Shown: piece by piece, positions 1-64,000 of the stretch | How the letters are laid out: every line of letters starts with the position of its first letter | Numbering within the stretch: position 1 is the stretch's first letter | DNA from: an uncultured Bacillota bacterium | GTDB lineage: Bacteria > Bacillota > Clostridia > Oscillospirales > Oscillospiraceae | Reading direction: 5' to 3' | Length of the DNA: 64,000 nucleotides | NCBI GenBank assembly: GCA_947650875.1 | Contig: CANSXE010000001.1 | Span: 1-64,000 of the forward strand | Made by a program: the position numbers and the translations under genes | Notes under the pieces: model-generated | Database searches by the model: none | What the model saw: only the letters and a program-made list of their open reading frames with translations | Told to the model about the DNA's origin: nothing

Positions 1-1697
1 TGGGGATGACCCGGGTGGTGCTGGGCCGGGAGCTGAGCCGGGACCAGATCGCCTACATCTGCCAGAACGCCCCCATCGAGATTGAGGTCTTCGGCCACGG
101 GGCCCTGTGTATGTGCTGGTCGGGGCAGTGCTTTTTCTCCTCGGTGATCGGGGGACGCAGCGGCAACCGGGGGATGTGCGCCCAGCCCTGCCGGCTGAAC
201 TACGGCTGGAACGGCAGGGCGGACGAGTACCCCCTGTCCCTGAAGGACCTGTCCCTGGCCGGACATTTGAAGGCCCTGCAAAACATGGGGGTGGCCTGTC
301 TCAAGCTGGAGGGCCGGATGAAGCGGCCTGAGTATGTGGCCATTGTCACCGGCATCTACGCCCGGGCCCTGCGGGAGGACCGGGAGCCCACCCCCCAGGA
401 GATTGACACATTAAAGCAGGCCTTCTCCCGCCAGGGCTTTACCGACGGCTACTACATGGGGGAGAAGGGCCCCGATATGTTCGGCACCCGCCAGGAGGAG
501 AAGGAGCCCCGGGAGCTCTACGCCCAGGCCCGGTCCACCTATGAGAACGGGGCGGAGAACCGGAAGGAGCCGGTGCGGATGTATGCCCTCATCCAGGCTG
601 GCCAGCCCGCCCAGGCGGCGGCGGAGGACGCCCTGGGCCATGTGGTTCATGTGGAGGGCCCGGTGCCGGAGGAAGCCCGGAACGTCCCCCTCACCCGGGA
701 GAAGGTGGAGGGACAGCTCTCCCGCACCGGGGGCACCCCTTTCCAGTGCGAGAAGGCCACCGCCAGGGTGGAGGAGGGCCTGTCCCTCCCCCTGTCCGCC
801 CTCAACGACCTGCGGCGGCGGGTGCTGGAGGGGCTGGTGGAGGAGCGGCAGAAGCCGCCCCGGCGGCGGAAGGAGCGGTATCAGCCCGGGGTGCGGTATG
901 AGAATCAGAAGGAGGGGCCGGTGTTCACCGTCTCCCTGCGCGCGGCATCCCAGCTCAGCGCCGAGCTGCTGAAATGCAGGCCCGCCCTGCTCTATCTCCC
1001 TGCGGCCGAGGGGGCCGCCCACCCCGACGCGGTCAAGCGCTGCCGGCAGGCGGGGGTGCCGGTGGCGGCGGTTCTGCCCCGCATCTGCACCGACAGGGAG
1101 CTGCCCCAGCTGGAGAAGGAGCTGACCGTCCTCCGGGAGCTGGGCATCGAGGAGGCCCTGGCCGGTACCTGGGGGATGGTCCGCCGGGCCCGGCAGCTGG
1201 GCTTTGCTGTCCGGGGGGACTACGGCCTGGGGGTATATAACAGCCAGACCATGAAGGAGCTGAAACGGCTGGGGCTTGTGGGGGCCACCGTGTCCTTCGA
1301 GATGAAGTTTCCTCAAATTCGGGACATATCCAAGACTCTCCCCACCGAGTTCATCGCCTACGGCCGCCTGCCCCTGATGATTACCGAGAACTGCATCATC
1401 TATAACCACTGCGGGCGGCACACCTGCAATAATGTAAACCTCCTCACCGACCGGAAGGGGGAGCGGTTCCCTGTGGTGAAGGCCTGGGGGTGCCGGAACG
1501 AGATACTCAACTCCAAAAAGCTGTTTCTGGCCGACAAGCAGAAGGACTGGCAGAAGCTGGGCCTGTGGGGGGCGCGGCTGATGTTCACCACCGAAAACGC
1601 TCTGGAGTGCGCCCAGGTGCTGGAGCGATACATGAATCAGGGCAAATACCAGCCCAACGACTTTACCCGGGGACTGTACTACCGGGACGTGGAGTAG
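1..1697 (+). CDS. U32 family peptidase (collagenase-like), 5' end outside window
   Basis: The frame is open to the first base and the first visible residues (GMTRVVLGREL) match the interior of U32 proteins, so roughly the first 110 residues lie outside the window. The U32 signature follows: E-V-F at about residues 27-29, then ALCMCWSGQC and the Cys-rich GNRGMCAQPCR stretch. A long C-terminal extension with HCGRHTCNN near residue 470 is typical of the larger members. Family members are predicted proteases or, in the related TrhP/RlhA branch, tRNA/rRNA hydroxylation factors; the sequence does not separate these roles. The stop is 4 bases before the next start, so it is probably co-transcribed with the LuxE-like gene. 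The family call is sure, the biochemical role is not. Confidence 0.9.
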   Translation, partial: GMTRVVLGRELSRDQIAYICQNAPIEIEVFGHGALCMCWSGQCFFSSVIGGRSGNRGMCAQPCRLNYGWNGRADEYPLSLKDLSLAGHLKALQNMGVACLKLEGRMKRPEYVAIVTGIYARALREDREPTPQEIDTLKQAFSRQGFTDGYYMGEKGPDMFGTRQEEKEPRELYAQARSTYENGAENRKEPVRMYALIQAGQPAQAAAEDALGHVVHVEGPVPEEARNVPLTREKVEGQLSRTGGTPFQCEKATARVEEGLSLPLSALNDLRRRVLEGLVEERQKPPRRRKERYQPGVRYENQKEGPVFTVSLRAASQLSAELLKCRPALLYLPAAEGAAHPDAVKRCRQAGVPVAAVLPRICTDRELPQLEKELTVLRELGIEEALAGTWGMVRRARQLGFAVRGDYGLGVYNSQTMKELKRLGLVGATVSFEMKFPQIRDISKTLPTEFIAYGRLPLMITENCIIYNHCGRHTCNNVNLLTDRKGERFPVVKAWGCRNEILNSKKLFLADKQKDWQKLGLWGARLMFTTENALECAQVLERYMNQGKYQPNDFTRGLYYRDVE

Positions 1698-1701
1698 GCC
1701 T

Positions 1702-2826
1702 ATGCTCAGCCGTCAAAAACTCTTCTGGCTCAGCCGGGTCTACGACCTGCCCGGCTCTGACGCCCGCTTTCTCCGGGCCGTCCGGGACAACTGCGCCTAC
1801 CACATCAGGCACTGCCCGGAGTACCGGACCATCTGCCAGGCGGAGGGCTTTTCCCCCGACTGTCTGCGCACCGTAGACGACCTGGAAAAAATCCCCCTCC
1901 TGCCCACCCTGTTTTTCAAGCGGCACCATGTAAGCTCCATGCCGGGGTGGCGCACCCCCATGAAGGTGACCTCCTCGGGCACCAGCGGCAGCTTCAGCCG
2001 GGTGAGCTTCGACTGGGGCTGTATCTTCGCAGAAATTCCCATGGTCCTCCGGTTGGGCTTTTACCATAAACTGGTCTGCTTTAAACCTGCCCGCTATGTG
2101 ATCCTGGGCTACAGGCCGGGCAGGCAGGACCGGATGGGGGTGGCCCGCACCATGTTCGGCCTGACCCACTTCGCCCCGCCTGTGGGCCGGTTCTACGCAC
2201 TGGAGTGGAAAAACGGGGGCTATGTCCCCAATCTGGACGGGGCAGTAAAAACCCTGGCCCGGTGGGCCCGGGGGAGCCTGCCGGTGCGCATTGTCGCCTT
2301 CCCCTCCTACCTCTGGTTCGGTATGGAGCGGCTGGAGGAGCTGGGGCTGTCAGTACGCCTGCCCAGGGGCTCCAAAATCCTGCTGGCCGGGGGATGGAAA
2401 CAGCACTACGCCCAGGAGGTAGACAAGTCCACCCTCTACGCCCTGGCCAAAAGGGTGCTGGGGGTGGAGGAGGAGAACATCCACGAGTTTTTCGGGGCGG
2501 TGGAGCACCCGATTTTCTTCAACACCTGCAAAAAACACCACTTCCACATCCCCGCCTACGCCCGGGTGATTATCCGGGATGTGCGCACCTTAAAACCCCT
2601 GCCCGTGGGGGAGGTGGGGCTGGTGAATCTCATCACCCCCCTCATTAACGCCACCCCGGTGACCAGCGTGATGACCGATGATCTGGGTTACCTCACCCCC
2701 GGGGAGACCTGCGGCTGCGGATTGAAGTCCCCCTACCTCACCATTCTGGGCCGGGCGGGGCTGAACGACATCACCACCTGCGCCGCCGGCGCGGCGGAGC
2801 TGCTGGGAAAGGGGGAAATGCCATGA
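1702..2826 (+). CDS. LuxE-like acyl-protein synthetase/acyl transferase
   Basis: 374 residues, the size of LuxE. The ANL-type nucleotide loop SSGTSG lies at residues 91-96, preceded by the LuxE-typical LEKIPLLPTLFFK stretch. LuxE proteins activate a fatty acid with ATP and pass the acyl group to a cysteine and then to LuxC for reduction to an aldehyde. The end overlaps the start of the LuxC-like gene by 4 bases (ATGA), indicating translational coupling. No luciferase (luxAB) or thioesterase (luxD) is present, so the physiological product is unlikely to be light. An aldehyde for lipid or small-molecule synthesis is an inference. The family call is firm; the substrate is unknown. Confidence 0.85.
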   Translation: MLSRQKLFWLSRVYDLPGSDARFLRAVRDNCAYHIRHCPEYRTICQAEGFSPDCLRTVDDLEKIPLLPTLFFKRHHVSSMPGWRTPMKVTSSGTSGSFSRVSFDWGCIFAEIPMVLRLGFYHKLVCFKPARYVILGYRPGRQDRMGVARTMFGLTHFAPPVGRFYALEWKNGGYVPNLDGAVKTLARWARGSLPVRIVAFPSYLWFGMERLEELGLSVRLPRGSKILLAGGWKQHYAQEVDKSTLYALAKRVLGVEEENIHEFFGAVEHPIFFNTCKKHHFHIPAYARVIIRDVRTLKPLPVGEVGLVNLITPLINATPVTSVMTDDLGYLTPGETCGCGLKSPYLTILGRAGLNDITTCAAGAAELLGKGEMP

Positions 2827-4121
2827 TTTTCGCCGGCGGAAAAATTCTCCCCGACCCGGAGCTGAACCCCGTCCTGGGGTATCTGGAGGAGGAAATCGCC
2901 CAAACCCTCAGCGGCCCGCCCCTGGAGACGGAGACGGTGCTCAACGCGCTTGACGCCCTGGCCCGGGAGCTGGACAGCGGAGCGCTGGACGGTCTCATTG
3001 CCCAGTACGCCCCGCCCGGGGCCCGGGAGGAGCTGGATCGGGTCCGGCCCCAAATCAACAGAAAAATGCTGGAGAGACGGCTGGAGCTGGAGCTGGGCGG
3101 TCTCGCCGGGCCCCGGCCCTTCGGGAGCTCCCAGGTCCGGCCGTTGGGGGTGCTGCTCCACATCGCGCCGGGGAATATGGCGGGCCTGCCCGCCTTCACC
3201 GCCGTGGAGGGCCTGCTCACCGGCAATATCAACCTGGTGAAGCTGCCCCACGGGGACAAGGGGCTCACCCTTGCGGTGTTCCAGAAGCTGACGGAGCTGG
3301 AACCCCGGCTGGCCCCCTGGCTGTATGCCTTCGACCTGTCCTCCAAATACACCGGGATTATTAAGGCCCTGGCCGCTCTGGCCGACGGAATTGTCACCTG
3401 GGGCGGGGACGGGGCAATCTCCGCCATGCGGAAGCTGGCCCCGCCCGGCTGTAAGCTTATTGAGTGGGGCCACCGGCTCAGCTTTGCCTACCTGTCGGGC
3501 TGGGAAGGCATGGACCTGTTCCCCCTGGCGGAACACATCGTCCGCACCGGCGGGCTGCTGTGCTCCTCCTGTCAGGTGATTTGCCTTGACACCGGCCACC
3601 TGTCCGTGGCGGAGCGGTTCTGCAAGCAGTTTTTGCCGGTTTTGGAAAAAGCTGCCGCGTCCCACTATAAAACCCCCGGCCAGGCGGCTCAGGCCGCCCT
3701 CTACGCCCGGGAGACGGCGCTGGAACAGATTGTGGACCGGGCCAGCTTCGACGACCTGAATTTTCCCGGCCAGTGCTGTTCCCTCACCCTCCGCCGGGAT
3801 ATGGACCTGGAGCTGTCCCACCTCCACGGCAGCGTACTGGTGAAGCGCCTGCCCCGGCAGGAGCTGATTCCCGTCCTGCGCCGGCAGCGGGGCCGGCTCC
3901 AGACGGCGGGGCTGATCTGCCCCGATTCGGAGCGGGAGACCCTCGCCGCCCTGCTGGCCCGGGCAGGGGTGAACCGGATTACCGCCCCGGGACATATGTC
4001 CCATTCCTTCCCCTGCGAAGCCCACGACGGGGAGTACCCCCTGCGGCGGTATGTGCGGGTGGTGGACATGGAAAATCTGCAGGGACGGCCGGAGACCGCC
4101 CCTGAACAAGAAAATTTTTGA
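2823..4121 (+). CDS. LuxC-like acyl-CoA/acyl-enzyme reductase
   Basis: 432 residues, close to the LuxC size of about 480. The fold is aldehyde-dehydrogenase-like. APGNMAGLPAF near residue 118 resembles the nucleotide-binding region, VTWGGDGAI follows near residue 197, and the thiol centre CSSC is at residues 247-250. LuxC reduces an activated acyl group to an aldehyde with NADPH. The start overlaps the LuxE-like stop by 4 bases, so the two subunits are probably made in fixed ratio as an acid-reductase complex. dUTPase follows 12 bases later and may merely share the transcript. No terminator is visible between them. Confidence 0.85.
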   Translation: MIFAGGKILPDPELNPVLGYLEEEIAQTLSGPPLETETVLNALDALARELDSGALDGLIAQYAPPGAREELDRVRPQINRKMLERRLELELGGLAGPRPFGSSQVRPLGVLLHIAPGNMAGLPAFTAVEGLLTGNINLVKLPHGDKGLTLAVFQKLTELEPRLAPWLYAFDLSSKYTGIIKALAALADGIVTWGGDGAISAMRKLAPPGCKLIEWGHRLSFAYLSGWEGMDLFPLAEHIVRTGGLLCSSCQVICLDTGHLSVAERFCKQFLPVLEKAAASHYKTPGQAAQAALYARETALEQIVDRASFDDLNFPGQCCSLTLRRDMDLELSHLHGSVLVKRLPRQELIPVLRRQRGRLQTAGLICPDSERETLAALLARAGVNRITAPGHMSHSFPCEAHDGEYPLRRYVRVVDMENLQGRPETAPEQENF

Positions 4122-4133
4122 GGAGTTTACAAT

Positions 4134-4583
4134 ATGGACTTGAAAATCAAAGCGGTTTCCCCTAAAATCGGTAAGGAAATCCCCCTGCCCTTCTACGCCA
4201 CCCCCGGTTCGGCGGCCATGGACCTCCACGCCTGTGTGGACGGTGCAGTCACCATCCCCGCCGGCGGACGGAAAACCATCCCCACCGGCATCGCCATCGC
4301 CCTGCCCTCGGCGGACTATGTAGCCTTGGTATACGCCCGCAGCGGACTGGGCATCAAGCACGGGGTGGCCCCCGCCAACTGCGTGGGGGTGATCGACAGT
4401 GATTACAGGGGTGAAATATTGGTGGGGCTTCAAAACTCCGGGGAATCGGATTTTACCGTCCAGCCCGGCGACCGCATCGCCCAGCTGATGATTGCCCCGG
4501 TGATTCAGGCCAGCATCCAGATGGTGGACGAGCTGGACGACACCGCCCGGGGCGCGGGGGGCTTTGGGTCCACAGGACAATAG
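4134..4583 (+). CDS. dut: dUTP diphosphatase
   Basis: 149 residues, the normal length of a trimeric dUTPase. The conserved motifs appear in order: PGSAAMDLHA (motif 1), YARSGLG (motif 2), GVIDSDYRGEI (motif 3, with the catalytic Asp), GDRIAQL (motif 4) and the C-terminal RGAGGFGSTG (motif 5), which closes over the partner active site. It hydrolyses dUTP to dUMP and pyrophosphate, keeping uracil out of DNA and feeding thymidylate synthesis. The ATG is preceded by GAGGAG about 9 bases upstream. Confidence 0.96.
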   Translation: MDLKIKAVSPKIGKEIPLPFYATPGSAAMDLHACVDGAVTIPAGGRKTIPTGIAIALPSADYVALVYARSGLGIKHGVAPANCVGVIDSDYRGEILVGLQNSGESDFTVQPGDRIAQLMIAPVIQASIQMVDELDDTARGAGGFGSTGQ

Positions 4584-4597
4584 GGAGGAAGGCTGCA

Positions 4598-5431
4598 ATG
4601 TTCGGATTTTTCAAAAAGAAAGAGGAACCCGCCTCTGACCCCAGGGAGGAATACAAAAAGAGGTTCCCCAAGCTCCAGGTGGAGTATCAGCCTGAGGAAC
4701 TGACCATCCTGGCGGTCACCGGGGCCAACGGCTTTGGAGGGGGCAAGACCCACGGGGAGGAGCTGTGGACCATCTCCATCGGCCTGACCGCCTGGATGGA
4801 GGAGGACAGCCCCGACATCCACCGGGGGGAGTTTGTCCTGTCCACTGTCGGGGATGAACAGCTATTGGAGGTCCTGCGCCGGCGGACCCGGCCCGACTTC
4901 ATCATCAAGTTCCGGGGCCGGGTGTCGGAGGACGGCAAGCGCCTGCTGCTGCTGGACCTGCCTGAGCCGGGATTTGACCCCGACCTGAAGGCCATTCTGG
5001 AGGAGCAGAAGAAGCCCGTCACCTTCTGGGAGGAGGGGCTGGGCACCTTTGCCCTCAACCGTCAGGTGGACTGGTTCGAGACCGAGGTGGACTGGCTGGG
5101 CGGACAAATCTCCCTGGTCTTCGACGCGGAGGAGGACCGGGCGGAGGTCCTGCAAAGGGCCAAGACCCTGCTGGCCGGGGCGGCAGATTGGGACGAGCGT
5201 ATCCGGGCGTATGCCGCCGATGACCTGCTGGCCTCCGCCAACGACTGGGCCGAGGACGAGGAGATTACCCGGGAGCAGTTTATTCAGCGGATGGAGCTGG
5301 AGTCCATCGAGATCCGGGCGGACGGCTCCTTTGAGTTCTGGTTTGCCGACGGCGATATGTTCTACGGCCACTCCATCCACGTCTCCGGCGACATGGAGAA
5401 CGGCCCGGACGACGCCGCAATGGAGGGCTGA
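4598..5431 (+). CDS. DUF2262 domain protein
   Basis: 277 residues. The N-terminus starts MFGFFKKKEE, a short basic and charged lead often seen on cytosolic Firmicute proteins of unknown role. The region from about residue 150 to 260 (WFETEVDWLGG, then LASANDWAEDEEIT, then FEFWFADGDMFYGHSI) matches the DUF2262 pattern, in which a conserved W/F-rich end carries a GHSI-type motif. There is no signal peptide or membrane segment. It lies 14 bases after dut, and the NADAR gene starts 3 bases after its stop, so the last two are almost certainly translated together. Function unknown. Confidence 0.75.
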   Translation: MFGFFKKKEEPASDPREEYKKRFPKLQVEYQPEELTILAVTGANGFGGGKTHGEELWTISIGLTAWMEEDSPDIHRGEFVLSTVGDEQLLEVLRRRTRPDFIIKFRGRVSEDGKRLLLLDLPEPGFDPDLKAILEEQKKPVTFWEEGLGTFALNRQVDWFETEVDWLGGQISLVFDAEEDRAEVLQRAKTLLAGAADWDERIRAYAADDLLASANDWAEDEEITREQFIQRMELESIEIRADGSFEFWFADGDMFYGHSIHVSGDMENGPDDAAMEG

Positions 5432-5434
5432 CCC

Positions 5435-6298
5435 ATGCGGGACAAGTGGATGGCCCCCGAGTGGCTGGCCTGCCCGGAGATTCCCCAGTACTCCATCGGC
5501 TGGCGGATGGGCTACGGCGAGGACTACGGCTGCCGGCTTTGGGCCTGGCTGCAAACCCTCAGCGACAAGGAGCGGGAGGAGTACGACCGCCTGTTTCCCA
5601 TGCCTGTCTTCTGGGACGACGTCTCCGTGATGGAGGACGACGAGGAGGGCGACCCCTCCCTGCTGTACGACGGGGAGGACTACTTCCTGCGCCACTGGCG
5701 GCCCAACGGCGAGCCGGCCTACGACCGGAAATGGCTGGAACGGCAGTATATCGCCGGAAAAAAGCTAAAATGGGTCCACTTCTGGGGCCACACCCCCGAG
5801 CCGGACGGCCGCATCATCGAGACCTGTCTCAGCCAGTGGTGGATGGCGGAGTTTCGGGTGGAGACCCAGCGCTACTGCTGCATGGAGCAGTTTATGATGG
5901 CGGAGAAGGCCCGGCTGTTCGGGGACGAGGAGACGCTGGAAAAGATTATGGAAGCCCGGTCTCAGGGGAAGATCAAGGCCCTGGGCCGAGAGGTGCGGAA
6001 CTTTGACCAGACCGAGTGGGACAAGTGTAAGCACACCATTGTTTTGACGGGGAATTTTCAAAAATTCCTGCAAAATCCCGAATTAAAGGACTTTTTGCTG
6101 CGCACCGGGGATAAAATTCTGGTGGAGGCCAGCCCCCGGGACCGCATCTGGGGCATCGGCATGGGCAAGGCCAACGAAAACGCAGAAAATCCCACCGCGT
6201 GGCGGGGGCGGAACCTGCTGGGCTTCGCCCTGATGGAGGTCCGGGACGAGCTGCGCCGGGTGTGCGCCAACGAGGACAGGATCGACCGAAATCTGTAG
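5435..6298 (+). CDS. NADAR family protein (YbiA-like)
   Basis: 287 residues. The C-terminal two thirds carry the NADAR pattern: FWGH near residue 112, SQWWMAEF near residue 133, CMEQFMMAEKARLFGD near residues 148-163, then GREVRNFDQTEWD and KILVEASPRDRIWGIG. NADAR proteins act on ADP-ribose-type substrates; characterised members remove ADP-ribose from modified nucleobases or cleave riboflavin-pathway intermediates. Residues 1-95 form an extra acidic, Trp-rich leader with WLACPEIPQYSIG, not part of the core. It is tightly coupled to the upstream DUF2262 gene. The family call is strong; the substrate is unassigned. Confidence 0.85.
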   Translation: MRDKWMAPEWLACPEIPQYSIGWRMGYGEDYGCRLWAWLQTLSDKEREEYDRLFPMPVFWDDVSVMEDDEEGDPSLLYDGEDYFLRHWRPNGEPAYDRKWLERQYIAGKKLKWVHFWGHTPEPDGRIIETCLSQWWMAEFRVETQRYCCMEQFMMAEKARLFGDEETLEKIMEARSQGKIKALGREVRNFDQTEWDKCKHTIVLTGNFQKFLQNPELKDFLLRTGDKILVEASPRDRIWGIGMGKANENAENPTAWRGRNLLGFALMEVRDELRRVCANEDRIDRNL

Positions 6299-6317
6299 GG
6301 GCGGACATTGTCCGCCC
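6299..6317. repeat. GGCGGACAATGTCCGCC-type palindrome
   Basis: A near-perfect palindrome, GGGCGGACATTGTCCGCCC, directly after the NADAR stop codon. It has no T-run, so it is not a typical intrinsic terminator on its own. The same core recurs at 9082-9100 and in degraded form near 57301, so it belongs to a dispersed family. Confidence 0.7.
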
Positions 6318-6321
6318 GGGT

Positions 6322-6567
6322 TTACCGGAGGGCTTCCAGCATCAGGCGTGCGCCCAGGAGAAAGCCGGAGCGGTAATACTGATAATTCCGCCAGTCCGCC
6401 TGGTCCCCCTCCAGCTCACATAGATTGTCCACAAATTCAGAGCCGAGGACAGCGGCGATTTTGTCCAGCTGGGCCAGGGACGCTTTGGATAATTCCTGTT
6501 GCTTTTTGTCCGGCTTCGGGGTAATATCGTAGTCGCCGCTGAACAATTCATATAAGACGCTTTCCAT
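6322..6567 (-). CDS. DUF6809-like small protein
   Basis: 81 residues from the ATG at 6567, chosen over upstream in-frame codons because GGAGGG sits 7 bases before it and because the promoter and operators lie just upstream. The protein starts MESVLYELFSGDY and has a helical middle and a C-terminal RSGFLLGARLMLEAL, typical of short proteins of this class often found beside XRE repressors in Firmicutes and their phages and elements. No catalytic motif is visible. It is divergent to the XRE gene and its promoter carries the repeated operators, so it is probably the regulated partner. Function unknown. Confidence 0.7.
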   Translation of the reverse strand: MESVLYELFSGDYDITPKPDKKQQELSKASLAQLDKIAAVLGSEFVDNLCELEGDQADWRNYQYYRSGFLLGARLMLEALR

Positions 6568-6585
6568 TTTACTCCCTCCAGACCC

Positions 6586-6625
6586 CTCAGTAAAGCTGAG
6601 GTCTATTATACTCAGTTTTGCTGAG
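6586..6625. promoter_or_regulatory. Twin CTCAG-N5-CTGAG operators
   Basis: Two inverted repeats with identical half-sites: CTCAGTAAAGCTGAG at 6586-6600 and CTCAGTTTTGCTGAG at 6611-6625, centres 25 bp apart. The second lies inside the 17-bp spacer of the minus-strand promoter and the first overlaps its transcription start region. This is the geometry expected for repression by a dimeric XRE protein, presumably the product of the divergent gene at 6645. Confidence 0.8.
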
Positions 6626-6633
6626 TTTGTCAA
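6605..6633 (-). promoter_or_regulatory. Consensus sigma-A promoter for the DUF6809-like gene
   Basis: Read on the minus strand, TTGACA (6633-6628) and TATAAT (6610-6605) are both perfect and 17 bp apart. The predicted start lies inside the upstream operator repeat. A perfect promoter interleaved with operators suggests tight repression and strong induction. Confidence 0.85.
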
Positions 6634-6644
6634 GAGGTGTTTCT

Positions 6645-6887
6645 ATGTTTTCTAAAGAACTTTTTGGCCAACGCGTTCTGGAACAACGGAAAAAACATGG
6701 AGAGACCCAGAAGGAACTGGCGCAGGTTGTGGGCGTTGGAGATACACAGATCATCGGCATTGAGCATGGACGCAATACAACCACCGCCGAGCGTATCGCC
6801 CTGATCTGCCAGCACTACAAGGTCTCCGCCGACTACCTGCTGGGACTTACCGACGACCCGGAGCCAAAATATAAGGTGGACGGTTGA
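6645..6887 (+). CDS. XRE/Cro-type helix-turn-helix regulator
   Basis: 80 residues from ATG 6645. This start places AGAGGTG about 5 bases upstream and gives the usual short lead MFSKELFGQRVLEQRKKHGE. The HTH covers about residues 10-65: ETQKELAQVVGVGDTQIIGIE is helices 2-3 and RIALICQHYKVSADYLLGL is the classic C-terminal half of the domain. It is the likely ligand of the twin operators between it and the divergent gene, so autoregulation is expected. Confidence 0.85.
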   Translation: MFSKELFGQRVLEQRKKHGETQKELAQVVGVGDTQIIGIEHGRNTTTAERIALICQHYKVSADYLLGLTDDPEPKYKVDG

Positions 6888-6897
6888 GGTCCAGGAA

Positions 6898-7039
6898 AAG
6901 GCCCCCTTGCGAAAGGGGGCTGGCATTCGCGGAGCGAATGACTGGGGGATTCCGTCCTCCGGAGCCTTCCCGAATCAACGGAATCCCCCCGCCACCGGGC
7001 TGCGCCCGGCGGCCCTCCCCCCTTTAACAAGGGGGGCTT
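6898..7039. repeat. 142-bp nested palindromic element (MITE/REP-like)
   Basis: The ends are inverted copies of each other (AAGGCCCCCTTGCGAAAGGG at the left, reverse complement AAGCCCCCCTTGTTAAAGGG at the right), and each end is itself a hairpin. Inside, GGGGGATTCCGT and ACGGAATCCCCC form a second inverted pair, with CATTCGCGGAGCGAATG and CCGGGCTGCGCCCGG as further hairpins. There is no coding frame and no transposase. It lies between the XRE gene and maf. Confidence 0.75.
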
Positions 7040-7063
7040 CAGGTGTAGTAACGAGGTGTTTCT

Positions 7064-7663
7064 ATGAATATCATACTGGCCTCCCAATCTCCCCGGCGGC
7101 GGGAGCTGCTGAAGCGGATAGGGATCGAAAATTTCAAGGTGATCCCAGCCCAGGGGGAGGAGCTGGCCACCCGCACCCTCACCCCCGACCAGCTGGTGGA
7201 GGAGCTGTCTCAGCGCAAGTGCGCCGAGGTGGCCGCCGCCCACCCCAAAGACCTGGTTATCGCCGCCGACACCGTGGTGTCCGTCCACAACCGGGTGCTG
7301 GGCAAGCCCCGCAGCGAGGAGGACGCCGCCCGGATGCTGGCCGCCCTGTCGGGCAAGCTGCACCTGGTTTACACCGGCGTGACGGTGGCGAAGGAGGGGC
7401 GGACTCTGACCCAGCACGAGGTGACCTCGGTCCGCTTCCGCACCCTGACCCAGGCGGACATCATCCGCTACATCGCCACCGGCGAGCCCATGGACAAGGC
7501 CGGGGCCTACGGCATCCAGGGCTACGGCTCGGTGCTGGTGGAGGGCATTTCGGGGGATTACTACAACGTGATGGGGCTGCCGGTGTGCCGGCTGGCCCGG
7601 ATGCTGGCCCGGTTCGGGGTGGACACCCTGGCCCTGGCCGCGGAGAAGGAGCAAAAAGCGTGA
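7064..7663 (+). CDS. maf: Maf family nucleoside triphosphate pyrophosphatase
   Basis: 199 residues. The N-terminal ASQSPRRRELL (residues 6-16) is the Maf substrate loop, AADTVV near residue 66 holds the conserved acidic residue, and GAYGIQGYG near residue 147 completes the pocket. Maf proteins hydrolyse non-canonical or modified NTPs (dTTP/UTP or m5U/pseudo-U types) and have long been associated with septum formation. It heads maf-mreC-mreD-PBP2, the usual elongasome neighbourhood, and its stop overlaps the mreC GTG (GTGA). Confidence 0.94.
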   Translation: MNIILASQSPRRRELLKRIGIENFKVIPAQGEELATRTLTPDQLVEELSQRKCAEVAAAHPKDLVIAADTVVSVHNRVLGKPRSEEDAARMLAALSGKLHLVYTGVTVAKEGRTLTQHEVTSVRFRTLTQADIIRYIATGEPMDKAGAYGIQGYGSVLVEGISGDYYNVMGLPVCRLARMLARFGVDTLALAAEKEQKA

Positions 7664-8502
7664 AGGATTTTTTCCGGCAAAACGGAATACTGCTGCTTGT
7701 GATCGCCTTTCTGCTGTCCGTCCTCATTGGAGTGTTCTCCTTTGTGATGGGCGGCCAGGCCGATCCGCTGTCCAACCTGGTCAATACCATTACCGCTCCG
7801 GTGCGGGGCGGCGTATCCGCCGCCGCCGATTGGCTGGAGGGGGCGTACGGCTATGTCTTCCGCTACGGGGAGATGGAGGAGGAGCTGAAGGCCCTCCGGG
7901 CCCAGGTGGGCAAGCTGGAGGAGGAGGTGCGCCAGGGCGAGGAGGCCAGCCGGGAGAACGAGCAGCTGCGCAAGCTGCTGGACCTGAAGGAGCGGCGGCG
8001 TGAGTTCACCTTTGAGACCGCCAAGGTCACCGCCCGGTCCGCCTCCAACTGGGAGTCCACCCTTACGCTGAGCAAGGGCTCCTCCGTCGGCATCGAGGCG
8101 GGGGACTGCGTCATCACCGAAACCGGCGTGCTGGTGGGTATTGTGGCGGAGACGGGAATCAACTGGTCCACCGTGTCCACCATTATCAACACCGACACAG
8201 CGATTGGCGGCATTGTCACCCGCACCTACTCCGCCGGTGTGCTGGAGGGCGACTTCTCCCTGATGAACCAGGGCAAGCTGAAGCTGAACTACCTGCCCGA
8301 GGGGGCCCAGCTGGTGTCGGGAGATGAGGTGCTCACCTCCGGCCGGGGGGATATGTTCCCCTCCGGCCTGCCCGTGGGCCAGGTGGAGGAGGTCTTTACC
8401 GACCCCTCCGGCCAGACCCGATACGCCGTGGTGGTCCCCTCCGTGGCGCTGGACTCCCTCATTGAGGTGTTTGTCATCAAGGATTTTGAAATTGTGGAGT
8501 GA
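7660..8502 (+). CDS. mreC: Rod shape-determining protein MreC
   Basis: 280 residues from GTG 7660, which overlaps the maf stop and has GGAGAAGGA 9 bases upstream; no ATG fits. A membrane anchor lies at residues 9-29, a coiled coil at about 65-112 (Glu/Leu-rich, MEEELKALRAQVGKLEEEV), and the double beta-barrel MreC core follows with TLSKGSSVGIEAGDCVI and the conserved STIINTDTAIGG and SGDEVLTSG stretches. MreC sits outside the membrane and links MreB/MreD to PBP2. mreD overlaps by a few bases. Confidence 0.95.
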   Translation: MKDFFRQNGILLLVIAFLLSVLIGVFSFVMGGQADPLSNLVNTITAPVRGGVSAAADWLEGAYGYVFRYGEMEEELKALRAQVGKLEEEVRQGEEASRENEQLRKLLDLKERRREFTFETAKVTARSASNWESTLTLSKGSSVGIEAGDCVITETGVLVGIVAETGINWSTVSTIINTDTAIGGIVTRTYSAGVLEGDFSLMNQGKLKLNYLPEGAQLVSGDEVLTSGRGDMFPSGLPVGQVEEVFTDPSGQTRYAVVVPSVALDSLIEVFVIKDFEIVE

Positions 8503-8507
8503 CCGCC

Positions 8508-9023
8508 ATGACCCGCCGGGATTTGATTCACAAATGGCTTGCCTATGCCCTGGGACTGCTGCCCGTGTGGCTGTTGGACGCCTATATCCTGCCCCGGGTC
8601 CCCCTGTGGGGGACGGTGGTGCCCATGCTGCTGCCCCTGGCTGCGGCGGCGGTGGCGGTGCTGGAGGGGGCCTACGCCGGCACCGGCTTTGGCATGGCGG
8701 TGGGCCTGCTGTGGGAGCTGGCCTACCCCGGCGGCTTCGGCGGCCAGGTGTTTTTTCTGGCCCTGGCGGGGATGGCAATGGGGGCGGTGTCTCAGTATGC
8801 CCTGAGCCAGTCTTTCCCGGGCTGTCTCATCTGCTCGGCCGGGGTGCTGGGCCTGCTGGACATTCTCCGGGTGGGCCGGATGCTGTTCATCAACGGCGCC
8901 GACCTGCCTGACCTGCTCCAGGTGGCCATTCCCGAGTTCTGTTGGTCCCTGGCCTGGACCCCCCTGGTGTGGCTGCTCTTCCGGTCCGTCTACAACCGGG
9001 TGGGCGGGACAAAGCTGGCGTAA
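8508..9023 (+). CDS. mreD: Rod shape-determining protein MreD
   Basis: 171 residues from ATG 8508, with GGAG 8 bases before it; an in-frame GTG at 8499 would overlap mreC and is less likely. It is a small, very hydrophobic protein with about five membrane segments. Sequence identity in this family is weak, so the call rests largely on size, topology and its position between mreC and PBP2. It is an elongasome membrane component. Confidence 0.88.
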   Translation: MTRRDLIHKWLAYALGLLPVWLLDAYILPRVPLWGTVVPMLLPLAAAAVAVLEGAYAGTGFGMAVGLLWELAYPGGFGGQVFFLALAGMAMGAVSQYALSQSFPGCLICSAGVLGLLDILRVGRMLFINGADLPDLLQVAIPEFCWSLAWTPLVWLLFRSVYNRVGGTKLA

Positions 9024-9032
9024 CGTTTTGCA

Positions 9033-9106
9033 GCGGGCGCACATCGTGCGCCCGCCGTTGACCCCCCGGGCGGGAAAGGGCGGGCGGACAATGTCCGCCC
9101 CTGCAC
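9033..9106. repeat. Two adjacent GC-rich palindromes
   Basis: GCGGGCGCACATCGTGCGCC and its completion at 9033-9055, and GGGCGGACAATGTCCGCCC at 9082-9100, followed by CTGCA. These belong to the same dispersed palindrome family seen at 6299, 11435, 29148, 39258, 49150, 50339 and 57229. They fill the mreD-PBP2 gap. Confidence 0.75.
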
Positions 9107-9142
9107 AGAGACAACTCCGTTTTACAGCATAAAGGAGGCCCA

Positions 9143-11434
9143 ATGAACACCAAACAATTTCATCGCCGGACGTGGGCCATTGTGCTGCTGCTGGCTCTGA
9201 TGGTTACAGCTATGGGCGCCACCCTGTATGACCTGCAAATCAACAACGGCGAAAGCTACCGCCGGCAGACCCAGAAGAAGGTCGCTGAGGAGCAGACCGT
9301 CCCCGCCGCCCGGGGGAATCTCTATGACCGAAACGGCCAGATGCTGGTGTCTAACAAAGTGATTTACGAGGTGCGGCTGGATACCAAGCTGATGGGGAAG
9401 GACCAGAGCGAGCGGAACGCGGTCCTCATGGCCCTGATTCAGGCCGCCCGGGCGGAGGGGGTGGAGTGGACCGACGGCCTGCCCATTACCAAGACTGCCC
9501 CCTTCTCCTTTACCACCAGCGAGCCCTATTTTGTCACCGAACAGGACAACGAGGGCAATGTGGTAAAGACCCTTACCCGGCTGGGCCGGCTGTGTGTGAA
9601 AATGAAGTGGATTGAGGACCCCACAAAGGCCCCGGAGGAGACGAAGGAGAGTCCTCCGCCCAAGGAGCCCGGTTTTCTGGATAAGGCCAAGGCCTTTTTT
9701 GGCTTCGGCAAAAAGGCGGAGGAGCTCCCCCAGACGCCGAAGGCCCCCGAGCCCCTGCCCGACGCCGAGGGGCTGCTGGGCAAGATGTGCGAGAGCTTCA
9801 GCGTCAAGGGCGAAGGGGCGCTGGACCGCAAAAAAGCCGAGAAGAATGGCGAGACCGTCCCCGACCTGAACATCGGCAGCATGTCCAAAGCCGACGCCCG
9901 GGCGATGGCCGGGGTGCTCTATGAGCTGTATCTGCGCTCCAAGGAGGTCTATATTGCCACCGAGTACGTCTTTGCCACCGATGTGGACATCGACTTTATC
10001 TCCCGGGTGAAGGAGCTGGACCTGCCCGGGGTGGACATCCAGCCCACCACCATCCGCCAGTACCATACCAGATATGCCGCCCACCTGCTGGGCCGGGTGG
10101 CCCAGATGGACCGGGACGAGTGGGCCTACTACAAGACGGTGGACGAGGACGGCGACGGTGTGCCCGACTACCAGATGAACAACGTAGTGGGTAAGGAGGG
10201 GGCCGAGCTGGCCTTTGAGAGCTACCTCCGGGGCAAGTCGGGCGTCCGGACGGTGGAGCGGAATACCAAGGGCAAGGTCGTGGCTGAAAATTGGATTACC
10301 GAGCCCGAACCGGGGGATAATGTAATTCTTACGCTGGATATCGGCCTGCAGGCCTATGTGGAGAATTTGCTGGCCGACGCCGTCCCCAAGCTGGAGAGCG
10401 AGGAGACCGAGGGCGCCGCCTGCGTGGTGCTGGACGTGGACACCGCCGAGGTGCTGGTGGCCGCCAACTATCCCACCTTCGACCTGGCCAACTACGCCGC
10501 CGAGCTGAAGGAGAAGGGGGACGACCCCCTCCACCCCTTCCTGAACCGGGCCCTCAGCGGCCTGTACCCTCCGGGTTCCACCTTCAAGATGATTACCGCC
10601 ATTGCCGGGCTGGAGGAGGGGATCATCACCCCCAAGAGCAAAATCAAGGACGAGGGGCGGTATACCTACTGGAGCAATACCAACGCCCCCCAGTGCTGGA
10701 TCTACCGGCAGTATCGGGGTAATCACGGCATGGTAGACGTAGCGAAGGCCATCGAGGTGTCCTGCAACTACTTCATGTTTGAGGTGGGCCGCCAGGTGGG
10801 CATCGAAAAGCTGGATGAGTACGCCGCCCACTTCGGACTGGGGGAGGAGACCGGCGTTGAGCTGGGGGAGAAGACCGGCGTAGTGGCCGGCCCGGAATTC
10901 ACCGAAAGCCAGGGCGGAACCTGGTATGAGGGCAGCATTACCTCTGTGGCCATCGGCCAGGAGAGCACCCAGGTGACCCCCCTCCAGCTGGCCAACTATA
11001 TCGCCACCCTGGTCAACGGCGGCACCCGCCACGCCGCCCACTTTTTGAAGGAGACCAAGTCGGGGGATTTTTCAGAGGTTACCTATCAGTATGAGCCCCA
11101 GGTGCTGGACTCCATTGACATTGAGGACGAAAATCTGGAGGCCGTGAAGGTGGGTATGCTGAAAATGGCCCAGAGCAACCGGGCCTTCCAGGCCCTGCCC
11201 TTTCTGGCCGGAGCAAAGACGGGCTCTGCCCAGGTGAGCGCCCAGACCGAGTCCAACGCCGTTTTTGTCTGCTTCGCCCCTTACGACGACCCGGAAGTTG
11301 TTGTGGCCATTGCGGTGGAGCACGGCGGCAGCGGCGGCGAGCTGGCTTCCATCGCCGCCGACGTATTGAGCTACTACTTCTCCTCCAAGGAGACCCGGGA
11401 GGAGATACCGGCGGAAAATACCTTGATCCGCTAG
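9143..11434 (+). CDS. mrdA: Penicillin-binding protein 2, elongation-specific transpeptidase
   Basis: 763 residues, longer than typical PBP2 (about 630-700). There is a single N-terminal membrane anchor at residues 11-33. The dimerisation domain contains a Pro/Lys/Glu-rich insert at about 155-210 that is not part of the core. The transpeptidase domain has the active-site serine in STFK (Ser479), SCN near residue 540, and KTG at 692-694. It crosslinks peptidoglycan in the side wall together with MreCD. The start has AAGGAGG 6 bases upstream. It is the last gene of the elongation cluster. Confidence 0.93.
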   Translation: MNTKQFHRRTWAIVLLLALMVTAMGATLYDLQINNGESYRRQTQKKVAEEQTVPAARGNLYDRNGQMLVSNKVIYEVRLDTKLMGKDQSERNAVLMALIQAARAEGVEWTDGLPITKTAPFSFTTSEPYFVTEQDNEGNVVKTLTRLGRLCVKMKWIEDPTKAPEETKESPPPKEPGFLDKAKAFFGFGKKAEELPQTPKAPEPLPDAEGLLGKMCESFSVKGEGALDRKKAEKNGETVPDLNIGSMSKADARAMAGVLYELYLRSKEVYIATEYVFATDVDIDFISRVKELDLPGVDIQPTTIRQYHTRYAAHLLGRVAQMDRDEWAYYKTVDEDGDGVPDYQMNNVVGKEGAELAFESYLRGKSGVRTVERNTKGKVVAENWITEPEPGDNVILTLDIGLQAYVENLLADAVPKLESEETEGAACVVLDVDTAEVLVAANYPTFDLANYAAELKEKGDDPLHPFLNRALSGLYPPGSTFKMITAIAGLEEGIITPKSKIKDEGRYTYWSNTNAPQCWIYRQYRGNHGMVDVAKAIEVSCNYFMFEVGRQVGIEKLDEYAAHFGLGEETGVELGEKTGVVAGPEFTESQGGTWYEGSITSVAIGQESTQVTPLQLANYIATLVNGGTRHAAHFLKETKSGDFSEVTYQYEPQVLDSIDIEDENLEAVKVGMLKMAQSNRAFQALPFLAGAKTGSAQVSAQTESNAVFVCFAPYDDPEVVVAIAVEHGGSGGELASIAADVLSYYFSSKETREEIPAENTLIR

Positions 11435-11461
11435 TCCCGGACGGCCACAGGCCGCCCCTGC
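11435..11461. repeat. Degenerate copy of the GC-rich palindrome
   Basis: GGACGGCCACAGGCCGCCCC followed by CTGCA directly after the PBP2 stop. It resembles the other family members, including the CTGCA tail seen at 9101. It may act as a weak 3' hairpin, but no T-run follows. Confidence 0.5.
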
Positions 11462-11502
11462 AAAATATGTCAATTCTTAATCGACAAGGAGATGTATCAA
11501 TT

Positions 11503-12312
11503 ATGGCAGAATGTACCCACGACTGTTCCAGCTGCTCCGCCGACTGCTCCTCCCGGGACCTGCGGGTCCCGGCCAACGCCATGTCCAGCGTCAAGCGGGT
11601 GATTGCGGTGGTGAGCGGCAAGGGCGGGGTAGGCAAGAGTACCGTTACCGCCTCTCTGGCGGCGGCAATGGCGAAAAAGGGCCGCAAGGTAGCCGTGCTG
11701 GACGCCGACATCACCGGCCCCTCCATCCCCACCGCCTTCGGCATCCACCAGCGGGCCACCGGCTCCGACGCGGGCATCGACCCCGCCGTTACCGCCGGCG
11801 GTGTGGAGCTCATGTCCCTGAACCTCCTCTCCGCCAACGAGACCGACCCGGTGATCTGGCGGGGCCCCGTGATTGCCGGGGTGGTCACCCAGTTCTGGCA
11901 GGAGGTCATCTGGGGGGATGTCGACTACATGTTTGTGGATATGCCCCCCGGCACCGGCGACGTGCCCCTCACCGTCTTCCAGTCCCTCCCGGTGGACGGG
12001 GTGATTGTGGTCACCTCCCCCCAGGACCTGGTGTCTATGATTGTAGCCAAGGCGGTGAACATGGCAAAGATGATGGATATCCCTGTGCTGGGCCTGGTGG
12101 AGAATTACAGCTACTTCCAGTGCCCCGACTGCGGCAAGCAGCACGCCATCTTTGGCGAGAGCCACATCGACAAGGTGGCCGCAGAGCTGGAAGTCCCCGT
12201 CCTGGCCCGCCTGCCCATCGACCCCACCCTGGCCGCCGCCTTCGACGCCGGCAAAATTGAGGACTTCCCCGCCAACTATATGGCGGAGCTGGCAGATCGC
12301 CTGGACAGCTGA
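11503..12312 (+). CDS. Mrp/NBP35 family iron-sulfur carrier P-loop ATPase
   Basis: 269 residues from ATG 11503, chosen because AAGGAG lies about 10 bases upstream and the protein then begins with a Cys cluster (C4, C8, C11, C15), as in clostridial ApbC/NBP35 proteins. The deviant Walker A GKGGVGKS is near residues 39-46, DMPPGTGD is the switch II/Walker B region, and CPDC at 207-210 is the metal-binding CxxC that bridges the dimer. These proteins carry and transfer Fe-S clusters. The SGNH gene begins directly after its stop. Confidence 0.93.
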   Translation: MAECTHDCSSCSADCSSRDLRVPANAMSSVKRVIAVVSGKGGVGKSTVTASLAAAMAKKGRKVAVLDADITGPSIPTAFGIHQRATGSDAGIDPAVTAGGVELMSLNLLSANETDPVIWRGPVIAGVVTQFWQEVIWGDVDYMFVDMPPGTGDVPLTVFQSLPVDGVIVVTSPQDLVSMIVAKAVNMAKMMDIPVLGLVENYSYFQCPDCGKQHAIFGESHIDKVAAELEVPVLARLPIDPTLAAAFDAGKIEDFPANYMAELADRLDS

Positions 12313-13038
12313 ATGTTCAAAGCGATTTCCAGCGGCCTTCTCGCCGCCGTCACTGCCTTCTCACTGATGGTCAGCAACTTCCAGTCCCTGATCCCCACAT
12401 ATCCCGTCAGCATTGGGTATGACTATTCCCGGCCTATTCCCGCCAGCGAACAGCGGGGGGACGCGTGGTTTGCCGACAGCGCCTTCATCGGGCACTCCCT
12501 CATCGAGGGATTTGAGGTGTGTGCGGACATTGACGCCAACATCCACTACTTCACCGATACAGGTCTCTCCGCCGCGAGAGCCGTCACTTACAGCCAGTTC
12601 AGTCTGCCGGACGGCGGAACGGGTACACTGGAGGAGGGGCTGAGACAGAAGGCGTTCAGCAAAATCTATATTATGCTGGGCGTCAACGAAATCAGCACCA
12701 CCAGAGAGCGCTTTAAGGAGAATATGGCCGCCCTTGTGGAGACTGTCCGGGCCAATCAGCCCGAAGGAATTCCCATCTATATTCTGGAGCTCACCCCGAC
12801 CACCCAAAAGAAATCGGACGCTACCGCGTTTAACCGGGCGAACGTCCGGAAGCTGAACGAGGTGCTGTCCGAGCTGTGTGAGGAGGAGGAATGCTACCTG
12901 GTGGACCTGTCCGCCTGCTTTGCCGACGGGGATGGATACCTCCCCGCCGAGGTTTCCCGCGACGGAGTACACCTTAAAGCCCCGCAGTACCGGGTCATGG
13001 CCGACTATCTCCTGACCCATACGGTAGAGGAGCGATAA
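12313..13038 (+). CDS. Secreted SGNH/GDSL-type hydrolase
   Basis: 241 residues with an N-terminal hydrophobic signal (residues 4-22). SGNH blocks are recognisable: FIGHSLIEG (block I, catalytic Ser, with the usual GDS changed to GHS), LGVNE (block III, GxND changed to GVNE but keeping the oxyanion Asn), and DGVHL (block V, catalytic Asp and His). Likely an extracytoplasmic esterase or deacylase acting on cell-wall or carbohydrate esters. The ATG directly follows the Mrp stop with no gap, suggesting coupling. A hairpin terminator follows. Confidence 0.8.
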   Translation: MFKAISSGLLAAVTAFSLMVSNFQSLIPTYPVSIGYDYSRPIPASEQRGDAWFADSAFIGHSLIEGFEVCADIDANIHYFTDTGLSAARAVTYSQFSLPDGGTGTLEEGLRQKAFSKIYIMLGVNEISTTRERFKENMAALVETVRANQPEGIPIYILELTPTTQKKSDATAFNRANVRKLNEVLSELCEEEECYLVDLSACFADGDGYLPAEVSRDGVHLKAPQYRVMADYLLTHTVEER

Positions 13039-13043
13039 AATAT

Positions 13044-13087
13044 ACCCGCCCGGAACGGTTGAAATTTGCTGTTTCAGGCGGGTTTTT
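13044..13087 (+). terminator. Rho-independent terminator
   Basis: ACCCGCC (13044-13050) pairs with GGCGGGT (13077-13083), with an inner GAAA/TTTC stem, followed by TTTTT. It ends the Mrp-SGNH transcript. Confidence 0.75.
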
Positions 13088-13119
13088 CAAATGTTTTACG
13101 CTGTTAAACCACCGGTTGA

Positions 13120-13148
13120 TTGCCAAGCTCCGGTCCTCAGGGTAAAAT
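13120..13148 (+). promoter_or_regulatory. Sigma-A promoter for the XRE membrane regulator
   Basis: TTGCCA (13120-13125) and TAAAAT (13143-13148), each 5 of 6 to consensus, are 17 bp apart and 21 bp before the GTG/ATG region of the next gene, which carries GGAGGGGGAG. Confidence 0.65.
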
Positions 13149-13169
13149 AGGGACAAAGGAGGGGGAGAG

Positions 13170-14099
13170 ATGGACGCAGTAAAAACAGGCGGGCTGATTG
13201 CCCAGAGACGGAAGGAGAAGGAGTGGACCCAGAAGGACCTGGCGCAGCGGCTGCATGTGTCGGTTCAGGCGGTGAGCAAGTGGGAGCGGGCGCTGAGCTG
13301 CCCCGACATCGCCCTGTTGGAGCCCCTGGCCGAGACGCTGGACCTCACCGTGACCGAGCTGCTCTCCGGCCAGCGGGGTGAGGAGCCGAAAGAGGAGGTC
13401 GTCCGGGATTCCCTGCGCTTCGGACTGGCCCAGCTGGGCCCGAAAATCAGGCGGTGGAGGTGGCTGTTCATTCTGGCGGCCGCTCTGCTTTTGACTATGC
13501 TGGCTGGCCTGGGCTATGTGTGGGTCCGGGACAACACCGAATGGCTGCCCCAGCGGGAGACGGTAATCCGGGAATCGAAAGCCTCCGACCGGGAATATCA
13601 GATCGCCAGTGCCTTGGGCGCATCAGGGTTCGATCTGCACCTGTATGAGGCCACCCTGGCCGACGACTTTGCCGGGTACAGCATTCAGGCCGAGCTGTGG
13701 ACACACGACGGACTGGAACAGACATGGCCGATTATATTGCAGTCGCCTGATGATGCCAATATGGATTTTGGACCGCGCCGGCAGCTTCTGGTGCTGAGTC
13801 TGAAGCCCCATTTTGAGTGGTCCGAGGAGGAAAGCCGGTGTACAGAAGTCTGGTTTGACTATGGGATCAGCTTTGAGGGCTGTTCTTACAGAGGGAGACT
13901 GACGGGTATCACCAGCCCCTATCTGGGCGGCGGCGCCGTTTGGGGTGGGCTGAATGGAACGGCGGTGCTGAATCAGGAGGGGATAGTCCTGTCGGTCATC
14001 TCCCTGGGCGGTCCTAACGGCGGTACCTACGCCCCCGGTGGGCTTCCGCCTGAATATGAGGAGTCCGTCTATTTGGTGGTGCGGATGTACTGCGAGTAG
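13170..14099 (+). CDS. Membrane-anchored XRE-family regulator
   Basis: 309 residues in three parts. An XRE HTH occupies residues 8-65 (WTQKDLAQRLHVSVQAVSKWE, then PLAETLDLTVTELLSG). A membrane segment lies at about 94-115, preceded by basic KIRRWRW. The outer domain of about 190 residues is unassigned. This one-component layout is common in Clostridia, where the outer part is thought to sense and the HTH to bind DNA. The gene has its own promoter and terminator and no obvious target beside it other than the feo operon downstream. Ligand unknown. Confidence 0.75.
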   Translation: MDAVKTGGLIAQRRKEKEWTQKDLAQRLHVSVQAVSKWERALSCPDIALLEPLAETLDLTVTELLSGQRGEEPKEEVVRDSLRFGLAQLGPKIRRWRWLFILAAALLLTMLAGLGYVWVRDNTEWLPQRETVIRESKASDREYQIASALGASGFDLHLYEATLADDFAGYSIQAELWTHDGLEQTWPIILQSPDDANMDFGPRRQLLVLSLKPHFEWSEEESRCTEVWFDYGISFEGCSYRGRLTGITSPYLGGGAVWGGLNGTAVLNQEGIVLSVISLGGPNGGTYAPGGLPPEYEESVYLVVRMYCE

Positions 14100-14121
14100 C
14101 TATTTTGTACAGAAACCCAAA

Positions 14122-14150
14122 CTCCCCGGCTTTGGCCGGGGAATTTTTTT
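14122..14150 (+). terminator. Rho-independent terminator
   Basis: CTCCCCGGC pairs with GCCGGGG around a TTTG loop and is followed by AATTTTTTT. It closes the XRE membrane regulator transcript. Confidence 0.85.
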
Positions 14151-14182
14151 GCCTGATGGGCACAGTTCCAAAGAAAAACTGC

Positions 14183-14211
14183 TTGACAATCTGGAAGGTT
14201 TATGGTAAAAC
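14183..14211 (+). promoter_or_regulatory. Sigma-A promoter for feoAB
   Basis: A perfect TTGACA at 14183-14188 and TAAAAC at 14206-14211 with 17 bp spacing, 49 bp before the feoAB ATG. I could not identify a convincing Fur/DtxR box by eye. Confidence 0.65.
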
Positions 14212-14259
14212 TGTGGAAGTAAGTTATGACTAACCAACCAACTAACCAGGAGGAACCAT

Positions 14260-16707
14260 ATGAGCAAAAAAACTTTAGAGGACCTGGCTCCCGGCCAGAG
14301 CGGGACCATCCTGTCAATCGGCAACAAATCCGGAACGGTGAAGCGCCGTCTGGTGGACATGGGTCTCACCCCGGGCACCGAGGTGCGGGTGACCAAGGTC
14401 GCCCCCCTGGGGGACCCCGTTGAGGTGTCCCTGCGGGGGTACGAGCTCTCCCTGCGCAAGGCGGACGCCGCCCAGATTATCATGGGCCAGCCCCGGCCCC
14501 GGAGTACCGGCGCGGCCCGGTGCTGCTCCGGAAAATGCCTGGGTTGCGCCAACGCGGGCAGCTGCACCGCCTTCCATGCTATGACCCGTCCCGACCCGGA
14601 AACTGCCCGCCGCCAGCTCCGGGCCCACGAGCACGAGCTGGAGGAGCACAGCGGGCGCTACGACCCCGCCGAGCACGACCGGCGCACCATGCGCATCGCC
14701 CTGGCCGGCAACCCCAACTGCGGCAAGACCACCCTGTTTAACGCCCTCACCGGCTCCAACCAGTATGTGGGCAACTGGCCCGGCGTGACGGTGGAGAAGA
14801 AGGAGGGCGAGACCCGCATCGGCGACCGGACGGTGACGGTGGTGGACTTGCCCGGCATCTACTCCCTGTCCCCCTACTCCATGGAGGAGATTGTGGCCCG
14901 GGACTTTATCATCGGCGCGGCCCCCGACTGCGTTATCGACATTGTGGACGCCACCAACCTGGAGCGCAACCTGTACCTCACCATCCAGCTGCTGGAGCTG
15001 GAGCGGCCCACGGTGGTGGCCCTCAACTTTATGGACGAGGTGGAGAAGCGGGGGGACAGGATCGACGTGGACCGGCTGTCCAAGGAGCTGGGGGTGCCGG
15101 TAATCCCCATCACCGCCCGCACCGGCGAGGGGGTGGAGGAGTTGATGCACACCGCCCACCGGCAGATGCACCTGGGCGTCACCATCGAGCCCGACGACCT
15201 CTACGACGACTACACCCACGACATCCACCACCGCATGGGCGAGCTGCTCCACGACTACGCCTACGCCGCCAATCTCCCCGCCCACTGGGTCTCCATCAAG
15301 CTGCTGGAGGGGGACAGCCTTGTGGAACAGGCGCTGGCCCTGCCCCCGGAGGTGAAAACCAGGCTGGACGCCCTGGTGGCGGAGTATGAGAACTCCAGCG
15401 ATTTAGGCGACCGGGAGACCCTCATTGCCGACAGCCGGTATCAGTACATACAGCGTGTAGTCTCCGCCTCGGTGGTCCGGGGGGGCGTGCCCGGGGAGCT
15501 GACCCTCAGCGAGAAGATCGACAAGGTGGTCACCCACCGGGTATTCGCCATCCCCCTGTTTCTGTGTACTATGCTGGTGATGTTTGTGGTCACCTTCGGC
15601 CCCTTTGGCTCCTGGCTGTCCGACGGGGTGGGGGCGGCTATGGACGGATTTTCCCAGTGGCTGGCCCCCGCTCTGGAGGGGCTGGGGGTGTCCCATGTGC
15701 TCATCTCCCTTGCCTGCGACGGCATCATTGCCGGTGTGGGGGGCGTGCTCACCTTCCTGCCCCAGATCGCCCTGCTGTTCCTGTTTCTGTCCTTTCTGGA
15801 GGACTCGGGCTATATGTCCCGGGCGGCCTTCATCATGGACCGGGCCCTGCGCCGGTTCGGACTGTCCGGCAAGGCCTTTATCCCCATGCTGATGGGCTTC
15901 GGCTGTTCTGTCCCCGCCATCATGGGCGCCCGGACCATGGAGAACGAGAAGGACCGGAGAATGACCATTCTTCTGGTGCCCTTCATGTCCTGCTCCGCCA
16001 AGCTGCCTGTCTACGGGCTGATCTCCGCCGCCTTTTTCGGCCCCTGGGCGGGGCTGGTGGTCTTCGGGCTGTACATCATCGGGATGATTGTGGGCATCCT
16101 GTCCGGGCTGTTCTTCAAAAAGACCCTGTTCGCCGGGGAGCCCGCACCCTTTGTGCTGGAGCTGCCCCCCTACCGCCTGCCCTCCATTGGGAATATGCTC
16201 ACCCATGTGTGGCAGAAGGTGCGGGGCTTCCTGGTGAAGGCCGGGACGCTGATTTTGCTCATGTCCATGGTGCTCTGGCTGCTCCAGTCCTTCGATTTCT
16301 CCCTCCACATGGTGGACGACCCCACCCACAGCATGCTGGGGGCTCTGGGCAATGTGCTGGCCCCCGTCTTTGCCCCCTGCGGCTTCGGCTTCTGGCAGGC
16401 CGCCGTGGCCCTGCTCACCGGGCTGGTGGCCAAGGAGATGGTGGTGTCCTCCCTGTCCATGTTCTACGGCTTCTCCCTCACCGCCGCCAGCGGGGAGGTA
16501 GCCGCCGCCATGACCGGCTTCACCCCTCTGTCTGCATTCGCCATGCTGGTGTTCATCCTGCTGTATGTCCCCTGCGTGGCGGCGGTGTCCACCCTCTTTA
16601 AGGAGATGCAGAGCCGGAAATGGGCCTGGTTCTCCATCGCCTGGCAGGTGGGCTGCGCCTATGTGATGGCCCTGCTGGTGTATCAGATTGGGAGCTTGTT
16701 CCTATGA
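14260..16707 (+). CDS. feoB: FeoA-FeoB fusion ferrous iron transporter
   Basis: 815 residues. Residues 1-75 are a FeoA SH3-like domain (LEDLAPGQSG, VKRRLVDMGLTPGTEV, GYELSLRK). A Cys-rich linker follows at about 85-110 (CCSGKCLGCANAGSC). The FeoB GTPase domain has G1 GNPNCGKT near 150, G2/G3 VDLPGIYSL and G4 NFMDE. The gate-containing membrane core (GFGCSVPAIMGARTMEN, then LVPFMSCSAKLPVYG) runs to the end. It imports Fe2+ under low oxygen. AGGAGG precedes the ATG. Fusion forms are known in Clostridia and Bacteroidetes; the Cys linker is a noteworthy extra. An SdpI gene overlaps its stop (ATGA). Confidence 0.96.
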   Translation: MSKKTLEDLAPGQSGTILSIGNKSGTVKRRLVDMGLTPGTEVRVTKVAPLGDPVEVSLRGYELSLRKADAAQIIMGQPRPRSTGAARCCSGKCLGCANAGSCTAFHAMTRPDPETARRQLRAHEHELEEHSGRYDPAEHDRRTMRIALAGNPNCGKTTLFNALTGSNQYVGNWPGVTVEKKEGETRIGDRTVTVVDLPGIYSLSPYSMEEIVARDFIIGAAPDCVIDIVDATNLERNLYLTIQLLELERPTVVALNFMDEVEKRGDRIDVDRLSKELGVPVIPITARTGEGVEELMHTAHRQMHLGVTIEPDDLYDDYTHDIHHRMGELLHDYAYAANLPAHWVSIKLLEGDSLVEQALALPPEVKTRLDALVAEYENSSDLGDRETLIADSRYQYIQRVVSASVVRGGVPGELTLSEKIDKVVTHRVFAIPLFLCTMLVMFVVTFGPFGSWLSDGVGAAMDGFSQWLAPALEGLGVSHVLISLACDGIIAGVGGVLTFLPQIALLFLFLSFLEDSGYMSRAAFIMDRALRRFGLSGKAFIPMLMGFGCSVPAIMGARTMENEKDRRMTILLVPFMSCSAKLPVYGLISAAFFGPWAGLVVFGLYIIGMIVGILSGLFFKKTLFAGEPAPFVLELPPYRLPSIGNMLTHVWQKVRGFLVKAGTLILLMSMVLWLLQSFDFSLHMVDDPTHSMLGALGNVLAPVFAPCGFGFWQAAVALLTGLVAKEMVVSSLSMFYGFSLTAASGEVAAAMTGFTPLSAFAMLVFILLYVPCVAAVSTLFKEMQSRKWAWFSIAWQVGCAYVMALLVYQIGSLFL

Positions 16708-17105
16708 TTGTAAACGTTGCATTTTGGATTTTTGTACTGGCTATGGACCTGCTGATTCCCGGCGTGATGATTGGCTTCGGCAAGGCGTTTATGAAAAATC
16801 CGCCCAGGGAGATCAACCCGGGCTTTGGCTACCGCACACCCAGGTCCTCAAAAAACCAGGACACCTGGGACTTTGCCCAGAGAGAAATGGGCGCAGTCTG
16901 GTATAAATGGGGCAGGATTCTGCTGATTCCCTCCGTCCTGCCCCTGCTCCTGGTGCTGGGGCGGGATGTGGCAACGGTGGGCGTTGTGGGGGCGGCAGTC
17001 TGCTTTTGGCAGCTGATTCCCATGCTGGGCTCTATCGCGGTAGTGGAGTGGGCGCTGAAGAAAAACTTCGACAAACACGGAAAAAGAAAGACAGAAATGG
17101 ACTGA
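16704..17105 (+). CDS. SdpI family membrane protein
   Basis: 133 residues from ATG 16704, which overlaps the feoB stop; an in-frame start inside feoB is less likely. Membrane segments lie at about 3-23, 66-83 and 87-107. Between them is the family motif NPGFGYRTPRSSKNQDTWDFA (about residues 39-59), the soluble signature shared with SdpI, the Bacillus immunity protein for the SdpC toxin. Many SdpI relatives have no toxin partner, and none is visible here. Coupling to the iron transporter is unusual. The role is unknown beyond the family. Confidence 0.8.
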   Translation: MIVNVAFWIFVLAMDLLIPGVMIGFGKAFMKNPPREINPGFGYRTPRSSKNQDTWDFAQREMGAVWYKWGRILLIPSVLPLLLVLGRDVATVGVVGAAVCFWQLIPMLGSIAVVEWALKKNFDKHGKRKTEMD

Positions 17106-17109
17106 TTTT

Positions 17110-17913
17110 GTGATAAAACTGATTTCTCTGGATCTGGACGGTACGGCCCTCAACCCGGAGGGCCGGCTGAGCGATGCGGTAAAGGCGGCCATTACCAAGG
17201 CTCGGGGCGCGGGGGTGCGGGTGATTTTCAACACCGGCCGGCCCGCCCCGGAGGCCTTTGCCTTCATCCGGGAGGCGGAGGCCGACACCCTGGTGTCCAC
17301 CCTGGGGGGCGCAATGGTGGCCGACTGCGTCTCCGGCCAGACCCTCCGCCGGTGGGACGTGGCCGAGCCCTGGGGGCGGAGAGCGGTGGAGATTTGTCTG
17401 GGCCGGGATGTCAAGCTGATGGTCTTTGCCGGGGAGGAAATTCTGGTAAAGCCCGACTACAAGGCCCTGCTGGAGAAGGTCTACCCCTACCCCGCCTTCC
17501 ACCAGGCGGCTACCGTGACGGAGGACCCCCTGGCCTACATGGAGGAGCGTGGCCTGCCCCTGACGAAAATCCACGCCGATGGCAGGCCGGAGGACTTCCC
17601 TCTGGCGGAGCTGGCAGCCCTGGAGGGGCTGACCCTCACCTCCTCCAACCCCCACGACTTCGAGGTGGTGGGGGATGGGGTGGACAAGGGCCGGTCTCTG
17701 GCCCTGGTGGCCGCCCTGTACGGCGTGCCGCTGGAGCAGTGCGCCGCCGTGGGGGACAGCGACAACGACCTGGCCGCCCTCCGGGCGGCGGGGCTGTCCA
17801 TCGCCATGGGCAGCGCCCCGAAGAATGTGAAGGATGCCGCCGCCCGCATCGCCCCCTCCAACGCGGAGGACGGCGCAGCCTGGGCGATTTTAAGCTGCCT
17901 GCCGGAATGTTGA
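17110..17913 (+). CDS. Cof-type HAD-IIB phosphatase
   Basis: 267 residues from GTG 17110. HAD motifs: DLDGTAL (residues 8-14, nucleophile Asp8), NTGRP near residue 41 (motif II Thr), Lys in VDKGRSLAL near residue 196, and GDSDNDLAAL near residue 216 (motif IV). The cap between motifs II and III is the C2B type. These enzymes dephosphorylate sugar phosphates, flavin or PLP intermediates; the substrate cannot be read from sequence. Only 4 bases separate it from the SdpI stop. It has no clear ribosome binding site, consistent with coupling. Confidence 0.9.
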   Translation: MIKLISLDLDGTALNPEGRLSDAVKAAITKARGAGVRVIFNTGRPAPEAFAFIREAEADTLVSTLGGAMVADCVSGQTLRRWDVAEPWGRRAVEICLGRDVKLMVFAGEEILVKPDYKALLEKVYPYPAFHQAATVTEDPLAYMEERGLPLTKIHADGRPEDFPLAELAALEGLTLTSSNPHDFEVVGDGVDKGRSLALVAALYGVPLEQCAAVGDSDNDLAALRAAGLSIAMGSAPKNVKDAAARIAPSNAEDGAAWAILSCLPEC

Positions 17914-17920
17914 CAGGCAA

Positions 17921-17946
17921 ATGGGGACCGCGAAAGCGGTCCCCAT
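17921..17946. terminator. Hairpin between convergent genes
   Basis: ATGGGGACCGC-GAAA-GCGGTCCCCAT, a perfect 11-bp stem with a GAAA tetraloop, in the 59-base gap between the HAD gene and the convergent M15 peptidase. It lacks a strong T-run on either strand. It probably acts as a 3' end stabiliser or weak bidirectional terminator. Confidence 0.6.
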
Positions 17947-17972
17947 GTTCTGTATCCGGCACATTGGCTGCT

Positions 17973-19052
17973 TCAGCTTTGGTCTGACCCTTGGGTCACT
18001 TGTCCGACTGGGACCCCGGCCGCAGACCAGACAGGCTGGGCGGACACATACTCCTCATAGGTGATTCCCTGCTCCATACAGACCTTGGCGGCGTCTTGAC
18101 CCACATAGCGGTAGTGCCAGGGCTCAAAGCGGTAGCCTGTGATAGAGTCCTTCCCCAGGTCGTAGCGGAGAATAAAGCCGTATTCGGCGCAGTGGGCCTT
18201 CAGCCAGGCAAAGGCCGGGGTGTTCTCAAAGTGGGCCTGGCTGCTGGCCACATTGATGTCCAGAGCCAGACCGGTCTGATGCTCCGAGTGGCCGGGCCGG
18301 GCGGAGAAGGTGTCCACCGTGCTCTGCTGATACTGCCGCAGATAGCGGTTATATGTACTTGTCTGCTGCTTGTAAGAGCGGTAGGCGGACACGCTGCGCA
18401 GTACCACGCCGTCCGCCCGGGCGGCGTCCGCCATGGCGCGGAAGGCCTGGGCCGCTTCCGGCCGCAGGAAGCCGGACCCGTAGTTCTTGCCCAGGGCTTC
18501 CAGCTCCGGGACATAGCCTGCGGGCAGCGTGTAGTGCTTATTGACCAGTACCGTCAGACTGGAAGGGTCTGCTACCTCCCAAATCAGGCTGTAAAAGGCC
18601 TGGTCCTGGTCCATGTTCACCTGAAGGACTGCGGCTTCCGCCGTGTCCTCGGGGTGGCTGGCTGACCAGGCGGCGTAGCGGTCCAGCCGGTCGGTCCGGC
18701 TGTTGGGCAGGGCCAGATAGACCAGGTCCGTCTGGCTCAGGGTCCCCTGCTCCAGCCGCTCCAGCAGCAGGGCGTCCGCCCCCATGCGGCCGGACAGCGA
18801 CTCCCGCTGTCCCGGGGTCAGACCTTTTTGGGACAGCAGGGTGTCCGCCCGTTTCCACCGGGCCGCGGCTTCCGCCGCAGATATGACCTCATCCTTGGGG
18901 GTGAGGGGCTCGGGGAAGACGGCGGACGGCGCTGCCGGGGGAATCTCCGGGCTGACCGCCCAGTCGGCCGCTCCGGTGGTGGACAGTGTACACAGGCAGA
19001 GCCCTGTGGTCAGCACCAGGCAGAGACAGCGCCGAATGGTTATATTACGCAT
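17973..19052 (-). CDS. M15 family D-Ala-D-Ala carboxypeptidase (VanY-like), secreted
   Basis: 359 residues from ATG 19052, chosen because AAAGGA lies 9 bases upstream and a signal peptide follows (residues 5-29, ending at TGA-A). The catalytic domain is C-terminal: SAYRSYKQQ near residue 243, GHSEHQTGLALDI near residue 274 (zinc His and Asp), and EPWHYRYVG near residue 325 (general base Glu and zinc His). It trims the terminal D-Ala from peptidoglycan stems. The N-terminal 150 residues are a helical region of unclear role. It overlaps the upstream amidotransferase gene by 8 bases. Confidence 0.9.
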   Translation of the reverse strand: MRNITIRRCLCLVLTTGLCLCTLSTTGAADWAVSPEIPPAAPSAVFPEPLTPKDEVISAAEAAARWKRADTLLSQKGLTPGQRESLSGRMGADALLLERLEQGTLSQTDLVYLALPNSRTDRLDRYAAWSASHPEDTAEAAVLQVNMDQDQAFYSLIWEVADPSSLTVLVNKHYTLPAGYVPELEALGKNYGSGFLRPEAAQAFRAMADAARADGVVLRSVSAYRSYKQQTSTYNRYLRQYQQSTVDTFSARPGHSEHQTGLALDINVASSQAHFENTPAFAWLKAHCAEYGFILRYDLGKDSITGYRFEPWHYRYVGQDAAKVCMEQGITYEEYVSAQPVWSAAGVPVGQVTQGSDQS

Positions 19053-19773
19053 GTTGTGGGTCCTTTCTTGATGTATATTCTGTGGTAATGTCCCGCCGTA
19101 TGGGGAAAGACTGATCCTCCCCGCGGCAGAGACCCAGGAACCAGGCAAAGAGGGCGGCGCCGTCCACGGTATCCAGCCTGCGGCGGCCAAAGGACATCCG
19201 TTCCGGGTGGAACTGGACCCCCATAAGGGGATAGCCGGGCAGCTCCGCCGCTTCGGCAAGGCCGCTCTCCGACCAGGCCGTGACCCGCAGATCCCGGCCC
19301 AGGCCGCCCAGCGCCTGGTGGTGGGCGCTGTTGACCGGAAATACAGGGCCGTAGAGCCTGTGGAGGACCGAGTCCTCCGCACTGTGTACCGGATGGACCA
19401 TGTCCGCCTTGCCGCTGTGGAACGGCCGCTGCGTCGAAGGCAGGTCCTGAATCAGATCGCCTCCCAGGGCTACGTTGATCAGCTGCATGCCGCGGCAGAT
19501 GCCCAAAATGGGCTTGCCCGCCTGATAAAAGGCGCGGAAGAGGGCCAGCTCCGCCCGGTCACGGTCCCGGTCCGGCGGCAGGGAGCCCCGGTTGTCCTGG
19601 CCGTAGAGGGAGCTGTCAATGTCGCCGCCGCCGCACAGCAGCAGGCCGGCGCAGGTCAAATCGGGGGCGGGACAGTAGCCGGCCACCGGACTGCCCCCGG
19701 CGCCCCGGAGGGCGGTGCAGTAGTTGTCCATATGTCCGATTTCGCCGGATACCTGTATGTTCAGCCGCTCCAT
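19045..19773 (-). CDS. Class-I glutamine amidotransferase-like (peptidase C26) protein
   Basis: 242 residues. CGGGDIDSSLYG near residue 47 and GICRGMQLINVALGG (nucleophile Cys near residue 95) are diagnostic for the gamma-glutamyl-GABA hydrolase branch; GVQFHPE near residue 189 supplies the His-Glu of the triad. Likely hydrolyses a gamma-glutamyl compound. Typical PuuD-like proteins are about 250 residues with a few more N-terminal residues. It overlaps the M15 gene and follows the cytidylate-kinase-like gene by 1 base, so the three form an operon. Confidence 0.88.
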   Translation of the reverse strand: MERLNIQVSGEIGHMDNYCTALRGAGGSPVAGYCPAPDLTCAGLLLCGGGDIDSSLYGQDNRGSLPPDRDRDRAELALFRAFYQAGKPILGICRGMQLINVALGGDLIQDLPSTQRPFHSGKADMVHPVHSAEDSVLHRLYGPVFPVNSAHHQALGGLGRDLRVTAWSESGLAEAAELPGYPLMGVQFHPERMSFGRRRLDTVDGAALFAWFLGLCRGEDQSFPIRRDITTEYTSRKDPQHA

Positions 19774-19774
19774 A

Positions 19775-20401
19775 TTACAGCTCGTCCTGAGCCGCCCGGG
19801 CCTTGACCAGGGCGATAATCAGGTTCACAGCGCCCTCCACCCCGACGATGCCGGAGTTCAGGGTCAAATCATACCGCCGCATATCGCCCCAGATATGGCC
19901 GGTATAGTAGTTGTAGTAGTTAGCCCGGCCCCTGTCCATCTGAACAATGCGCCGCGCCATGTCGTCGGAGGGGATGTGGTACTCCTCCACACACCGCTCC
20001 ACCCGGCTGTTCAGGTCGGCGTGGACAAAGACCTTCAGGCATTCGGGCCGCTCCCCCAGCACATAGTCAGAGCACCGGCCCACAATCACACAGGGCCCCT
20101 CGCCGGCCAGCTCCCGGATAACCTCCGCCTGGGCGAAGAAGGCCTGATGGCTTACGGGCACCCCCTGGTGGGCCAGGGAGGGGATTCCAACGCCTACAGG
20201 GGTGATGGACAGATGGAAGCGGCTGCGGGCCCGCTCCTCTGCCCGGGCAATAAAGTCGGGGGACAGTCCGCTTTTTTCTGAGGTTTTCTGAATGATGGTT
20301 CGGTCGTAGCACGGAATGCCCAGCTGGGCGGCGAGACGCTTGCCAATGAGACGGCCGCCGCTGCCGAACTCGCGGCTGATGGAGATTACATAGTTGCTCA
20401 T
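19775..20401 (-). CDS. Cytidylate kinase-like family protein
   Basis: 208 residues from ATG 20401, with AGGAGG 8 bases upstream. ISREFGSGGRLIGKRLAAQLG at residues 7-27 is the variant P-loop of the AAA_26/cytidylate-kinase-like group, differing from true Cmk (which has GPxGxGKS). Later parts include CVIVGRCSDYVL and YYNYYTGHIWGD, common in this Clostridia-wide family. The phosphoacceptor is unknown. It heads the minus-strand operon with the amidotransferase and the M15 peptidase. Confidence 0.85.
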   Translation of the reverse strand: MSNYVISISREFGSGGRLIGKRLAAQLGIPCYDRTIIQKTSEKSGLSPDFIARAEERARSRFHLSITPVGVGIPSLAHQGVPVSHQAFFAQAEVIRELAGEGPCVIVGRCSDYVLGERPECLKVFVHADLNSRVERCVEEYHIPSDDMARRIVQMDRGRANYYNYYTGHIWGDMRRYDLTLNSGIVGVEGAVNLIIALVKARAAQDEL

Positions 20402-20477
20402 GAACACACCTCCTTGTGAGATGGGACGGACCGGCGATGAAGCGGGTCCGCGCAGAAGCACGGTTCCTTCTATATAT

Positions 20478-20506
20478 AGTATAATACTTTTTTGGGAAAA
20501 AGACAA
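20478..20506 (-). promoter_or_regulatory. Sigma-A promoter for the cytidylate-kinase-like operon
   Basis: Read on the minus strand, TTGTCT (20506-20501) and TATACT (20483-20478) with 17 bp spacing. Confidence 0.65.
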
Positions 20507-20601
20507 CGGTAATCTGATTTGGGATGAAGGACCGGGAAAAACCTGGGGGATATTGGACATTTTCTCCAAAAACAGGGCGGTTTTAAAGGGGCAAATTCCG
20601 C

Positions 20602-20629
20602 TTGAAATTTCAGAGGAATATGGTATCAT
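20602..20629 (+). promoter_or_regulatory. Sigma-A promoter for malQ-glgP
   Basis: TTGAAA (20602-20607) and TATCAT (20624-20629) with 16 bp spacing. The GTG start of malQ is about 100 bp downstream. Confidence 0.6.
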
Positions 20630-20730
20630 ACTACTCAAGACGGGTGGAAAGGTTACCCAAAAGAGCGCTTTCCTCCGAACAAACGCTTGTGCTTTGTGGA
20701 GCAAAATGTTATAGGAAAGGGGATTCTACC

Positions 20731-22239
20731 GTGAGAAAAGCAGGCATTCTGATGCCGATCTCTTCCCTGCCTTCTCCCTGCGGGATCGGGACCCTGGGGG
20801 CGGAAGCGCGGAAATTTGTTGATTTTTTGGCGGCGGGGGGCCAGTCCTGCTGGCAGGTTCTGCCTCTGGGCCCCACCAGCTACGGCGACTCCCCCTATCA
20901 GTCCTTCTCCTCCTTTGCCGGCAACCCCTACTTCATTGATCTGGATGTTCTGGCCGAGTGGGGGCTTCTGGAGCCCGGAGAGTATCAAAATGTCAACTGG
21001 GGGGATGACCCGTCGCGGGTCAATTACGAGGTCCTCTATCAAAACCGCTTTGACGTTCTGCGTCTGGCCTGTGCCCGTCTGACCCGGGGGGACAAGTTTG
21101 AGATGCGGGGCACCCTCTGGGGCGCGGACTGGCTGGAGGACTATGCCCTGTTCATGGCCCTGAAAGACAGATACGGCGGAATTCCCTGGCTGGAGTGGCC
21201 GGAGGAAATCCGCCTGCGGCAGCCCCAGGCGATGGAACAGGCCCGGAAAGAGCTCCGGGAGGAGGTGGATTTCTGGCGGTGGGTGCAGCACCTCTTTTAT
21301 GCCCAGTGGTGGGACCTGAAGGAGTACGCCAACCAGAAGGGGGTTTCCATCATTGGGGACCTGCCCATCTATGTGGCCCTGGACAGCGCTGACGTGTGGG
21401 CCAATCCCGACCAGTTCCAGCTGGATGAGAACGGGCGGCCCACCGAGGTTGCAGGCTGCCCCCCCGACGGCTTTACCGCCGACGGTCAGCTGTGGGGCAA
21501 CCCCCTGTTCAACTGGGAGCGGATGAAGGAGGACGGCTATGCCTGGTGGCTGCGGCGCATCGCCTGGCAGTTCCAGCTCTACGACACCCTGCGCATTGAC
21601 CACTTCCGGGGCTTCGACTCCTATTATGCCATCCCTTACGGGGACAAGACGGCAAAAAACGGCGTCTGGAAGCCCGGTCCGGGCATTGCGTTTTTTAAGA
21701 CGGTGAATCGCAGCCTGGGGAAAAAGGACATTATCGCCGAGGACCTGGGTTTCCTCACCCCCTCGGTGCGAAAGCTGCTCCGCGACTCAGGCTACCCCGG
21801 CATGAAGGTGCTGGAGTTTGCCTTTGATAACCGGTATTCCGACAGCGACTACCTGCCCCACCGCTGCCCCGTCCACTGTGTTGTGTATGCCGGCACCCAC
21901 GACAACGACACCATCCAGGGCTGGCTGACCTCTGTCCCCAAAAAGACGGCGTCCTACGCAAAGGCCTACCTGCGCCTGAGCAAGCGGGAGGGCTACCACT
22001 GGGGGATGATGCGCGCCGCCTGGGCCTCCCCCGCCGACCTGGCGGTGATGCAGCTCCAGGATATTCTCGGCCTGGGCAGCGAGGCAAGAATGAATACCCC
22101 GTCCACACTTGGGAATAATTGGCAGTGGCGGGCCCTTCCCGGTTCCTTCGACGAGAAGCTGTCGAAACGGCTGTATCGGGAGATGAAGGTGTATCAGCGG
22201 CTGCCCAAGGGGAAACTGAAGAACAAGGAGAAACATTGA
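20731..22239 (+). CDS. malQ: 4-alpha-glucanotransferase (GH77)
   Basis: 502 residues from GTG 20731; GGAAAGGGG lies about 8 bases upstream and the protein begins with the family-typical [24 protein letters not shown]77 motifs are visible: LRIDHFRGF near residue 287 (nucleophile Asp), EDLGFLTP near residue 334 (acid/base Glu) and GTHDNDT near residue 389 (transition-state Asp). It disproportionates maltodextrins. glgP begins one base after its stop, so the pair degrades glycogen or maltodextrin together: GlgP makes glucose-1-P and MalQ rebuilds chains long enough to phosphorolyse. Confidence 0.96.
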
Positions 22240-22240
22240 T

Positions 22241-24520
22241 ATGCAACTGAAAGAACAACTTTTTCAAACGACTCAGTCGCGTTTTGGCTGCGCCCCGGAC
22301 CAGTGTGATGACCGCCAGCTCTATGAGGCACTGCTGATTCTCACCGGCCGCCTGGCCCAGAACCGCCCCGCCCCCAAGGGGGAGCGGAAGCTCTACTATT
22401 TCTCTGCCGAGTTCCTCATGGGCAAGCTGCTGAGCAACAACCTGCTGGCCCTGGGGCTCCACGACGAGGTGCGCGCCCTGCTGGCTGACCTGGGCCGGGA
22501 CCTGGGGGTTATCGAGTCTATGGAGCCCGAGCCCTCTCTGGGCAACGGAGGCCTGGGCCGCCTGGCCGCCTGCTTTCTGGACTCCATCGCCGCCTTGAAC
22601 CTGCCCGGCGACGGTGTGGGCCTGAATTACCACTACGGCCTGTTCCGGCAGAAATTTGCCCAGAACCGCCAGACCGAGATTCCCGACCCCTGGATGGATA
22701 CGGACAGCTGGCTTATTCCCACGGGGATGTCCTTTGACGTGCCCTTCGGCGGCTTCAGCCTGAAGGCGGTGCTCTATGATATTGCCATTCCCGGGGCCAA
22801 CAACGGCTGTGCCAACCGCCTGCACCTCTTCGACGTGACTGAGCCCGCCGGCGCCCCCTGGGTGGGCATCGACTTTGACAAGGGGGATATCCCCCACCGG
22901 CTGACCTCTTTCCTCTACCCCGACGACAGCGACGAGGCGGGCCGGCTGCTCCGGGTATATCAGCAGTACTTTATGGTGTCCGCCGGCGCCCAGCTCATCC
23001 TCTCTGAGCTGGAGACCAGGGGCTTTGCCCCGGAGACTCTGGCTGACCATGTGGTGGTTCAGATCAACGACACTCACCCCTCTATGGTCATTCCTGAGCT
23101 CATCCGTCTGCTGATTGAAAAGGGTATGACCTTCGACAGCGCCCTGGACCAGGTGCGCCGCACCTGCGCCTACACCAACCACACCATCCTGGCCGAAGCC
23201 CTGGAGAAGTGGCCCCTGTCCTTCATTGAGAAGGTGGCCCCCCAGCTGGTGCCCGTCATTCAGGAGCTGGACCGGCGGATGAAGCAGGCCCATCCCGACC
23301 CCCGGGTGGCCATTTTGGACGAGCAGAACCGGGTCCACATGGCCCACATGGATATCCACTGCGGCTTCTCGGTCAACGGCGTGGCCGCCCTTCACACGGA
23401 GATTTTGAAAAATGCCGAGCTGAAACCCTTCTATGACCTCTACCCGGAAAAGTTCAACAACAAGACCAACGGCGTTACCCTCCGCCGCTGGCTGGAGGTC
23501 TGCAATCCGGAGCTGACCTCCCTCATAGACGGCTGCATCGGCCCCGACTGGCGGCAGGACGCCAAGAAACTGGAAAAGCTGCTGGACTTCCAGGAGGACA
23601 GCGCCGTTCTGGACCGCCTGCTGGAGGTCAAGCAGCACAATAAGAATGAGCTGTGCCGGATTCTCTGGGCCACCCAGCACATCGAGCTGGACCCCAAGTC
23701 CGTCTTTGACATCCAGGTGAAACGGCTCCACGAGTACAAGCGGCAGCAGATGAACGCCCTGTATATCATTCAAAAGTACCTGGAAATCAAAGCCGGCAAG
23801 CTGCCGGAGCAGCCGGTGACCGTTCTGTTTGGCGCCAAGGCCGCCCCCGCCTATATCATGGCCAAACGGATCATCCACCTGATTCTCTGCCTGCAGCAGC
23901 TCATCGACCGGGACCCCCAGGTCCGCCCCTGGCTGCGGGTGGCCATGGTGGAGAACTACAACGTCACCTGGGCCGAGCGGCTGATTCCCGCCTGCGACAT
24001 CTCCGAGCAGATCTCCCTGGCCTCCAAGGAGGCCAGCGGTACCGGCAACATGAAGTTCATGGCCAACGGCGCGGTTACGCTGGGCACCCTGGACGGCGCC
24101 AATGTGGAGATTGCCCAGCTGGTGGGGGAGGACAATATCTACACCTTCGGCGCCCACAGCGACACGGTAATCGGCCTGTACAAGGGGGATGAGCCCGACG
24201 GCCGGGCCTACCGCCCCTTGGACTACTACCACCGTCCGGCGGTGGAGCGGCTGGTAGACTTTATTGTATCCCCCGAACTGCTGGCCATCGGTGACCCGGC
24301 GGAGCTGTCCGCCCTCTGGAAGGACATGAAGAACAAGGATTGGTTTATGGCCCTGCTGGATGTGGAGGACTACATCGCAGCTAAGGACCGGTGCCTGCGG
24401 GACTATGGCGACCGCCGCGCCTGGGCCAGGAGAATGCTGGTTAATATCGCTAAGTCGGGGTATTTCTCCTCCGACCGGACGATTGCCCAGTACAATCAGG
24501 ATATCTGGAAGCTGAAATAG
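22241..24520 (+). CDS. glgP: Glycogen/maltodextrin phosphorylase (GT35)
   Basis: 759 residues, slightly shorter than the usual 790-840. It shows [39 protein letters not shown], then [11 protein letters not shown] and the PLP site [15 protein letters not shown], whose Lys carries pyridoxal phosphate. It releases glucose-1-phosphate from alpha-1,4-glucan ends. The ATG has AAGGAGAAA 6-8 bases upstream inside the malQ stop region. A hairpin follows. Confidence 0.96.
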
Positions 24521-24533
24521 AGGTCTGTTTGAA

Positions 24534-24565
24534 AGGGCGCATCCCAAATCATCGGGGTGCGCCCT
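24534..24565 (+). terminator. Hairpin after glgP
   Basis: AGGGCGCATCCC pairs with GGGGTGCGCCCT around a short loop. No T-run follows, so termination efficiency is uncertain. Confidence 0.5.
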
Positions 24566-24677
24566 CAAGCCGTAGATAAAGCGGAACACCGCACGCCCGG
24601 GGAAGGGAAAAGTCCGTTTTATGGGACATAAGCCCCGCTATACTGGGGCGTGAAACCCGGAAAGGAGGAGACCACCT

Positions 24678-25676
24678 GTGTCAAAAAGTACCAATCAGAA
24701 GACCAAGCTGCTCCATCTGTGCCGCATCCTTCTGTTGCGGACCGATGAGGAGCACCCCCTCACCGTCCCACAGCTTATTGAGGAGCTGGCCCGGCAGGAC
24801 ATCAAGGCCGAGCGCAAAAGCATCTACGACGACCTGGAGGCCCTGCGCCTGTTCGGGCTGGACATCCAGTCCCGGAAGGGAAAGACCCCCGGCTGGTTTG
24901 TGGGGGGCCGGGAGTTTCAACTGCCCGAGGTGAAGCTGCTCATGGATGCGGTGCAGTCCTCCCGTTTCATCACCCAGAAAAAGAGCGACGCCCTGATCCG
25001 CAAGCTGGAGGGGCTGGCCAGCATACACCAGGCGGGCCAGCTTCAGCGGCAGGTCTATGTGTCGGGCCGAATCAAGGTGATGAATGAGAGCATCTACTAC
25101 AATGTGGACAAGCTTCACGCCGCCATTGCCGGCCAGAAGGCGATTTCCTTTAAATATTTCGACTACGATATCGGCCGGAAAAAGGTCTTTCATCACGACG
25201 GAAAGCGGTATGTGGTATCCCCCTACGGCCTGATCTGGAACAGCGAGAACTACTACCTGGTGGCCTTTGACCACTGCCATCAGGAGCTGCGCCACTACCG
25301 GGTGGACAAGATGACCGAGATTGTCGTCACCAGCCTGGACCGGGAGGGGCGGGAGCAGTATCCCGATTTTCAGCTGGCTGAGTACGGCCAGAAGCACTTT
25401 GGCATGTACGGCGGCCAGGAGGTGAAGGTCACCCTTCGGGGCCGGCGGGACAAGGCCGGCCTGGTGTGGGACCGGTTTGGCCAGGACGTGATTTTGGTGC
25501 CCGACGGGGCGGAGCACTTTACTGTCACCCTGCCGGTGGTCATCAGCCCTCAGTTTTTCGGCTGGCTGCTGGGGCTGGACGGCAGCATTACGCTGATCGG
25601 GCCGAAAGAGGCGGTGGCTGCCTACCGCCGCCGGCTGTCCGCCACCCTGGAGGAGCTGTCTCAGCCCCCCTGTTGA
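24678..25676 (+). CDS. HTH-WYL domain transcriptional regulator (YafY family)
   Basis: 332 residues from GTG 24678 with AAAGGAGG upstream. The N-terminal winged helix (about 10-75, LTVPQLIEELARQDIKAERKSIYDDLEAL) is followed by a WYL domain at about 140-230 (ISFKYFDYDIGRKKVF, VVSPYGLIWNSENYYLVAFD, RHYRVDKM) and a C-terminal WCX-type extension. WYL domains bind nucleic acid or small ligands. It is downstream of glgP on the same strand but separated by a hairpin. Its target is not evident. Confidence 0.9.
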   Translation: MSKSTNQKTKLLHLCRILLLRTDEEHPLTVPQLIEELARQDIKAERKSIYDDLEALRLFGLDIQSRKGKTPGWFVGGREFQLPEVKLLMDAVQSSRFITQKKSDALIRKLEGLASIHQAGQLQRQVYVSGRIKVMNESIYYNVDKLHAAIAGQKAISFKYFDYDIGRKKVFHHDGKRYVVSPYGLIWNSENYYLVAFDHCHQELRHYRVDKMTEIVVTSLDREGREQYPDFQLAEYGQKHFGMYGGQEVKVTLRGRRDKAGLVWDRFGQDVILVPDGAEHFTVTLPVVISPQFFGWLLGLDGSITLIGPKEAVAAYRRRLSATLEELSQPPC

Positions 25677-25736
25677 CATATAGATTAAAATCCGCTTAAA
25701 AAATCTGCCAACATAGTGGTAATTTTCACGATGCTG

Positions 25737-25745
25737 TGATATGAT
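25737..25745 (+). promoter_or_regulatory. Extended -10 promoter for nfeD-SPFH
   Basis: TGATATGAT fits an extended -10 (TGnTATAAT with one mismatch), 45 bp before the NfeD ATG. The -35 region is weak. A second TTGACA at 25674-25679 with TTAAAA 17 bp further is an alternative start. Confidence 0.45.
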
Positions 25746-25789
25746 AAGCGTGAGGAACTGTAACCACCCATTTGAAAGGAGGAATTGCT

Positions 25790-26212
25790 ATGACGATTTT
25801 TTGGCTGGCCGCATTCATTGTCTTTGCCATCGGCGAGGCGGTGACAGTGGGGTTGGTCTCCGTTTGGTTTGCTGTGGGGGCACTGGCAGCGCTGTTTGCT
25901 ACCGCTCTTGGAGCGGGACTCTGGCTGCAAATCACGGTATTTTTGGGGGTGTCGGCCCTGGCGTTAGCTCTGTTTAAGCCGCTGAGCAGCAAATTCCTCA
26001 AGCCCAGGGTGTCCGCCACCAATGCCGACCGGGTGATCGGCTCTGCCGCTCTGGTCACTGAGACCATCGACAACACCCAGGCCAAAGGCCAGGTGAAGGT
26101 CAATGGGCAGGTCTGGTCGGCCCGCTCCGCCCAGGATATCGTGATCCCCGCCGGGACCGATGTGAAGGTGCTGCGCATTGAGGGCGTAAAGGTTATTGTG
26201 GAGACCGCGTAA
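25790..26212 (+). CDS. NfeD family membrane protein
   Basis: 140 residues from ATG 25790, with AAAGGAGG 7 bases upstream. Two to three membrane segments occupy residues 2-66. A C-terminal OB-fold of about 60 residues (IGSAALVTETIDN, GQVKVNGQVWSARS, VIPAGTDVKVLRIEGVKVIVE) is the NfeD-C pattern. Such short NfeD proteins lack the ClpP-like protease part. It precedes the SPFH gene by 42 bases; the NfeD/SPFH pair is a widespread membrane-quality-control module. Confidence 0.93.
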   Translation: MTIFWLAAFIVFAIGEAVTVGLVSVWFAVGALAALFATALGAGLWLQITVFLGVSALALALFKPLSSKFLKPRVSATNADRVIGSAALVTETIDNTQAKGQVKVNGQVWSARSAQDIVIPAGTDVKVLRIEGVKVIVETA

Positions 26213-26254
26213 GAGAGAGTACACATTGTAATAAATGAAGGAGGAATCAACAAA

Positions 26255-27229
26255 ATGGAATATCTTATCCCCACCCTGATCGTTATTGTCATTGCCATCG
26301 TTGTCTTTTCCCTGCTGGCCAGCATTGTGCGCATTGTGCCCCAGTCCCGGGCCTACGTCATCACCTGGCTGGGCACCTTCCGCACCGTATGGGGCGCTGG
26401 CGTCCACTTCAAGGTGCCCATTGTGGAGCGCATTGTAAAGAATGTGTCTCTGAAGGAGCAGGTGGTGGATTTCGCCCCCCAGCCCGTCATCACCAAGGAC
26501 AACGTGACCATGCAGATCGACTCGGTGGTCTACTTCCAGATCACCGACCCCAAGCTCTATACCTACGGCATTGAAAACCCCATGTCCGCCATTGAGAACC
26601 TCACCGCCACCACCCTGCGGAACATCATCGGCGACCTGGAGCTGGACCAGACCCTCACCAGCCGGGACCACATCAACACCAAGATGCGGGCCCTGCTGGA
26701 CGAGGCCACCGACCCCTGGGGCATCAAGGTCAACCGGGTGGAGCTGAAAAACATCATGCCTCCCCGGGACATTCAGGAGTCCATGGAGAAGCAGATGCGG
26801 GCCGAGCGGGAGCGCCGGGAGGCCATCCTCCAGGCCGAGGGCCAGAAGCAGTCCCAGATCCTGGTGGCCGAGGGCGAGAAGCAGTCCGCCATCCTCCGGG
26901 CCGACGCCGCCAAGCAGGCGGCCATCCTCCAGGCCGAGGGCGCCAAGCAGGCCAAGATTCTGGAAGCCGAGGCCGAGGCCGAAGCCATTATGAAGGTGCA
27001 GCAGGCCACCGCCGACGCCATCCGGCTCATCAACGAGGCAGCTCCCGGACAGGGTGTGCTCACCATCAAGGCCCTGGAGGCGTTCCAGGCCGCCGCCAAC
27101 GGCAAGGCCACCAAGATCATCATCCCCTCCGAGCTCCAGGGCATCGCCGGCCTGGCCGCCGCCGCCAAGACCGTCTTCGACACTGAGGACCCCAAGGCTA
27201 CCATTACCAAAACTGTGCCGAAGCAGTAA
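26255..27229 (+). CDS. SPFH/Band 7 protein (stomatin/QmcA-like)
   Basis: 324 residues. A membrane anchor at 4-26 is followed by the Band 7 domain at about 27-185 (VPQSRAYVITWLGTF, DNVTMQIDSVVYFQITDP). A charged helical stretch at about 185-255 contains repeated units of the type AEGxKQSxILxAEG, a coiled-coil used for ring assembly. The C-terminus TKIIIPSELQGIAG is the stomatin-type end. It likely forms membrane microdomains with the NfeD partner. Confidence 0.93.
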   Translation: MEYLIPTLIVIVIAIVVFSLLASIVRIVPQSRAYVITWLGTFRTVWGAGVHFKVPIVERIVKNVSLKEQVVDFAPQPVITKDNVTMQIDSVVYFQITDPKLYTYGIENPMSAIENLTATTLRNIIGDLELDQTLTSRDHINTKMRALLDEATDPWGIKVNRVELKNIMPPRDIQESMEKQMRAERERREAILQAEGQKQSQILVAEGEKQSAILRADAAKQAAILQAEGAKQAKILEAEAEAEAIMKVQQATADAIRLINEAAPGQGVLTIKALEAFQAAANGKATKIIIPSELQGIAGLAAAAKTVFDTEDPKATITKTVPKQ

Positions 27230-27286
27230 GGCGGAAGCAAAACCCCGCTGAGGAAGTAATACTTTTATTCCGCTTGATTCAATACA

Positions 27287-27321
27287 CATCCCCGTGTACA
27301 GACAGTACACGGGGATGTTTT
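27287..27321 (+). terminator. Rho-independent terminator
   Basis: CATCCCCGTGTAC and GTACACGGGGATG form a perfect 13-bp stem with an AGACA loop, followed by TTTTC. It ends the nfeD-SPFH transcript. Confidence 0.85.
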
Positions 27322-27460
27322 CGTCTGCGCAGGATAGCAAACCGGGAAATATTCGGTCATCTGGCGGCAGGAGTGTTTTATAATATAGACAAGGTTACTT
27401 CGGCTCAAAGGACTGTCTCAGGAGGTTTATAATCGGGGGCAATATCATAAGAATGGCGTC

Positions 27461-29113
27461 CTAAAAAATCAATCCATATTTTCGAATTCGGTATTGCAGG
27501 CTCTGGCGGAGGATGCCCAGGGTCTGGGCGGTGCGGGAGATGTTGTAGCCGCAGTGGTCCAGGGCCTGGGCGATGACCTGCTTCTCATAGCCGTCCATAA
27601 GCCCTTGCAGGGTTTCCAGGGAAAAGTCGATGGCCGGGAGGGGGGCAGCGGGCTCGCTGCGGTGTTTCAGCAGGTAGGGGGGCAGGTGGCGCACCTCCAT
27701 CACCTGGGAGTCGGTAACATTCTGGGCATAGTCCAGCACATGGAACAGCTCCCGCACGTTGCCCGGCCAGTGGTAGGCCCGCAGGACGGCGAGGACCTCC
27801 GGGTCAAGCCGGGTAACGGCGTGGACAAACTGGTAGGCGGTGGCCTCCAGGTGGTAGCGGATCAGCTCCTCCAGGTCCTCCAGGTGCTCCCGGAGTGGGG
27901 GGAGTTCAAGCATCACGGTGGACAGCCGATAGAACAGGTCGCGACGGAAGGTGTTTTCCGCCACCGCCTTGAAGGGGTCCTCGTTGCAGGAGGAGATCAC
28001 CCGCACATCCAGCCGAATATCCTGACTGCCCCCCACCCGGCGGAAGGTCTTTTCCTGGAGGACCCGCAGAATCTTGGACTGCATGGCCAGGCTCATGGAG
28101 TTGAGCTCGTCCAGGAACAGGGTGCCCCCGGCGGCCTCCTCCAGGTAGCCCGCCTTGTCCTCGCTGCCGGTGAAGCTGCCCTTTCTGGTGCCGAAGAGAA
28201 GGCTCTCGATGAGGGTCTCCGGGACGGCGGCGCAGTTGATGGCCAGAAACTTCCCGCTCCGGCGGCGGCTGGAGCGGTGGATGCTCTGGGCAAAGATCTC
28301 CTTGCCCGTTCCCGTCTCCCCCACCAGGAGGATGGGGCTGTCCTGAGGGGCCACCCGCCGGGCCAGCTCCACCGCCGAACGCAGTTTGGGACAGCTGCCG
28401 ATCACATTGTCGAAGGTGTAGCCCGAAAAGCTGATTTTTGGCGGCTTGTTCTGGAAGGAGCTGAGGGCTCGGCGGGTGTCCTCCAGCTTTTTGATGTTTT
28501 TCTCCACAAGCTCCGCCGTCTGCTCAAAGACCACCGCCCCCAGCAGCTCCCCCTCCCGGAAGATGGGGTAGGAGGTGTTGGCCGAAGCGATGGGGGCGGT
28601 GCTGAAGTCATTGGCCCGGAAGCTGTCCACCCGGTCGATCACCGGGGCCTGGGTCTGGAGGGCGGTCATGGTGGTGCTGATGGTCTCGTCCAGGTTGTAC
28701 AGGTCCAGCAGGTGCCGCCCCTCTACGCTCACCCCGCTGGGAATGCGGGAGATGCCCCGGCTGGCCCGGTTGAAGTAGACCGCGCAGGCGTTTTTGTCAT
28801 AAATCTGCACCCCGTCGGTGACCTGGTCCAGGGCCCGGGCCAGGAGATAGGGCCGGTTGTCCTCCCGCTTGAGCAGCAGCCAGCGCCCGCCCTCGGGGGC
28901 GGGGAGGAGCTGAAAATGAAAGGTGTTCTCCTCCCAGATCAGTTCCCCGCTGTCCCCCTCCCGGGGCAGGTCAAAGGCGTCCCGGGCCGGCCGCCGGGCG
29001 GCGGCCCAGCTCTCAAAGAGGTCCCGGTACAGGTCCTCCGCTTCCCGGCTGCCCCAGGCCACCCCACAGAAGCAGTCTGAGGGGTCCAGCGTAAACAGAA
29101 TGTCATAGAGCAT
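27461..29113 (-). CDS. Sigma-54 enhancer-binding regulator (PAS-AAA-Fis)
   Basis: 550 residues. The N-terminal 210 residues contain a PAS-like sensor (ALDQVTDGVQIYDKNACAVYFN) of the RocR/PrdR type. The AAA+ module has Walker A GETGTGKE near residue 263, a sigma-54 contact loop that reads GSFTGS instead of GAFTGA, Walker B GGTLFLDELN, and the EBP end YHWPGNVRELFHVLDYA. A Fis-type HTH closes the protein (YNISRTAQTLGILRQSLQYRI). It is divergent to a BCCT-lyase operon that has a -24/-12 promoter and a dyad upstream, so it probably activates that operon in response to a small molecule. Confidence 0.93.
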   Translation of the reverse strand: MLYDILFTLDPSDCFCGVAWGSREAEDLYRDLFESWAAARRPARDAFDLPREGDSGELIWEENTFHFQLLPAPEGGRWLLLKREDNRPYLLARALDQVTDGVQIYDKNACAVYFNRASRGISRIPSGVSVEGRHLLDLYNLDETISTTMTALQTQAPVIDRVDSFRANDFSTAPIASANTSYPIFREGELLGAVVFEQTAELVEKNIKKLEDTRRALSSFQNKPPKISFSGYTFDNVIGSCPKLRSAVELARRVAPQDSPILLVGETGTGKEIFAQSIHRSSRRRSGKFLAINCAAVPETLIESLLFGTRKGSFTGSEDKAGYLEEAAGGTLFLDELNSMSLAMQSKILRVLQEKTFRRVGGSQDIRLDVRVISSCNEDPFKAVAENTFRRDLFYRLSTVMLELPPLREHLEDLEELIRYHLEATAYQFVHAVTRLDPEVLAVLRAYHWPGNVRELFHVLDYAQNVTDSQVMEVRHLPPYLLKHRSEPAAPLPAIDFSLETLQGLMDGYEKQVIAQALDHCGYNISRTAQTLGILRQSLQYRIRKYGLIF

Positions 29114-29147
29114 GGAAAGCTTCCCCTTTCGCTGTTGTTTCGCCCGC

Positions 29148-29250
29148 CGGGCGGGACGGACGCATCGTGATGCGTCCCTACAGAGTGCTCAAAACCTCCG
29201 CAGCAGAAGACCCGTAGGGACGCTTCATGAAGCGTCCGCATTAACAAGGC
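29148..29250. repeat. Bipartite GACGC palindrome element
   Basis: GACGCATCGTGATGCGTC near 29158 and GACGCTTCATGAAGCGTC near 29219, separated by about 45 bases, with GTAGGGACGC at the second arm. The same two palindromes in the same order flank the SMI1 gene (49150, 50339). Confidence 0.75.
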
Positions 29251-29317
29251 TGATTTCCAAGGCGTCCCTGCCAGTGTACCGGAATCCCGGGCCGCTGTCA
29301 ATCCATATGCAATAAAA

Positions 29318-29343
29318 ATTTGCAGATCGCAAAATTATTTTGC
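29318..29343. promoter_or_regulatory. Candidate enhancer site for the sigma-54 activator
   Basis: Overlapping dyads: ATTTGC-agatc-GCAAAAT and GCAAAAT-T-ATTTTGC. The site is about 150 bp upstream of the -24/-12 promoter, the usual distance for enhancer-binding proteins. A TTTTGC half-site recurs at 29411. Assignment to the adjacent regulator is inference. Confidence 0.55.
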
Positions 29344-29423
29344 TTCTGCGCCGCTAAAATCATGCCCATCTCCCCAAATGTCCCCGAAGCCCCAAGGCAC
29401 TTCCCGGTTGTTTTGCATAAATC

Positions 29424-29441
29424 AGACGCATTAGACGCATT
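29424..29441. repeat. Tandem 9-mer AGACGCATT x2
   Basis: AGACGCATT occurs twice in direct tandem between the dyad and the -24/-12 promoter. It could be an additional activator or architectural protein site. Confidence 0.5.
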
Positions 29442-29493
29442 ATATTCGTGCAGGTGACACAAAGTTTCGGGAATTTTCTTCGATTTCCTCTCT

Positions 29494-29512
29494 TTGGCCC
29501 GGCAGTTGCTTT
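29494..29512 (+). promoter_or_regulatory. Sigma-54 (-24/-12) promoter
   Basis: TTGGCCCGGCAGTTGCTTT matches TGGCACG-N4-TTGCW well: invariant GG (29496-29497), exactly 10 bases, invariant GC (29508-29509), followed by a T-rich edge. It is 64 bp before the BCCT start and opposite an enhancer-binding protein gene. Confidence 0.82.
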
Positions 29513-29575
29513 ATAAAAAGACAGACTGTAAAGAAAGGAGAGTATGCGGCCCTTTCGCCGCATACGGAGAGAAAC

Positions 29576-31153
29576 ATGAAACATGAGAACAAGCCGATCC
29601 GCTGGGATGTATTCATCCCCTGCTTTGTGGTCATCGGCGGCGCGGCCCTGCTGGGCATCGTCAACAACAGCTGGCTGACCAGCGTGACCTACACCATGTT
29701 CGACTGGTCGCTGAGCACCTTTGGCTGGCTGTACCAGATCGTGGCCATGGTCACCCTGCTGCTGGCCGCCCTGCTGCTGTTCACCAAGGTGGGCAAGATT
29801 CGCTTCGGCGGCCCGGAGGCCAAGGCCAAGCACTCCTTTGGCTCCTGGTTCGCCATGACCCTCACCGGCGGCATCGCCACCGGCCTGATTACCTACGGCG
29901 TCAATGAGGTGCTCATCTACTACGGCAACATCTACGGCGAGCTGGACGGCTACGGCATCACCCCTCTGACCCAGGAGGCGGAGCTGTTCGCCATGGGCCG
30001 CTGCTTCTATAACTGGACCTTCATCCCCTACGCCATGTACGCCCTGTCCGGCGTGCTCATCGCCTATATGTATTTCAACCGCAAAAAACAACTCTCTGTA
30101 GCGGCCTCCCTCACCCCCATCTTTGGGGAGAAGGTGACCCAGGGCATCTGGGTGGTGCTGGTGGACGTGCTGTCCGTACTGGCCATCGCCCTGGGCCTGG
30201 CCTCCTCTCTGGGCGCCGGTCTGGCCCTCATCGGCTCCGGTCTCTACTCCGCCTACGGCGTGGAGCAGGGCCCCATCGTGTGGATGGCCCTCACCGCCAT
30301 TATCACTATCACCTTTACCATCGCCTCGGTCACCGGCATCGACAAGGGCATCAAGTGGCTGGCCGGCCTGACCTCCAAAATCTTCTATGTGCTGCTTATC
30401 CTGCTGTTTGTAATCGGTCCCACCATCTACATCCTGAATATGGCCAATGTGGGCTTGGGCTACTGGCTGGACCGGTTCTGGATGTGGGGCTTCGACCCCT
30501 ACACCGTGGGCGGCTCCGCCCTGGTCACCTGGTGGACCATGTATGACTGGGCCATCTGGATCGCCTACGCCCCCCTGATGGGCATTTTCTTCGCCATCAT
30601 CGCCTACGGCCGCACCGTGCGCCAGTTCCTCATCGTCAACTGGATTCTGCCCGCCTCCTTCGGCTTTGTGTGGTTCTCCGTGTGGGGCTCCACCGCCCTG
30701 GAGTGGCAAAAGAGCGGCAGCGCCGACATCATCTCCGCCATTCAGGCGGGCGGAGCCACCACCGGCCTGTGGGAGTTCCTCAAGAACGTCCCCCTGGGCA
30801 TGATTATCATTCCCGTGATTATCCTGGCCCTGATTGCCGCCTTCTCCACCACGGCGGACACCATGTCCACCACCATCGCCGCCCTGTGCACCAGCGGAGC
30901 CCGCCACGACGAGGAGCCCGCCATCTGGCAGAAAATCGTCTGGGGCGTGTCCATCGGCGTGATCGCCTGCGTCATGGTGGCCTTTGGCGGCGGCGCCCAG
31001 GGCGTGGACGGCGTGAAGTACCTGGCGGCCTGCGGCGGCTTTGTGGTGCTGGTGGTGTTCATCTTCCAGGTGGCGGCCGCCTTCAAGGTGTTCTTCTTCG
31101 ATCCCGAGACCAAGAAGGATATTGTGGACAGTGTGGACCAGATTGAAGCATAA
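29576..31153 (+). CDS. BCCT family betaine/carnitine/choline-type transporter
   Basis: 525 residues with about 12 membrane segments. The BCCT signature is present: WWTMYDWAIWIAYAPLMG near residue 320, including the aromatic residues that cage quaternary ammonium groups. GLASSLGAGLALIG near residue 205 matches the sodium/substrate-site helix. It starts at ATG 29576 after AGAGAA. A sigma-54 promoter drives it and the MIO-less lyase follows after 15 bases. BCCT carriers take up trimethylammonium compounds, which matches a lyase that would release trimethylamine. Substrate identity (ergothioneine or another betaine) is inference. Confidence 0.92.
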   Translation: MKHENKPIRWDVFIPCFVVIGGAALLGIVNNSWLTSVTYTMFDWSLSTFGWLYQIVAMVTLLLAALLLFTKVGKIRFGGPEAKAKHSFGSWFAMTLTGGIATGLITYGVNEVLIYYGNIYGELDGYGITPLTQEAELFAMGRCFYNWTFIPYAMYALSGVLIAYMYFNRKKQLSVAASLTPIFGEKVTQGIWVVLVDVLSVLAIALGLASSLGAGLALIGSGLYSAYGVEQGPIVWMALTAIITITFTIASVTGIDKGIKWLAGLTSKIFYVLLILLFVIGPTIYILNMANVGLGYWLDRFWMWGFDPYTVGGSALVTWWTMYDWAIWIAYAPLMGIFFAIIAYGRTVRQFLIVNWILPASFGFVWFSVWGSTALEWQKSGSADIISAIQAGGATTGLWEFLKNVPLGMIIIPVIILALIAAFSTTADTMSTTIAALCTSGARHDEEPAIWQKIVWGVSIGVIACVMVAFGGGAQGVDGVKYLAACGGFVVLVVFIFQVAAAFKVFFFDPETKKDIVDSVDQIEA

Positions 31154-31168
31154 ACGAGGTGTTTTGAG

Positions 31169-32701
31169 ATGGAAGAGATGAAAACGCTTGTACTGGGCGA
31201 GCCCATCACCCTGGAGGACTTCGTCTCCGTGGCCCGGTTCGGGCGGAAGGTGGCATTTTCCCCGGAATACATAGCCCGTGTAAACCGCTCCCGGGCCCTG
31301 GTGGAGCAGTGGGTGGAGGAGGAGCGGGTGATGTACGGCGTCACCACCGGCTTCGGGGCGCTGTGTACCAAGGCCATCGACAAGGAGGCCACCGCCCAGC
31401 TTCAGGAGAACATCATCCTGTCCCACTCCGTCTCGGTGGGCGAGCCCCTGAGCGTGGAGCGGGTGCGGGGCATTATGCTCATGGTGCTGCAAAACATCGG
31501 CCAGGGCTACAGCGGCGTGCGGATGTGTGTGCTGGAAAAGTACCGGGACTTCCTCAACGCCGGCCTGACCCCCTACGCCCCCGGGGACGGCAGCGTGGGC
31601 TACCTCTCCCCCGAGGCCCACATGGCCCTGGTGCTGCTGGGCCGCGGTAAGGCCTACTACCAGGGTGAGCTGCTGGAAGGCGGGGAAGCCCTGAAACGGG
31701 CCGGGCTGGAGCCCATGGTTCTCTCCTCCAAGGAGGGGCTGGCCCTGGTGTCGGGCACCACCTCCGCCACCGCCATGGCCGCCCTGGCCCTCTATGACAT
31801 GCTCAACGCCGCCAAGTCCGCCGACATCGTGGGGGCCATGTCTCTGGAGGCCATGAAGGGGGTCATCAACGCCTTCGACCCCCGGGTGATGGCTGTCCGG
31901 CCCCACCCCGACCAGCTCAACGCCTCGGAGAATGTCCGCCGGATACTGAAGGGCTCGGGCATCATGGAGAAATACCGGGGCAGCCGGGTGCAGGACGCCC
32001 TGTCCCTGCGGTGCATCCCCCAGCTCCACGGCGCGGCCCGGAAGACCCTGGAGGACGCGAAAAAGACCATCGAGATCGAGATGAACTCCTGCTGTGACAA
32101 CCCCATTATCTGGCCCGAGACGGGCAACGAGGACGTGATTTCCGCCTGCAACGCCGATTCCGCCTATGTGGGCATGGAGATGGACAGCGCCTGTATCGCC
32201 GCCGTGGGGCTGGCCAAGATGTCCGAGCGGCGGAACAACCGCATCGTGGACGGCTCCCTGTCGGGCTACCCCTACTTCTGCATCAAAAACCCGGGGCTGA
32301 ACTCCGGGCTGATGATCCCCCAGTACGTCCAGGCCGGTCTCCTCAACGAGATGCGGATGCTGGCCACCCCCTCCACCATCGACAACACCCCCACCTGCGG
32401 CAACCAGGAGGACTATGTGGCCATGGGGTACAACGCCTGCAAGAAGGCAGGCCCCATGGCGGAGAAGCTGGAGTACATGCTGGCCATCGAGCTGCTCAGC
32501 GTGTATGAGGTGCAGCAGTTTGTGGACCCGGACGTGGCCCGCGCCCCTGCCACAGCGGCGGTGCTGGCCGAGATTGGCAGGACGGTGCCGGTGATGGAGA
32601 AGGACATGTTCCTCCACCCCTACATCGAGTATTTGAAGGACTTTATCCACTCGGGCGGACTGATCCGGGTGGCCGAACAGGTGACAGGAGCGCTGAGCTG
32701 A
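31169..32701 (+). CDS. HAL/PAL-fold lyase lacking the MIO motif; candidate ergothionase
   Basis: 510 residues, the size of histidine ammonia-lyase. Family landmarks remain: MYGVTTGFGAL (catalytic Tyr56), KEGLALVSGTT at about 188-198, VQDALSLRC at 274-282, NQEDYVAMG in the C-terminal half. But the MIO-forming Ala-Ser-Gly is gone: the canonical GSVGASGDLAPLAH is here GSVGYLSPEAH (141-151), shorter and without ASG. The usual NGT is SGT and the QDPYS tyrosine is Leu. MIO loss is known for ergothionase, which removes trimethylamine from ergothioneine without an electrophilic cofactor. A BCCT carrier for betaines is directly upstream. Histidine ammonia-lyase activity is therefore unlikely; ergothionase or a similar betaine lyase is the best reading. 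Confidence 0.72.
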   Translation: MEEMKTLVLGEPITLEDFVSVARFGRKVAFSPEYIARVNRSRALVEQWVEEERVMYGVTTGFGALCTKAIDKEATAQLQENIILSHSVSVGEPLSVERVRGIMLMVLQNIGQGYSGVRMCVLEKYRDFLNAGLTPYAPGDGSVGYLSPEAHMALVLLGRGKAYYQGELLEGGEALKRAGLEPMVLSSKEGLALVSGTTSATAMAALALYDMLNAAKSADIVGAMSLEAMKGVINAFDPRVMAVRPHPDQLNASENVRRILKGSGIMEKYRGSRVQDALSLRCIPQLHGAARKTLEDAKKTIEIEMNSCCDNPIIWPETGNEDVISACNADSAYVGMEMDSACIAAVGLAKMSERRNNRIVDGSLSGYPYFCIKNPGLNSGLMIPQYVQAGLLNEMRMLATPSTIDNTPTCGNQEDYVAMGYNACKKAGPMAEKLEYMLAIELLSVYEVQQFVDPDVARAPATAAVLAEIGRTVPVMEKDMFLHPYIEYLKDFIHSGGLIRVAEQVTGALS

Positions 32702-32702
32702 T

Positions 32703-32969
32703 ATGAAAAAAGAAGTTGTCCGCGTGGAGATGGACCTGAAAAAGATTTTCCTCACCCCTCCCAACACCCGCCGGGAGCAGATCACCCTGCTGGTGATGAT
32801 GGTGGTCCTCTTTATCATGTTCTTCGGCCCCATCTGCTTCACCGAAATCCATCCGGTGAAGGCCATCCTCCTCTCCTGCCTGCCCGCCCTGTCGGTCTCC
32901 TGGGGGTGGATCGTTCTGCTGCGGTCTCTGTTCCGCAAATCGGAGTTCTGCCAGCAGGTAAAAGATTGA
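32703..32969 (+). CDS. Small membrane protein of the BCCT-lyase operon
   Basis: 88 residues, ATG one base after the lyase stop, so the genes are translationally linked. Two membrane segments lie at about 27-46 and 53-75 with a basic N-terminus and C-terminus. No recognised family. It could be an accessory subunit of the carrier or an assembly factor. It ends before a strong terminator. Confidence 0.7.
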   Translation: MKKEVVRVEMDLKKIFLTPPNTRREQITLLVMMVVLFIMFFGPICFTEIHPVKAILLSCLPALSVSWGWIVLLRSLFRKSEFCQQVKD

Positions 32970-33020
32970 TTTGCACTGCGCCCTGTGGCAAGGGGGGGGC
33001 AACCCTCAGTCCCCATAAGT

Positions 33021-33062
33021 AAAAGCCGTCGTTTTCGTCTGGAAACGGCGGCTTTTGTTTTG
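33021..33062 (+). terminator. Rho-independent terminator of the BCCT-lyase operon
   Basis: AAAAGCCGTCGTTTTC pairs with GGAAACGGCGGCTTTT, followed by GTTTTG. It ends the operon after the small membrane protein. Confidence 0.85.
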
Positions 33063-33143
33063 AAAAAGCTGCGGGTCGCTTTTGCGATGCTTATCCGGCG
33101 CCCGCTTGTCCATGTACACCGGACAGCGCAAAAAATATTGCCA

Positions 33144-33171
33144 TTGACAGGCACATATGGTAGAATATAAC
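33144..33171 (+). promoter_or_regulatory. Sigma-A promoter for the small protein-FIST pair
   Basis: Perfect TTGACA at 33144-33149 and TATAAC at 33166-33171, 16 bp apart. Confidence 0.75.
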
Positions 33172-33223
33172 TGTGGTTTTGATGCGGGCATAAACCATAA
33201 TATTGTGAAAGAAGGTGAATGGG

Positions 33224-33424
33224 TTGGCAGGACAGATTCAGAGAATGATTGAGACAGTCATTGCACAAAAGGCCAAGGGGAATGCAGTCATTGCGAACTC
33301 CATACGGACGAAGCTGTATCTGAAAGGGGTCGCTGTGGATAAGTTTACGGCGGCGTCTCCGGACGATCCGGCTGTTATGCAGAAGGTCCGGGAAATCGCC
33401 AAGGAATTTGGCGTCATCGTCTAA
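33224..33424 (+). CDS. Small conserved-type protein upstream of FIST
   Basis: 66 residues from TTG 33224, chosen because GAAGGTG lies 6-7 bases upstream; GTG at 33215 is inside that site. The sequence is a soluble alpha/beta protein (MIETVIAQKAKGNAVIANSIRTKL near the N-terminus, then KVREIAKEFGVIV). I do not recognise the family. It is 35 bases before a FIST gene that also starts with TTG, and they share one promoter, so a sensor/partner relation is likely. Confidence 0.65.
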   Translation: MAGQIQRMIETVIAQKAKGNAVIANSIRTKLYLKGVAVDKFTAASPDDPAVMQKVREIAKEFGVIV

Positions 33425-33459
33425 TGTACATCAAAATATATTGAAAAGGCGGGATAACA

Positions 33460-34557
33460 TTGTCAATTAAAACACTTTCTATCAAAGGCACCGACAGCCG
33501 GGATGTGGCCCGGCAGGCGCGGGAAGCCTTGGCGGATTTTCAGACAAAGCTGATGCTGTTTTTTGCATCCAGCGATTATGAAAATCCGGAGGCGGCCTTG
33601 GCGGAGACGTTCCCTGACGCTGAAATCATTGGCTCATCCGCGCACAGCGAATACTGCAATGCCGGTTATACAAGTGGTTCGGTCAGCATCATGGCGATGG
33701 ATGCCGGCAGTGTGGAGGATGTGTGCGTACAGGTCGTGGAAAATATCGGTGCGGAGCTGGAGCTGCGGGACGTTCTGAACGGAATGCACGCCCACTTCGG
33801 CGGTGCAGACGAAATTCTTGCGAATTTTGAACGTTATGTCGGCATTGTCCTCTTCGAGTCCAGCGCAAAGGCAGAGGAAATCTTCATGGACCGCCTGGGC
33901 ACCGCTACCGACCTTCTCTTTGTGGGCGGCTCCTCCTCCGCGGCGGACGGCGGCAAGTCTCTGGTCTATGCAAACGGCAGGAGCTACACCGGCGCGGCGG
34001 TACTGGCCATCCTGAAGACAACCAACGGCTACGACGTATTGAAGACCCAAAGCGCCCATATCTTCTCGGAGCGCAAGCTGGCAGTGACAAAATCCGACCT
34101 GCACAACCGCATCCTCTATGAATTTGACCACCGTCCCTGCGGCGAAGTATACGCGGAGGTGCTGGGAGTCGGACAGGATGAGATTCAGAATTACTTTGTG
34201 TGCAACCCTCTGGGGGTTGTGGCCGGAGACGAGATTTTTGTGCGCACCTTTAACCAGATTCAGGACGGCGGTATTACCCTGCACTGCGGTTTGCCGGAGG
34301 GAACGGAGATCAACGTTCTGAAAATTGGCGACATTGTGGACGACACCCGTAAGGCCCTGGACGAAGCAATCTCCTATGAGCCCGCCGGCGTGATTAACTT
34401 CAACTGCCTGTATCGGACGCTGGAGATTTTGAACAAAGACCAGGTAGAGCCCTATTGCGCGCTGTTTGGCCGGTACCCCAGCATCGGATTTTCCACCAAC
34501 GGCGAGGCGTTTTTTGGACACATCAACGAGACATCCACAGTTTTGGTGATTAAGTAA
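33460..34557 (+). CDS. FIST-domain sensor protein (FIST_N + FIST_C)
   Basis: 365 residues from TTG 33460 with AAAAGGCGGG upstream. The N-terminal FIST domain shows DAEIIGSSAHSEYCNAGYTSG near residue 52 and LFVGGSSSAADGG near residue 148; the C-terminal FIST_C shows ENQ-like DEIQNYFVCNPLGVV near residue 238 and PSIGFSTNGEAFFGHINETSTVLVI at the end. FIST proteins are proposed small-ligand (amino acid) sensors, usually beside chemotaxis or c-di-GMP modules. Here it stands alone with a 66-residue partner. Base composition is lower in GC than the neighbours. Confidence 0.88.
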   Translation: MSIKTLSIKGTDSRDVARQAREALADFQTKLMLFFASSDYENPEAALAETFPDAEIIGSSAHSEYCNAGYTSGSVSIMAMDAGSVEDVCVQVVENIGAELELRDVLNGMHAHFGGADEILANFERYVGIVLFESSAKAEEIFMDRLGTATDLLFVGGSSSAADGGKSLVYANGRSYTGAAVLAILKTTNGYDVLKTQSAHIFSERKLAVTKSDLHNRILYEFDHRPCGEVYAEVLGVGQDEIQNYFVCNPLGVVAGDEIFVRTFNQIQDGGITLHCGLPEGTEINVLKIGDIVDDTRKALDEAISYEPAGVINFNCLYRTLEILNKDQVEPYCALFGRYPSIGFSTNGEAFFGHINETSTVLVIK

Positions 34558-34582
34558 GCGCTTTTATACAAGAAAGCGGACA

Positions 34583-34616
34583 TAGCCGGAGAGATTTTCA
34601 CAAATCTCTCCGGCTA
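34583..34616 (+). terminator. Hairpin terminator after FIST
   Basis: TAGCCGGAGAGATTT and AAATCTCTCCGGCTA form a perfect 15-bp stem with a 4-base loop, followed by TTACTGCTT. Confidence 0.75.
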
Positions 34617-34717
34617 TTACTGCTTATCAATGGAAATTTCGGCAAGAAAGGGCTGATGAGAAAACGCGGAGCAAGGTGAGGGCAGCGGCCACAGAGGGCG
34701 CGGCCGGCTCCGTTTGT

Positions 34718-35557
34718 TCAGCCGCCGATGAAAAAGATGGTGTCCCCGTCCTGCTTGCTGACCACCTCTACCTCCTCGGTGAGGGGGATGAGGGCCATAG
34801 TCCGGTACAGCTGCTTGCCGGTGACCTGCCAGCTGGACATGGTACACAGGTAGTTCAAGATGTCCTCAGGCGGAAGCTCAGGGGCGAAGAAGCCCAGCTC
34901 AGGCAGACCGAACTCCGCCAGGCCCTGGGTCTGGACGGTGGGCTTGTCCTCCTGAAGACCCCGGTAGAACCAGATCCACAGGGTAACCGGGAAGTAATCC
35001 GGGTCCCTCCAATCCATCTCCCTCATCCGGGCACAATGGGTCAGGTAGTGCTCCCGGCTCACCAGCAGGGCGGTGTTGGTGACGGACACCCCCACGCTCC
35101 CCTCCACTTCCAGCAGGGCGGCGCACAGCAGGCTGAAATCCCAGCAGGCCCGGCGCTTGCCCTCCAGCGTCTTCCCGCCCCCCTTCTGGGCCACCACCCA
35201 GAAGGATTTGTGATGGACAAAGGCCTCCTGCTCCTGGGGATTGAGAAACAGGTTGTACTGTGCCATGGCAGGGATATCCCGCTCCTCCCCGGGCACCGGC
35301 ATGGGCAGATAGGAGCACCAGAACTCCAGCCCGTCCACCGTGACGATGAAGGCGGGCACCCTGGGGTGGCTGCGGTCGATATCGCTCACCGCCCCCTTGC
35401 CAAAGGCCGTTTGCAGGTGCTGGATTACCGGGTCAATGTCCTCCAGCACCCGGTCCATGAGCAGCAGGGCCATGGTGTCCTCTTTTGGGGGCTTGGGCCA
35501 CTCGCTTTTCGGGGCGGGCTCGGGGGCTTTCTTCTTGAAACGGTCAAACAGTCCCAT
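34718..35557 (-). CDS. DUF4261 domain protein
   Basis: 279 residues from ATG 35557 with AAGGAG 7 bases upstream. The N-terminal GLFDRFKKKAPEP lead is charged and disordered. The body (FIVTVDGLEFWCSYLPMPVPG, HKSFWVVAQKGGG, YFPVTLWIWFYRG) fits the DUF4261 pattern of cytosolic proteins of unknown role. No signal or membrane segments. It begins 13 bases after pyrB on the same strand and is probably co-transcribed with it, though a functional link is not evident. Confidence 0.75.
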   Translation of the reverse strand: MGLFDRFKKKAPEPAPKSEWPKPPKEDTMALLLMDRVLEDIDPVIQHLQTAFGKGAVSDIDRSHPRVPAFIVTVDGLEFWCSYLPMPVPGEERDIPAMAQYNLFLNPQEQEAFVHHKSFWVVAQKGGGKTLEGKRRACWDFSLLCAALLEVEGSVGVSVTNTALLVSREHYLTHCARMREMDWRDPDYFPVTLWIWFYRGLQEDKPTVQTQGLAEFGLPELGFFAPELPPEDILNYLCTMSSWQVTGKQLYRTMALIPLTEEVEVVSKQDGDTIFFIGG

Positions 35558-35570
35558 AGTTTTTTCTCCT

Positions 35571-36632
35571 TTATGACAGTGCCCCGTCGCAGAAGGCACA
35601 GCAGTCCACGCCGCCGTTTTTCTTTACCAGGGGGGGCAGGTAGTGCTCGGTCTGAGTGATGCACCGGGGGTTGCGGCAGACGGGCCTTGTCCCGATCTCC
35701 ACCGTCTCGGTGCGGTCCAGCCGGGGCTGGTTGGCCAGGTCGGCCAGCAGAGACATCCGGGCGAACATGCCGTAGCGGGCCTGCTCAAAGTACGCCGCCC
35801 GGGGGTCGTCGTCCACATCCACCGTGATCTCGTCCACCCGGGGCAGGGGGTGCATGACCAGCATGCGCTCCTTGGCCCGCTCCAGTTTCCGGCGGGTGAG
35901 GATGTAAATCCCCTTGTTCCGCTCATACTCCAGGGGGTCTACAAACCGCTCCCGTTGGATGCGGGTCATGTAGAGCACATCCAGCTGGGGGATCACCGCT
36001 TCCAGGCCGGTGACCTCGGTGAAGCGCATATCCTTCTCCAGCATGAAGGTGCGCATATAGTCAGGGATGGCCAGCTCCCGGGGGGAGATGAGGAAAAAGC
36101 GGATGTCCTCAAACTTGGCCAGGGCCTTGACGAGGGAGTGGACGGTGCGGCCGTTCTTCAAGTCGCCGCACAACCCCACCGACAGGCCGTCCACCTTTCC
36201 CAACAGGCGGGTAATGGTGGTCAGGTCGGCGGTGGTCTGGGTGGGGTGCATATGGCCGCCGTCTCCGGCGTTGACCACAGGCACATGGGAGTACAGCGAC
36301 GCCGCCTTGGCCGCCCCCTCCCAGGGGGTGCGCATCACCACCACGTCGGCGTAGCCCGACACCATTTTGACGGTGTCCTTCAGGGTCTCCCCCTTGGCCA
36401 CCGACGAGGAGTTGGGGTCGGCAAAGCCGAATACCGTCCCCCCCAGGCGGAGCATGGCGGTTTGGAAGGAGAAGTTGGTGCGGGTGGAGGGCTCATAAAA
36501 CAGAGAAGCCATCACCCGTCCCCGGCAGGCGTCGATATACCGGCTTGGGTCGTCCATTATGCTGCTGGCCCGGGCATAGAGCTCGTCCCACTCCTGACGC
36601 GTCAGGTCTCCAAAGTCAATCAAATGCCGCAT
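35571..36632 (-). CDS. pyrB: Aspartate carbamoyltransferase with C-terminal zinc tail
   Basis: 353 residues; typical catalytic chains are about 305-310. Residues 1-310 have the carbamoyl-phosphate loop FYEPSTRT (about 45-52), HMHPTQTTADLTTI and HPLPRVDEI. The extra tail has four cysteines in a C-x4-C-x20-C-x2-C pattern (C319, C324, C345, C348), closely resembling the zinc domain of the regulatory chain PyrI, but without the PyrI nucleotide-binding domain. It catalyses carbamoyl phosphate plus aspartate to carbamoyl aspartate. No other pyr gene is adjacent. The tail may self-stabilise the trimer or mimic the PyrI contact. Confidence 0.92.
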   Translation of the reverse strand: MRHLIDFGDLTRQEWDELYARASSIMDDPSRYIDACRGRVMASLFYEPSTRTNFSFQTAMLRLGGTVFGFADPNSSSVAKGETLKDTVKMVSGYADVVVMRTPWEGAAKAASLYSHVPVVNAGDGGHMHPTQTTADLTTITRLLGKVDGLSVGLCGDLKNGRTVHSLVKALAKFEDIRFFLISPRELAIPDYMRTFMLEKDMRFTEVTGLEAVIPQLDVLYMTRIQRERFVDPLEYERNKGIYILTRRKLERAKERMLVMHPLPRVDEITVDVDDDPRAAYFEQARYGMFARMSLLADLANQPRLDRTETVEIGTRPVCRNPRCITQTEHYLPPLVKKNGGVDCCAFCDGALS

Positions 36633-36795
36633 TCTGTCTTCCCCTCTCTGTTTCTCACGTTATCCTATCATAAAGCGGTGGCTTGCGCAAGGAGGGAAGT
36701 CACGAAATAGGGCTCAATTTAATAAAAATCCTTTTGGGCAGTGAGTTTAAATGCCGGGATACAAGCCATACTAACCATCACTAATCGACGGAAGG

Positions 36796-39165
36796 ATGGC
36801 GAAGCGTTTGAAGGCAGTCATTATGGCGGGGGGCGAGGGTACCCGTCTGCGGCCCCTGTCGCTGGGCAGTCCCAAACCCATGACCCCGCTGCTGGGCCGG
36901 CCGGTGATGGAGCACATCATCAATCTGCTGAAGGTCCACGGGATAGACGATATCTGCGTCACCCTGTTCTATAAGCCCCAGGCGGTAATGGATTACTTTG
37001 GCGGCGGGGACAGGCTGGGGGTGCGGCTGACCTATTTCATTGAAGACGAACCCCTGGGGACGGCGGGAAGCGTGAAAAACTGCATGGACCACATCGGAGG
37101 GGAGGACTTTCTGGTCATCAGCGGGGACTGCGTATGCGATCTGGACCTGACCGCCCTGATGGACTTCCACCGGAAGCGGGGGGCGGAGGCCACCCTGGGG
37201 CTCTACCGCCACAAGACGCCCCTGGAGTATGGCCTGGTCCTCACCGATGAGGAGGGCCGGATTGAGCGCTTTGTGGAAAAGCCGGCCTGGGGCCAGGTGT
37301 TTACAGACCAGATCAACACCGGAATTTACCTCCTCTCCCCCGCCGCCATGGACCGGGTGCCCCCCAATACGGCGTGGGACTTCGGCAAGGACCTGTTTCC
37401 CGCCCTGCTCCGGGAGGGGGCGCCCCTCTACGGCCTGCCCCTGGAGGGCTACTGGTGTGACATGGGGGGATGCAGCGCCTATCTGGACTGCACCTGCGAT
37501 GCGCTGTCCGGCAAGGTGCGCCTGGACATGGGCCTGCCCCGCCTGAAGGCGGGGGTGTGGTCGGCCCAGCCCCTGCCCCAGGGGCTCAATCTGGTCCCCC
37601 CCTGCTGGATCGGCCCCGGGGTGCGCCTGGGGGAGGGCTGTCTCATAGGCCCCCACACCGTTCTGGACAAGGGGGCCGTGGTGGGGGAGCGGAGCATGGT
37701 CCAGCGGTCCATCCTGCTGGAAAACGCCGCCGCCGGGGACCGGACTACCCTCTACGGGGCCGTTCTGTGCAGAGACGCTTCCGCCCGGCGGGGCGCCGTC
37801 CTCAACGAGAGAGTGGTACTGGGAGAGAATGCCCTGGCCGAGGAGGGGGCTGCCCTGCTGGAGCGGGTGTGTCTCTGGCCGGGCCAGACCGCCCCCGCCG
37901 GCTGCCGTCTGGCCCGGTCCATTACCAGCGGAAGCCAGAAGGGAGTGCTGCGCTTTGGGGACAGCGGCGCCATCCGGGGCGTTTTGGGGGAAGACATAGG
38001 CCCGGAGGCCCTGCTCACGCTGGGCAGTATTTTGGGGACGGAGGGCCCGGTAGGACTGGGCTGCTCCCCCACCCCCGGGGCCGGGATGCTGGCCCGGGCG
38101 GCGGCGGTGGGGGCGGCGGCAGCGGGGAGCGAAGTGCTTACCCACGCCCTCCACAGCCCCGTTCAGGGGGCGGGACTGGCCGCCCTGCGTCAAATACCCG
38201 TCTCTCTCTTTGTGGAGGAGAGCGGAAATATTGTCTACCTCCACCTTTTTGATCAGAACGGTCTGCCCCTGGGGCGGGCCCGGGAGCGAAAGCTGGAGCA
38301 TGCGCTGCTTCAGGGGGAGGTGCGCCGGACCAGAGGGGACAGGGTGGGCCAGCTCCAGCGGCTGGATTTTACCCCGGAGCAGTGGGGGCGCCGGGTGGTA
38401 GAGAACGCCGGTCTCCGCCGGCCCGCGCTGCGCCGCGTCACTGCGGCGGTGGGGAGCACTACCCCGGAGGACTGCGCCCTCAGGGCGGCGCTGACTGCGC
38501 TGGGCTGTAAGCTGGAGGAGGAGTGGCGGCCCGGAATCGTGGCCTTCCGCGCCCAGCGGGGCGGATTTTCCCTCACCGCCCAGGATGAGCGGGGCGCTAT
38601 GGTGGACTCAGGTCAGCTGCTCGCCCTGGTTGCCCTGATTGAAATGGAGAATGGCTCGGGCAAGGTGGCTGTCCCCGCCGGAGCCAGTGCGGCGGTGGAG
38701 CTGGTGGCCGCCGGCTACGGAGGGACCGTCCTCCGTCTGGACCGGGACGGAGAACAGGCCGCTGCCCTCTACGCATCCCAGCCCTGGATACGGCAGGCCC
38801 CGGCGGCGGCGGTACGCATCTGCTCCCGGATGGCCGTCTCCGGCCAGAAGCTGGAGACCCTGGTGGCCAAGACGCCCAGATTCTCCTCCTGGCGGCGGGA
38901 GGTGCCCCTCGTCTCCGACCGGGGTCAGGTGATGCAGGCCCTGGCCCGGGAGCACGCCCGCCAGCCCACCGGGGAGGGGCTGCGGATGCGCACCGGCAGC
39001 GGCTGGGTATACCTCACCCCCATCGCCCGCCGCTCTGCCCTGCGGGTGATCGCTGAGGGTCCCGACCTGGAGCTGGCCGCCGAGCTGTGTGACTTCTACG
39101 CCGGCCGGGCGGCGGAGGTGGATCGGTCCATTTCTGAGCATTGTGTACAAGAGGAGGACAAATAA
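36796..39165 (+). CDS. GMP-type nucleotidyltransferase fused to a degenerate phosphomannomutase domain
   Basis: 789 residues. N-terminal GT-A nucleotidyltransferase (about 1-235): KAVIMAGGEGTRLRPLS, KPMTPLLGRP, VISGDCVCDLD, FVEKPAWGQVFTDQINTGIY. A left-handed beta-helix segment covers about 250-370. Residues 375-789 match phosphohexomutase domains, but the phosphoserine loop (TASHNP type) is replaced by VEESGNIVYLH, so mutase activity is doubtful. The ATG at 36796 has the GGAAGG site touching it; TTG 36808 would give the canonical start (KAVIMAGG) with 12-base spacing and may be the real start. Likely makes an NDP-sugar (GDP-mannose type) for cell-surface polymers. Confidence 0.85.
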   Translation: MAKRLKAVIMAGGEGTRLRPLSLGSPKPMTPLLGRPVMEHIINLLKVHGIDDICVTLFYKPQAVMDYFGGGDRLGVRLTYFIEDEPLGTAGSVKNCMDHIGGEDFLVISGDCVCDLDLTALMDFHRKRGAEATLGLYRHKTPLEYGLVLTDEEGRIERFVEKPAWGQVFTDQINTGIYLLSPAAMDRVPPNTAWDFGKDLFPALLREGAPLYGLPLEGYWCDMGGCSAYLDCTCDALSGKVRLDMGLPRLKAGVWSAQPLPQGLNLVPPCWIGPGVRLGEGCLIGPHTVLDKGAVVGERSMVQRSILLENAAAGDRTTLYGAVLCRDASARRGAVLNERVVLGENALAEEGAALLERVCLWPGQTAPAGCRLARSITSGSQKGVLRFGDSGAIRGVLGEDIGPEALLTLGSILGTEGPVGLGCSPTPGAGMLARAAAVGAAAAGSEVLTHALHSPVQGAGLAALRQIPVSLFVEESGNIVYLHLFDQNGLPLGRARERKLEHALLQGEVRRTRGDRVGQLQRLDFTPEQWGRRVVENAGLRRPALRRVTAAVGSTTPEDCALRAALTALGCKLEEEWRPGIVAFRAQRGGFSLTAQDERGAMVDSGQLLALVALIEMENGSGKVAVPAGASAAVELVAAGYGGTVLRLDRDGEQAAALYASQPWIRQAPAAAVRICSRMAVSGQKLETLVAKTPRFSSWRREVPLVSDRGQVMQALAREHARQPTGEGLRMRTGSGWVYLTPIARRSALRVIAEGPDLELAAELCDFYAGRAAEVDRSISEHCVQEEDK

Positions 39166-39257
39166 CCACATATCTGTTCTCCTGAAAGCATAGTATACTT
39201 TTCAGGGAAAGTGTGGTAAACTAGATGTGTCTATTTTGTCCTGCGAACGCCTTGCGG

Positions 39258-39325
39258 CGCCTGTAGGGGCGCTTTACAAGGCGTCCGGACATGCGGGACG
39301 GACGCATCGTGATGCGTCTCTACCA
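39258..39325. repeat. Dispersed palindrome pair
   Basis: GTAGGGGCGCTTTACAAGGC followed by GTCC, then GACGGACGCATCGTGATGCG and TCTCTAC. It is the same bipartite family as at 29148, 49150 and 50339, with a diverged first arm. Confidence 0.7.
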
Positions 39326-39432
39326 TTGATTTAAACGCCAAGGGGCAGGGAGAACCCACCCGCCCCGGCGTCTAAATATATTCCCCAGCCCCGAACCGTA
39401 GGACAGGCGGGAACGGACTGAGGAGCAAAAAC

Positions 39433-39534
39433 GACAGAAGCTCCATCATCAGGCGAAGGGATCGCGCACCCCGACCGGCGAGGCAGGGCCGGAAGGGGAC
39501 GGTCCTTCGTCTGGTTGCTGTGGAGTGTTCTGTC
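39433..39534 (+). ncRNA. Candidate structured RNA / regulatory leader upstream of RNase J
   Basis: A 102-base segment folds on paper into one long interrupted hairpin: GACAGAA/TTCTGTC, CTCCA/TGGAG, CAGGCGAAG/CTTCGTCTG (with one G-U pair), GATCG/CGGTC, CCCC/GGGG and CCGGC/GCCGG, with small internal loops and an 8-base apical loop. An alternative GGAGC/GCTCC hairpin (39422-39444) would compete with the lower stem. It ends 36 bases before the rnjA ATG. Whether it is a separate RNA, a cis-regulatory leader or an RNase J target is not decided by sequence. I found no match to the SRP, 6S, RNase P or tmRNA signatures I know. Confidence 0.5.
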
Positions 39535-39569
39535 AGGATACATCAATTTTGAATGAAAAAGGAGTTATC

Positions 39570-41228
39570 ATGGCAGAAAAACTGAAAATCATTTCCCTTG
39601 GCGGTCTCAACGAGATTGGCAAGAACCTCACCGTTTACGAGTACGGCGGCGACATTATCGTGGTAGACTGCGGCATGGGCTTCCCCGACGACGACATGTA
39701 CGGTATCGACGTGGTCATCCCCGATGTCAGCTACCTGATTAAGAACCAGAGTAAGATCCGGGGCATCTTCATCACCCACGGCCACGAGGACCACATCGGG
39801 GCTCTGCCCTATGTGCTGCGGTCCCTCAACGCCCCCATCTACGCCACCCGCATGTCGGCGGGGCTCATCAAGCTGAAGCTGGAGGAGCACCGCCTGCTGG
39901 ACCGGACCAAGCTCATCACCTGCGAGGCGGGCCAGGTCGTCAAGGCGGGAAAATTCACCGTGGAGTTCATCCATGTGAACCACTCCATTGCCGACGCGGT
40001 GGCCTTCGCCATCAAGTGCCCGGTGGGCACCTGCGTCCACACCGGCGACTTCAAAATCGACGCCACCCCCATCCAGGGGGGGATGATGGACCTGGCCCGG
40101 CTGGGCGAGCTGGGCAAGGAGGGGGTGCTCACCCTGCTGGCCGACTCCACCAACGTGGAGCGCCCGGGCTACACCCGGTCCGAGCGCAGTGTGGGGGCCT
40201 CCTTCGACGGGCTGTTCCGGGGCTGTGAGGAGCGCATTATCGTCACCACCTTCGCCTCCAACGTGGACCGCATCCAGCAGGTGATTGACGTGGCCGCCCG
40301 GTACGGGCGCAAGGTGGCCGTTACCGGCCGGTCCATGGAGAATGTGATGAAGGTGTCCGCCGAGCTGGGGTATATGAATATCCCCGACGGCATCCTGATG
40401 GACCTGAATCACATCAAATCCCTGCCCAAGCACAAGGTCTGCATCATCACCACCGGCAGTCAGGGCGAGACCATGTCCGCCCTCACCCGCATGGCCTTCA
40501 ACACCCACCGGCAGGTGGACCTGCTCCCCGGCGACCGGGTAATCATCTCCGCCTCCGCCATCCCGGGCAACGAGAACGCCATCGGCAACGTGGTCAACGA
40601 GCTGTACCGCAAGGGGGTGGAGGTGCTCAACGAGCGGGAGCTGACCCTCCATGTGTCGGGCCACGCCTGCCAGGAGGAGCTGAAGATCGTCCACGCCCTG
40701 GTAAAGCCCAAATTTTTCGTCCCCGTCCACGGGGAGCAGCGGATGCTGCAAATCCATGGAAAGTTGGCCCGGCAGATGGGGATGGACCCCAACCACATCC
40801 TCATCAGCGACATCGGCCGGGTGATGGAGTTCACCCCCAACTCGGCCAAGCTCACCGGCACCGTCACTGCCGGGCAGGTCTTTGTGGACGGCTACGGCGT
40901 GGGCGACGTGGGTAGCGTGGTGCTGCGGGACCGCCGCCACCTGGCCGAGGATGGCATGATTGTGGTGGCCCTGTCCATGTCCGGGGAGGACGGCGCTCTG
41001 GTGTCCGGCCCGGATATCATCACCCGGGGCTTCGTCTATGTGAAGGAGTCCGAGGGCCTGCTGGAGGAGCTGCGCAAGGTGGCCCTGGAGGCCATCCAGA
41101 GCGTGGATACCCGGTATAACACCGACTGGTCCGCTATCAAGGGGGCTATCAAGGGCGACCTGTCCGGCTACCTGTATAAGAAGACCAAGCGCTCCCCCAT
41201 GATCCTGCCTGTTATCATGGAGGTGTGA
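39570..41228 (+). CDS. rnj: Ribonuclease J
   Basis: 552 residues from ATG 39570, with AAAGGAG 7 bases upstream. The metallo-beta-lactamase centre reads THGHEDHIGALPYVL near residue 71, beta-CASP motifs include HTGDFKID, LLADSTNVERPGYT and the later HVSGHACQEELK; the C-terminal dimerisation part ends RRSPMILPVIMEV-like. RNase J is both 5'-3' exonuclease and endonuclease and governs mRNA turnover and rRNA maturation. The structured segment just upstream may be part of its own leader. A bidirectional hairpin follows. Confidence 0.96.
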   Translation: MAEKLKIISLGGLNEIGKNLTVYEYGGDIIVVDCGMGFPDDDMYGIDVVIPDVSYLIKNQSKIRGIFITHGHEDHIGALPYVLRSLNAPIYATRMSAGLIKLKLEEHRLLDRTKLITCEAGQVVKAGKFTVEFIHVNHSIADAVAFAIKCPVGTCVHTGDFKIDATPIQGGMMDLARLGELGKEGVLTLLADSTNVERPGYTRSERSVGASFDGLFRGCEERIIVTTFASNVDRIQQVIDVAARYGRKVAVTGRSMENVMKVSAELGYMNIPDGILMDLNHIKSLPKHKVCIITTGSQGETMSALTRMAFNTHRQVDLLPGDRVIISASAIPGNENAIGNVVNELYRKGVEVLNERELTLHVSGHACQEELKIVHALVKPKFFVPVHGEQRMLQIHGKLARQMGMDPNHILISDIGRVMEFTPNSAKLTGTVTAGQVFVDGYGVGDVGSVVLRDRRHLAEDGMIVVALSMSGEDGALVSGPDIITRGFVYVKESEGLLEELRKVALEAIQSVDTRYNTDWSAIKGAIKGDLSGYLYKKTKRSPMILPVIMEV

Positions 41229-41232
41229 AAAA

Positions 41233-41268
41233 ACAGCGCCCACTCCGTTTCGATGGAGCGGGCGCTGT
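41233..41268. terminator. Bidirectional hairpin terminator
   Basis: ACAGCGCCC-a-CTCC-gtttcgat-GGAG-c-GGGCGCTGT. Preceded by AAAAAAA, which on the minus strand gives a T-run, so it is the better terminator for the convergent surface-protein gene; on the plus strand it closes rnj. Confidence 0.8.
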
Positions 41269-41326
41269 CTGCTCTATAACGGTATAGAAACAGCCCCCGG
41301 CATTACACCGGAGGGCTGTGGATGGT

Positions 41327-42400
41327 TTATTCGCTGTAAGGCTTATCCGTTTGGATAAAGACGCCGGCTTCTTGGCTCCAGCCCACATAGAAGTCCAGCG
41401 CCTTACCCAGGTCGCGGAGCTTAAAGTAGTTAGAGCCGTCAATCTTGTAGACTTCGGCGGTAATCTTCTCGCCGTTGATATAGATGGCGTCGTTGCTGGG
41501 GTCGCCGGTTTTTTGGCCGCCGGCGGGTGCGCCGGCCAGGTCGCCGGGCTGCTTTTCATAACCCTGGCCGGTGGTGGCGGTGACGGAGCTCAAAGCGGCG
41601 TCGTAGCCCACAGAGAACTGTTTCTCCGTGCCGTTGAGGATGGCGGCCAAGTCACGGATTTTAAAATAGTTGCTGCCGTTAATCTTATACACGGTGGGGC
41701 TTTGGAGCGTTCCGTTGCAGGTCAGGGTGTCGTTGGTGGGAGCGGCAGGGGCGGGGACAACGGGAGAGGGTGTAGGTTCGGTGGGCTGCTCCGGTTCAGG
41801 GTCTCCGTTGGAGAGATTTACCGCTTCGCCGCCGGCAAAGGCCGCTTTTAGAAGGTCCTCGGTGTCGTTCCGGCTAATGTCAACCCCCCAATCCTCTAGG
41901 TCGACGGCCTGAATGACCCCTTTATTGTACAGGACCTCCACATCCGCGCAAATCCAGGCGGGAGCATGAAAGCGCGCCTGCATTTTTTCGGTCCACTCCA
42001 GCATCAGGCGGGTATTTTCTTCCATTTCCTGATCGGTTGCCGGCCGGTCCAGCGGCAGCTTGGGCATGGTTGAGGACTCCTGCTCCGGGTCTAATATCCG
42101 GGCGATTACAGGTATCGCAGAGCTGTAGGAGACGGTTTCGTCCGGCAGGAAATTCCCCTCGCCGTCTCCATACATCCAGCCTGCGCCGAGCACCGTAGTT
42201 ACGATGTCCTTGTCCTCCTTACTCAAACCGGCACAGTCGGAGGGCAGCTCCTCTGTGTCTTCGCCCTCGGGCTTGACGTACTGGACCAGCAGCCTGGCAA
42301 ACCCGAGACGGGTCAGCGATTCCTCAGCGGCCAGCGCGGGGACGGCAAGGCTCAGGCACATCGCCAGGGCCATCGCCAGGGACAGAGCTCTCTTTTTCAT
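41327..42400 (-). CDS. Secreted SLH-like/copper amine oxidase N-terminal-type repeat protein
   Basis: 357 residues from ATG 42400, with AGGAATG upstream; a signal peptide occupies residues 1-25 (KKRALSLAMALAMCLSLAVPALAA). Residues 30-110 resemble one S-layer homology unit (GAGWMYGDGEGNFLPDETVSYSS). After a Pro-rich linker (PTEPTPSPVVPAPAAPT) come two stalk/copper-amine-oxidase N-like repeats, YKINGSNYFKIRDLAAIL and YKIDGSNYFKLRDLGKAL. Such proteins attach to the cell surface in Clostridia. It begins 11 bases after rpiB. Adhesive or structural role is inference. Confidence 0.75.
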   Translation of the reverse strand: MKKRALSLAMALAMCLSLAVPALAAEESLTRLGFARLLVQYVKPEGEDTEELPSDCAGLSKEDKDIVTTVLGAGWMYGDGEGNFLPDETVSYSSAIPVIARILDPEQESSTMPKLPLDRPATDQEMEENTRLMLEWTEKMQARFHAPAWICADVEVLYNKGVIQAVDLEDWGVDISRNDTEDLLKAAFAGGEAVNLSNGDPEPEQPTEPTPSPVVPAPAAPTNDTLTCNGTLQSPTVYKINGSNYFKIRDLAAILNGTEKQFSVGYDAALSSVTATTGQGYEKQPGDLAGAPAGGQKTGDPSNDAIYINGEKITAEVYKIDGSNYFKLRDLGKALDFYVGWSQEAGVFIQTDKPYSE

Positions 42401-42411
42401 AAAATCATTCC

Positions 42412-42849
42412 TCATTCCTTTTCAATTTCCATCATCAGTCCAACCCGGCGTTGGTGGCGGCCGCCTTCAAATTCAGTGGACAGGAAGACGTCCACAATCC
42501 GCTCGGCCAGCATGGGCCCGGTGATGCCCGCCCCCAGGGCCAGCATATTGGCGTTGTTGTGCCGGCGGGTGAGCTCAGCGGAGAGCACGTCGCCGCACAG
42601 GGCGCAGCGGATGCCGTGCACCTTGTTGGCCGTGATGGAGATGCCGATGCCCGTGGTGCAGATAATGATGCCCTTTTCGCACCGGCCCTCCGCCACCGCC
42701 CGGGCGGCGGCCTTGCCGAAGATGGGGTAGTCGCAGCTGTCGGTGCTGTCGGTGCCGAAGTCCTGGCAGGTGACTCCCTTGGCGGCCAGATAGGCCTTGA
42801 GGTGCTCCTTGAGCTGGTAGCCGCCGTGGTCAGACGCAATGGCGATCAT
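42412..42849 (-). CDS. rpiB: Ribose-5-phosphate isomerase B
   Basis: 145 residues from ATG 42849 with GAGGAGG 7 bases upstream. Conserved parts: IAIASDHGGYQLKEHL, DYPIFGKAAARAV, GIIICTTGIGISITANKVHGIRCAL (catalytic Cys near residue 66), RRHNNANMLALGAGITG. It interconverts ribose-5-P and ribulose-5-P. It is divergent to the SpoIIQ-like gene and precedes the surface protein gene. Confidence 0.96.
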   Translation of the reverse strand: MIAIASDHGGYQLKEHLKAYLAAKGVTCQDFGTDSTDSCDYPIFGKAAARAVAEGRCEKGIIICTTGIGISITANKVHGIRCALCGDVLSAELTRRHNNANMLALGAGITGPMLAERIVDVFLSTEFEGGRHQRRVGLMMEIEKE

Positions 42850-42949
42850 AAACAGTTCCTCCTCTAAAGGCCCGGCGGGGCCGTTTTCCGTTCCATTGTA
42901 CCCCCTTTCCCGTAATTTTGCAAGAGGGATGAAATTTTTTGCCTGCCAT

Positions 42950-42979
42950 GTATAACCGCCCCGCTGCCTGTCCACAATA
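42950..42979 (+). promoter_or_regulatory. Candidate forespore (sigma-F/G) promoter
   Basis: GTATA (42950-42954), 15 bp, then GTCCACAATA (42970-42979), which differs from GGnnAnAnTA at one position. Directly upstream of the SpoIIQ-like gene, whose Bacillus counterpart is forespore-transcribed. The leader would be very short (about 12 bases), so the assignment is tentative. Confidence 0.55.
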
Positions 42980-42997
42980 GGCTTCGGAGGTGGTTTT

Positions 42998-43744
42998 TTG
43001 AAAAACCGGAGCTTTTTGAATAAGCTGGGCGATTTCGCCATGGGAAAGGGCTTTTACATAGTCCTGTTCCTGTGCATCGCCACCATAGGAATTTCGGGCT
43101 ATTATCTGCTGAAAACTGTAGTCAACGACACCCGCGCTACCGCGCCCGTTGGGGGCGACGCCTCGGTGACCATTCCGGACCAGAGCGTGGCCAGACCCAC
43201 GACCCCCAAGCCGCCGGAGACCACACCGGCCAAACCCAGCGTCCCCAACAACAAACCCGCCGCCCAGCCGGACGACCCCGAGCCGGTAAAGGACGACACC
43301 CCCCAGCCGGACACCCAGCCCAGCAAGGAGACCCTGTCCAAGGTGTTCACCTGGCCGGTGCAGGGGACCGTTTTGCGGGACTACAGCGTGGAGACCCTGT
43401 CCCTGGACCCCACCCTGGGTGACTGGCGCACCCACGGCGGCCTGGACATCGCCGCCGCCCAGGGGGTAAAGGTGCTGTCCATCAGCGCCGGCACCGTGGA
43501 GCAGGTGTACACCGACGGCCTGATGGGCACCACCGTAGTGGTGGACCACGGCGGCGGATTACAGTCCTGGTACTGCAATCTGGCCGATGAGGTGCTGGTG
43601 GAGACGGGCGACACCGTGGACATCGGCAGCGAGCTGGGCATTGTGGGCTCCTCCGCCATTGCCGAGGTGGGGGTGGGCTCCCACGTCCACCTGGAGACCC
43701 TTCTCAACGGCCAGCCCGTGGACCCCAGAGAGTATTTGAAATAA
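42998..43744 (+). CDS. spoIIQ: SpoIIQ-like M23/LytM-domain membrane protein
   Basis: 248 residues from TTG 42998, with GGAGGTGG 5-6 bases upstream. A membrane anchor at residues 20-40 is followed by a Pro/Thr-rich linker (about 45-105) and a LytM domain from about residue 117. The zinc ligands appear intact: HGGLDI (His and Asp) and SHVHLE (second His pair), as in clostridial SpoIIQ, whereas Bacillus SpoIIQ lacks one His. In Clostridium difficile SpoIIQ pairs with SpoIIIAH across the forespore membranes during engulfment. Neighbours are not sporulation genes; a candidate sigma-F/G promoter supports the call. Confidence 0.72.
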   Translation: MKNRSFLNKLGDFAMGKGFYIVLFLCIATIGISGYYLLKTVVNDTRATAPVGGDASVTIPDQSVARPTTPKPPETTPAKPSVPNNKPAAQPDDPEPVKDDTPQPDTQPSKETLSKVFTWPVQGTVLRDYSVETLSLDPTLGDWRTHGGLDIAAAQGVKVLSISAGTVEQVYTDGLMGTTVVVDHGGGLQSWYCNLADEVLVETGDTVDIGSELGIVGSSAIAEVGVGSHVHLETLLNGQPVDPREYLK

Positions 43745-43750
43745 AGCTTG

Positions 43751-43795
43751 CGGACCCCTGCCAGCCGGCGGGGGTCCGGCTTTTGCTTTTTTTCC
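43751..43795 (+). terminator. Rho-independent terminator of the SpoIIQ-like gene
   Basis: CGGACCCC...GGGGTCCG with inner GCC/GGC pairs, followed by CTTTTGCTTTTTTT. It overlaps the -35 of the next promoter. Confidence 0.75.
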
Positions 43796-43811
43796 AAAAA
43801 AGGGCTATACT
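43783..43811 (+). promoter_or_regulatory. Sigma-A-type promoter for the ECF sigma gene
   Basis: TTGCTT (43783-43788) and TATACT (43806-43811), 17 bp apart, ending about 62 bp before the ECF start. Confidence 0.55.
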
Positions 43812-43873
43812 GGCGTGACCAATCCCCTCCCACAGCCGTAATTAAAGACAGAGAGACAAAGGAGGTGGCACGG

Positions 43874-44341
43874 ATGGACCCGACTGAGACCCTGTTTGAG
43901 CAGGTGTATGAGACCTACGGTCCGTCGCTGTACCGGTTCTGCCTGCTGCAAATGAAAAACCCGGCGGACGCGGAGGACGTGTTGCAGGACGTCCTGATCA
44001 AACGCCTGTATCAGGCCCCCAGGTTCAAATCGCCGGAGCACGAGCGGAACTGGCTGTTTCAGGTGGCCCTGAACCTGTGCCGGGACGAGTGGCGGCGGCA
44101 CAGGCGGTCGGAGCTGCCCCTGGAGACGGTGGCCGGGGTGGCCCTGCCCCCGGAGGAGCTGTCCCTGCTGGAGCAGACCGCCGGCCTGCCCGAAAAACAG
44201 CGCACCGCCCTGCATCTCTACTACTACGAGGGGTACTCCGTCCGGGAGATCGCGCGGCTGCTGGGCGTGACGGTGCCCACGGTAAAAATGCGACTGAAGC
44301 GGGGCCGGGAGGCCCTGCGGAAAGAGTGGGTGGAACCATGA
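43874..44341 (+). CDS. ECF-type RNA polymerase sigma factor
   Basis: 155 residues from ATG 43874, with AAAGGAGG 8 bases upstream. Region 2 (about 12-75) contains ADAEDVLQDVLIKRL and ERNWLFQVALNLCRD. Region 4 (about 100-150) contains LPEKQRTALHLYYYEGYSVREIARLLGVTVPTVKMRLKRGREAL. The downstream gene overlaps by 4 bases (ATGA) and encodes its probable membrane anti-sigma partner. Target genes unknown. Confidence 0.9.
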   Translation: MDPTETLFEQVYETYGPSLYRFCLLQMKNPADAEDVLQDVLIKRLYQAPRFKSPEHERNWLFQVALNLCRDEWRRHRRSELPLETVAGVALPPEELSLLEQTAGLPEKQRTALHLYYYEGYSVREIARLLGVTVPTVKMRLKRGREALRKEWVEP

Positions 44342-45408
44342 ATCTGTATCACGACACAATGGAAAGCTGCGCCCCGCCCGAGGGTATGCGGGAGCGCCTG
44401 AAGGAAAACGTCCTGTCCGCCCGGCCGGGAGGGGCCAGAACCTACCGGCCCCGAAAAAAACGGAGGGCGGCCCTGCTGCTGGCGGCGGTGCTGCTGCTGG
44501 GCACCAGCGCCACCACCATCTGGGACCCCCTGTTTGTCCGCCGCTTCGGCCCCCAGGCGGCCCTGTCCGCCCTGGGCGGGGCGGTGTTCCAGGAGGTAAA
44601 CCTCACCTCCGTCTGCGACGACGTGTCCCTCACCGTCACCCAGGCCCTGTGCAGCGACAAGAATATCCACTTTATTCTGGAGTACAAGCTGCCCGAGGGC
44701 GCCCCCCAGGGGCACTATAACTTCCCTCAGCTCTACTACTACGGCACCGGGAGCTATACCTGGGAGGAGCTGCGGGACGCCTGCCGGGAGGACTGGGACA
44801 AACAGGACTGGTCGAACTGGCAGTCATTCAGCTCAGACTATATGCAGAGTGAAGCAAACCCCCTGTGGCCCTCCCGGCTGAGTAAGGACGGCAGCTCCGG
44901 CTCCTTCAGCGGTGAGCCGGAGGACGGTGTACTGACCTTCTGCTTCAGCGTCGATTTTCAGGCGGACGTGGACCTGACCGCCCAGCCCCTCACCATCCTG
45001 GCAACGCCCCCCTGCTTCGAGGGGGAGGACGGAACCCGGATTGCCGTCACCGACCACCCGGCCATCATCACCTTCCAGCCCGTCTATAACGGCCCCCAGG
45101 CCCTCAGCGCCGTGCTGGACGAGGGGGATGTGAAGATTGCCGCCACCCTGTCCCCCTTCTCCCTGACGCTGGAGACCGAGGGCATGGGCTATCCCGGCTA
45201 TGAGGACATGGTAAAGGACGCCCGTCTGGTCACCAGAGACGGCGGGGAGAAGAAGGTGAGCCTGATGGGTCTCACCAACGGCGGCAGCAGCTTCGGCCCC
45301 GAGGGCCAGCCGCTGGAGGTCAGCACCACCGTCCACTTCCTGCTCATCACCGACATCAGCGAGTTTACCGCCCTGCGCATGGGGGACTATACGGTTCCTT
45401 TGGAGTAA
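44338..45408 (+). CDS. Putative membrane anti-sigma / sensory partner of the ECF sigma factor
   Basis: 356 residues. A short cytoplasmic segment (1-40) with a CAPPEGMRERL motif, a membrane segment at about 44-62 after KKRRA, and a large extracytoplasmic part of about 290 residues of no recognised fold. Position (coupled to the ECF gene) and topology (short inside, large outside) match anti-sigma factors of the DUF4179 type. The sensing signal is unknown. Confidence 0.7.
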   Translation: MNLYHDTMESCAPPEGMRERLKENVLSARPGGARTYRPRKKRRAALLLAAVLLLGTSATTIWDPLFVRRFGPQAALSALGGAVFQEVNLTSVCDDVSLTVTQALCSDKNIHFILEYKLPEGAPQGHYNFPQLYYYGTGSYTWEELRDACREDWDKQDWSNWQSFSSDYMQSEANPLWPSRLSKDGSSGSFSGEPEDGVLTFCFSVDFQADVDLTAQPLTILATPPCFEGEDGTRIAVTDHPAIITFQPVYNGPQALSAVLDEGDVKIAATLSPFSLTLETEGMGYPGYEDMVKDARLVTRDGGEKKVSLMGLTNGGSSFGPEGQPLEVSTTVHFLLITDISEFTALRMGDYTVPLE

Positions 45409-45411
45409 ACG

Positions 45412-45446
45412 AAAACCGCCGCAGAAGCAATTCTGCGGCGGTTTTT
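45412..45446 (+). terminator. Rho-independent terminator
   Basis: AAAACCGCCGCAGAA pairs with TTCTGCGGCGGTTTTT. It ends the ECF/anti-sigma transcript. Confidence 0.9.
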
Positions 45447-45532
45447 CAGAGACACAGGGTGTCCAGAATGTTTTGGGCGAAGCCCTCCAGCCGCCCTTGG
45501 ATGCCGGGGAGGGCCAGAGTTTCCCGGGGGTC
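45446..45532 (-). pseudogene. 3' remnant of a second copy of the flavoprotein gene
   Basis: Read on the minus strand this encodes ...ETLALPGIQGRLEGFAQN then ILDTLCL and a stop, matching the last 25 residues of the intact flavoprotein gene at 46770-47828 in 21 of 25 positions. It lies directly after the stop of the unknown gene at 45547. It has no start and no upstream part of the gene, so it is a leftover of a duplication. The stop overlaps the ECF terminator. Confidence 0.75.
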
Positions 45533-45546
45533 CGCGCTTTTATGGC

Positions 45547-46749
45547 TTAGTTCAGCTGCCAGATGTCCAGGAACTGCTGGTACTGCTCCTGGCTGAAGTG
45601 CAGGCCCTCACAGCTCCACACCCCCATCCGGGCGGTGGCGCTGAGCACTCCGTCCCGCCGGTCCAGCCGGGCCAGGAGGAGCGGGACCTCCCGGCGGAGA
45701 AGCCGGGAATCTTTTTTTGAGAAAACCTTATATTTGTCCACAGTCTGGCCGTGAAAGACGGTCTTTTCCAGATCCTTGATGTCCACATTCATATAGGTGT
45801 TCCGGTCGGCCACAAGGTAGTAGAGGGTGGGCTGCTGGCCGTCCAGCAGCAGGCACATGCACCGCCCCTTCTCCCAAATCAGCTCCAGGGTGAGCCGGAA
45901 GGGTTGATACACCGTCTTTTTCAGGCGGCGGATATAGGTCCCCGCCCCGCTCAGGGAAAACTCCAGCTCCAGCCGCTCCAGTTTTCCAGCGTAAAATCTC
46001 TTCAGAGTCTCCTCCAGCTCCCGGATGGTCCAGCCCTCAAAGGGGACCGTCTCCGGGGCGGGGCGCTTTTGCGGGAGGAGGGCATACAGCAGGGACAAGG
46101 GGAAGGGCCAGCCCCGGCGGAGGGCTTTTACCCCGGTGAGGAAGGGCAGACAGGTCTCCGGCCCGGGCTCCTTCTCCGGCGGGCGCTGTCGCATCTCCCA
46201 GTCGGGGGCGTTTACCTTCGGGGAGGAGGTGTCGGGTACCGGCGGGACAGGGGCGGGGGCCAGCTGTCCGGCGGAAAGGGTCTCCCAGGCCCAGGGGGCG
46301 AGCTCACGGAGGAAGCCCTCCAGCGGTTCGCTGCCCGCTCCGGCTCCCTGTGTCAGCCAGGGCAGCAGCTTCTCCCGGTCGGCCCGAAACCGCCGGATCA
46401 GCCGGGCGGCGTGCTGCTCCGGCGGGGTGGCGTCCGAGGTCTCTCCGGCTGCAAACGTGTCCTCCACCGAACCCCGGAAGCACAGCTGATAGCCCCAGCC
46501 GCCCCCCTCCCGGAGGTAGAGCAGCAGGGCGGCACAGTCCAGCTTGGCGGAGGGAATGCGGGCCGCCATCTCGGGACAGACACCCCCCTCAAAGCGGGCA
46601 AGGGTCCCCTCCCGGCGCTCCGCCCAACGCAGCGCGGACATGTCCTGCCCGTACAGCCGCATAACAGCGTCGGCCAGCCCGTCCACCGCGGGCTGGAGAT
46701 GCCGGAGCCGCTGGTGGGGATAGATCAATATGGTAAAAGAGTCGCTCAT
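45547..46749 (-). CDS. Protein of unknown function in LDH-flavoprotein operon
   Basis: 400 residues from ATG 46749 (an in-frame ATG at 46758 is only 3 bases from AAAGG; the choice is uncertain). N-terminal part about 1-170 is Ala/Arg/Glu-rich (MSDSFTILIYPHQRLRHLQP, PWAWETLSAGQLAP), followed by a Pro-rich linker, and a C-terminal part about 245-400 (WTIRELEETLKRFYAGKLERLELE, FRLTLELIWEKGRCMCLL, LLARLDRRDGVLS). I do not recognise it. No signal or membrane segments. It is the third gene of the operon. Confidence 0.7.
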   Translation of the reverse strand: MSDSFTILIYPHQRLRHLQPAVDGLADAVMRLYGQDMSALRWAERREGTLARFEGGVCPEMAARIPSAKLDCAALLLYLREGGGWGYQLCFRGSVEDTFAAGETSDATPPEQHAARLIRRFRADREKLLPWLTQGAGAGSEPLEGFLRELAPWAWETLSAGQLAPAPVPPVPDTSSPKVNAPDWEMRQRPPEKEPGPETCLPFLTGVKALRRGWPFPLSLLYALLPQKRPAPETVPFEGWTIRELEETLKRFYAGKLERLELEFSLSGAGTYIRRLKKTVYQPFRLTLELIWEKGRCMCLLLDGQQPTLYYLVADRNTYMNVDIKDLEKTVFHGQTVDKYKVFSKKDSRLLRREVPLLLARLDRRDGVLSATARMGVWSCEGLHFSQEQYQQFLDIWQLN

Positions 46750-46769
46750 AATCAGCATCTGCCTTTCTG

Positions 46770-47828
46770 TCACATACACAGGGTATCCAGAATGTTTTGG
46801 GCGAAGTTCTCCAGTCTCCCCTGAATTCCAGGCAGGGCCAGGGCCTGGCCGGGGCTGTTGGCCGTCTCGATAAGGGCAAAGTTTTGGGGGAGATAAAAGG
46901 ACTTGTTCATATTCATGGCCGCCACCACCTGCCGGGCCACCGTGTCCCCCCCGGAGTAGCCGGAGACCACGATGGCAAACACCGCCTTGTCATAGAACCG
47001 GGTCTGCCGGAACAGGGCGGTAAGGCGGTTGATAAAGGCGGTGAGGTTGGCGGACAGGGCGTCGTTGTAGTTGGGGCACAGCAGCACCAGGGCGTCCGCC
47101 GCCCGGACGGCGGGGTAGACTTCATCCTGCATCACGCCGCCGTAGAAGCACCCCCCCTGCTCCCCGAAGTGGAGACACATGGTGTAGGGACAGCCGGAGC
47201 AGTCGGACAGGGTTCCGTTGCGCAGGCCGATCTCCCGGAGGTCACACCGCCCCTCCACCCGCTCCCGCACCCGGGACCACAGGGCGATGGTATTGGAGGT
47301 GTGGTGGCTGGAGGCGTGGAGGACCAGCACCTGGGGCCGCTCCTTTTTGAGAAAGACCTCTCCCTCCACCCGCTCCACCAGCTCGGCGGCGGCGGCGCGG
47401 TAGGCCCCCATCAGGCTCGTACCCAGATTCCCGGCCTGGACGGCGAAATTGGCCAGCGACCCGGTGCCCTCCACCAGGGGCCGACCCACCAGGGCGCACC
47501 CCGCCAGGTTCAGAGCCAGGGCCCCCTCGGCGGCGGCGGATTTGGTGTACAGCTCCCCCGCCCCATCCACAATGAGCCCGCCGGTACACCCGGCCAGCAG
47601 GCCGGGCTCCTTCCGCAGCCGGGCCAGCAGGTGCATGTACTCCACATTGACCCCCGTGTCACCCAGGGGCAGGGCGAGTATCAGCCGCTGATTCTCCAGC
47701 CCGGACAGCTCCTCCGCCCGGCGCACCGTGCGGACCTCCCGGCCCGTCAGGGCGTGCTTCAAAATGCCGTCCAGCCGCTGTCCCGCCCAGCCGGTGTCGG
47801 GGGCGGGGTGGATCAGGGTAATGGACAT
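46770..47828 (-). CDS. NAD(P)H-dependent flavoprotein oxidoreductase (flavodoxin-like)
   Basis: 352 residues from ATG 47828 with AGAAGGTGG 6 bases upstream. The C-terminal 195 residues have the flavodoxin-like NADPH-dependent FMN reductase pattern: VLVLHASSHHTSNT (phosphate loop), DCSGCPYTMCLHFGEQGGC, ALVLLCPNYNDALSANLTAFINR. The N-terminal 150 residues (VRTVRRAEELSGLENQRLILALPLG) are an additional domain, not typical of short FMN reductases. Probable redox partner role for the LDH-like protein upstream, from which it is separated by 13 bases. Duplicated in part downstream. Confidence 0.8.
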   Translation of the reverse strand: MSITLIHPAPDTGWAGQRLDGILKHALTGREVRTVRRAEELSGLENQRLILALPLGDTGVNVEYMHLLARLRKEPGLLAGCTGGLIVDGAGELYTKSAAAEGALALNLAGCALVGRPLVEGTGSLANFAVQAGNLGTSLMGAYRAAAAELVERVEGEVFLKKERPQVLVLHASSHHTSNTIALWSRVRERVEGRCDLREIGLRNGTLSDCSGCPYTMCLHFGEQGGCFYGGVMQDEVYPAVRAADALVLLCPNYNDALSANLTAFINRLTALFRQTRFYDKAVFAIVVSGYSGGDTVARQVVAAMNMNKSFYLPQNFALIETANSPGQALALPGIQGRLENFAQNILDTLCM

Positions 47829-47841
47829 GGTTTCCACCTTC

Positions 47842-49131
47842 TTAAATAATGCTCTTGAGATGCTCCGCCGCTTCCCGGATGTGACCGAACAACTGGTCCG
47901 GGATGTGGGGCAGCAGCTCGGTCTCAATCCCGGCGGGGGTGTAGCGGTTTTTCACGCCCATATAGATGCCGTCCAGAAAGACCGACCCGCAGTGCCACTC
48001 CCCCCGGAGGGTGAGCAGCAGTGACAGCGCCCCGGAGGACAGGGCGGGGGCCACATAGGGCTTGAAGCCAATCTCACGCATTTTCAGGTTGGCGGTGACG
48101 GTGAGCTGAGTCAATTCCCGGGAAATATTCTCGTCATAGTGGGCGATGGAGTTGGCGATGAACAGCCCGGTGCCGTGGGGGCCGAAGGACCGGCCCTCGG
48201 TGAGGAAGGAGGAGAATTTGGGGTTCCGCTTGGCGAAGTAGGCCGCCCGGGCGTTCATCACCCCCAGGCCGAAGCCCTGAATCTGTTCAGGCCGCAGACC
48301 CCGGCCGTCGAACACGCCGTTTTCGTCCCTGTTGCTCTCCAGATAGGCGGTCTTGGCCAGGGGGTCCACTGGGTCGGACACGGCGCACCACAGGCCCTGA
48401 AATCCCTTTTCCCGGGCCATTTTGGCGTAGTGGGCCACGATTTTGGCGTTGTTCTCAAACTGATACATGCGTACGTCCTTCACCTGGGAACCCACCGGCG
48501 GGATGCCCTTGGAGGCCACAAAGACGAACATATCGCAGTCGAAGAGGTTTTCCGGGGAAACGACCTCCACCTCGGGGAACATGTCGTACTGCCAGGGCAG
48601 GCTGACCTGGCCCATCTCAAACTCCCACCGGGCAGTGATCTGGTCGGACAGGTCGCAGATGCCGATGGAGGAGATCACGTCTCCCCCCAGCAGCTTCAGG
48701 CCGGTGAGGAGGGTGGAGCCTACGTCACCGATGGCCAGGATGTTTACCCGCTTTTTGTTGGAGTGGTAGGACTTGCGCAGAAGCTCCTCCCAGCCGGGGC
48801 GGGCAGTGTTCACGGCGGTAAGACGGCCGTCGTCAATGGCCTGCCGGACATTTTCGTCCAGCTCCAGGGGGATGGTCGTTCCGTCAGCGAGCACGGCGCT
48901 GGCGGGGCCGCTGTCAAAATCGGGCAGGCGGGAGGTGTCCAATACCTCCAGGCCGTGGCCGGCCAGCAGCTGGCCGGGGTGGGTCACCTTAAAGGACCCC
49001 CGGCCCAGCACCGGGTCGCCGGGGACGGCGGCGAACAGCCGCCAGCTTTGGGTGGGCTCCACCTGGGGGCCGAAGCCCTCCAGCGGGGTGAGAGAGACCA
49101 GGGTCGCGCCGTTGACGTTGTAATAATACAT
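47842..49131 (-). CDS. Lactate/malate dehydrogenase-like protein
   Basis: 429 residues. ILAIGDVGSTLLTGL near residue 132 is the Rossmann dinucleotide loop, and later parts (FVASKGIPPVG, AVSDPVDPLAKTAYLES, GFGLGVMNARAAYFAKRN, GPHGTGLF) fit divergent LDH/MDH proteins found in Clostridia, longer than classic LDH (about 315) because of a 120-residue N-terminal extension. The catalytic His and Asp/Arg are not cleanly recognisable, so the substrate is open. It heads an operon with a flavoprotein and an unknown protein. Confidence 0.7.
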   Translation of the reverse strand: MYYYNVNGATLVSLTPLEGFGPQVEPTQSWRLFAAVPGDPVLGRGSFKVTHPGQLLAGHGLEVLDTSRLPDFDSGPASAVLADGTTIPLELDENVRQAIDDGRLTAVNTARPGWEELLRKSYHSNKKRVNILAIGDVGSTLLTGLKLLGGDVISSIGICDLSDQITARWEFEMGQVSLPWQYDMFPEVEVVSPENLFDCDMFVFVASKGIPPVGSQVKDVRMYQFENNAKIVAHYAKMAREKGFQGLWCAVSDPVDPLAKTAYLESNRDENGVFDGRGLRPEQIQGFGLGVMNARAAYFAKRNPKFSSFLTEGRSFGPHGTGLFIANSIAHYDENISRELTQLTVTANLKMREIGFKPYVAPALSSGALSLLLTLRGEWHCGSVFLDGIYMGVKNRYTPAGIETELLPHIPDQLFGHIREAAEHLKSII

Positions 49132-49149
49132 GATGATATCACTTCCAGT

Positions 49150-49238
49150 ATTGATTGCAGGGACGCATCACGATGCGTCCGTCTCGATTTGCGGGGCATT
49201 TGCCGGGGGGCGGCGGACGCTTCATGAAGCGTCCCTAC
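49150..49238. repeat. Bipartite palindromic repeat, copy A (left of SMI1 gene)
   Basis: 89 bases beginning ATTGATTGCAGGGACGCATC and ending GAAGCGTCCCTAC. It contains GACGCATCACGATGCGTC and GACGCTTCATGAAGCGTC. Copy B (50339-50424) is in the same orientation and nearly identical, differing by a few substitutions and a 3-base gap. Confidence 0.85.
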
Positions 49239-49245
49239 ATTTGCT

Positions 49246-50325
49246 CTACGGGTCGAAGAAGGTCTGCGCGAAGGCTTCAAAGGTGGGGCGGGGATACGGA
49301 GCGATTCGGGTATTCGCCGGGTCATAACAGCGGACCCAGGTGACCCAATTGCCATAGTTCCGGCCGTGCCGTCCATAGAGCCGGTCATAAAACCGTTTCA
49401 CATCCGGATTTGTGGAGAGCGGACGCAGCAGATGGTGTTCGTCGTAGTGGATATAAAGGCTCTTGCTCTTGGTGGACAGTTCCGCCGGGTCCGGGATGGC
49501 GTTGAGCAGTTTGACCACCCCGCTCCAGTCCTGGGCCCGGACGGCGGCAATAAAGTCCCGGGCCTGGGCACGTTCCCGCTGGAATTTTTGGCGTTTCTCA
49601 GCGGAGAGATTTTTACATACATCCTCGGTGCGGTTTACATAGCCCATGAAGTAATCAGCGAAGGTGTTTTTGAGCCACCTGTCCCGATAAGCGGCAAAGG
49701 TGCGGGGCTCTGGAAAGGCCAAATCGGGGTCGCAGTCGGTGGTGGCACAGTGGATATAGCCCCGGTGGGAGCCATTGAGGATGATGTAGATGTCCCCTGA
49801 GCAGCCCTCGTTGGTGATCTGATGCTGTCCATGCTCGGTCAAAGGGAAGTCGATGTTCTCGTCGATCAGCCGGTCCAGCTCATCCCCCCATTCCTTCCTG
49901 TGCTCGTTCTGCCACCTCTGGTCCTTCCAGGCGGGTGTATCAGGAAAGTAGTCCAAATACAAGGACCAGTCGTCGTCAAAGTCATTCCAGCGGATAAAGC
50001 GCCAGACCACGTCCTGAAATTTCTCCTCCTGGTCCTCGCTGTAGATGCAGGGCTGCCGGAGGAGCTGGGCGAACTCGTCCCTGGGCAGGGAGAGGGGGAA
50101 CAGCCCATAGGCCGGACCGGCCCCGCCGTTGCCCAGCTGGGTGAGGTAGGCCCGGTAGTCCTCCGGGAGTGTGACCTTTGCCAGCTCCTCCCAGGCTGCC
50201 AGCTCCTCCAGGGGGAGGACCGGGTTGAACAGGTGGGCGTGGCTCCAGCAGGCGAACTGGGCCAGGTCCATATCCCACCGGCAGGCAGTGTCCAGCACGG
50301 CGCGGATTTTAGGGATGTCAAGCAT
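49246..50325 (-). CDS. SMI1/KNR4 family protein
   Basis: 359 residues from ATG 50325, with AGGAGG 8 bases upstream. WEELAKVTLPEDYRAYLTQLGNGG (about residues 45-68) is the SMI1/KNR4 core, followed by the W/Y-rich strand region DDDWSLYLDYFPDT and GDIYIILNGSHRGYIHCATTD. In bacteria such proteins are frequently immunity proteins for polymorphic/contact-dependent toxins, but no toxin is visible nearby. It is flanked by two near-identical repeats, suggesting insertion as a cassette. Role beyond the family is inference. Confidence 0.82.
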   Translation of the reverse strand: MLDIPKIRAVLDTACRWDMDLAQFACWSHAHLFNPVLPLEELAAWEELAKVTLPEDYRAYLTQLGNGGAGPAYGLFPLSLPRDEFAQLLRQPCIYSEDQEEKFQDVVWRFIRWNDFDDDWSLYLDYFPDTPAWKDQRWQNEHRKEWGDELDRLIDENIDFPLTEHGQHQITNEGCSGDIYIILNGSHRGYIHCATTDCDPDLAFPEPRTFAAYRDRWLKNTFADYFMGYVNRTEDVCKNLSAEKRQKFQRERAQARDFIAAVRAQDWSGVVKLLNAIPDPAELSTKSKSLYIHYDEHHLLRPLSTNPDVKRFYDRLYGRHGRNYGNWVTWVRCYDPANTRIAPYPRPTFEAFAQTFFDP

Positions 50326-50338
50326 GGGGATGCCTCCT

Positions 50339-50424
50339 ATTGATTGCAGGGACGCATCACGATGCGTCCGTCTCGATTTGCGGGGTATTTGTCGGGGGGC
50401 AGACGCTTCATGAAGCGTTCCTAC
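50339..50424. repeat. Bipartite palindromic repeat, copy B (right of SMI1 gene)
   Basis: 86 bases, same orientation and order as copy A at 49150. Its end overlaps the stop codon of the large multidomain gene (TAG on the minus strand, 50423-50421). Confidence 0.85.
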
Positions 50425-53400
50425 TGATTCTGCCGCAGCAGCTGTTCCAGGTCGTTCTCCAGGTAGACGGAGGCGGACAGGGTGGGGTCGTAGTGCAGGC
50501 AGGTGCCCTTGTCGGGGCACAGGGGGAGGATCACCGCCTCGGGCAGCCGGGCCAGGGTGAGGTTGCGGCCGTAGAGGATGCGGTACTCCTGTTCCAGGGT
50601 GCGGATCACGTCCAGCGCCCCCTCCAGGCAGGTGCGGGACAGGTGGAACACCGTCTCCCGGGCGCAGGGCTCCTGATAGACGGGCTGGGCGTAGGGCAGG
50701 ATGTGGTTGATGCCGGGCAGCAGCCCGGGCACCGGCGAGCTGGACCGGCGGACGGTGTTGCCCCCGATGAAGGGGTAGAGGGTGGCCTCGATGAACCACT
50801 GCCGCAGGGTGGGCAGGTAATACACCGCGTCCACCGGCCGCTCCCAGTGGTCCATCAGGTCCTTGCCGTAGCCGGACAGCACCCCCACCAGCACCATGCG
50901 GATGGGCACCCCCTCCTGCCGCAGGATGGGGTCCAGGGCCTTGAAGCGGAAGCCGGGGTGCATCAGGTCGTCCACCAGAATCACCGGCCGGTCGAAGGAC
51001 TTGATGGTGCGGATCTGGCTGGGGATGGGGGCGTAGTAGGGGAAGGGCTCCATCACGCTCTCCGACAGGTCGGGGGAGTAGACCCGGTCGGTGTGGATGG
51101 TCTTGGTGACGGTGTTGGGCACCGTCTTGCCCCGGAGGAGCTTTCCGTAGGGGACGCACATGTTCTCCCCCAGCACCCGGGGGACGGTGGGCACGGCGGG
51201 GACGTTGTTGTAGGCGGTGATCTTCTCCAGCAGCCGCTGGTGGATGATGTCGGCGGACAGGGTGAGCAGCAGGGAGCCGGGGTAGAGCCGGGCCAGGGCC
51301 CGCTGAAGGCTCTGGTGGCTGCGGCGGATGGCGGCCAGCACCCGGGGATTCTGGGCCAGGGGCTCCTGGATGGTGGTCTCCAGATTCTGGATCAGGGTGG
51401 CGGGGGCGTGCATGTCGGTCTCCCGGATGGGGCGGTCCCCCTCCCGGGCCAGGAAGCCGGTGCGCAGGAGCACGTCCTCCAGCTGGCTGTCCAGCCGGCC
51501 GTCATGGGGGCAGAACACCCCGTAAATGCACCCCTCCTCCAGGGCCCGGGCCAGCAGCTCGCACAGAAGGAGCTGGTGGTAGTCCTTAAAGCTCTGGTTT
51601 CCACCGGCGGCCAGGGCGGTGATGAGCAGGGTCTTGCCCGCCGCCCGCAGGCGGATGCGGTTGGCCAGCTCGGTGTCTCCCAGGGCGGTGAAGAGCTGGG
51701 AGGTGGTGAGGGAGCGGTAGGCGATATAGCCCAGGATGTCCCCGCTCCCCGCCCGGCGGAGGAGGAGCACCCGGTCCCCTTGGTCGGTGATGGCGGAGCG
51801 CACGATTTCCCGGTCTGGCTGGCCGGCAGTGAGGGTGTCCAGCAGCAGGGGGTCGGGCTGGCCCGCCCACTGGAACTCCAGGTCGCCGGCGCCCAGCATG
51901 GGTTTCTCCTGGCTGTCCCGGAGGTACAGGCCGTTCTGATAGATAAAGTCCTGAATCACCGGGTCGATGAAGTTGGAGATGTCCCGGTTCAGGTCCACGT
52001 TCTCCCGGATGCGGGTGGAGCTGATGTCCTCCAGGTGGGGGGGCAGCTGGAGCTGGATTACCTGGCCGGTAATGGGCAGGGGGGCGGGCAGCTCGGTTTC
52101 TCCCGCCCGGCGGAAGATGACATGGTTCATCTGGTGGATGGAGAAGGGCCGGGGCTCCGCCTTGTAGGAGGATGCGTTGGCCACCACGTCGCTGCCCGCC
52201 ACGATGTACACCTGCTGTCCGGGAAACAGCTCCACCAGCCGCCGCAGGTCGGCGGGGTTGGCGATGTTCACCGGGATGTCGTCGGGGAAGAGGTGGACGT
52301 GGAAGTCCCCCGCCACCGACAGGTTGACGATCTGCCGGCGGATCAGGTGGGGCTGGGCCTTCTTGGACCAGGAGAACTCGTCCACCGCCAGGTAGACCTC
52401 AAAGCCCAGGTCCCGGATGGCGTGGACGATGCCCTTGTGGGACAGGGTGAAGGGGTCGAAGGTGCCGGGGAAGAAGGCGATCTTCCGGGGCTTTTCAAAG
52501 GTGAAGGGGCCGTGGTCCAGCCGCCGCAGGGCGATAAAGCGGTTGATGTGGGCCAGGGCGGCCGCCCGGTAGAAGAAGGTGAGACCGTCCTGCCGGGAGG
52601 AGGACTCCTGGGTGAGGAAGAGCAGCTTCCGGTAGCTGAGGGAGAACAGCCGGGACTTCTCCTCCATGGTCAGCAGGGGACTTTCGAAGAGCAGCCTGCC
52701 GGTGACCAGCAGGGCCTCCTGGCGCACCGTCTCCCGGTAGTGGGCCAGGCCCTGGAGGAGCAGGCCCAGCAGCTCCTGCCGCCGCGCTTCGTAGATGTGC
52801 TGCCGCTCGGGAAAACGCTGCTGATAGGCGGGGTAGTGCTGGAGGAGGACGGCAATGGTGTTCAGCGCCCCCGCCACGGCGGAGTCGTTGGGGGAGCCCA
52901 GCAGGGTCTTGAGCCACAGCACCTGTTCGTCCAGCTCACTGGGGTGGAGGTAGAGGGCGGCTTCCCCCAGATATTGGGGGATGTATTTGGAAATCTCATA
53001 CTGGCCCATCTCCAGCCCCTTGCCCAGCTCCACCACCACCTCGTTGCGCTGTTCCCGGCGCAGGAGAGACAGGGTGTGCACCAGGGCGGAGCCGGCGGTG
53101 TGCCGCACCACCACCCGCTCTGACACCTTTACCAGGTTGGAGAAGTGGGTGGCGATGTGGAGAATATGCGTCTCCGCCCCGTGCTCCACCTGGTCCCGGA
53201 GCAGCTCCACGCCGGCCACCTTCACCACCCAGGGGGTGGCGATTTTCAGGTTGTCCAGAAAGACCTCGCTGGTGATGTCGGTGTGGTACAGGGTGCGCTC
53301 CAGGGCGGATACATCCCGCCCCGCCCGGCGCAGGATGCGGCACTTGAGGAACACGGTGGTCAGCTGCGGGGAGGGGACTCCCTCCGCCAGGTCAGCGATG

Positions 53401-55217
53401 CGGGCCATCTGGGGGTGGCTGCGGGGGATGTTGCGCACCGTCTCCCGGAGGAACTGGAGGGCGGCGGTCACCAGCCGCAGGTCCTCCGAGGCGGCGAAGT
53501 GGGCGGCAAAGTCCACCAGCTTCTCCCGGGTCTCCTCCCCGTAGTGCTTGGGGGGGAGGTAGCGGGCGGCATCGAGGAGGGTAAAGGCGGTGTCGTCGTC
53601 GGTGTGGGCGGGGTCGTTGAAGTAGCGCAGCAGGGCGTCCAGAAAGCGGGGGATATCCCCCGGCCGGGCGTGGTGCAGCATGGACTCCACCACCAGCTTC
53701 AGGGTGTAGCTGATGTGGGAGCGCTGCTGGGGGGTGGTTTTGTGGTCGGGGAAGATAATCATGTCCAGATACTGGCTCCAAAGGGTGAAGGGCACCTCCT
53801 CCGCCGGGTCGTTCTGGGCGTGGCTGGGCACCTCCTTGCGGTAAACCAGGTGGAACCGGGCGATGATCTGGCCGATGAGGGCGCCGGCCTGACGGCGGAT
53901 GTCGCCCTCGCGGTGCATCAGCAGCTCATAGAGAAAGCTCAAAGCCTGGGTCTTCTGCCGCACCGACAGATAGGTGAAGTATTCACCGAAGACATTGAGG
54001 TAGGCCCGCAGCTGCTGCCAGCTCTTGGTGGAACGGGCGGCTTCAATGATGTTGCCGAACTTCTGCTCGTTAGACAGCATGTGCATCAATTGCAGGTTGT
54101 GCTCCACCGACAGGAGGATGAGCCCGTTCAGCGTCTCCTCCTGGCCGATAAGGGCGGGGTCCTTCACCGGGACGGTCTCCTGCCGCCGGCCGGTGAGGTC
54201 CACGTCCACCCCCAGCCGGCGCATGTAGTCCTCAAAGTCGTGGAGCTTGCCATAGACAAACTCATACCGCCGCCGCTTCTTCCGGTCCACGTTGTCCAGC
54301 TTGGACAAAATCACCTGGAAGGACTGGTCCAGGGGGTAGAGGACCACGATCTCGTTGCCCTCCCTGTCCCGCTCCGACTTGGAGCGGAAGTCGGCGTAGA
54401 TGAGCAGCAGGGACTCCACCGACAGGGACTCCAGCTCCAGGTCCCAGGTGGAGTGGTTGGAGGCGATGTGGCTGATGTCCTCCATCTTCCGGTCCAGCAG
54501 CCACTGGTCGGTGTAGTAGTAGTGCAGATAGGGCACCCGCTCCCCGGGGCGGCAGCCGAATTTGCCCACGTCGTGGGCGGCGGCGGCGGCGGAGATCAGG
54601 GCCAGGTCCACCTCCACCCCGGCCCGGGCCAGCCCCCGGGCGGCGGTCATGGCGATGTGGTGGACGCCGGCGATGTGGCTCAGGGTCTTAAAGGGGGTGA
54701 ACTCCATCCCCAGCCGCATCAGCTCATAGAGGAACTCCCCCCGCCAGGCGGCCAGAAAGCGGCGGTACTCCCGGGCCTTGTCGCACGGCTCATACTCCTC
54801 CTCCGAGAGGAAGCGGAAGTCCAGCATGGGGTCGAAGGGCAGGGCAGAGCGCTCGTGGTCCAGCAGAACCTGGAGCACAGTGAGGTAAAACTCCGCCCCC
54901 GCCCCGCACCGGTCCGCTTCGGGGGCAAAGCCGCCCTCCGGGAACATGATGTGGCACACATATTGGTAGGTGAAGGGCCCCCAGCCCTTTTTGGGGGGAG
55001 CGGGGCACAGATGATCTAGCATGGGGGCGCACAGCTCCAGGATACGGGCGCAGCTCAGCCGCTCCCGAATGGGGAACAGGGCGGAAAGACCCTCGTCCCA
55101 GGCGGGAGCCTTCATCAGGTCCTGGAGCGTCCGCCGGTTGGTCAGTCCCCCCCCTGGATACCGGGCGGCCAGGGAATCAAGAATATCGCGGTTCAGCTGA
55201 CGGATCATTTTGTTCAT
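50421..55217 (-). CDS. Giant HD / helical / nucleotidyltransferase / PRTase-like fusion protein
   Basis: 1598 residues. HD domain at about 175-330 (HHIAMTAARGL with His near 185; AAHDVGK near 210; SNHSTW near 240). An all-helical part of about 360-900 resembles HEAT/armadillo repeats. A nucleotidyltransferase domain begins near 910 (KIAFFPGTFDPFTLSHKGI, with the T-x-x-H-form of the HxGH loop) and ends with ISSTRIREN near 1064. About 1130-1300 looks acetyltransferase-like (GDRVLLLRRAGSGDILGYIAY). A phosphoribosyltransferase-like PRPP motif, PVILVDDLMHPGF, lies near 1410. Each domain alone suggests nucleotide/cofactor metabolism (for example NAD-type salvage); the combination has no assigned role. 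No membrane segments. Confidence 0.78.
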   Translation of the reverse strand: MNKMIRQLNRDILDSLAARYPGGGLTNRRTLQDLMKAPAWDEGLSALFPIRERLSCARILELCAPMLDHLCPAPPKKGWGPFTYQYVCHIMFPEGGFAPEADRCGAGAEFYLTVLQVLLDHERSALPFDPMLDFRFLSEEEYEPCDKAREYRRFLAAWRGEFLYELMRLGMEFTPFKTLSHIAGVHHIAMTAARGLARAGVEVDLALISAAAAAHDVGKFGCRPGERVPYLHYYYTDQWLLDRKMEDISHIASNHSTWDLELESLSVESLLLIYADFRSKSERDREGNEIVVLYPLDQSFQVILSKLDNVDRKKRRRYEFVYGKLHDFEDYMRRLGVDVDLTGRRQETVPVKDPALIGQEETLNGLILLSVEHNLQLMHMLSNEQKFGNIIEAARSTKSWQQLRAYLNVFGEYFTYLSVRQKTQALSFLYELLMHREGDIRRQAGALIGQIIARFHLVYRKEVPSHAQNDPAEEVPFTLWSQYLDMIIFPDHKTTPQQRSHISYTLKLVVESMLHHARPGDIPRFLDALLRYFNDPAHTDDDTAFTLLDAARYLPPKHYGEETREKLVDFAAHFAASEDLRLVTAALQFLRETVRNIPRSHPQMARIADLAEGVPSPQLTTVFLKCRILRRAGRDVSALERTLYHTDITSEVFLDNLKIATPWVVKVAGVELLRDQVEHGAETHILHIATHFSNLVKVSERVVVRHTAGSALVHTLSLLRREQRNEVVVELGKGLEMGQYEISKYIPQYLGEAALYLHPSELDEQVLWLKTLLGSPNDSAVAGALNTIAVLLQHYPAYQQRFPERQHIYEARRQELLGLLLQGLAHYRETVRQEALLVTGRLLFESPLLTMEEKSRLFSLSYRKLLFLTQESSSRQDGLTFFYRAAALAHINRFIALRRLDHGPFTFEKPRKIAFFPGTFDPFTLSHKGIVHAIRDLGFEVYLAVDEFSWSKKAQPHLIRRQIVNLSVAGDFHVHLFPDDIPVNIANPADLRRLVELFPGQQVYIVAGSDVVANASSYKAEPRPFSIHQMNHVIFRRAGETELPAPLPITGQVIQLQLPPHLEDISSTRIRENVDLNRDISNFIDPVIQDFIYQNGLYLRDSQEKPMLGAGDLEFQWAGQPDPLLLDTLTAGQPDREIVRSAITDQGDRVLLLRRAGSGDILGYIAYRSLTTSQLFTALGDTELANRIRLRAAGKTLLITALAAGGNQSFKDYHQLLLCELLARALEEGCIYGVFCPHDGRLDSQLEDVLLRTGFLAREGDRPIRETDMHAPATLIQNLETTIQEPLAQNPRVLAAIRRSHQSLQRALARLYPGSLLLTLSADIIHQRLLEKITAYNNVPAVPTVPRVLGENMCVPYGKLLRGKTVPNTVTKTIHTDRVYSPDLSESVMEPFPYYAPIPSQIRTIKSFDRPVILVDDLMHPGFRFKALDPILRQEGVPIRMVLVGVLSGYGKDLMDHWERPVDAVYYLPTLRQWFIEATLYPFIGGNTVRRSSSPVPGLLPGINHILPYAQPVYQEPCARETVFHLSRTCLEGALDVIRTLEQEYRILYGRNLTLARLPEAVILPLCPDKGTCLHYDPTLSASVYLENDLEQLLRQNQ

Positions 55218-55271
55218 ACTGTCACCCCATCAGCCGCCCCAGCGGCGGAGCGGCGAAATTTTCTCAGAATA

Positions 55272-55280
55272 AGCATAGCA
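55272..55280 (-). promoter_or_regulatory. Extended -10 promoter for the giant fusion gene
   Basis: TGCTATGCT on the minus strand fits an extended -10; the -35 (TTTCAA) is weak. It lies about 55 bp before the ATG, and GGGGTGA serves as ribosome binding site. Confidence 0.45.
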
Positions 55281-55310
55281 CATTTTTTCGAATTTGAAAA
55301 GAGAGAAGAC

Positions 55311-55348
55311 AGTAAAAAGGGGCGGCCCTTGGGCCGCCCCTTTTTACT
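55311..55348. terminator. Perfect bidirectional terminator
   Basis: AGTAAAAAGGGGCGGCCC-tt-GGGCCGCCCCTTTTTACT, an 18-bp perfect inverted repeat with T-runs on both strands. On the minus strand it ends the AT-rich island genes before the giant gene promoter. Confidence 0.92.
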
Positions 55349-55370
55349 GTTGAATCAACGTGTGATCCTG

Positions 55371-55577
55371 CTATTTCTTTTCCTTCATCTGTCTAATTGT
55401 CAGGCAGAGCAGAATCGTTACAATTGCAACGGTTAAAAGGACAAACAATACAAAAGGAATCCCAGACAAATTATGAACCACAACAACGCGAATGCCCAGA
55501 AGAATTATAACAGCACATATGAATAGGCATCGGATGAATGTTAAATTTGCAGAAACAAATTTTAGGATAGTTTTCAT
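55371..55577 (-). CDS. Small two-pass membrane protein (AT-rich island)
   Basis: 68 residues, ATG 55577. Two membrane segments at about 13-31 and 38-60, with a basic C-terminus (RQMKEKK). No clear ribosome binding site; it follows the secreted protein by 11 bases and is probably translated with it. Codon use is much more AT-rich than the rest of the window. It could be an immunity or anchoring partner for the secreted protein; no family was recognised. Confidence 0.65.
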   Translation of the reverse strand: MKTILKFVSANLTFIRCLFICAVIILLGIRVVVVHNLSGIPFVLFVLLTVAIVTILLCLTIRQMKEKK

Positions 55578-55588
55578 AATTCATTGAG

Positions 55589-56185
55589 TCATCGAGAACC
55601 AGTCATTGTCCGTGTATAGAGTGGGGCATCACTGGCATCTGCTTTCAAGTGGAAAGATTCTGTAAGCCTATATCCAACTTTTGTTCCGTAATCAACATAA
55701 TTAAATTGAGTAACTGATTTAACATATAAAAAACCACTTCCCCCAATTACAAGGCCAGCAATATATGTAGCCTTGTCTGAAGGAATCCCATACTTCAAAT
55801 TCAAATAGCCAATAATTGCAGTAGCCGCAAATGCACCAAGTGATAGCGATATTATGTTAGTTTGTGGGGTTGTCCAATTGTCTTCAGAGGAGACCGAGTG
55901 AACGGCTGGCGAATAAATGTAGGTGGTGTTTACAATTGGGGAAAAAACTTCTCCATTAATAGTAGTAACACCCGTCTCGTCATTGATAGAAACAACATCT
56001 ACTGTCCCTTTATTTAAGTCTGTCACAACAGCGGTTCTTGTATTCCCTTTTTTCTCTATAGCTATATCAAAATTATTAGCTACATTAACGACTACTTCTG
56101 TTTGCTCATTATAAGCAACACTGGGAACAATGAAAACAGTTAACACCATCGAAAAAACCAGAACTAAAGATGTAATTTTTTTCAT
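55589..56185 (-). CDS. Secreted/membrane protein of unknown function (AT-rich island)
   Basis: 198 residues from ATG 56185 with AAAGGATGG upstream. Signal peptide at residues 1-24 (KKITSLVLVFSMVLTVFIVPSVA). A Thr/Asn/Val-rich beta region follows (VVVNVANNFDIAI, TRTAVVTDLNKGTVDVVSI), then a glycine-containing hydrophobic segment at about 108-150 (LGAFAATAIIGYLNLKYG, IAGLVIGGSGFLYV). The AT-rich composition differs sharply from neighbours. Resembles secreted peptide or bacteriocin-like proteins with a dedicated small partner, but I recognise no family. Confidence 0.65.
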   Translation of the reverse strand: MKKITSLVLVFSMVLTVFIVPSVAYNEQTEVVVNVANNFDIAIEKKGNTRTAVVTDLNKGTVDVVSINDETGVTTINGEVFSPIVNTTYIYSPAVHSVSSEDNWTTPQTNIISLSLGAFAATAIIGYLNLKYGIPSDKATYIAGLVIGGSGFLYVKSVTQFNYVDYGTKVGYRLTESFHLKADASDAPLYTRTMTGSR

Positions 56186-56237
56186 ATTCACCATCCTTTC
56201 AAGTAAATTCTTATACCACCAAGTATCTATGCTTAAT

Positions 56238-56267
56238 ATTATACATTAAAACCCAAAAAACTGTCAA
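56238..56267 (-). promoter_or_regulatory. Perfect sigma-A promoter of the AT-rich island
   Basis: On the minus strand, TTGACA (56267-56262) and TATAAT (56243-56238), both perfect, 18 bp apart, 52 bp before the secreted protein's ATG. Confidence 0.88.
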
Positions 56268-56341
56268 GTAGTTTTGTCTAATTTATCTAAATTTTTAAAT
56301 CATTTTCACATTTTGGTAAACATAAAATGAGAAGGTAACAT

Positions 56342-57196
56342 TTATTGCATCGTCCGGTTTTCCAGCACCCTTCCCACCACCGCCCCCAGCAGCAGCAGAT
56401 TGCCGCACAGGTAGAGCCACACCAGCAGGATAATCAGGGAGGCCAGCGACCCATAGACCAGGGCATAGCGGGAGGACATCCCGATAAACCAGGAAAACAG
56501 CACCGACGCCCCCACAATGGCCACGGCGGCCAGCAGGGAGGACAGCAGCACCACCTGCCGGCGCACAGCGCCCCGGGGCGTCCCCGCCCGGTAGACGATA
56601 AGCACCAGCATCAGCACAAAGCAGAACAGCAGCAGGTAGCGCATCCACCGCCACAGCCCGGACAGGGCGGACAGGGGGATGTGCTCGATCATATACCGGG
56701 GCAGCTGTTCCTCCAGCAGCCAGAAAAACCACTCGCCGGTGAAGATGACCACCACCGACAGATAGACGGTGAGGAGGAACAGGGCGGACAGGCCCACACT
56801 GAGCGCCGCCCGCCGGAAGGGCCGGGGGTCAGAAGCGCCGTGGAGCTCGTCCATGGCGGCCAGCAGGGTGCGCAGCCCCGCCGAGGCGGAGATGAGTATG
56901 GTAATCAGACTGGCCAGCAGCAGGGCGTCTGACTGGCTGTTCGCCACATAGCTGAGATAGTCCTGTATCACCGCCAGCGCTTCGGCGGGCAGAATCTGGT
57001 CCAGCGACTGGAGGAGGTTTTCCAGGTCCAGGTGGAACAGGCCGATGAAGTAGTTGACGCATACCAGCAGAGGGAAGAGGGTCAAAATGAGAAAGTAGGA
57101 CAGCGCCGCCGCCGCCCGGGCCGCCCCCACCCGCAGGTAGAGCTCCGCCGTCTCCACCACAAAGGAGACCGGGGGGAGAGAGAGGAATTTTTTCAT
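56342..57196 (-). CDS. YihY/BrkB family inner membrane protein
   Basis: 284 residues from ATG 57196 with AAAGGAGG 7 bases upstream. Six membrane segments, starting with the family pattern AAAALSYFLILTLFPLLVC at about 28-46 and ending SSRYALVYGSLASLIILLVWLYLCGNLLLLGA. The family was once called ribonuclease BN by error; its role is unknown, and a transporter is suspected. Confidence 0.92.
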   Translation of the reverse strand: MKKFLSLPPVSFVVETAELYLRVGAARAAAALSYFLILTLFPLLVCVNYFIGLFHLDLENLLQSLDQILPAEALAVIQDYLSYVANSQSDALLLASLITILISASAGLRTLLAAMDELHGASDPRPFRRAALSVGLSALFLLTVYLSVVVIFTGEWFFWLLEEQLPRYMIEHIPLSALSGLWRWMRYLLLFCFVLMLVLIVYRAGTPRGAVRRQVVLLSSLLAAVAIVGASVLFSWFIGMSSRYALVYGSLASLIILLVWLYLCGNLLLLGAVVGRVLENRTMQ

Positions 57197-57228
57197 TGTC
57201 GGGCCTCCTTTCATCGGTTTAAGGTCCG

Positions 57229-57365
57229 CCGGTAGGGACGCTTCACGAAGCGTCCGTCCTTCCATTGGCACGCTTTATAGGGGCGCAGAGTGCGCCCGCA
57301 GGCGGACAATGTCCGTCCCTGCATAAAATCTGCGAAAGCGGACGCATCGTGATGCGTCCCTACAT
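57229..57365. repeat. Cluster of dispersed palindromes
   Basis: GTAGGGACGCTTCACGAAGC at 57232, GGGGCGCAGAGTGCGCCCGC at about 57280, GGCGGACAATGTCCGTCCCT near 57302, and GACGCATCGTGATGCGTC near 57342. Four members of the family lie in one 140-base gap between the BrkB and rpsT genes. Confidence 0.8.
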
Positions 57366-57415
57366 GATGGGGTCCGCCGGTTATTCTACCACACATCCCC
57401 GCAAAAACAAATACG

Positions 57416-57444
57416 AAAAAAGCCGCCTGTTGTCAGACGGCTTT
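57416..57444 (-). terminator. Rho-independent terminator of rpsT
   Basis: On the minus strand, AAAGCCGTCTG-acaa-CAGGCGGCTTTTTT. Confidence 0.85.
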
Positions 57445-57458
57445 GCTTTCGTGCATAC

Positions 57459-57722
57459 TCAACCCAGCTTGCTCAGCTTGAGAGTCATTTTGCTCTTCTT
57501 GTTGGCAGCGTTGTTCCGGTGCAGCAGACCCCGGGCAGCGGCCTTGTCCACCGCCTTGACGGCCACCTTGTAAGCGACATCGGCCTCGCTGCGGTTGCCT
57601 TCCGCCACTGCGGCCTCAAACTTCTTGAGCTCGGTCTTCAGCGCGGACTTCGCGGCTTTGTTCTGAGCGGCCTTGGTCTGAGACACCAGAACGCGCTTTT
57701 TAGCAGACTTAATATTCGGCAA
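57459..57722 (-). CDS. rpsT: 30S ribosomal protein S20
   Basis: 87 residues. It starts at TTG 57722, giving the canonical PNIKSAKKRV N-terminus; GGAGGAGG lies 8 bases upstream. An in-frame GTG at 57731 would prepend FGL and is not supported by family alignment. Basic and helical, with GLLHRNNAANKKSKM near the C-terminus. Binds 16S rRNA in the small subunit. TTG starts are also used for regulation in S20 of Escherichia coli. Confidence 0.95.
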   Translation of the reverse strand: MPNIKSAKKRVLVSQTKAAQNKAAKSALKTELKKFEAAVAEGNRSEADVAYKVAVKAVDKAAARGLLHRNNAANKKSKMTLKLSKLG

Positions 57723-57784
57723 ACCAAACACCTCCTCCGATTTTCATCTTTAATTTGGGCGGCAATACACCCACGCAGATTTGT

Positions 57785-57813
57785 ATTGTACCATCCTCCA
57801 GACAAAAAATCAA
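57785..57813 (-). promoter_or_regulatory. Sigma-A promoter for rpsT
   Basis: On the minus strand, TTGATT (57813-57808) and TACAAT (57790-57785), 17 bp apart, about 63 bp before the TTG start. Confidence 0.75.
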
Positions 57814-57923
57814 CTGTTTTTTTGATTTTTTTTGCCGGTGCGGGATAGTTTTTCAAAAGCCGCAAAAACTAGGGCGGCAAGGAAAATGATTCCACAACAT
57901 ATTGCATAAGGGGGAAGACAGCC

Positions 57924-58814
57924 ATGCGCATGAGAAGGACCGACCTGGCCCTGGAGGCCAGGGAGCTGTGGCAGGAGCGGTCGGGGGCCGCCTCCGCCCT
58001 GCCGGGGGTGGAGGCCTGGGACAGCTTTCGGGAGGGCATTTTGGTAAATACCGTCCGTGTGCTGGACGGGCAGGGGGAGACGGCCCTGGGCAAGCCCCGG
58101 GGCAGCTACGTCACCCTTACCCTTGAGGGGCTGGCCAGCCGGGAGGAGGGCATTTTCCAGCGCGCGGTCCGGGCGGTGGCCGGCGAAATCGGACAGCTGC
58201 TCCGGGAGGTTCCCCCCGCCGGTCTGGTGCTGGTGGCTGGCCTGGGCAACCGGGCCATCACCCCCGACGCCGTGGGCCCCAAGGTCCACCAGAACACCCT
58301 GGTCACCCGTCACCTGATTCGTCAGATGCCCGAGCACTTTGGCGCCCTGCGGCCGGTGGCTTCCGTCACGGCGGAGGTGATGGGCAACACCGGGATGGAG
58401 AGCGGCGAGCTGGTGCGGGCGGTGTGCGAAAAGATCAAGCCCGCCTGTGTGGTGGCGGTGGACGCCCTGGCGTCCCGGTCGCTGAAGCGGCTGTGCAAAA
58501 CCGTTCAGATTGCCGACACCGGCATCACCCCCGGCTCCGGCGTGGGCAATCACCGTATGGGTCTCACCCGGGACACCCTGGGGGTGCCTGTAATCGCCCT
58601 GGGGGTGCCCACCGTGGTGGACGGGGCCACCCTGGCCGCCGACCTGCTGGGCGCCGACGAGCCCCCCGACCTGAACGAGGGCCGGGACCTGCTTGTCACC
58701 CCCAAGGACATCGACAGCCAGGTGGACGATCTGTCTAAGGTGATTGGCTATGGGCTGAGCATGGCCCTCCAGCCGGGCATCTCTCTGGAGGAGCTGGAGC
58801 TGCTGCTGAGTTAG
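57924..58814 (+). CDS. gpr: GPR germination endopeptidase (SASP protease)
   Basis: 296 residues. The N-terminus MRMRRTDLALEARELWQE matches the pro-region of the GPR zymogen. Later parts AGLGNRAITPDAVGPKVHQNTLVTRHL near residue 108, VAVDALASRSLKRLCKTVQI and NEGRDLLVTPKDID are family-typical; the putative aspartic-type residues lie in GNRAITPDAVG. It degrades small acid-soluble spore proteins at germination. I could not place a convincing sigma-G promoter in the 190-base gap. Confidence 0.94.
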   Translation: MRMRRTDLALEARELWQERSGAASALPGVEAWDSFREGILVNTVRVLDGQGETALGKPRGSYVTLTLEGLASREEGIFQRAVRAVAGEIGQLLREVPPAGLVLVAGLGNRAITPDAVGPKVHQNTLVTRHLIRQMPEHFGALRPVASVTAEVMGNTGMESGELVRAVCEKIKPACVVAVDALASRSLKRLCKTVQIADTGITPGSGVGNHRMGLTRDTLGVPVIALGVPTVVDGATLAADLLGADEPPDLNEGRDLLVTPKDIDSQVDDLSKVIGYGLSMALQPGISLEELELLLS

Positions 58815-58874
58815 GAATAATGTTCCAGAATTGGGGCAGACTAGAGGAAAACACGGAAAAGGGATGTGGTTATT

Positions 58875-59150
58875 ATGGTGAAGGGTATCACCCGGCAGGT
58901 GATTCTGGTAAAGTCCCCCGACCCCCGGCTCTTTGAGGAGGCCATTTTTATTGTCAAAGAGGAGGCCCTGGCCCGGGAGGGGGTGAGCGCCGACCGGGTG
59001 CTGCGGGAGGCCCGTCAGGCCGCTGACGGCTACCTCAAGCAGGGGAAGGCATGGAACCGGCGGCTGGAGCGTCTTCCCTCCCTGGCCTGGGGGGCGCTGG
59101 GGGCGGCGGTGGCTTCGGCAGGCTGGGCGGCCTGGCTGTTTTTGCTGTGA
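58875..59150 (+). CDS. Small protein with C-terminal membrane anchor, downstream of gpr
   Basis: 91 residues from ATG 58875 (GTG 58866 is an alternative) with AAAAGGGATG upstream. N-terminal TRQVILVKSPDPRLFEEAIFI is a short conserved-looking stretch; a membrane segment at about 72-89 ends the protein. Proteins with this start pattern are common in Clostridia and often lie near spore or cell-envelope genes. Function unknown. Confidence 0.7.
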   Translation: MVKGITRQVILVKSPDPRLFEEAIFIVKEEALAREGVSADRVLREARQAADGYLKQGKAWNRRLERLPSLAWGALGAAVASAGWAAWLFLL

Positions 59151-59271
59151 CCATCCTCCGCCGGAGACATAGTATGGACTGAGGGGACTGGCGGCAGGTC
59201 CCCGTCTCAGACGCCGGACGGCATTTTGACCAAGGATAAGAGGTTTTCTTCTTTTTCCTCCTGAAGCACTG

Positions 59272-59306
59272 GCGGCCCGGCGGGAAGTCCACCGGGCCGC
59301 TTTGTT
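59272..59306. terminator. Hairpin between convergent genes
   Basis: GCGGCCCGG and CCGGGCCGC, 9-bp stem, 11-base loop, followed by TTTGTT. Ends the gpr transcript; the last bases overlap the end of the ABC permease gene. Confidence 0.7.
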
Positions 59307-60426
59307 ATGCCTTTTTTCGCTCCGCCGCCAGCAGGACGGCCAGAATAGCCGCCCCTCCTGCCGCCAGAACCAGCCCGTCCCCCCAGGAACCGCCGCAGGC
59401 GCGGAGGTAGAGGGTAATGGGCGTCCAGCGGATCAGGGGGCCCAGAGCGGGGAACAGCAGGGAGAGGTCCAACAGCACCGGGGACAGGAGCAGGGCCAGC
59501 ACCGGAACGGAGGGGAGCACAGCGGGCAGGGCGCTCCACAGAGGGCGCAGCCGGGCCAGGGCCAGGGCGGCCGCCCCCCAGAACAGCAGGTAGGGGATGA
59601 GTGCCAGCATACAGGCAGGCGCCATCCCCGCCGCCAGCAGGGCCAGGGCTCCGGAGCACAAAATGGGCGCCAGCGACGCCCCCAGCCGGGGCAGGAGGAG
59701 GGGCAGCGTCCCGCGGAGAGGGGCCAGCCGCTGGGCGAAGGGGGAGTCCAGCCAGCGCCCCAGGTCCATGGCGGTGAGCAGCGTCCAAATCAGCAGCAGG
59801 ATGGCTGTCAGCCCGGACAGCAGGCTGGATACCCCGCTGTCCGCCAGGACGAGGGGGTCCAGGGGCCGCCCGTCTGCCGTCTCCATGGAGATGAGCACGC
59901 GATCCTGTTCCGGCAGGACCTCATTCAGCCGGGGGAGCATACTGTCGGACCCGCCGGCGATGCCGCTGTCCAAAAGATAGCGTTCCGCTATGCCGGGGGA
60001 GATGCACTCGGCCACGCAGGCGGATACCGTCTCCCGCACCATGGGGTATACGGTGGAGCCGGGGCCGGTAAGCAGAGTAAAGAGCTGGTAGGTGTCCTGC
60101 CGGGACAGGCGCAGGGAAAAGTCCTCGGGAAGGACCAGGGCGCAGTCCCACTGGCCCGTGGCCACCTGACGCCGGGCCTGGTCGAGACCGGTCTCATAAA
60201 ACGTGACGACAAGGCCGCTGCGGCTGTTCAGGCGGGACCAGAATTCCTCGCCGCCGGTTTCCGGAAGCACCACACCCACCTGGACGGGGGTGGACATCTC
60301 CTGAGCGGGGAGGAGGGTCCGGGTCCCGAAGATCATCAGGGGCAGGAGAAACAGCAGGGCCCAGGTACGCAGGCGGCCCGCCTGGGTGCGCAGGCCGCTT
60401 TGAAACAACGCCAGGAAAAAGCTCAT
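59305..60426 (-). CDS. ABC-2-type transporter permease, second subunit
   Basis: 373 residues from ATG 60426 with AGGAGGTGG upstream. N-terminal membrane helix at 22-40, an extracytoplasmic loop of about 150 residues (VQVGVVLPETGGEEFWSRL...), then about five C-terminal membrane segments, the ABC-2/ABC3-like layout. Overlaps the first permease by 4 bases (ATGA), so the two likely form a heterodimer. Exported substrate unknown. Confidence 0.82.
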   Translation of the reverse strand: MSFFLALFQSGLRTQAGRLRTWALLFLLPLMIFGTRTLLPAQEMSTPVQVGVVLPETGGEEFWSRLNSRSGLVVTFYETGLDQARRQVATGQWDCALVLPEDFSLRLSRQDTYQLFTLLTGPGSTVYPMVRETVSACVAECISPGIAERYLLDSGIAGGSDSMLPRLNEVLPEQDRVLISMETADGRPLDPLVLADSGVSSLLSGLTAILLLIWTLLTAMDLGRWLDSPFAQRLAPLRGTLPLLLPRLGASLAPILCSGALALLAAGMAPACMLALIPYLLFWGAAALALARLRPLWSALPAVLPSVPVLALLLSPVLLDLSLLFPALGPLIRWTPITLYLRACGGSWGDGLVLAAGGAAILAVLLAAERKKA

Positions 60427-61631
60427 ACCGCCACCTCCTGACAATCCACCCGCCGGCGGTAGAGGGCCAGGGCCAGGGCGGCCATTCCCGCCGTGGAGAG
60501 TGCCGGGCAAAGCCAGGCCGTCAGGGGCAGTTCATACCCCATAGGCCAGGCGGCAAGCCGGAGCAGCCAGGTCACCGGAGACAGTCCGCTCAGCTGCCGC
60601 ACCGGTCCGGGCAGAAGTACGGCCGGGACGATTCCCCCTGCCAGGGCCAGGGAGAGGAGGGAGACCGCGAAGGCCGCCACGCCGCACCCGGCGGCGCTCC
60701 CCGTGGCCAGGCAGCACAGGGAGCAGAATACCGAGCAGAATATGGACATCAGCAGCGCAGCGCCCAGCAGAGGAAGGGGCCTTCCCGCTCCGGTTATCAG
60801 CAGGGCGGGGTAGAGCAGCAGAAGCAGCGCCGGAATCCCGGCAAACACGCCGCTGAAGTAGCCGGCGGATACCCCGCGGCCCACGCAGCGCAGCCTGCGC
60901 TGGAAGCGGAGCCAGTCCCCGCTGTAAACAGGGACAAACACCGGGGCGGCGGCCAGGGCAAAGTAGGCGGCCAGGGCCAGGGTGTAATGCAGAGAGATGG
61001 GCAGCGTCTGGGTGGCCAGAACGGTCTCGGGCCGGAACATATGGGACCGGCCGGTGGCCAGGGAGATGTAGCGCAGGTTGATGTCAAGGACGACCTGGTC
61101 CCGGGTGAGACCGGGGGGCGGGTTCTCCTCGTAGAGGTCCAGCACGGCGTACACCCCGCTCTGAAAGGCGGACAGAATGTCGCTGGCGCTCTGGCCCACC
61201 CACAGCAGCAGCAGGGACTCCAGCGGCCGGTCTCCGGCCACCACCAGCCGCAGGTCCGGGTTCTCCCCCCACATCACCCCTTGGATAAAGTGCTCCGGCA
61301 GCATCAGTACGGCGGTAATCTCACCCCGGCGCAGGGCGTCCAGCGCCGTCTCCCCGTCCATGGATACGATTTTGCAGTACTGGGCGATGTCCTCCATCTC
61401 CCCCATGTACTGTTCCAGCAGCTGGGGCACATTGTCCCCCTCCGGCGCGGTGACAGCCAGCGTCACACCGGAGAACTCCACCCCCCGGGAGAGCAGGTGG
61501 CCGGCCGCCTGGCCCGCTCCCAGGGGCAAAAGAAGGCACAAAAGGACAAGCCCTGCCAACAGCCAACGCTGTTGGCAGAGCTTCCCCAGAGTCAGACAGG
61601 TAAATTTTCCATAAAAGCGCAGTCTGCTCAT
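60423..61631 (-). CDS. ABC-2-type transporter permease, first subunit
   Basis: 402 residues with the same topology as its neighbour: helix at about 23-42, a large outside loop (VTLAVTAPEGDNVPQLLEQYMGEM) and about six membrane segments after residue 215. The two permeases resemble each other in layout and are coupled. The exporter cluster runs minus-strand with the zinc-ribbon protein and the ATPase upstream. Confidence 0.82.
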   Translation of the reverse strand: MSRLRFYGKFTCLTLGKLCQQRWLLAGLVLLCLLLPLGAGQAAGHLLSRGVEFSGVTLAVTAPEGDNVPQLLEQYMGEMEDIAQYCKIVSMDGETALDALRRGEITAVLMLPEHFIQGVMWGENPDLRLVVAGDRPLESLLLLWVGQSASDILSAFQSGVYAVLDLYEENPPPGLTRDQVVLDINLRYISLATGRSHMFRPETVLATQTLPISLHYTLALAAYFALAAAPVFVPVYSGDWLRFQRRLRCVGRGVSAGYFSGVFAGIPALLLLLYPALLITGAGRPLPLLGAALLMSIFCSVFCSLCCLATGSAAGCGVAAFAVSLLSLALAGGIVPAVLLPGPVRQLSGLSPVTWLLRLAAWPMGYELPLTAWLCPALSTAGMAALALALYRRRVDCQEVAV

Positions 61632-61640
61632 CTCACATTA

Positions 61641-63419
61641 TCAAAAGGCGTACATCAGCTGCCACAGCAGCGCCTCAGAGAGCCGGGAACCCAATAAATT
61701 CTGCATGTCATAAGCCCAGTCCTCGGCATTATCCTCAATATCGCTAATCAGCTCCATCGCGTCATACTCATCCATATCGGCGATCATCATGGGAGATTTT
61801 ACCTTGATATCCATTCCGTCACAGGGACCGGCATAGTATTCTACGCCCAGAGACAGTACCTTCAGGCCCATGACATGTACCGACACGTCGTCCAGCTTCA
61901 GGTCCAGAGAGTTTTTGCTGGTGGTCAGCCGGCCCTCCATTTTAACGGCGCCGTTGGCGCCGTTGGCGCCGGGGGCGTCCACGTCAATGGTCCACTGGAA
62001 ATTGTCGCCCTTGCCCTTGGGTTCATACTCCATGTCGGAGGTCAGGCGGAACATGGGGCTTTTGCTGCCGCCCTCCAAAAGGCTGAGGGTGGTTTCGTCG
62101 GTGTAGCTGCCGCCCTTGCCGGTGTGGTTGCCGCTGGACGCTACCACCAGCTTGTCACCCTCAATTTCGATCTCCAGGCTCAGGTTGTCCACATACTGGT
62201 CGCCCTTTTCGCCGCCGCCCAGGTACAGACCGATCTCTACCTCGGTGCCCTGGATTGTTTCCTTGTAGATGACGGCGGAGATATGGCCCTGGCTGACATA
62301 GACCTCCAGGTCTAGGTCGCCCAGCTCGTCCAGCGCATACCGGATACCGTCGAACAGCTCGCCATAGATATCCAGGTCCTCCAGGTCAGCCATCATATAG
62401 TCGATATCATCCTGGGGGATGCCCATGGCCTTGAACAGTCTCTCATACATGTCCACATAGTCCACTGCGGACAGAGCGTCCTCCAGGGTTTCCACATAGT
62501 CCTCCAGGGCATCCTGGGGGATGGTCACGTTGTAGAGGGTGGCTTTTATGTCGGCGCCGTTGACCTCAATCTCCTCGGTGCCGTCCTTCTCCGCCTCGAT
62601 CTGGTCCATGAGGGTCTTATTGGCATCGTGAATGGCTTTCTCGAAGTCCTCGCCGCTCTCTGTGCTCATGATGATGTCCATCAGCTCAAAGATATTGAAG
62701 CTGATGTCTTCAACCGAGCTGTCTCCTGTCATCTCGGCCAGGTCGGCGCCCAGAGTTTCGGTGTTCATGCCGATAAAGGTGTCGCCGGTGAATTGGGGGG
62801 AGCCGAAATACAGCTTGGCCCCGTCGGCCAGCATCTGGAGGGCGGCGATGTCCTCGTCGTCCCAGAAGGCGGACAGCTGCGCATCCATTTTGCGGGCGCT
62901 GCCGTCGTAGTTGGTGCTCATCCGCACGCCCAGGCCGTAGAGGTCAGACAGGTCATAACCCACCAGCTGGCTGTTGATATCCTTGAGCTCCACGCTGGCT
63001 CTCACGCTGACGGATTTATCCTCCCACAGCTGCTTCATGTCGGGCATTTCCAGGCCCTTATTCACATCGCTGTATGCAGACATGGTTTTAGAGACCGCCT
63101 TGTCCACCCGGCTTTTGGGAGAGGTAAACAGGCCGCTGACCGTTACCACCAGCAGGGCGATTACTGCCACGGCGGCAACACCTCCGCCAATCATCAGGCC
63201 AAGGCCCCGCCGGCTTTGCTTGCCGCCGTCAGCCGGACTGTCGCCGCCGGTCTGGGTCTGGGACTGGGGCGGGGTGTTCCAGCCCTGACCGCCTGAGCTG
63301 GACCAGACCGGCCCTGAGGTGCCGTCGGGCTCTCCGGCGGCAGAGCTGTTCAGCGTGCCGCAGTTGGGACAAAACTTTGCGTCATCCCGCATTTCACTTC
63401 CACAATTTCGACAAAACAT
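61641..63419 (-). CDS. Zinc-ribbon, single-pass membrane protein (DUF6583-like)
   Basis: 592 residues from ATG 63419 (the MHM start at 63425 is less likely; GGAGG lies 6 bases before the inner ATG). Zinc ribbon CRNCGSEMRDDAKFCPNCG at residues 2-20 inside the cell, disordered Gly/Ser/Pro linker, membrane helix near 72-96, and an acidic extracytoplasmic domain of about 480 residues. No obvious enzyme motif. It is between the ATPase and the permeases, so it may be a substrate-binding or regulatory subunit of the exporter. Confidence 0.75.
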   Translation of the reverse strand: MFCRNCGSEMRDDAKFCPNCGTLNSSAAGEPDGTSGPVWSSSGGQGWNTPPQSQTQTGGDSPADGGKQSRRGLGLMIGGGVAAVAVIALLVVTVSGLFTSPKSRVDKAVSKTMSAYSDVNKGLEMPDMKQLWEDKSVSVRASVELKDINSQLVGYDLSDLYGLGVRMSTNYDGSARKMDAQLSAFWDDEDIAALQMLADGAKLYFGSPQFTGDTFIGMNTETLGADLAEMTGDSSVEDISFNIFELMDIIMSTESGEDFEKAIHDANKTLMDQIEAEKDGTEEIEVNGADIKATLYNVTIPQDALEDYVETLEDALSAVDYVDMYERLFKAMGIPQDDIDYMMADLEDLDIYGELFDGIRYALDELGDLDLEVYVSQGHISAVIYKETIQGTEVEIGLYLGGGEKGDQYVDNLSLEIEIEGDKLVVASSGNHTGKGGSYTDETTLSLLEGGSKSPMFRLTSDMEYEPKGKGDNFQWTIDVDAPGANGANGAVKMEGRLTTSKNSLDLKLDDVSVHVMGLKVLSLGVEYYAGPCDGMDIKVKSPMMIADMDEYDAMELISDIEDNAEDWAYDMQNLLGSRLSEALLWQLMYAF

Positions 63420-63444
63420 GTGCATCCTCCATTTTTTCCAAAAA

Positions 63445-64000
63445 TTATGAAATCAATTTCCCGTCTGCCAATCGTAGGACTGCGCCGCACAGCCGGTCCA
63501 GCTCTGCCGGGTGGTGGCTGCACCACACAAGGCTGCCGCCGCCGGCCACATAGCGCTCCAGCCAGTCCAGCAGCCGGGGGACGTACTCCTGGTCAAGGCC
63601 GGAGGTGGCCTCGTCCATCAGCAGCACCCGGGGGCGGGACAGCAGCGCCATGGCGATGCTCACCCGCTGGGCCATCCCTCCGGACAGAGCCCGAACTGGC
63701 ATGGGCAGAAGGGGCTCCAGCCCCAGCAGCTCCAGAATGTCGGGAGACAGGGGACCGGAGAGGTCACAGGCGCTCTGCCACAGGGCGAGCTGCTGACGGA
63801 CCGTCAGCTCCCGGGCCAGCTGGCTGCTCTGGGGGACGTAGCCCAGCTGGCGGCGCAGGAAGGAGCGGTCGCCCATAACGCTGCGGCCCTGAAACAGGAT
63901 ATCTCCGCTGTCCGGCCGCTGAATCTGGGCAATCAGCCGGAGCAGGGTGGACTTCCCGGAGCCGTTGCTCCCCGCCAGGCCCAGGCACTGGCCGGGCGGG
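63445..64000 (-). CDS. ABC transporter ATP-binding protein, N-terminus outside window
   Basis: The frame remains open to the window edge; a Walker A GSNGSGKST is encoded just inside the edge. Downstream, the signature LSGGMAQRVSIAMAL, Walker B VLLMDEATSGLD and H-loop WCSHHP are intact. It is the ATPase of the exporter whose zinc-ribbon protein and two permeases follow downstream on the same strand, with 25 bases between it and the zinc-ribbon gene. The first 30-40 residues lie beyond the edge. Confidence 0.9.
   Translation of the reverse strand, partial: PPGQCLGLAGSNGSGKSTLLRLIAQIQRPDSGDILFQGRSVMGDRSFLRRQLGYVPQSSQLARELTVRQQLALWQSACDLSGPLSPDILELLGLEPLLPMPVRALSGGMAQRVSIAMALLSRPRVLLMDEATSGLDQEYVPRLLDWLERYVAGGGSLVWCSHHPAELDRLCGAVLRLADGKLIS

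Follow-up and report, generated by a model that had tools for sequence, protein, structure and literature searches.

In the family of histidine ammonia-lyase (HAL, HutH), the cofactor MIO, which is formed from an Ala-Ser-Gly (ASG) motif, makes the amine a better leaving group. Replacing the MIO serine with alanine in R. xylanophilus PAL removed MIO and practically all activity (PMC3903478). Ergothionase (ergothioneine trimethylamine-lyase) lacks MIO (PMC13405746). It has the same ammonia-lyase fold, its product requires thiourocanate hydratase, not urocanase, and among MIO-less members the T. denticola enzyme (6S7J/6S7Q) was the only one for which we found a solved structure. In gut bacteria, quaternary amines also give rise to trimethylamine through choline trimethylamine-lyase CutC and the carnitine and gamma-butyrobetaine pathways. 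These routes rely on glycyl-radical, oxygenase, or acyl-CoA chemistry and on folds unrelated to the ammonia-lyases. The gamma-butyrobetaine route to trimethylamine has been described (PMC8364193).

Here, we analyzed a lyase encoded in a 64,000-nucleotide stretch of DNA (the window) from an uncultured Bacillota bacterium of the Oscillospiraceae (GCA_947650875.1, contig CANSXE010000001.1). Its nearest described relative by both sequence and fold is HutH (P. putida HAL, 1B8F; about 35% identity; TM 0.93; E 1e-87), with which it has in common the imidazole-binding His and Glu (window H86 and E414) and the downstream pathway. The window protein differs from HAL by deletion of the ASG motif and by N195S, Y280L, F329A, and H330D, and its clade, unlike HAL, is paired with a betaine transporter and coexists with true HAL. 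The features of the locus are as follows.

27461..29113, minus strand: sigma-54-dependent activator (AAA+ Sigma54_activat domain plus Fis HTH; Pfam, NCBIfam), divergent from the operon
29495..29510, plus strand: sigma-54 promoter-like -24/-12 element TGGCCCGGCAGTTGCT, one mismatch to TGGCAYRNNNNTTGCW, about 66 bp before the start codon of the transporter gene
29576..31153, plus strand: BCCT-family (betaine/carnitine/choline) transporter (Pfam BCCT, 360 bits), 15 bp upstream of the lyase gene
31169..32701, plus strand: intact lyase ORF of 510 amino acids, ammonia-lyase fold, MIO-less GSVGYL clade, proposed hercynine trimethylamine-lyase
31589..31621, plus strand: loop G141-H151, GSVGYLSPEAH (aligned with 1B8F, 7TQR, and 6S7J)
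32703..32969, plus strand: small hydrophobic protein of 88 amino acids, starting 1 bp past the lyase stop codon

The lyase lacks the MIO-forming motif

The lyase is a member of PF00221 (Lyase_aromatic; 544 bits in a Pfam search). The first-pass annotation had read GSVGYLSPEAH at residues 141 to 151 and taken the MIO-forming residues to be missing from a loop shortened by three residues. Both observations hold: the loop lies inside the intact ORF, and in the alignment with 1B8F, A142-S143-G144-D145 of HAL are replaced by a single tyrosine, with a net loss of three residues (G141-S-V-G, Y145, the three-residue gap, and then L-S-P-E-A-H). Since the serine and its neighbors are absent, MIO cannot form in the aligned protein (compare the S-to-A mutant of PAL in PMC3903478). 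Relative to 1B8F, the window protein also has N195 changed to S195, Y280 to L278, P279 to A277, F329 to Ala, and H330 to Asp, and it keeps Y53 (window Y56), H83 (window H86), Q277, R283, and Q413-E414-D415. The retention of the catalytic tyrosine and the QED segment had been recognized at first reading. The changes then noted around the cofactor site were correct for NGT to SGT (N195S) and for Y280L, whereas P279A is present but uninformative, because alanine is frequent at this position among true HALs (13 of 18).

An AlphaFold2 model of the lyase (input alignment of the clade and relatives) reached a pLDDT of 93.7 and a pTM of 0.93. With this model, Foldseek placed HAL 1B8F at the top (TM 0.93) and ergothionase 6S7J a close second (TM 0.89), so the overall fold is predicted to be left intact by the loop deletion.

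The protein fell below both curated HAL cutoffs (TIGR01225, 498.4 bits versus 539.15; PRK09367, 518.1 bits versus 524), and canonical ASG-bearing HALs were encoded elsewhere in most of 16 lyase-carrying genomes; two Bacilli have an ordinary HutH-HutU pair in addition to a BCCT-lyase-HutU operon. The lyase is therefore very probably not HAL, and the coexistence of canonical HALs indicates that it is not the histidase of these genomes. The suspicion that automated annotation would misname it was well founded: deposited records of its relatives read "histidine ammonia-lyase" or "aromatic amino acid ammonia-lyase."

The MIO site also varies in other proteins of the family. A second PF00221 protein in the window's genome (L001; G000:C28:2224-3681; 538 amino acids) has ACG in place of ASG (GSVGACGDLAPMAH), so that a cysteine would form MIO; its gene directly precedes molybdenum-hydroxylase (Xdh-type) genes. 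SSG replaces ASG in the HAL-like proteins L107, L117, L118, L122, and L137.

The GSVGYL clade and the phylogeny of MIO loss

Relatives were gathered by a scan with one genome per species, which gave 80 loci. All 78 nonredundant clade proteins in the tree (77 plus that of the window) carried GSVGY-L/I with the identical gap, and the GSVGYL loop was present without exception in the 63 rows of the main-clade alignment. The hosts comprised Bacillota, Pseudomonadota (including Acinetobacter), Fusobacteriota, Spirochaetota, and one deltaproteobacterium, many of them isolates. Because the deletion is conserved across the clade in independent assemblies from five phyla, we regard it as real and discard the explanation that a sequencing error had hidden the ASG. 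The distribution is patchy: a DNA pattern for the conserved loop, which misses variants, was found in 4 of 246 Clostridia and in 1 of 276 Acinetobacter-class genomes, query genomes included.

Within the main clade (HAL numbering), Y53, Q277, R283, and E414 were invariant (63/63), and H83 was kept in 61 of 63 proteins. New invariant residues were Y145, E149, and D330. N195 was changed to Ser in 59 of 63 proteins, Y280 to Leu in 62, and H330 to Asp in all 63. At the same three positions, the ergothionase rows had Ser (6/8), Leu (8/8), and Glu (8/8), versus Asn, Tyr, and His in 18 of 18 HAL rows. Ergothionase likewise keeps Y53, H83, R283, and E414. In the aligned sequences, the two MIO-less groups have thus changed the same active-site positions despite being separate clades. 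Loss of the cofactor frees the residues that served it, and the acid at 330 may provide a holding site for a cationic leaving group.

The alignment with ergothionase and HAL proposed at first pass confirmed the loss of MIO; ergothionase itself, named there for comparison, proved to be a different clade from that of the protein. The two share about 27% identity (E 5e-52 to 6S7J), and their loops differ, with SSIGE-GDITTLSH in ergothionase (one residue short) and GSVGY---LSPEAH in the window lyase. Ergothionase has F329 and a GWNKDK segment that is absent from the GSVGYL clade. Proteins whose loop reads RGSIGEGDITTLSHI are the ones truly related to 6S7J (727 bits) and make up a clade of their own. 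Membership in the ergothionase group was ruled out by tree, loop, and neighbors.

SH-aLRT support was 100 for the ergothionase clade and 98 for the GSVGYL clade, and in a careful tree that omitted the loop and key columns, support was 100/100 and 97/96, respectively. The GSVGYL clade branched beside MIO-bearing HALs. With the loop and key columns omitted, two MIO losses were favored by 8.2 log units over a single loss, for which the AU test gave a P value of 0.098 (short of formal rejection), and the MIO proteins were split in every bootstrap tree. The trees therefore favor two separate losses of MIO within the ammonia-lyase fold.

Some loci contained adjacent or nearby GSVGYL paralogues with differing active sites (L017, L018, L020, L023, L025, L027, L057, and L058), some of which retain N195 or Y280. 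Judging from these differences, the paralogues may be betaine lyases that act on different substrates, and the divergent ones need either other substrates or a loss of function. Position H83 was occupied by Cys in L069 and L080, both with HutU nearby, and by Asp in L057. Imidazole recognition is therefore not uniform across the clade, and these three paralogues probably differ in substrate.

A BCCT transporter operon with a sigma-54 activator

The arrangement in the window is that of a sigma-54-controlled operon, as read from the DNA, in which the transporter, the lyase, and the small protein are served by a dedicated divergent activator. The best phmmer matches of the transporter were a trimethylamine transporter (8ZW8) and BetP, and it scored well under the family cutoffs for betaine, choline, and carnitine BCCTs. 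At the aromatic-box positions of BetP (W189, W194, Y197, W374, and W377), the window transporter has W, Y, Y, W, and Y (read by eye from the phmmer alignment), so that all five positions of this box for trimethylammonium binding are aromatic. The sigma-54 element alone was not above chance within the window; among 57 homologous loci, however, 20 have a strict element upstream of the transporter gene, where 0.04 would be expected. The 88-amino-acid protein had no Pfam or NCBIfam match. Of 79 loci, 31 encode a homologue, which in about 24 cases lies within 30 bp of the lyase gene, and the conserved protein is possibly an accessory of the transporter.

Neighboring genes and the Hut pathway

We used homology searches to count the neighbors in 79 loci. 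The most frequent partner was a BCCT transporter (60 loci, usually directly upstream of the lyase), followed by the sigma-54 activator (48), the small membrane protein (31), HutU (17), HutI (16), ergothionase (7), and HAL (5). Hut genes or HAL were found within 22 of the 79 loci, and about 57 showed no hut gene. Gene orders included BCCT-lyase-HutU-HutI-HutG in Bacilli (Bacillaceae), HutU-HutI-HutG-Gdh-lyase-BCCT in Acinetobacter, and SSS transporter-lyase-HutU-HutI-FTCD in Sporomusa; urocanase, HutI, and HutG/FTCD genes adjoined the lyase in Lachnospiraceae too. We tested 12 adjacent HutU proteins (10 from clade loci, that of L073, and that of a Klebsiella plasmid), and all 12 scored above the hutU cutoff and below both thiourocanate-hydratase cutoffs. 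Since the partners are true urocanases, the product is expected to be urocanate rather than thiourocanate.

The association extended to genomes in which the genes are apart. Urocanase was present in 14 of 15 lyase genomes chosen from loci without visible hut genes, versus 31 of 246 sampled Clostridia; for the 13 Bacillota among the 15, 12 of which have it, the Fisher P value was 1e-9 (uncorrected for relatedness). No hut gene lies next to the window lyase, and a search of the genome assembly to which the window belongs (2.1 Mb, 77% complete) gave no urocanase, although the genomes of the close relatives L006, L012, and L015 contain it. The gene could lie in the part of the genome that the assembly lacks, or the urocanate could be handed on. 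Judging from these gene contexts, the enzyme most likely feeds the Hut pathway with urocanate from a nonhistidine substrate imported by the betaine transporter.

An ergothionase-type gene stood beside the GSVGYL lyase in 7 of 79 loci, which implies a substrate different from that of ergothionase. Xdh-type molybdenum-hydroxylase genes accompanied the lyase in seven loci (L024, L042, L043, L045, L061, L078, and L079), six of which had an ergothionase-type gene as well.

Klebsiella plasmids carry a GSVGYL lyase

A plasmid-borne "aromatic amino acid ammonia-lyase" of Klebsiella has the same loop (GSVGYLIATAH, together with QDALSLRC). It is surrounded by HutU, HutC, HutD, and HutF and directly preceded by an ABC system (ProV-like ATPase plus OpuAC binding protein) instead of a BCCT transporter. 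A betaine transporter unrelated to BCCT, coupled to the same pathway after the lyase, suggests a substrate of the same class. High-identity copies of this lyase occur on at least 164 plasmids, almost all of them from Klebsiella or Raoultella, and in 2 of 5,426 E. coli genomes. The plasmid lyase fell inside the GSVGYL clade with 94% support, on a long branch that makes its placement less certain. L135 (NZ_CP135070.1) and many other Klebsiella plasmids, some of them conjugative, carry an additional set of hut genes that includes a GSVGYL lyase along with an ABC transporter for betaines. Type I-E* CRISPR spacers have been reported to match chromosomal hutT without a PAM (PMC12188710); a permease gene adjoins hutU on the Klebsiella plasmids and is of possible relevance to such spacers.

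Proposed reaction and alternatives

The window lyase is probably an MIO-independent hercynine trimethylamine-lyase that would yield urocanate and trimethylamine. What this proposal says of substrate, product, mechanism, and transport we infer from the clade, the missing MIO motif, the operon, the conserved residues, and the neighbors, all of which are features of the sequences. The BCCT transporter would import hercynine (N-alpha,N-alpha,N-alpha-trimethyl-L-histidine, histidine betaine), the imidazole of which would be held by H86 and E414 (H83 and E414 in HAL) while the loop tyrosine Y56 (Y53 in HAL) would take the C-beta proton. An electrophilic MIO would not be required, because trimethylamine, unlike ammonia, departs already quaternized, as ergothionase shows. 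The bulky N(CH3)3+ group may fit into space freed by the short loop and by N195S and Y280L, near the invariant acids D330 and perhaps E149. Of the products, trimethylamine and trans-urocanate, the latter would go to urocanase, HutI, and HutG/FTCD or be passed on. A betaine transporter, a urocanate pathway, and histidine-type binding residues together make hercynine the simplest substrate, and a quaternary compound is what both the BCCT partner (60 of 79 loci) and the OpuAC ABC system of the Klebsiella plasmids suggest.

The foremost alternative, which we still consider unlikely, is a trimethylamine-lyase for another amino acid betaine or a ring-modified hercynine (N-tau-methylhercynine, S-methylergothioneine, or, in paralogue subclades, an aromatic betaine). 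BCCT and OpuAC transporters would suit any betaine, the occurrence of tandem paralogues in single loci (L017, L018, L020, L057, and L058) implies several substrates, and H83 is replaced in L057, L069, and L080; the main clade, however, keeps H83 in 61 of 63 proteins and E414 in all 63, and canonical hut genes follow directly after the lyase. Next in probability, and also doubtful, is a second, independently evolved ergothionase that converts ergothioneine to thiourocanate and trimethylamine. It would account for the common fold, the absence of MIO, and the common S195, L278, and acid at 330, and the presence of ergothionase-type genes in these clusters places such chemistry in the neighborhood. 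Against it, the neighboring HutU proteins score as true urocanases under both thiourocanate-hydratase cutoffs, HutI and HutG/FTCD carry on from urocanate, a genuine ergothionase is already present in seven clusters, and GWNKDK is not shared.

That the protein is an MIO-free histidase replacing HAL in hut operons is very improbable. Although the Bacilli hut operon holds the lyase without an adjacent HutH and the imidazole-binding residues are retained, MIO is required for ammonia elimination in this fold (PMC3903478), canonical HALs occur elsewhere in most such genomes, and the lyase is consistently partnered by a betaine transporter. Least probable of all is a dead pseudoenzyme or sensor protein: loss of the cofactor by itself could mean loss of function, but Y53, Q277, R283, and E414 are invariant (63/63) across several phyla, Y145, E149, and D330 have become invariant, and the operon is conserved.

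Implications

We found no description of a hercynine lyase or of such an MIO-less enzyme in the open-access literature. By sequence, the clade appears to be a variant of the MIO-less trimethylamine-lyases that is misannotated in deposited records as HAL or under a generic aromatic-lyase name. In a broader scenario, to which we give roughly even odds, MIO was lost twice, each time after a shift to a trimethylated histidine (ergothioneine in ergothionase and hercynine in the GSVGYL clade), and a pathway from hercynine to urocanate and trimethylamine would operate in gut Clostridia, Acinetobacter, Bacilli, and more than 160 Klebsiella-type plasmids, constituting a new route to trimethylamine in the gut.

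Trimethylamine from gut bacteria feeds TMAO, a cardiovascular risk marker. Which genes make trimethylamine from ergothioneine-related compounds in the diet is under debate. A BLAST-based study from 2026 found such lyases to be rare and, by its own account, left out divergent homologues (PMC13405746); one such blind spot would be a further MIO-less clade, greater in size, whose members are filed under histidine or aromatic amino acid ammonia-lyase. Because the two MIO-less clades have common active-site changes, they offer a natural experiment on the dispensability of MIO. If the proposal is true, the GSVGYL lyases would add an overlooked source to the bacterial supply of trimethylamine, the amine linked to heart disease.

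Follow-up and report, generated by a model that had tools for sequence, protein, structure and literature searches.

In many Gram-positive bacteria it is the 5'-3' enzyme RNase J that defines RNA decay, and structure at the 5' end of a transcript blocks 5'-3' decay by this enzyme. Among structured RNAs associated with ribonuclease genes, the rne-II motif sits before the gene for RNase E. It was found by comparative genomics in the Pseudomonadales (RF01756; PMC2864571). Self-control through the leader is documented for RNases E, III and Y and for PNPase in two accounts (PMC3997798, PMC10303841), and we found no family of structured leaders for RNase J. In the first of these accounts, which cites Schuck, Diwa and Belasco 2009, the rne5 stem-loop is bound by RNase E and sets RNase E synthesis. 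According to the second, B. subtilis RNase Y is controlled when its own 5' UTR and the start of its coding region are cut, RNase J1 acting as the follow-up exonuclease. A search of the open-access literature returned no structured RNase J leader, although a prior prediction without a name is possible. The second system relevant here is the toxin MazF. MazF of B. subtilis, S. aureus and C. difficile cuts the pentamer UACAU; for B. subtilis EndoA and S. thermophilum MazF the site has been refined to UACAUA, and the characterised MazF/EndoA enzymes are weak or inactive on UACAUC (PMC11780869, PMC10893535). In B. subtilis, EndoA cuts appear on removal of RNase J1 or of four 3' exonucleases (PMC11780869). 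We found no report in the open-access literature of a link between MazF and rnjA.

Here we describe a structured RNA upstream of rnjA in an uncultured bacterium of the Oscillospiraceae. In the window (the whole 64,000-nt stretch of DNA that was analysed), rnjA occupies positions 39570-41228 of the + strand and encodes RNase J, a beta-CASP metallo-beta-lactamase ribonuclease (TIGR00649, 618 bits against a cut-off of 400). An earlier note on this DNA had placed a 102-base hairpin with about 34 pairs at 39433-39534, ending 36 bases before the start of rnjA. The hairpin is real, nearly continuous and located just upstream of rnjA; folded alone, its 102 nt form 40 rather than about 34 pairs in the minimum free energy structure (-59.4 kcal/mol), and the gap between its 3' end and the ATG at 39570 is 35 nt. 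Together with its flanks (39422-39569) it folds at -63.7 kcal/mol versus a mean of -43.6 for shuffled sequences (z -5.3), with none of 200 shuffles as good. The GGAGC/GCTCC hairpin (39422-39444) that had been proposed to disrupt the lower stem is feasible in isolation (-5.9 kcal/mol) but is absent from the fold of the whole region and is not kept in relatives, for example at locus L057. The extent first given to the structured RNA was also too narrow, as conserved RNA begins at about 39328, or at about 39229 if counted from the predicted promoter. Judged by comparison with relatives, the hairpin is one domain (the 3' domain) of a larger, predicted structured 5' leader of rnjA that covers about 39229-39569 of the window.

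The predicted promoter lies at 39194-39222 on the + strand and consists of TATACT (39194-39199), a 17-nt spacer and TAAACT (39217-39222), the latter preceded by TGTGG; from its position, transcription of the leader would start near 39229. A TATACT-16/17-TAWAMT pair is present upstream of the RNA in 73 of 81 related loci, 71 of them with a 17-nt spacer, and the -10 box varies among relatives (TATACT-17-TATACT/TAAACT). A generic sigma-70 scan of the + strand did not call the promoter at 39194-39222. The spacer contains, in the window's clade, an inverted repeat, ACTTTT..AAAAGT (39197-39213 in the window), that could be an operator. The gene upstream (36796-39165) codes for a 789-aa protein in which a domain like mannose-1-phosphate guanylyltransferase is fused to a C-terminal part like a phosphohexomutase. 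Between the promoter and the first hairpin, P1, and outside the conserved RNA, lies a dispersed palindromic repeat (39263-39325, no strand given; core 39293-39323) with about 38 partial matches in its own genome; this repeat excepted, the leader region is single copy there. Where the repeat is absent, P1 lies 17-19 nt downstream of the -10 box in many species; in the window the distance is 107 nt. Several copies of the repeat end in CCCTACA, and several relatives carry comparable insertions at one edge of the leader or the other.

The conserved RNA itself, on the + strand throughout, comprises P1 (AUUUAAACGCC...GGCGUCUAAAU, 39329-39377), the P2 hairpin with its conserved ACCGUAGGACAGGCGGG core (39382-39424), supported in the window's clade, and the 3' domain (39433-39534), which is made up of an outer helix, P3 (GACAGAA/UUCUGUC), and a long hairpin, P4. 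The most conserved element is the apical stem-loop CCGGC-GAGGCAGG-GCCGG (39475-39492, loop 39480-39487). Just 3' of the closing helix lies UACAU (39539-39543), a candidate MazF/EndoA cleavage site that reads UACAUC in the window, and further downstream, outside the conserved structure, is the Shine-Dalgarno AAGGAG of rnjA (39559-39564), assigned from the sequence. Relatives keep the order promoter-like pair, P1, P2 and 3' domain, and a second clade (Flavonifractor, Intestinimonas) follows the same plan with different sequence, the Flavonifractor-type homologue of P1 being GGCUUUAUGCGC...AAUAAGGC. The 3' domain of relatives is closed by GACAG/CUGUC, and in most of them it branches into a three-way junction through an additional arm, P5 (GCYGUGC..GCACGGC). 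The lack of branching sets the window's lineage apart, and the hairpin in the window is single because P5 has been lost and P3 lengthened. A short segment resembling UUUUGUGC is found 3' of the capped hairpin in many genera (the P4 3' flank, about 39514-39522 in the window), and TGTGC is the fifth-ranked 5-mer in rnjA leaders. A pseudoknot between the loop and downstream UUGUGC/UUUG was considered by eye and proved inconsistent in clade A. No terminator-like site was found before rnjA, and a switch based on a terminator or on sequestering the Shine-Dalgarno was rejected; the Shine-Dalgarno stands clear of the structure and at a variable distance from it, so that no mechanism of switching can be seen.

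The compared loci comprise the window and 80 rnjA loci from 80 genomes of relatives in the same family (Oscillospiraceae: Lawsonibacter, Flintibacter, Pseudoflavonifractor, Flavonifractor and Intestinimonas). The element stands directly upstream of rnjA in all 81, and the apical motif or a close variant is found upstream of rnjA in each of the 80 relatives' loci. The gene upstream of the leader varies between species while rnjA is constant, giving the RNA the consistent sense position upstream of one gene expected of a structured cis-regulatory leader. Covariation was assessed on a MAFFT alignment of 24 leaders; the structure was predicted from those same sequences, and the rows were chosen to contain UACAU, whose invariance there is no evidence. 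RNAalifold gave -108 kcal/mol versus -55 +/- 4 for class-preserving column shuffles (z -13.5), two-sided changes were seen in 23 of 68 pairs, and the covariation score was reached by none of 500 shuffles. Overall, 88.4% of cells were paired versus 41-51% when partners were slid by 1-3 columns. Helix 1, corresponding to P1, has 98% of its cells paired and shows two-sided changes; in P2 (helices 4-6) helix 4 has five pairs with such changes, and helices 7-11 make up the 3' domain. GU cells outnumber AC cells in the proposed pairs (147 versus 59), indicating that the + strand is the RNA. Compensatory changes, which the earlier note had proposed looking for in relatives, are abundant, and neither poor conservation nor their absence was found; the structure is backed by them, as expected of a structured cis-regulatory leader.

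R1, a covariance model built from the 3' domain, matches the window (77 bits) and nearly all of the 80 loci on the + strand, the weakest members scoring 13-24 bits, and has one match in the window's own genome. Over 197 genomes of the order, all credible R1 matches were in the Oscillospiraceae; three weak hits in other families (L126-L128, 24-30 bits) fall inside unrelated genes or antisense to them and were discarded as chance. Leaders were then surveyed in 68 genomes sampled across the family, nearly every one from a genus of its own; 34 of the 68 have a GNNNCRGG loop closed by four pairs or more, versus 0.4% of shuffles. The stems round this loop are rewritten with pairing kept (CCGGC/GCCGG, ATGGC/GCCAT, CTGGC/GCCAG, TCCGC/GCGGA, TTCGC/GCGAA, CCGAC/GTCGG, CGGAA/TTCCG). 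The loop hairpin was found in none of 20 sampled other families of the order, and only UACAUA is common to them. The earlier note had been unable to match the RNA to a known family, and covariance searches agree: Rfam 15 gave no match over the whole window at gathering scores and nothing relevant at 39160-39600 with E up to 10, 6S models included, and the leaders of 20 relatives had no match at the gathering threshold.

The UACAU pentamer stands out when every 5-mer and 6-mer in rnjA leaders (-200 to -16) is counted without bias or preselection. TACAT is the top 5-mer in the family's leaders (44 of 68 genera, 6.9 expected) and TACATA the top 6-mer (34 of 68, about 2.4-2.5 expected). Both also rank first, ahead of Shine-Dalgarno words, in the 20 other families of the order (TACAT 10 of 20 versus 2.2 expected; TACATA 9-10 of 20 versus 0.65-0.7). 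With control expectations taken from dinucleotide shuffles, TACATA shows no enrichment in pnp leaders from the same genomes (1 of 37, 0.84 expected), which rules out a general leader feature, or in rnjA leaders from 60 families of other orders (1 of 60, 2.9 expected), which rules out a phylum-wide feature of rnjA. The rnjA leaders of those other orders (L229-L288) carry a different motif, GTTCGG or GGNCGG (GTTCGG in 11 of 60 versus 2.2 expected), perhaps another rnjA leader element. Over 80 loci, UACAU occurs at 2.65 per kb in the leader versus 0.32 per kb elsewhere, and within rnjA it is depleted, with 16 occurrences over all loci versus 56 +/- 4 in synonymous codon shuffles and 5 versus 17.8 +/- 2.6 expected in 26 diverse loci; the loci are related and these counts are not fully independent. 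Other genes show no depletion (ratios 0.95-1.05). Several members have no UACAU, e.g. L052, L076-L079 and L081. At the level of the order the site is conserved beyond chance, and it appears accessible because it lies outside the conserved helices; the window itself has UACAUC, not the optimal UACAUA. The order-wide UACAUA and the family-wide folded RNA overlap incompletely, and they may therefore have separate functions.

A toxin that could use this site is widespread among relatives. MazF-family genes are present in 57 of 60 relatives, including all 39 near-complete genomes, and one relative's MazF matches B. subtilis EndoA (4mdx/4me7) with E about 4e-43; in relative L228, mazF adjoins alr. 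The window's own genome has an EndoA orthologue closely similar to the relative's MazF and in this sense encodes a UACAU-type MazF, the specificity of the orthologue being judged from similarity.

That the RNA would act in cis, as the leader or processing substrate of RNase J that the earlier note had thought possible, is well supported because it is linked to rnjA, covaries, has a conserved promoter, lacks a terminator and occurs in one copy per genome; a stand-alone RNA of ~100 nt, raised in the same note, is not favoured. By analogy with the ribonucleases described above, we infer that the leader may control RNase J synthesis, autoregulation by RNase J included. From the sequence comparisons we think it fairly probable that it represents a new family of cis-regulatory leaders, one that governs RNase J synthesis and probably includes a MazF site. 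Such a leader would set the amount of RNase J made, its folded 5' end and GNNNCRGG loop shielding the transcript from 5'-3' decay and offering a putative binding site for a protein, RNase J or a partner nuclease being the simplest candidates. At UACAU(A), MazF/EndoA would cut and so detach the leader, with the ribosome-binding site and coding region left intact, and RNA decay capacity or stress would feed back on RNase J synthesis. Across the order, the Shine-Dalgarno site downstream of UACAU(A) is unblocked. A further proposal, which we put forward tentatively and rate as possible rather than probable, is that the Oscillospirales RNase J mRNA is a conserved, dedicated MazF/EndoA target, with one UACAU(A) between leader and ribosome-binding site serving as a switch and the coding region cleared of the site. 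If true, MazF would gain a specific, evolutionarily selected regulatory target, and toxin activity would be coupled to the main 5'-3' RNA decay enzyme.

Other explanations fit the data less well. The compact fold, nearly invariant loop and variable arms are typical of ligand-binding RNAs, and a riboswitch- or protein-type element could sense a metabolite, an ion or a ribosomal protein via the GNNNCRGG loop, with UACAU incidental; we regard this as unlikely, given that the element is found before rnjA only, in one copy per genome, that it has no terminator or platform sequestering the Shine-Dalgarno, and that UACAUA is enriched far beyond chance. Less likely again is a stable trans-acting small RNA processed from the rnjA leader, with UACAU as its 3' processing site. 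The RNA does have its own promoter, a stable fold of ~215-340 nt and a 3' boundary marked by UACAU, but the linkage to rnjA is obligate in many genera even as the gene upstream of the leader changes, there is no terminator, and no conserved unpaired antisense-like seed is apparent save the GNNNCRGG loop. Lower still we place a passive role, which appears improbable, in which the structure stabilises the 5' end or serves as an RNase III substrate and gives rnjA mRNA a long life with no feedback: a 5'-proximal hairpin and long duplex would indeed block 5'-3' decay, yet the almost invariant loop is not needed for this, and it is the stems that change while the loop does not. A known housekeeping RNA (SRP, 6S) or a pseudogene of one, close to the 6S- or SRP-like hairpin once suggested, can be dismissed almost entirely, as CAGGGCCGGAAGG in the window resembles the SRP tip but this GGAA likeness is lost in relatives, the genome's SRP RNA (RF00169, 69.9 bits, the only match) is on another contig (C20), and neither the SRP nor the 6S models of Rfam match at the leader.

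A folded leader followed by a sequence that matches the MazF cut site hints that enzymes which destroy RNA regulate one another by way of the rnjA leader. An RNA that is backed by covariation and occurs in a dominant gut family is a concrete element to test, and UACAUA beside it is a rare case of a MazF site that selection seems to favour at one point of an mRNA and to remove from the rest. This bears on whether MazF toxins encoded on the chromosome act on dedicated targets in normal physiology.

Structured ribonuclease leaders are already known (rne5, rne-II RF01756), and the rnjA leader differs from them in enzyme and lineage. The rne5 and rne-II Rfam models have no match at the leader in the window or in 20 relatives, and the gene downstream is that of RNase J rather than RNase E. 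Like rne5, the enterobacterial RNase E leader, the RNA described here is the structured 5' UTR of a main decay ribonuclease, but the enzyme family, the order and the structure are different. With rne-II it shares the character of a conserved structured RNA motif from comparative genomics; rne-II, however, belongs to RNase E of the Pseudomonadales, and it has no counterpart among Rfam matches at the rnjA leader. RNase Y autoregulation likewise concerns a Gram-positive decay enzyme, although the available portion of its description (PMC10303841) contains no conserved ornate leader or UACAU element. The likeness to MazF/EndoA cleavage lies in the conservation of precisely this 5-mer/6-mer where the leader ends on its 3' side and in the EndoA orthologue in the genome, the difference being the C as sixth base of the window's site. 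The rnjA leader thus stands apart from the known ribonuclease leaders in enzyme and lineage, falls in no Rfam family and has a conserved toxin-site sequence at its end.
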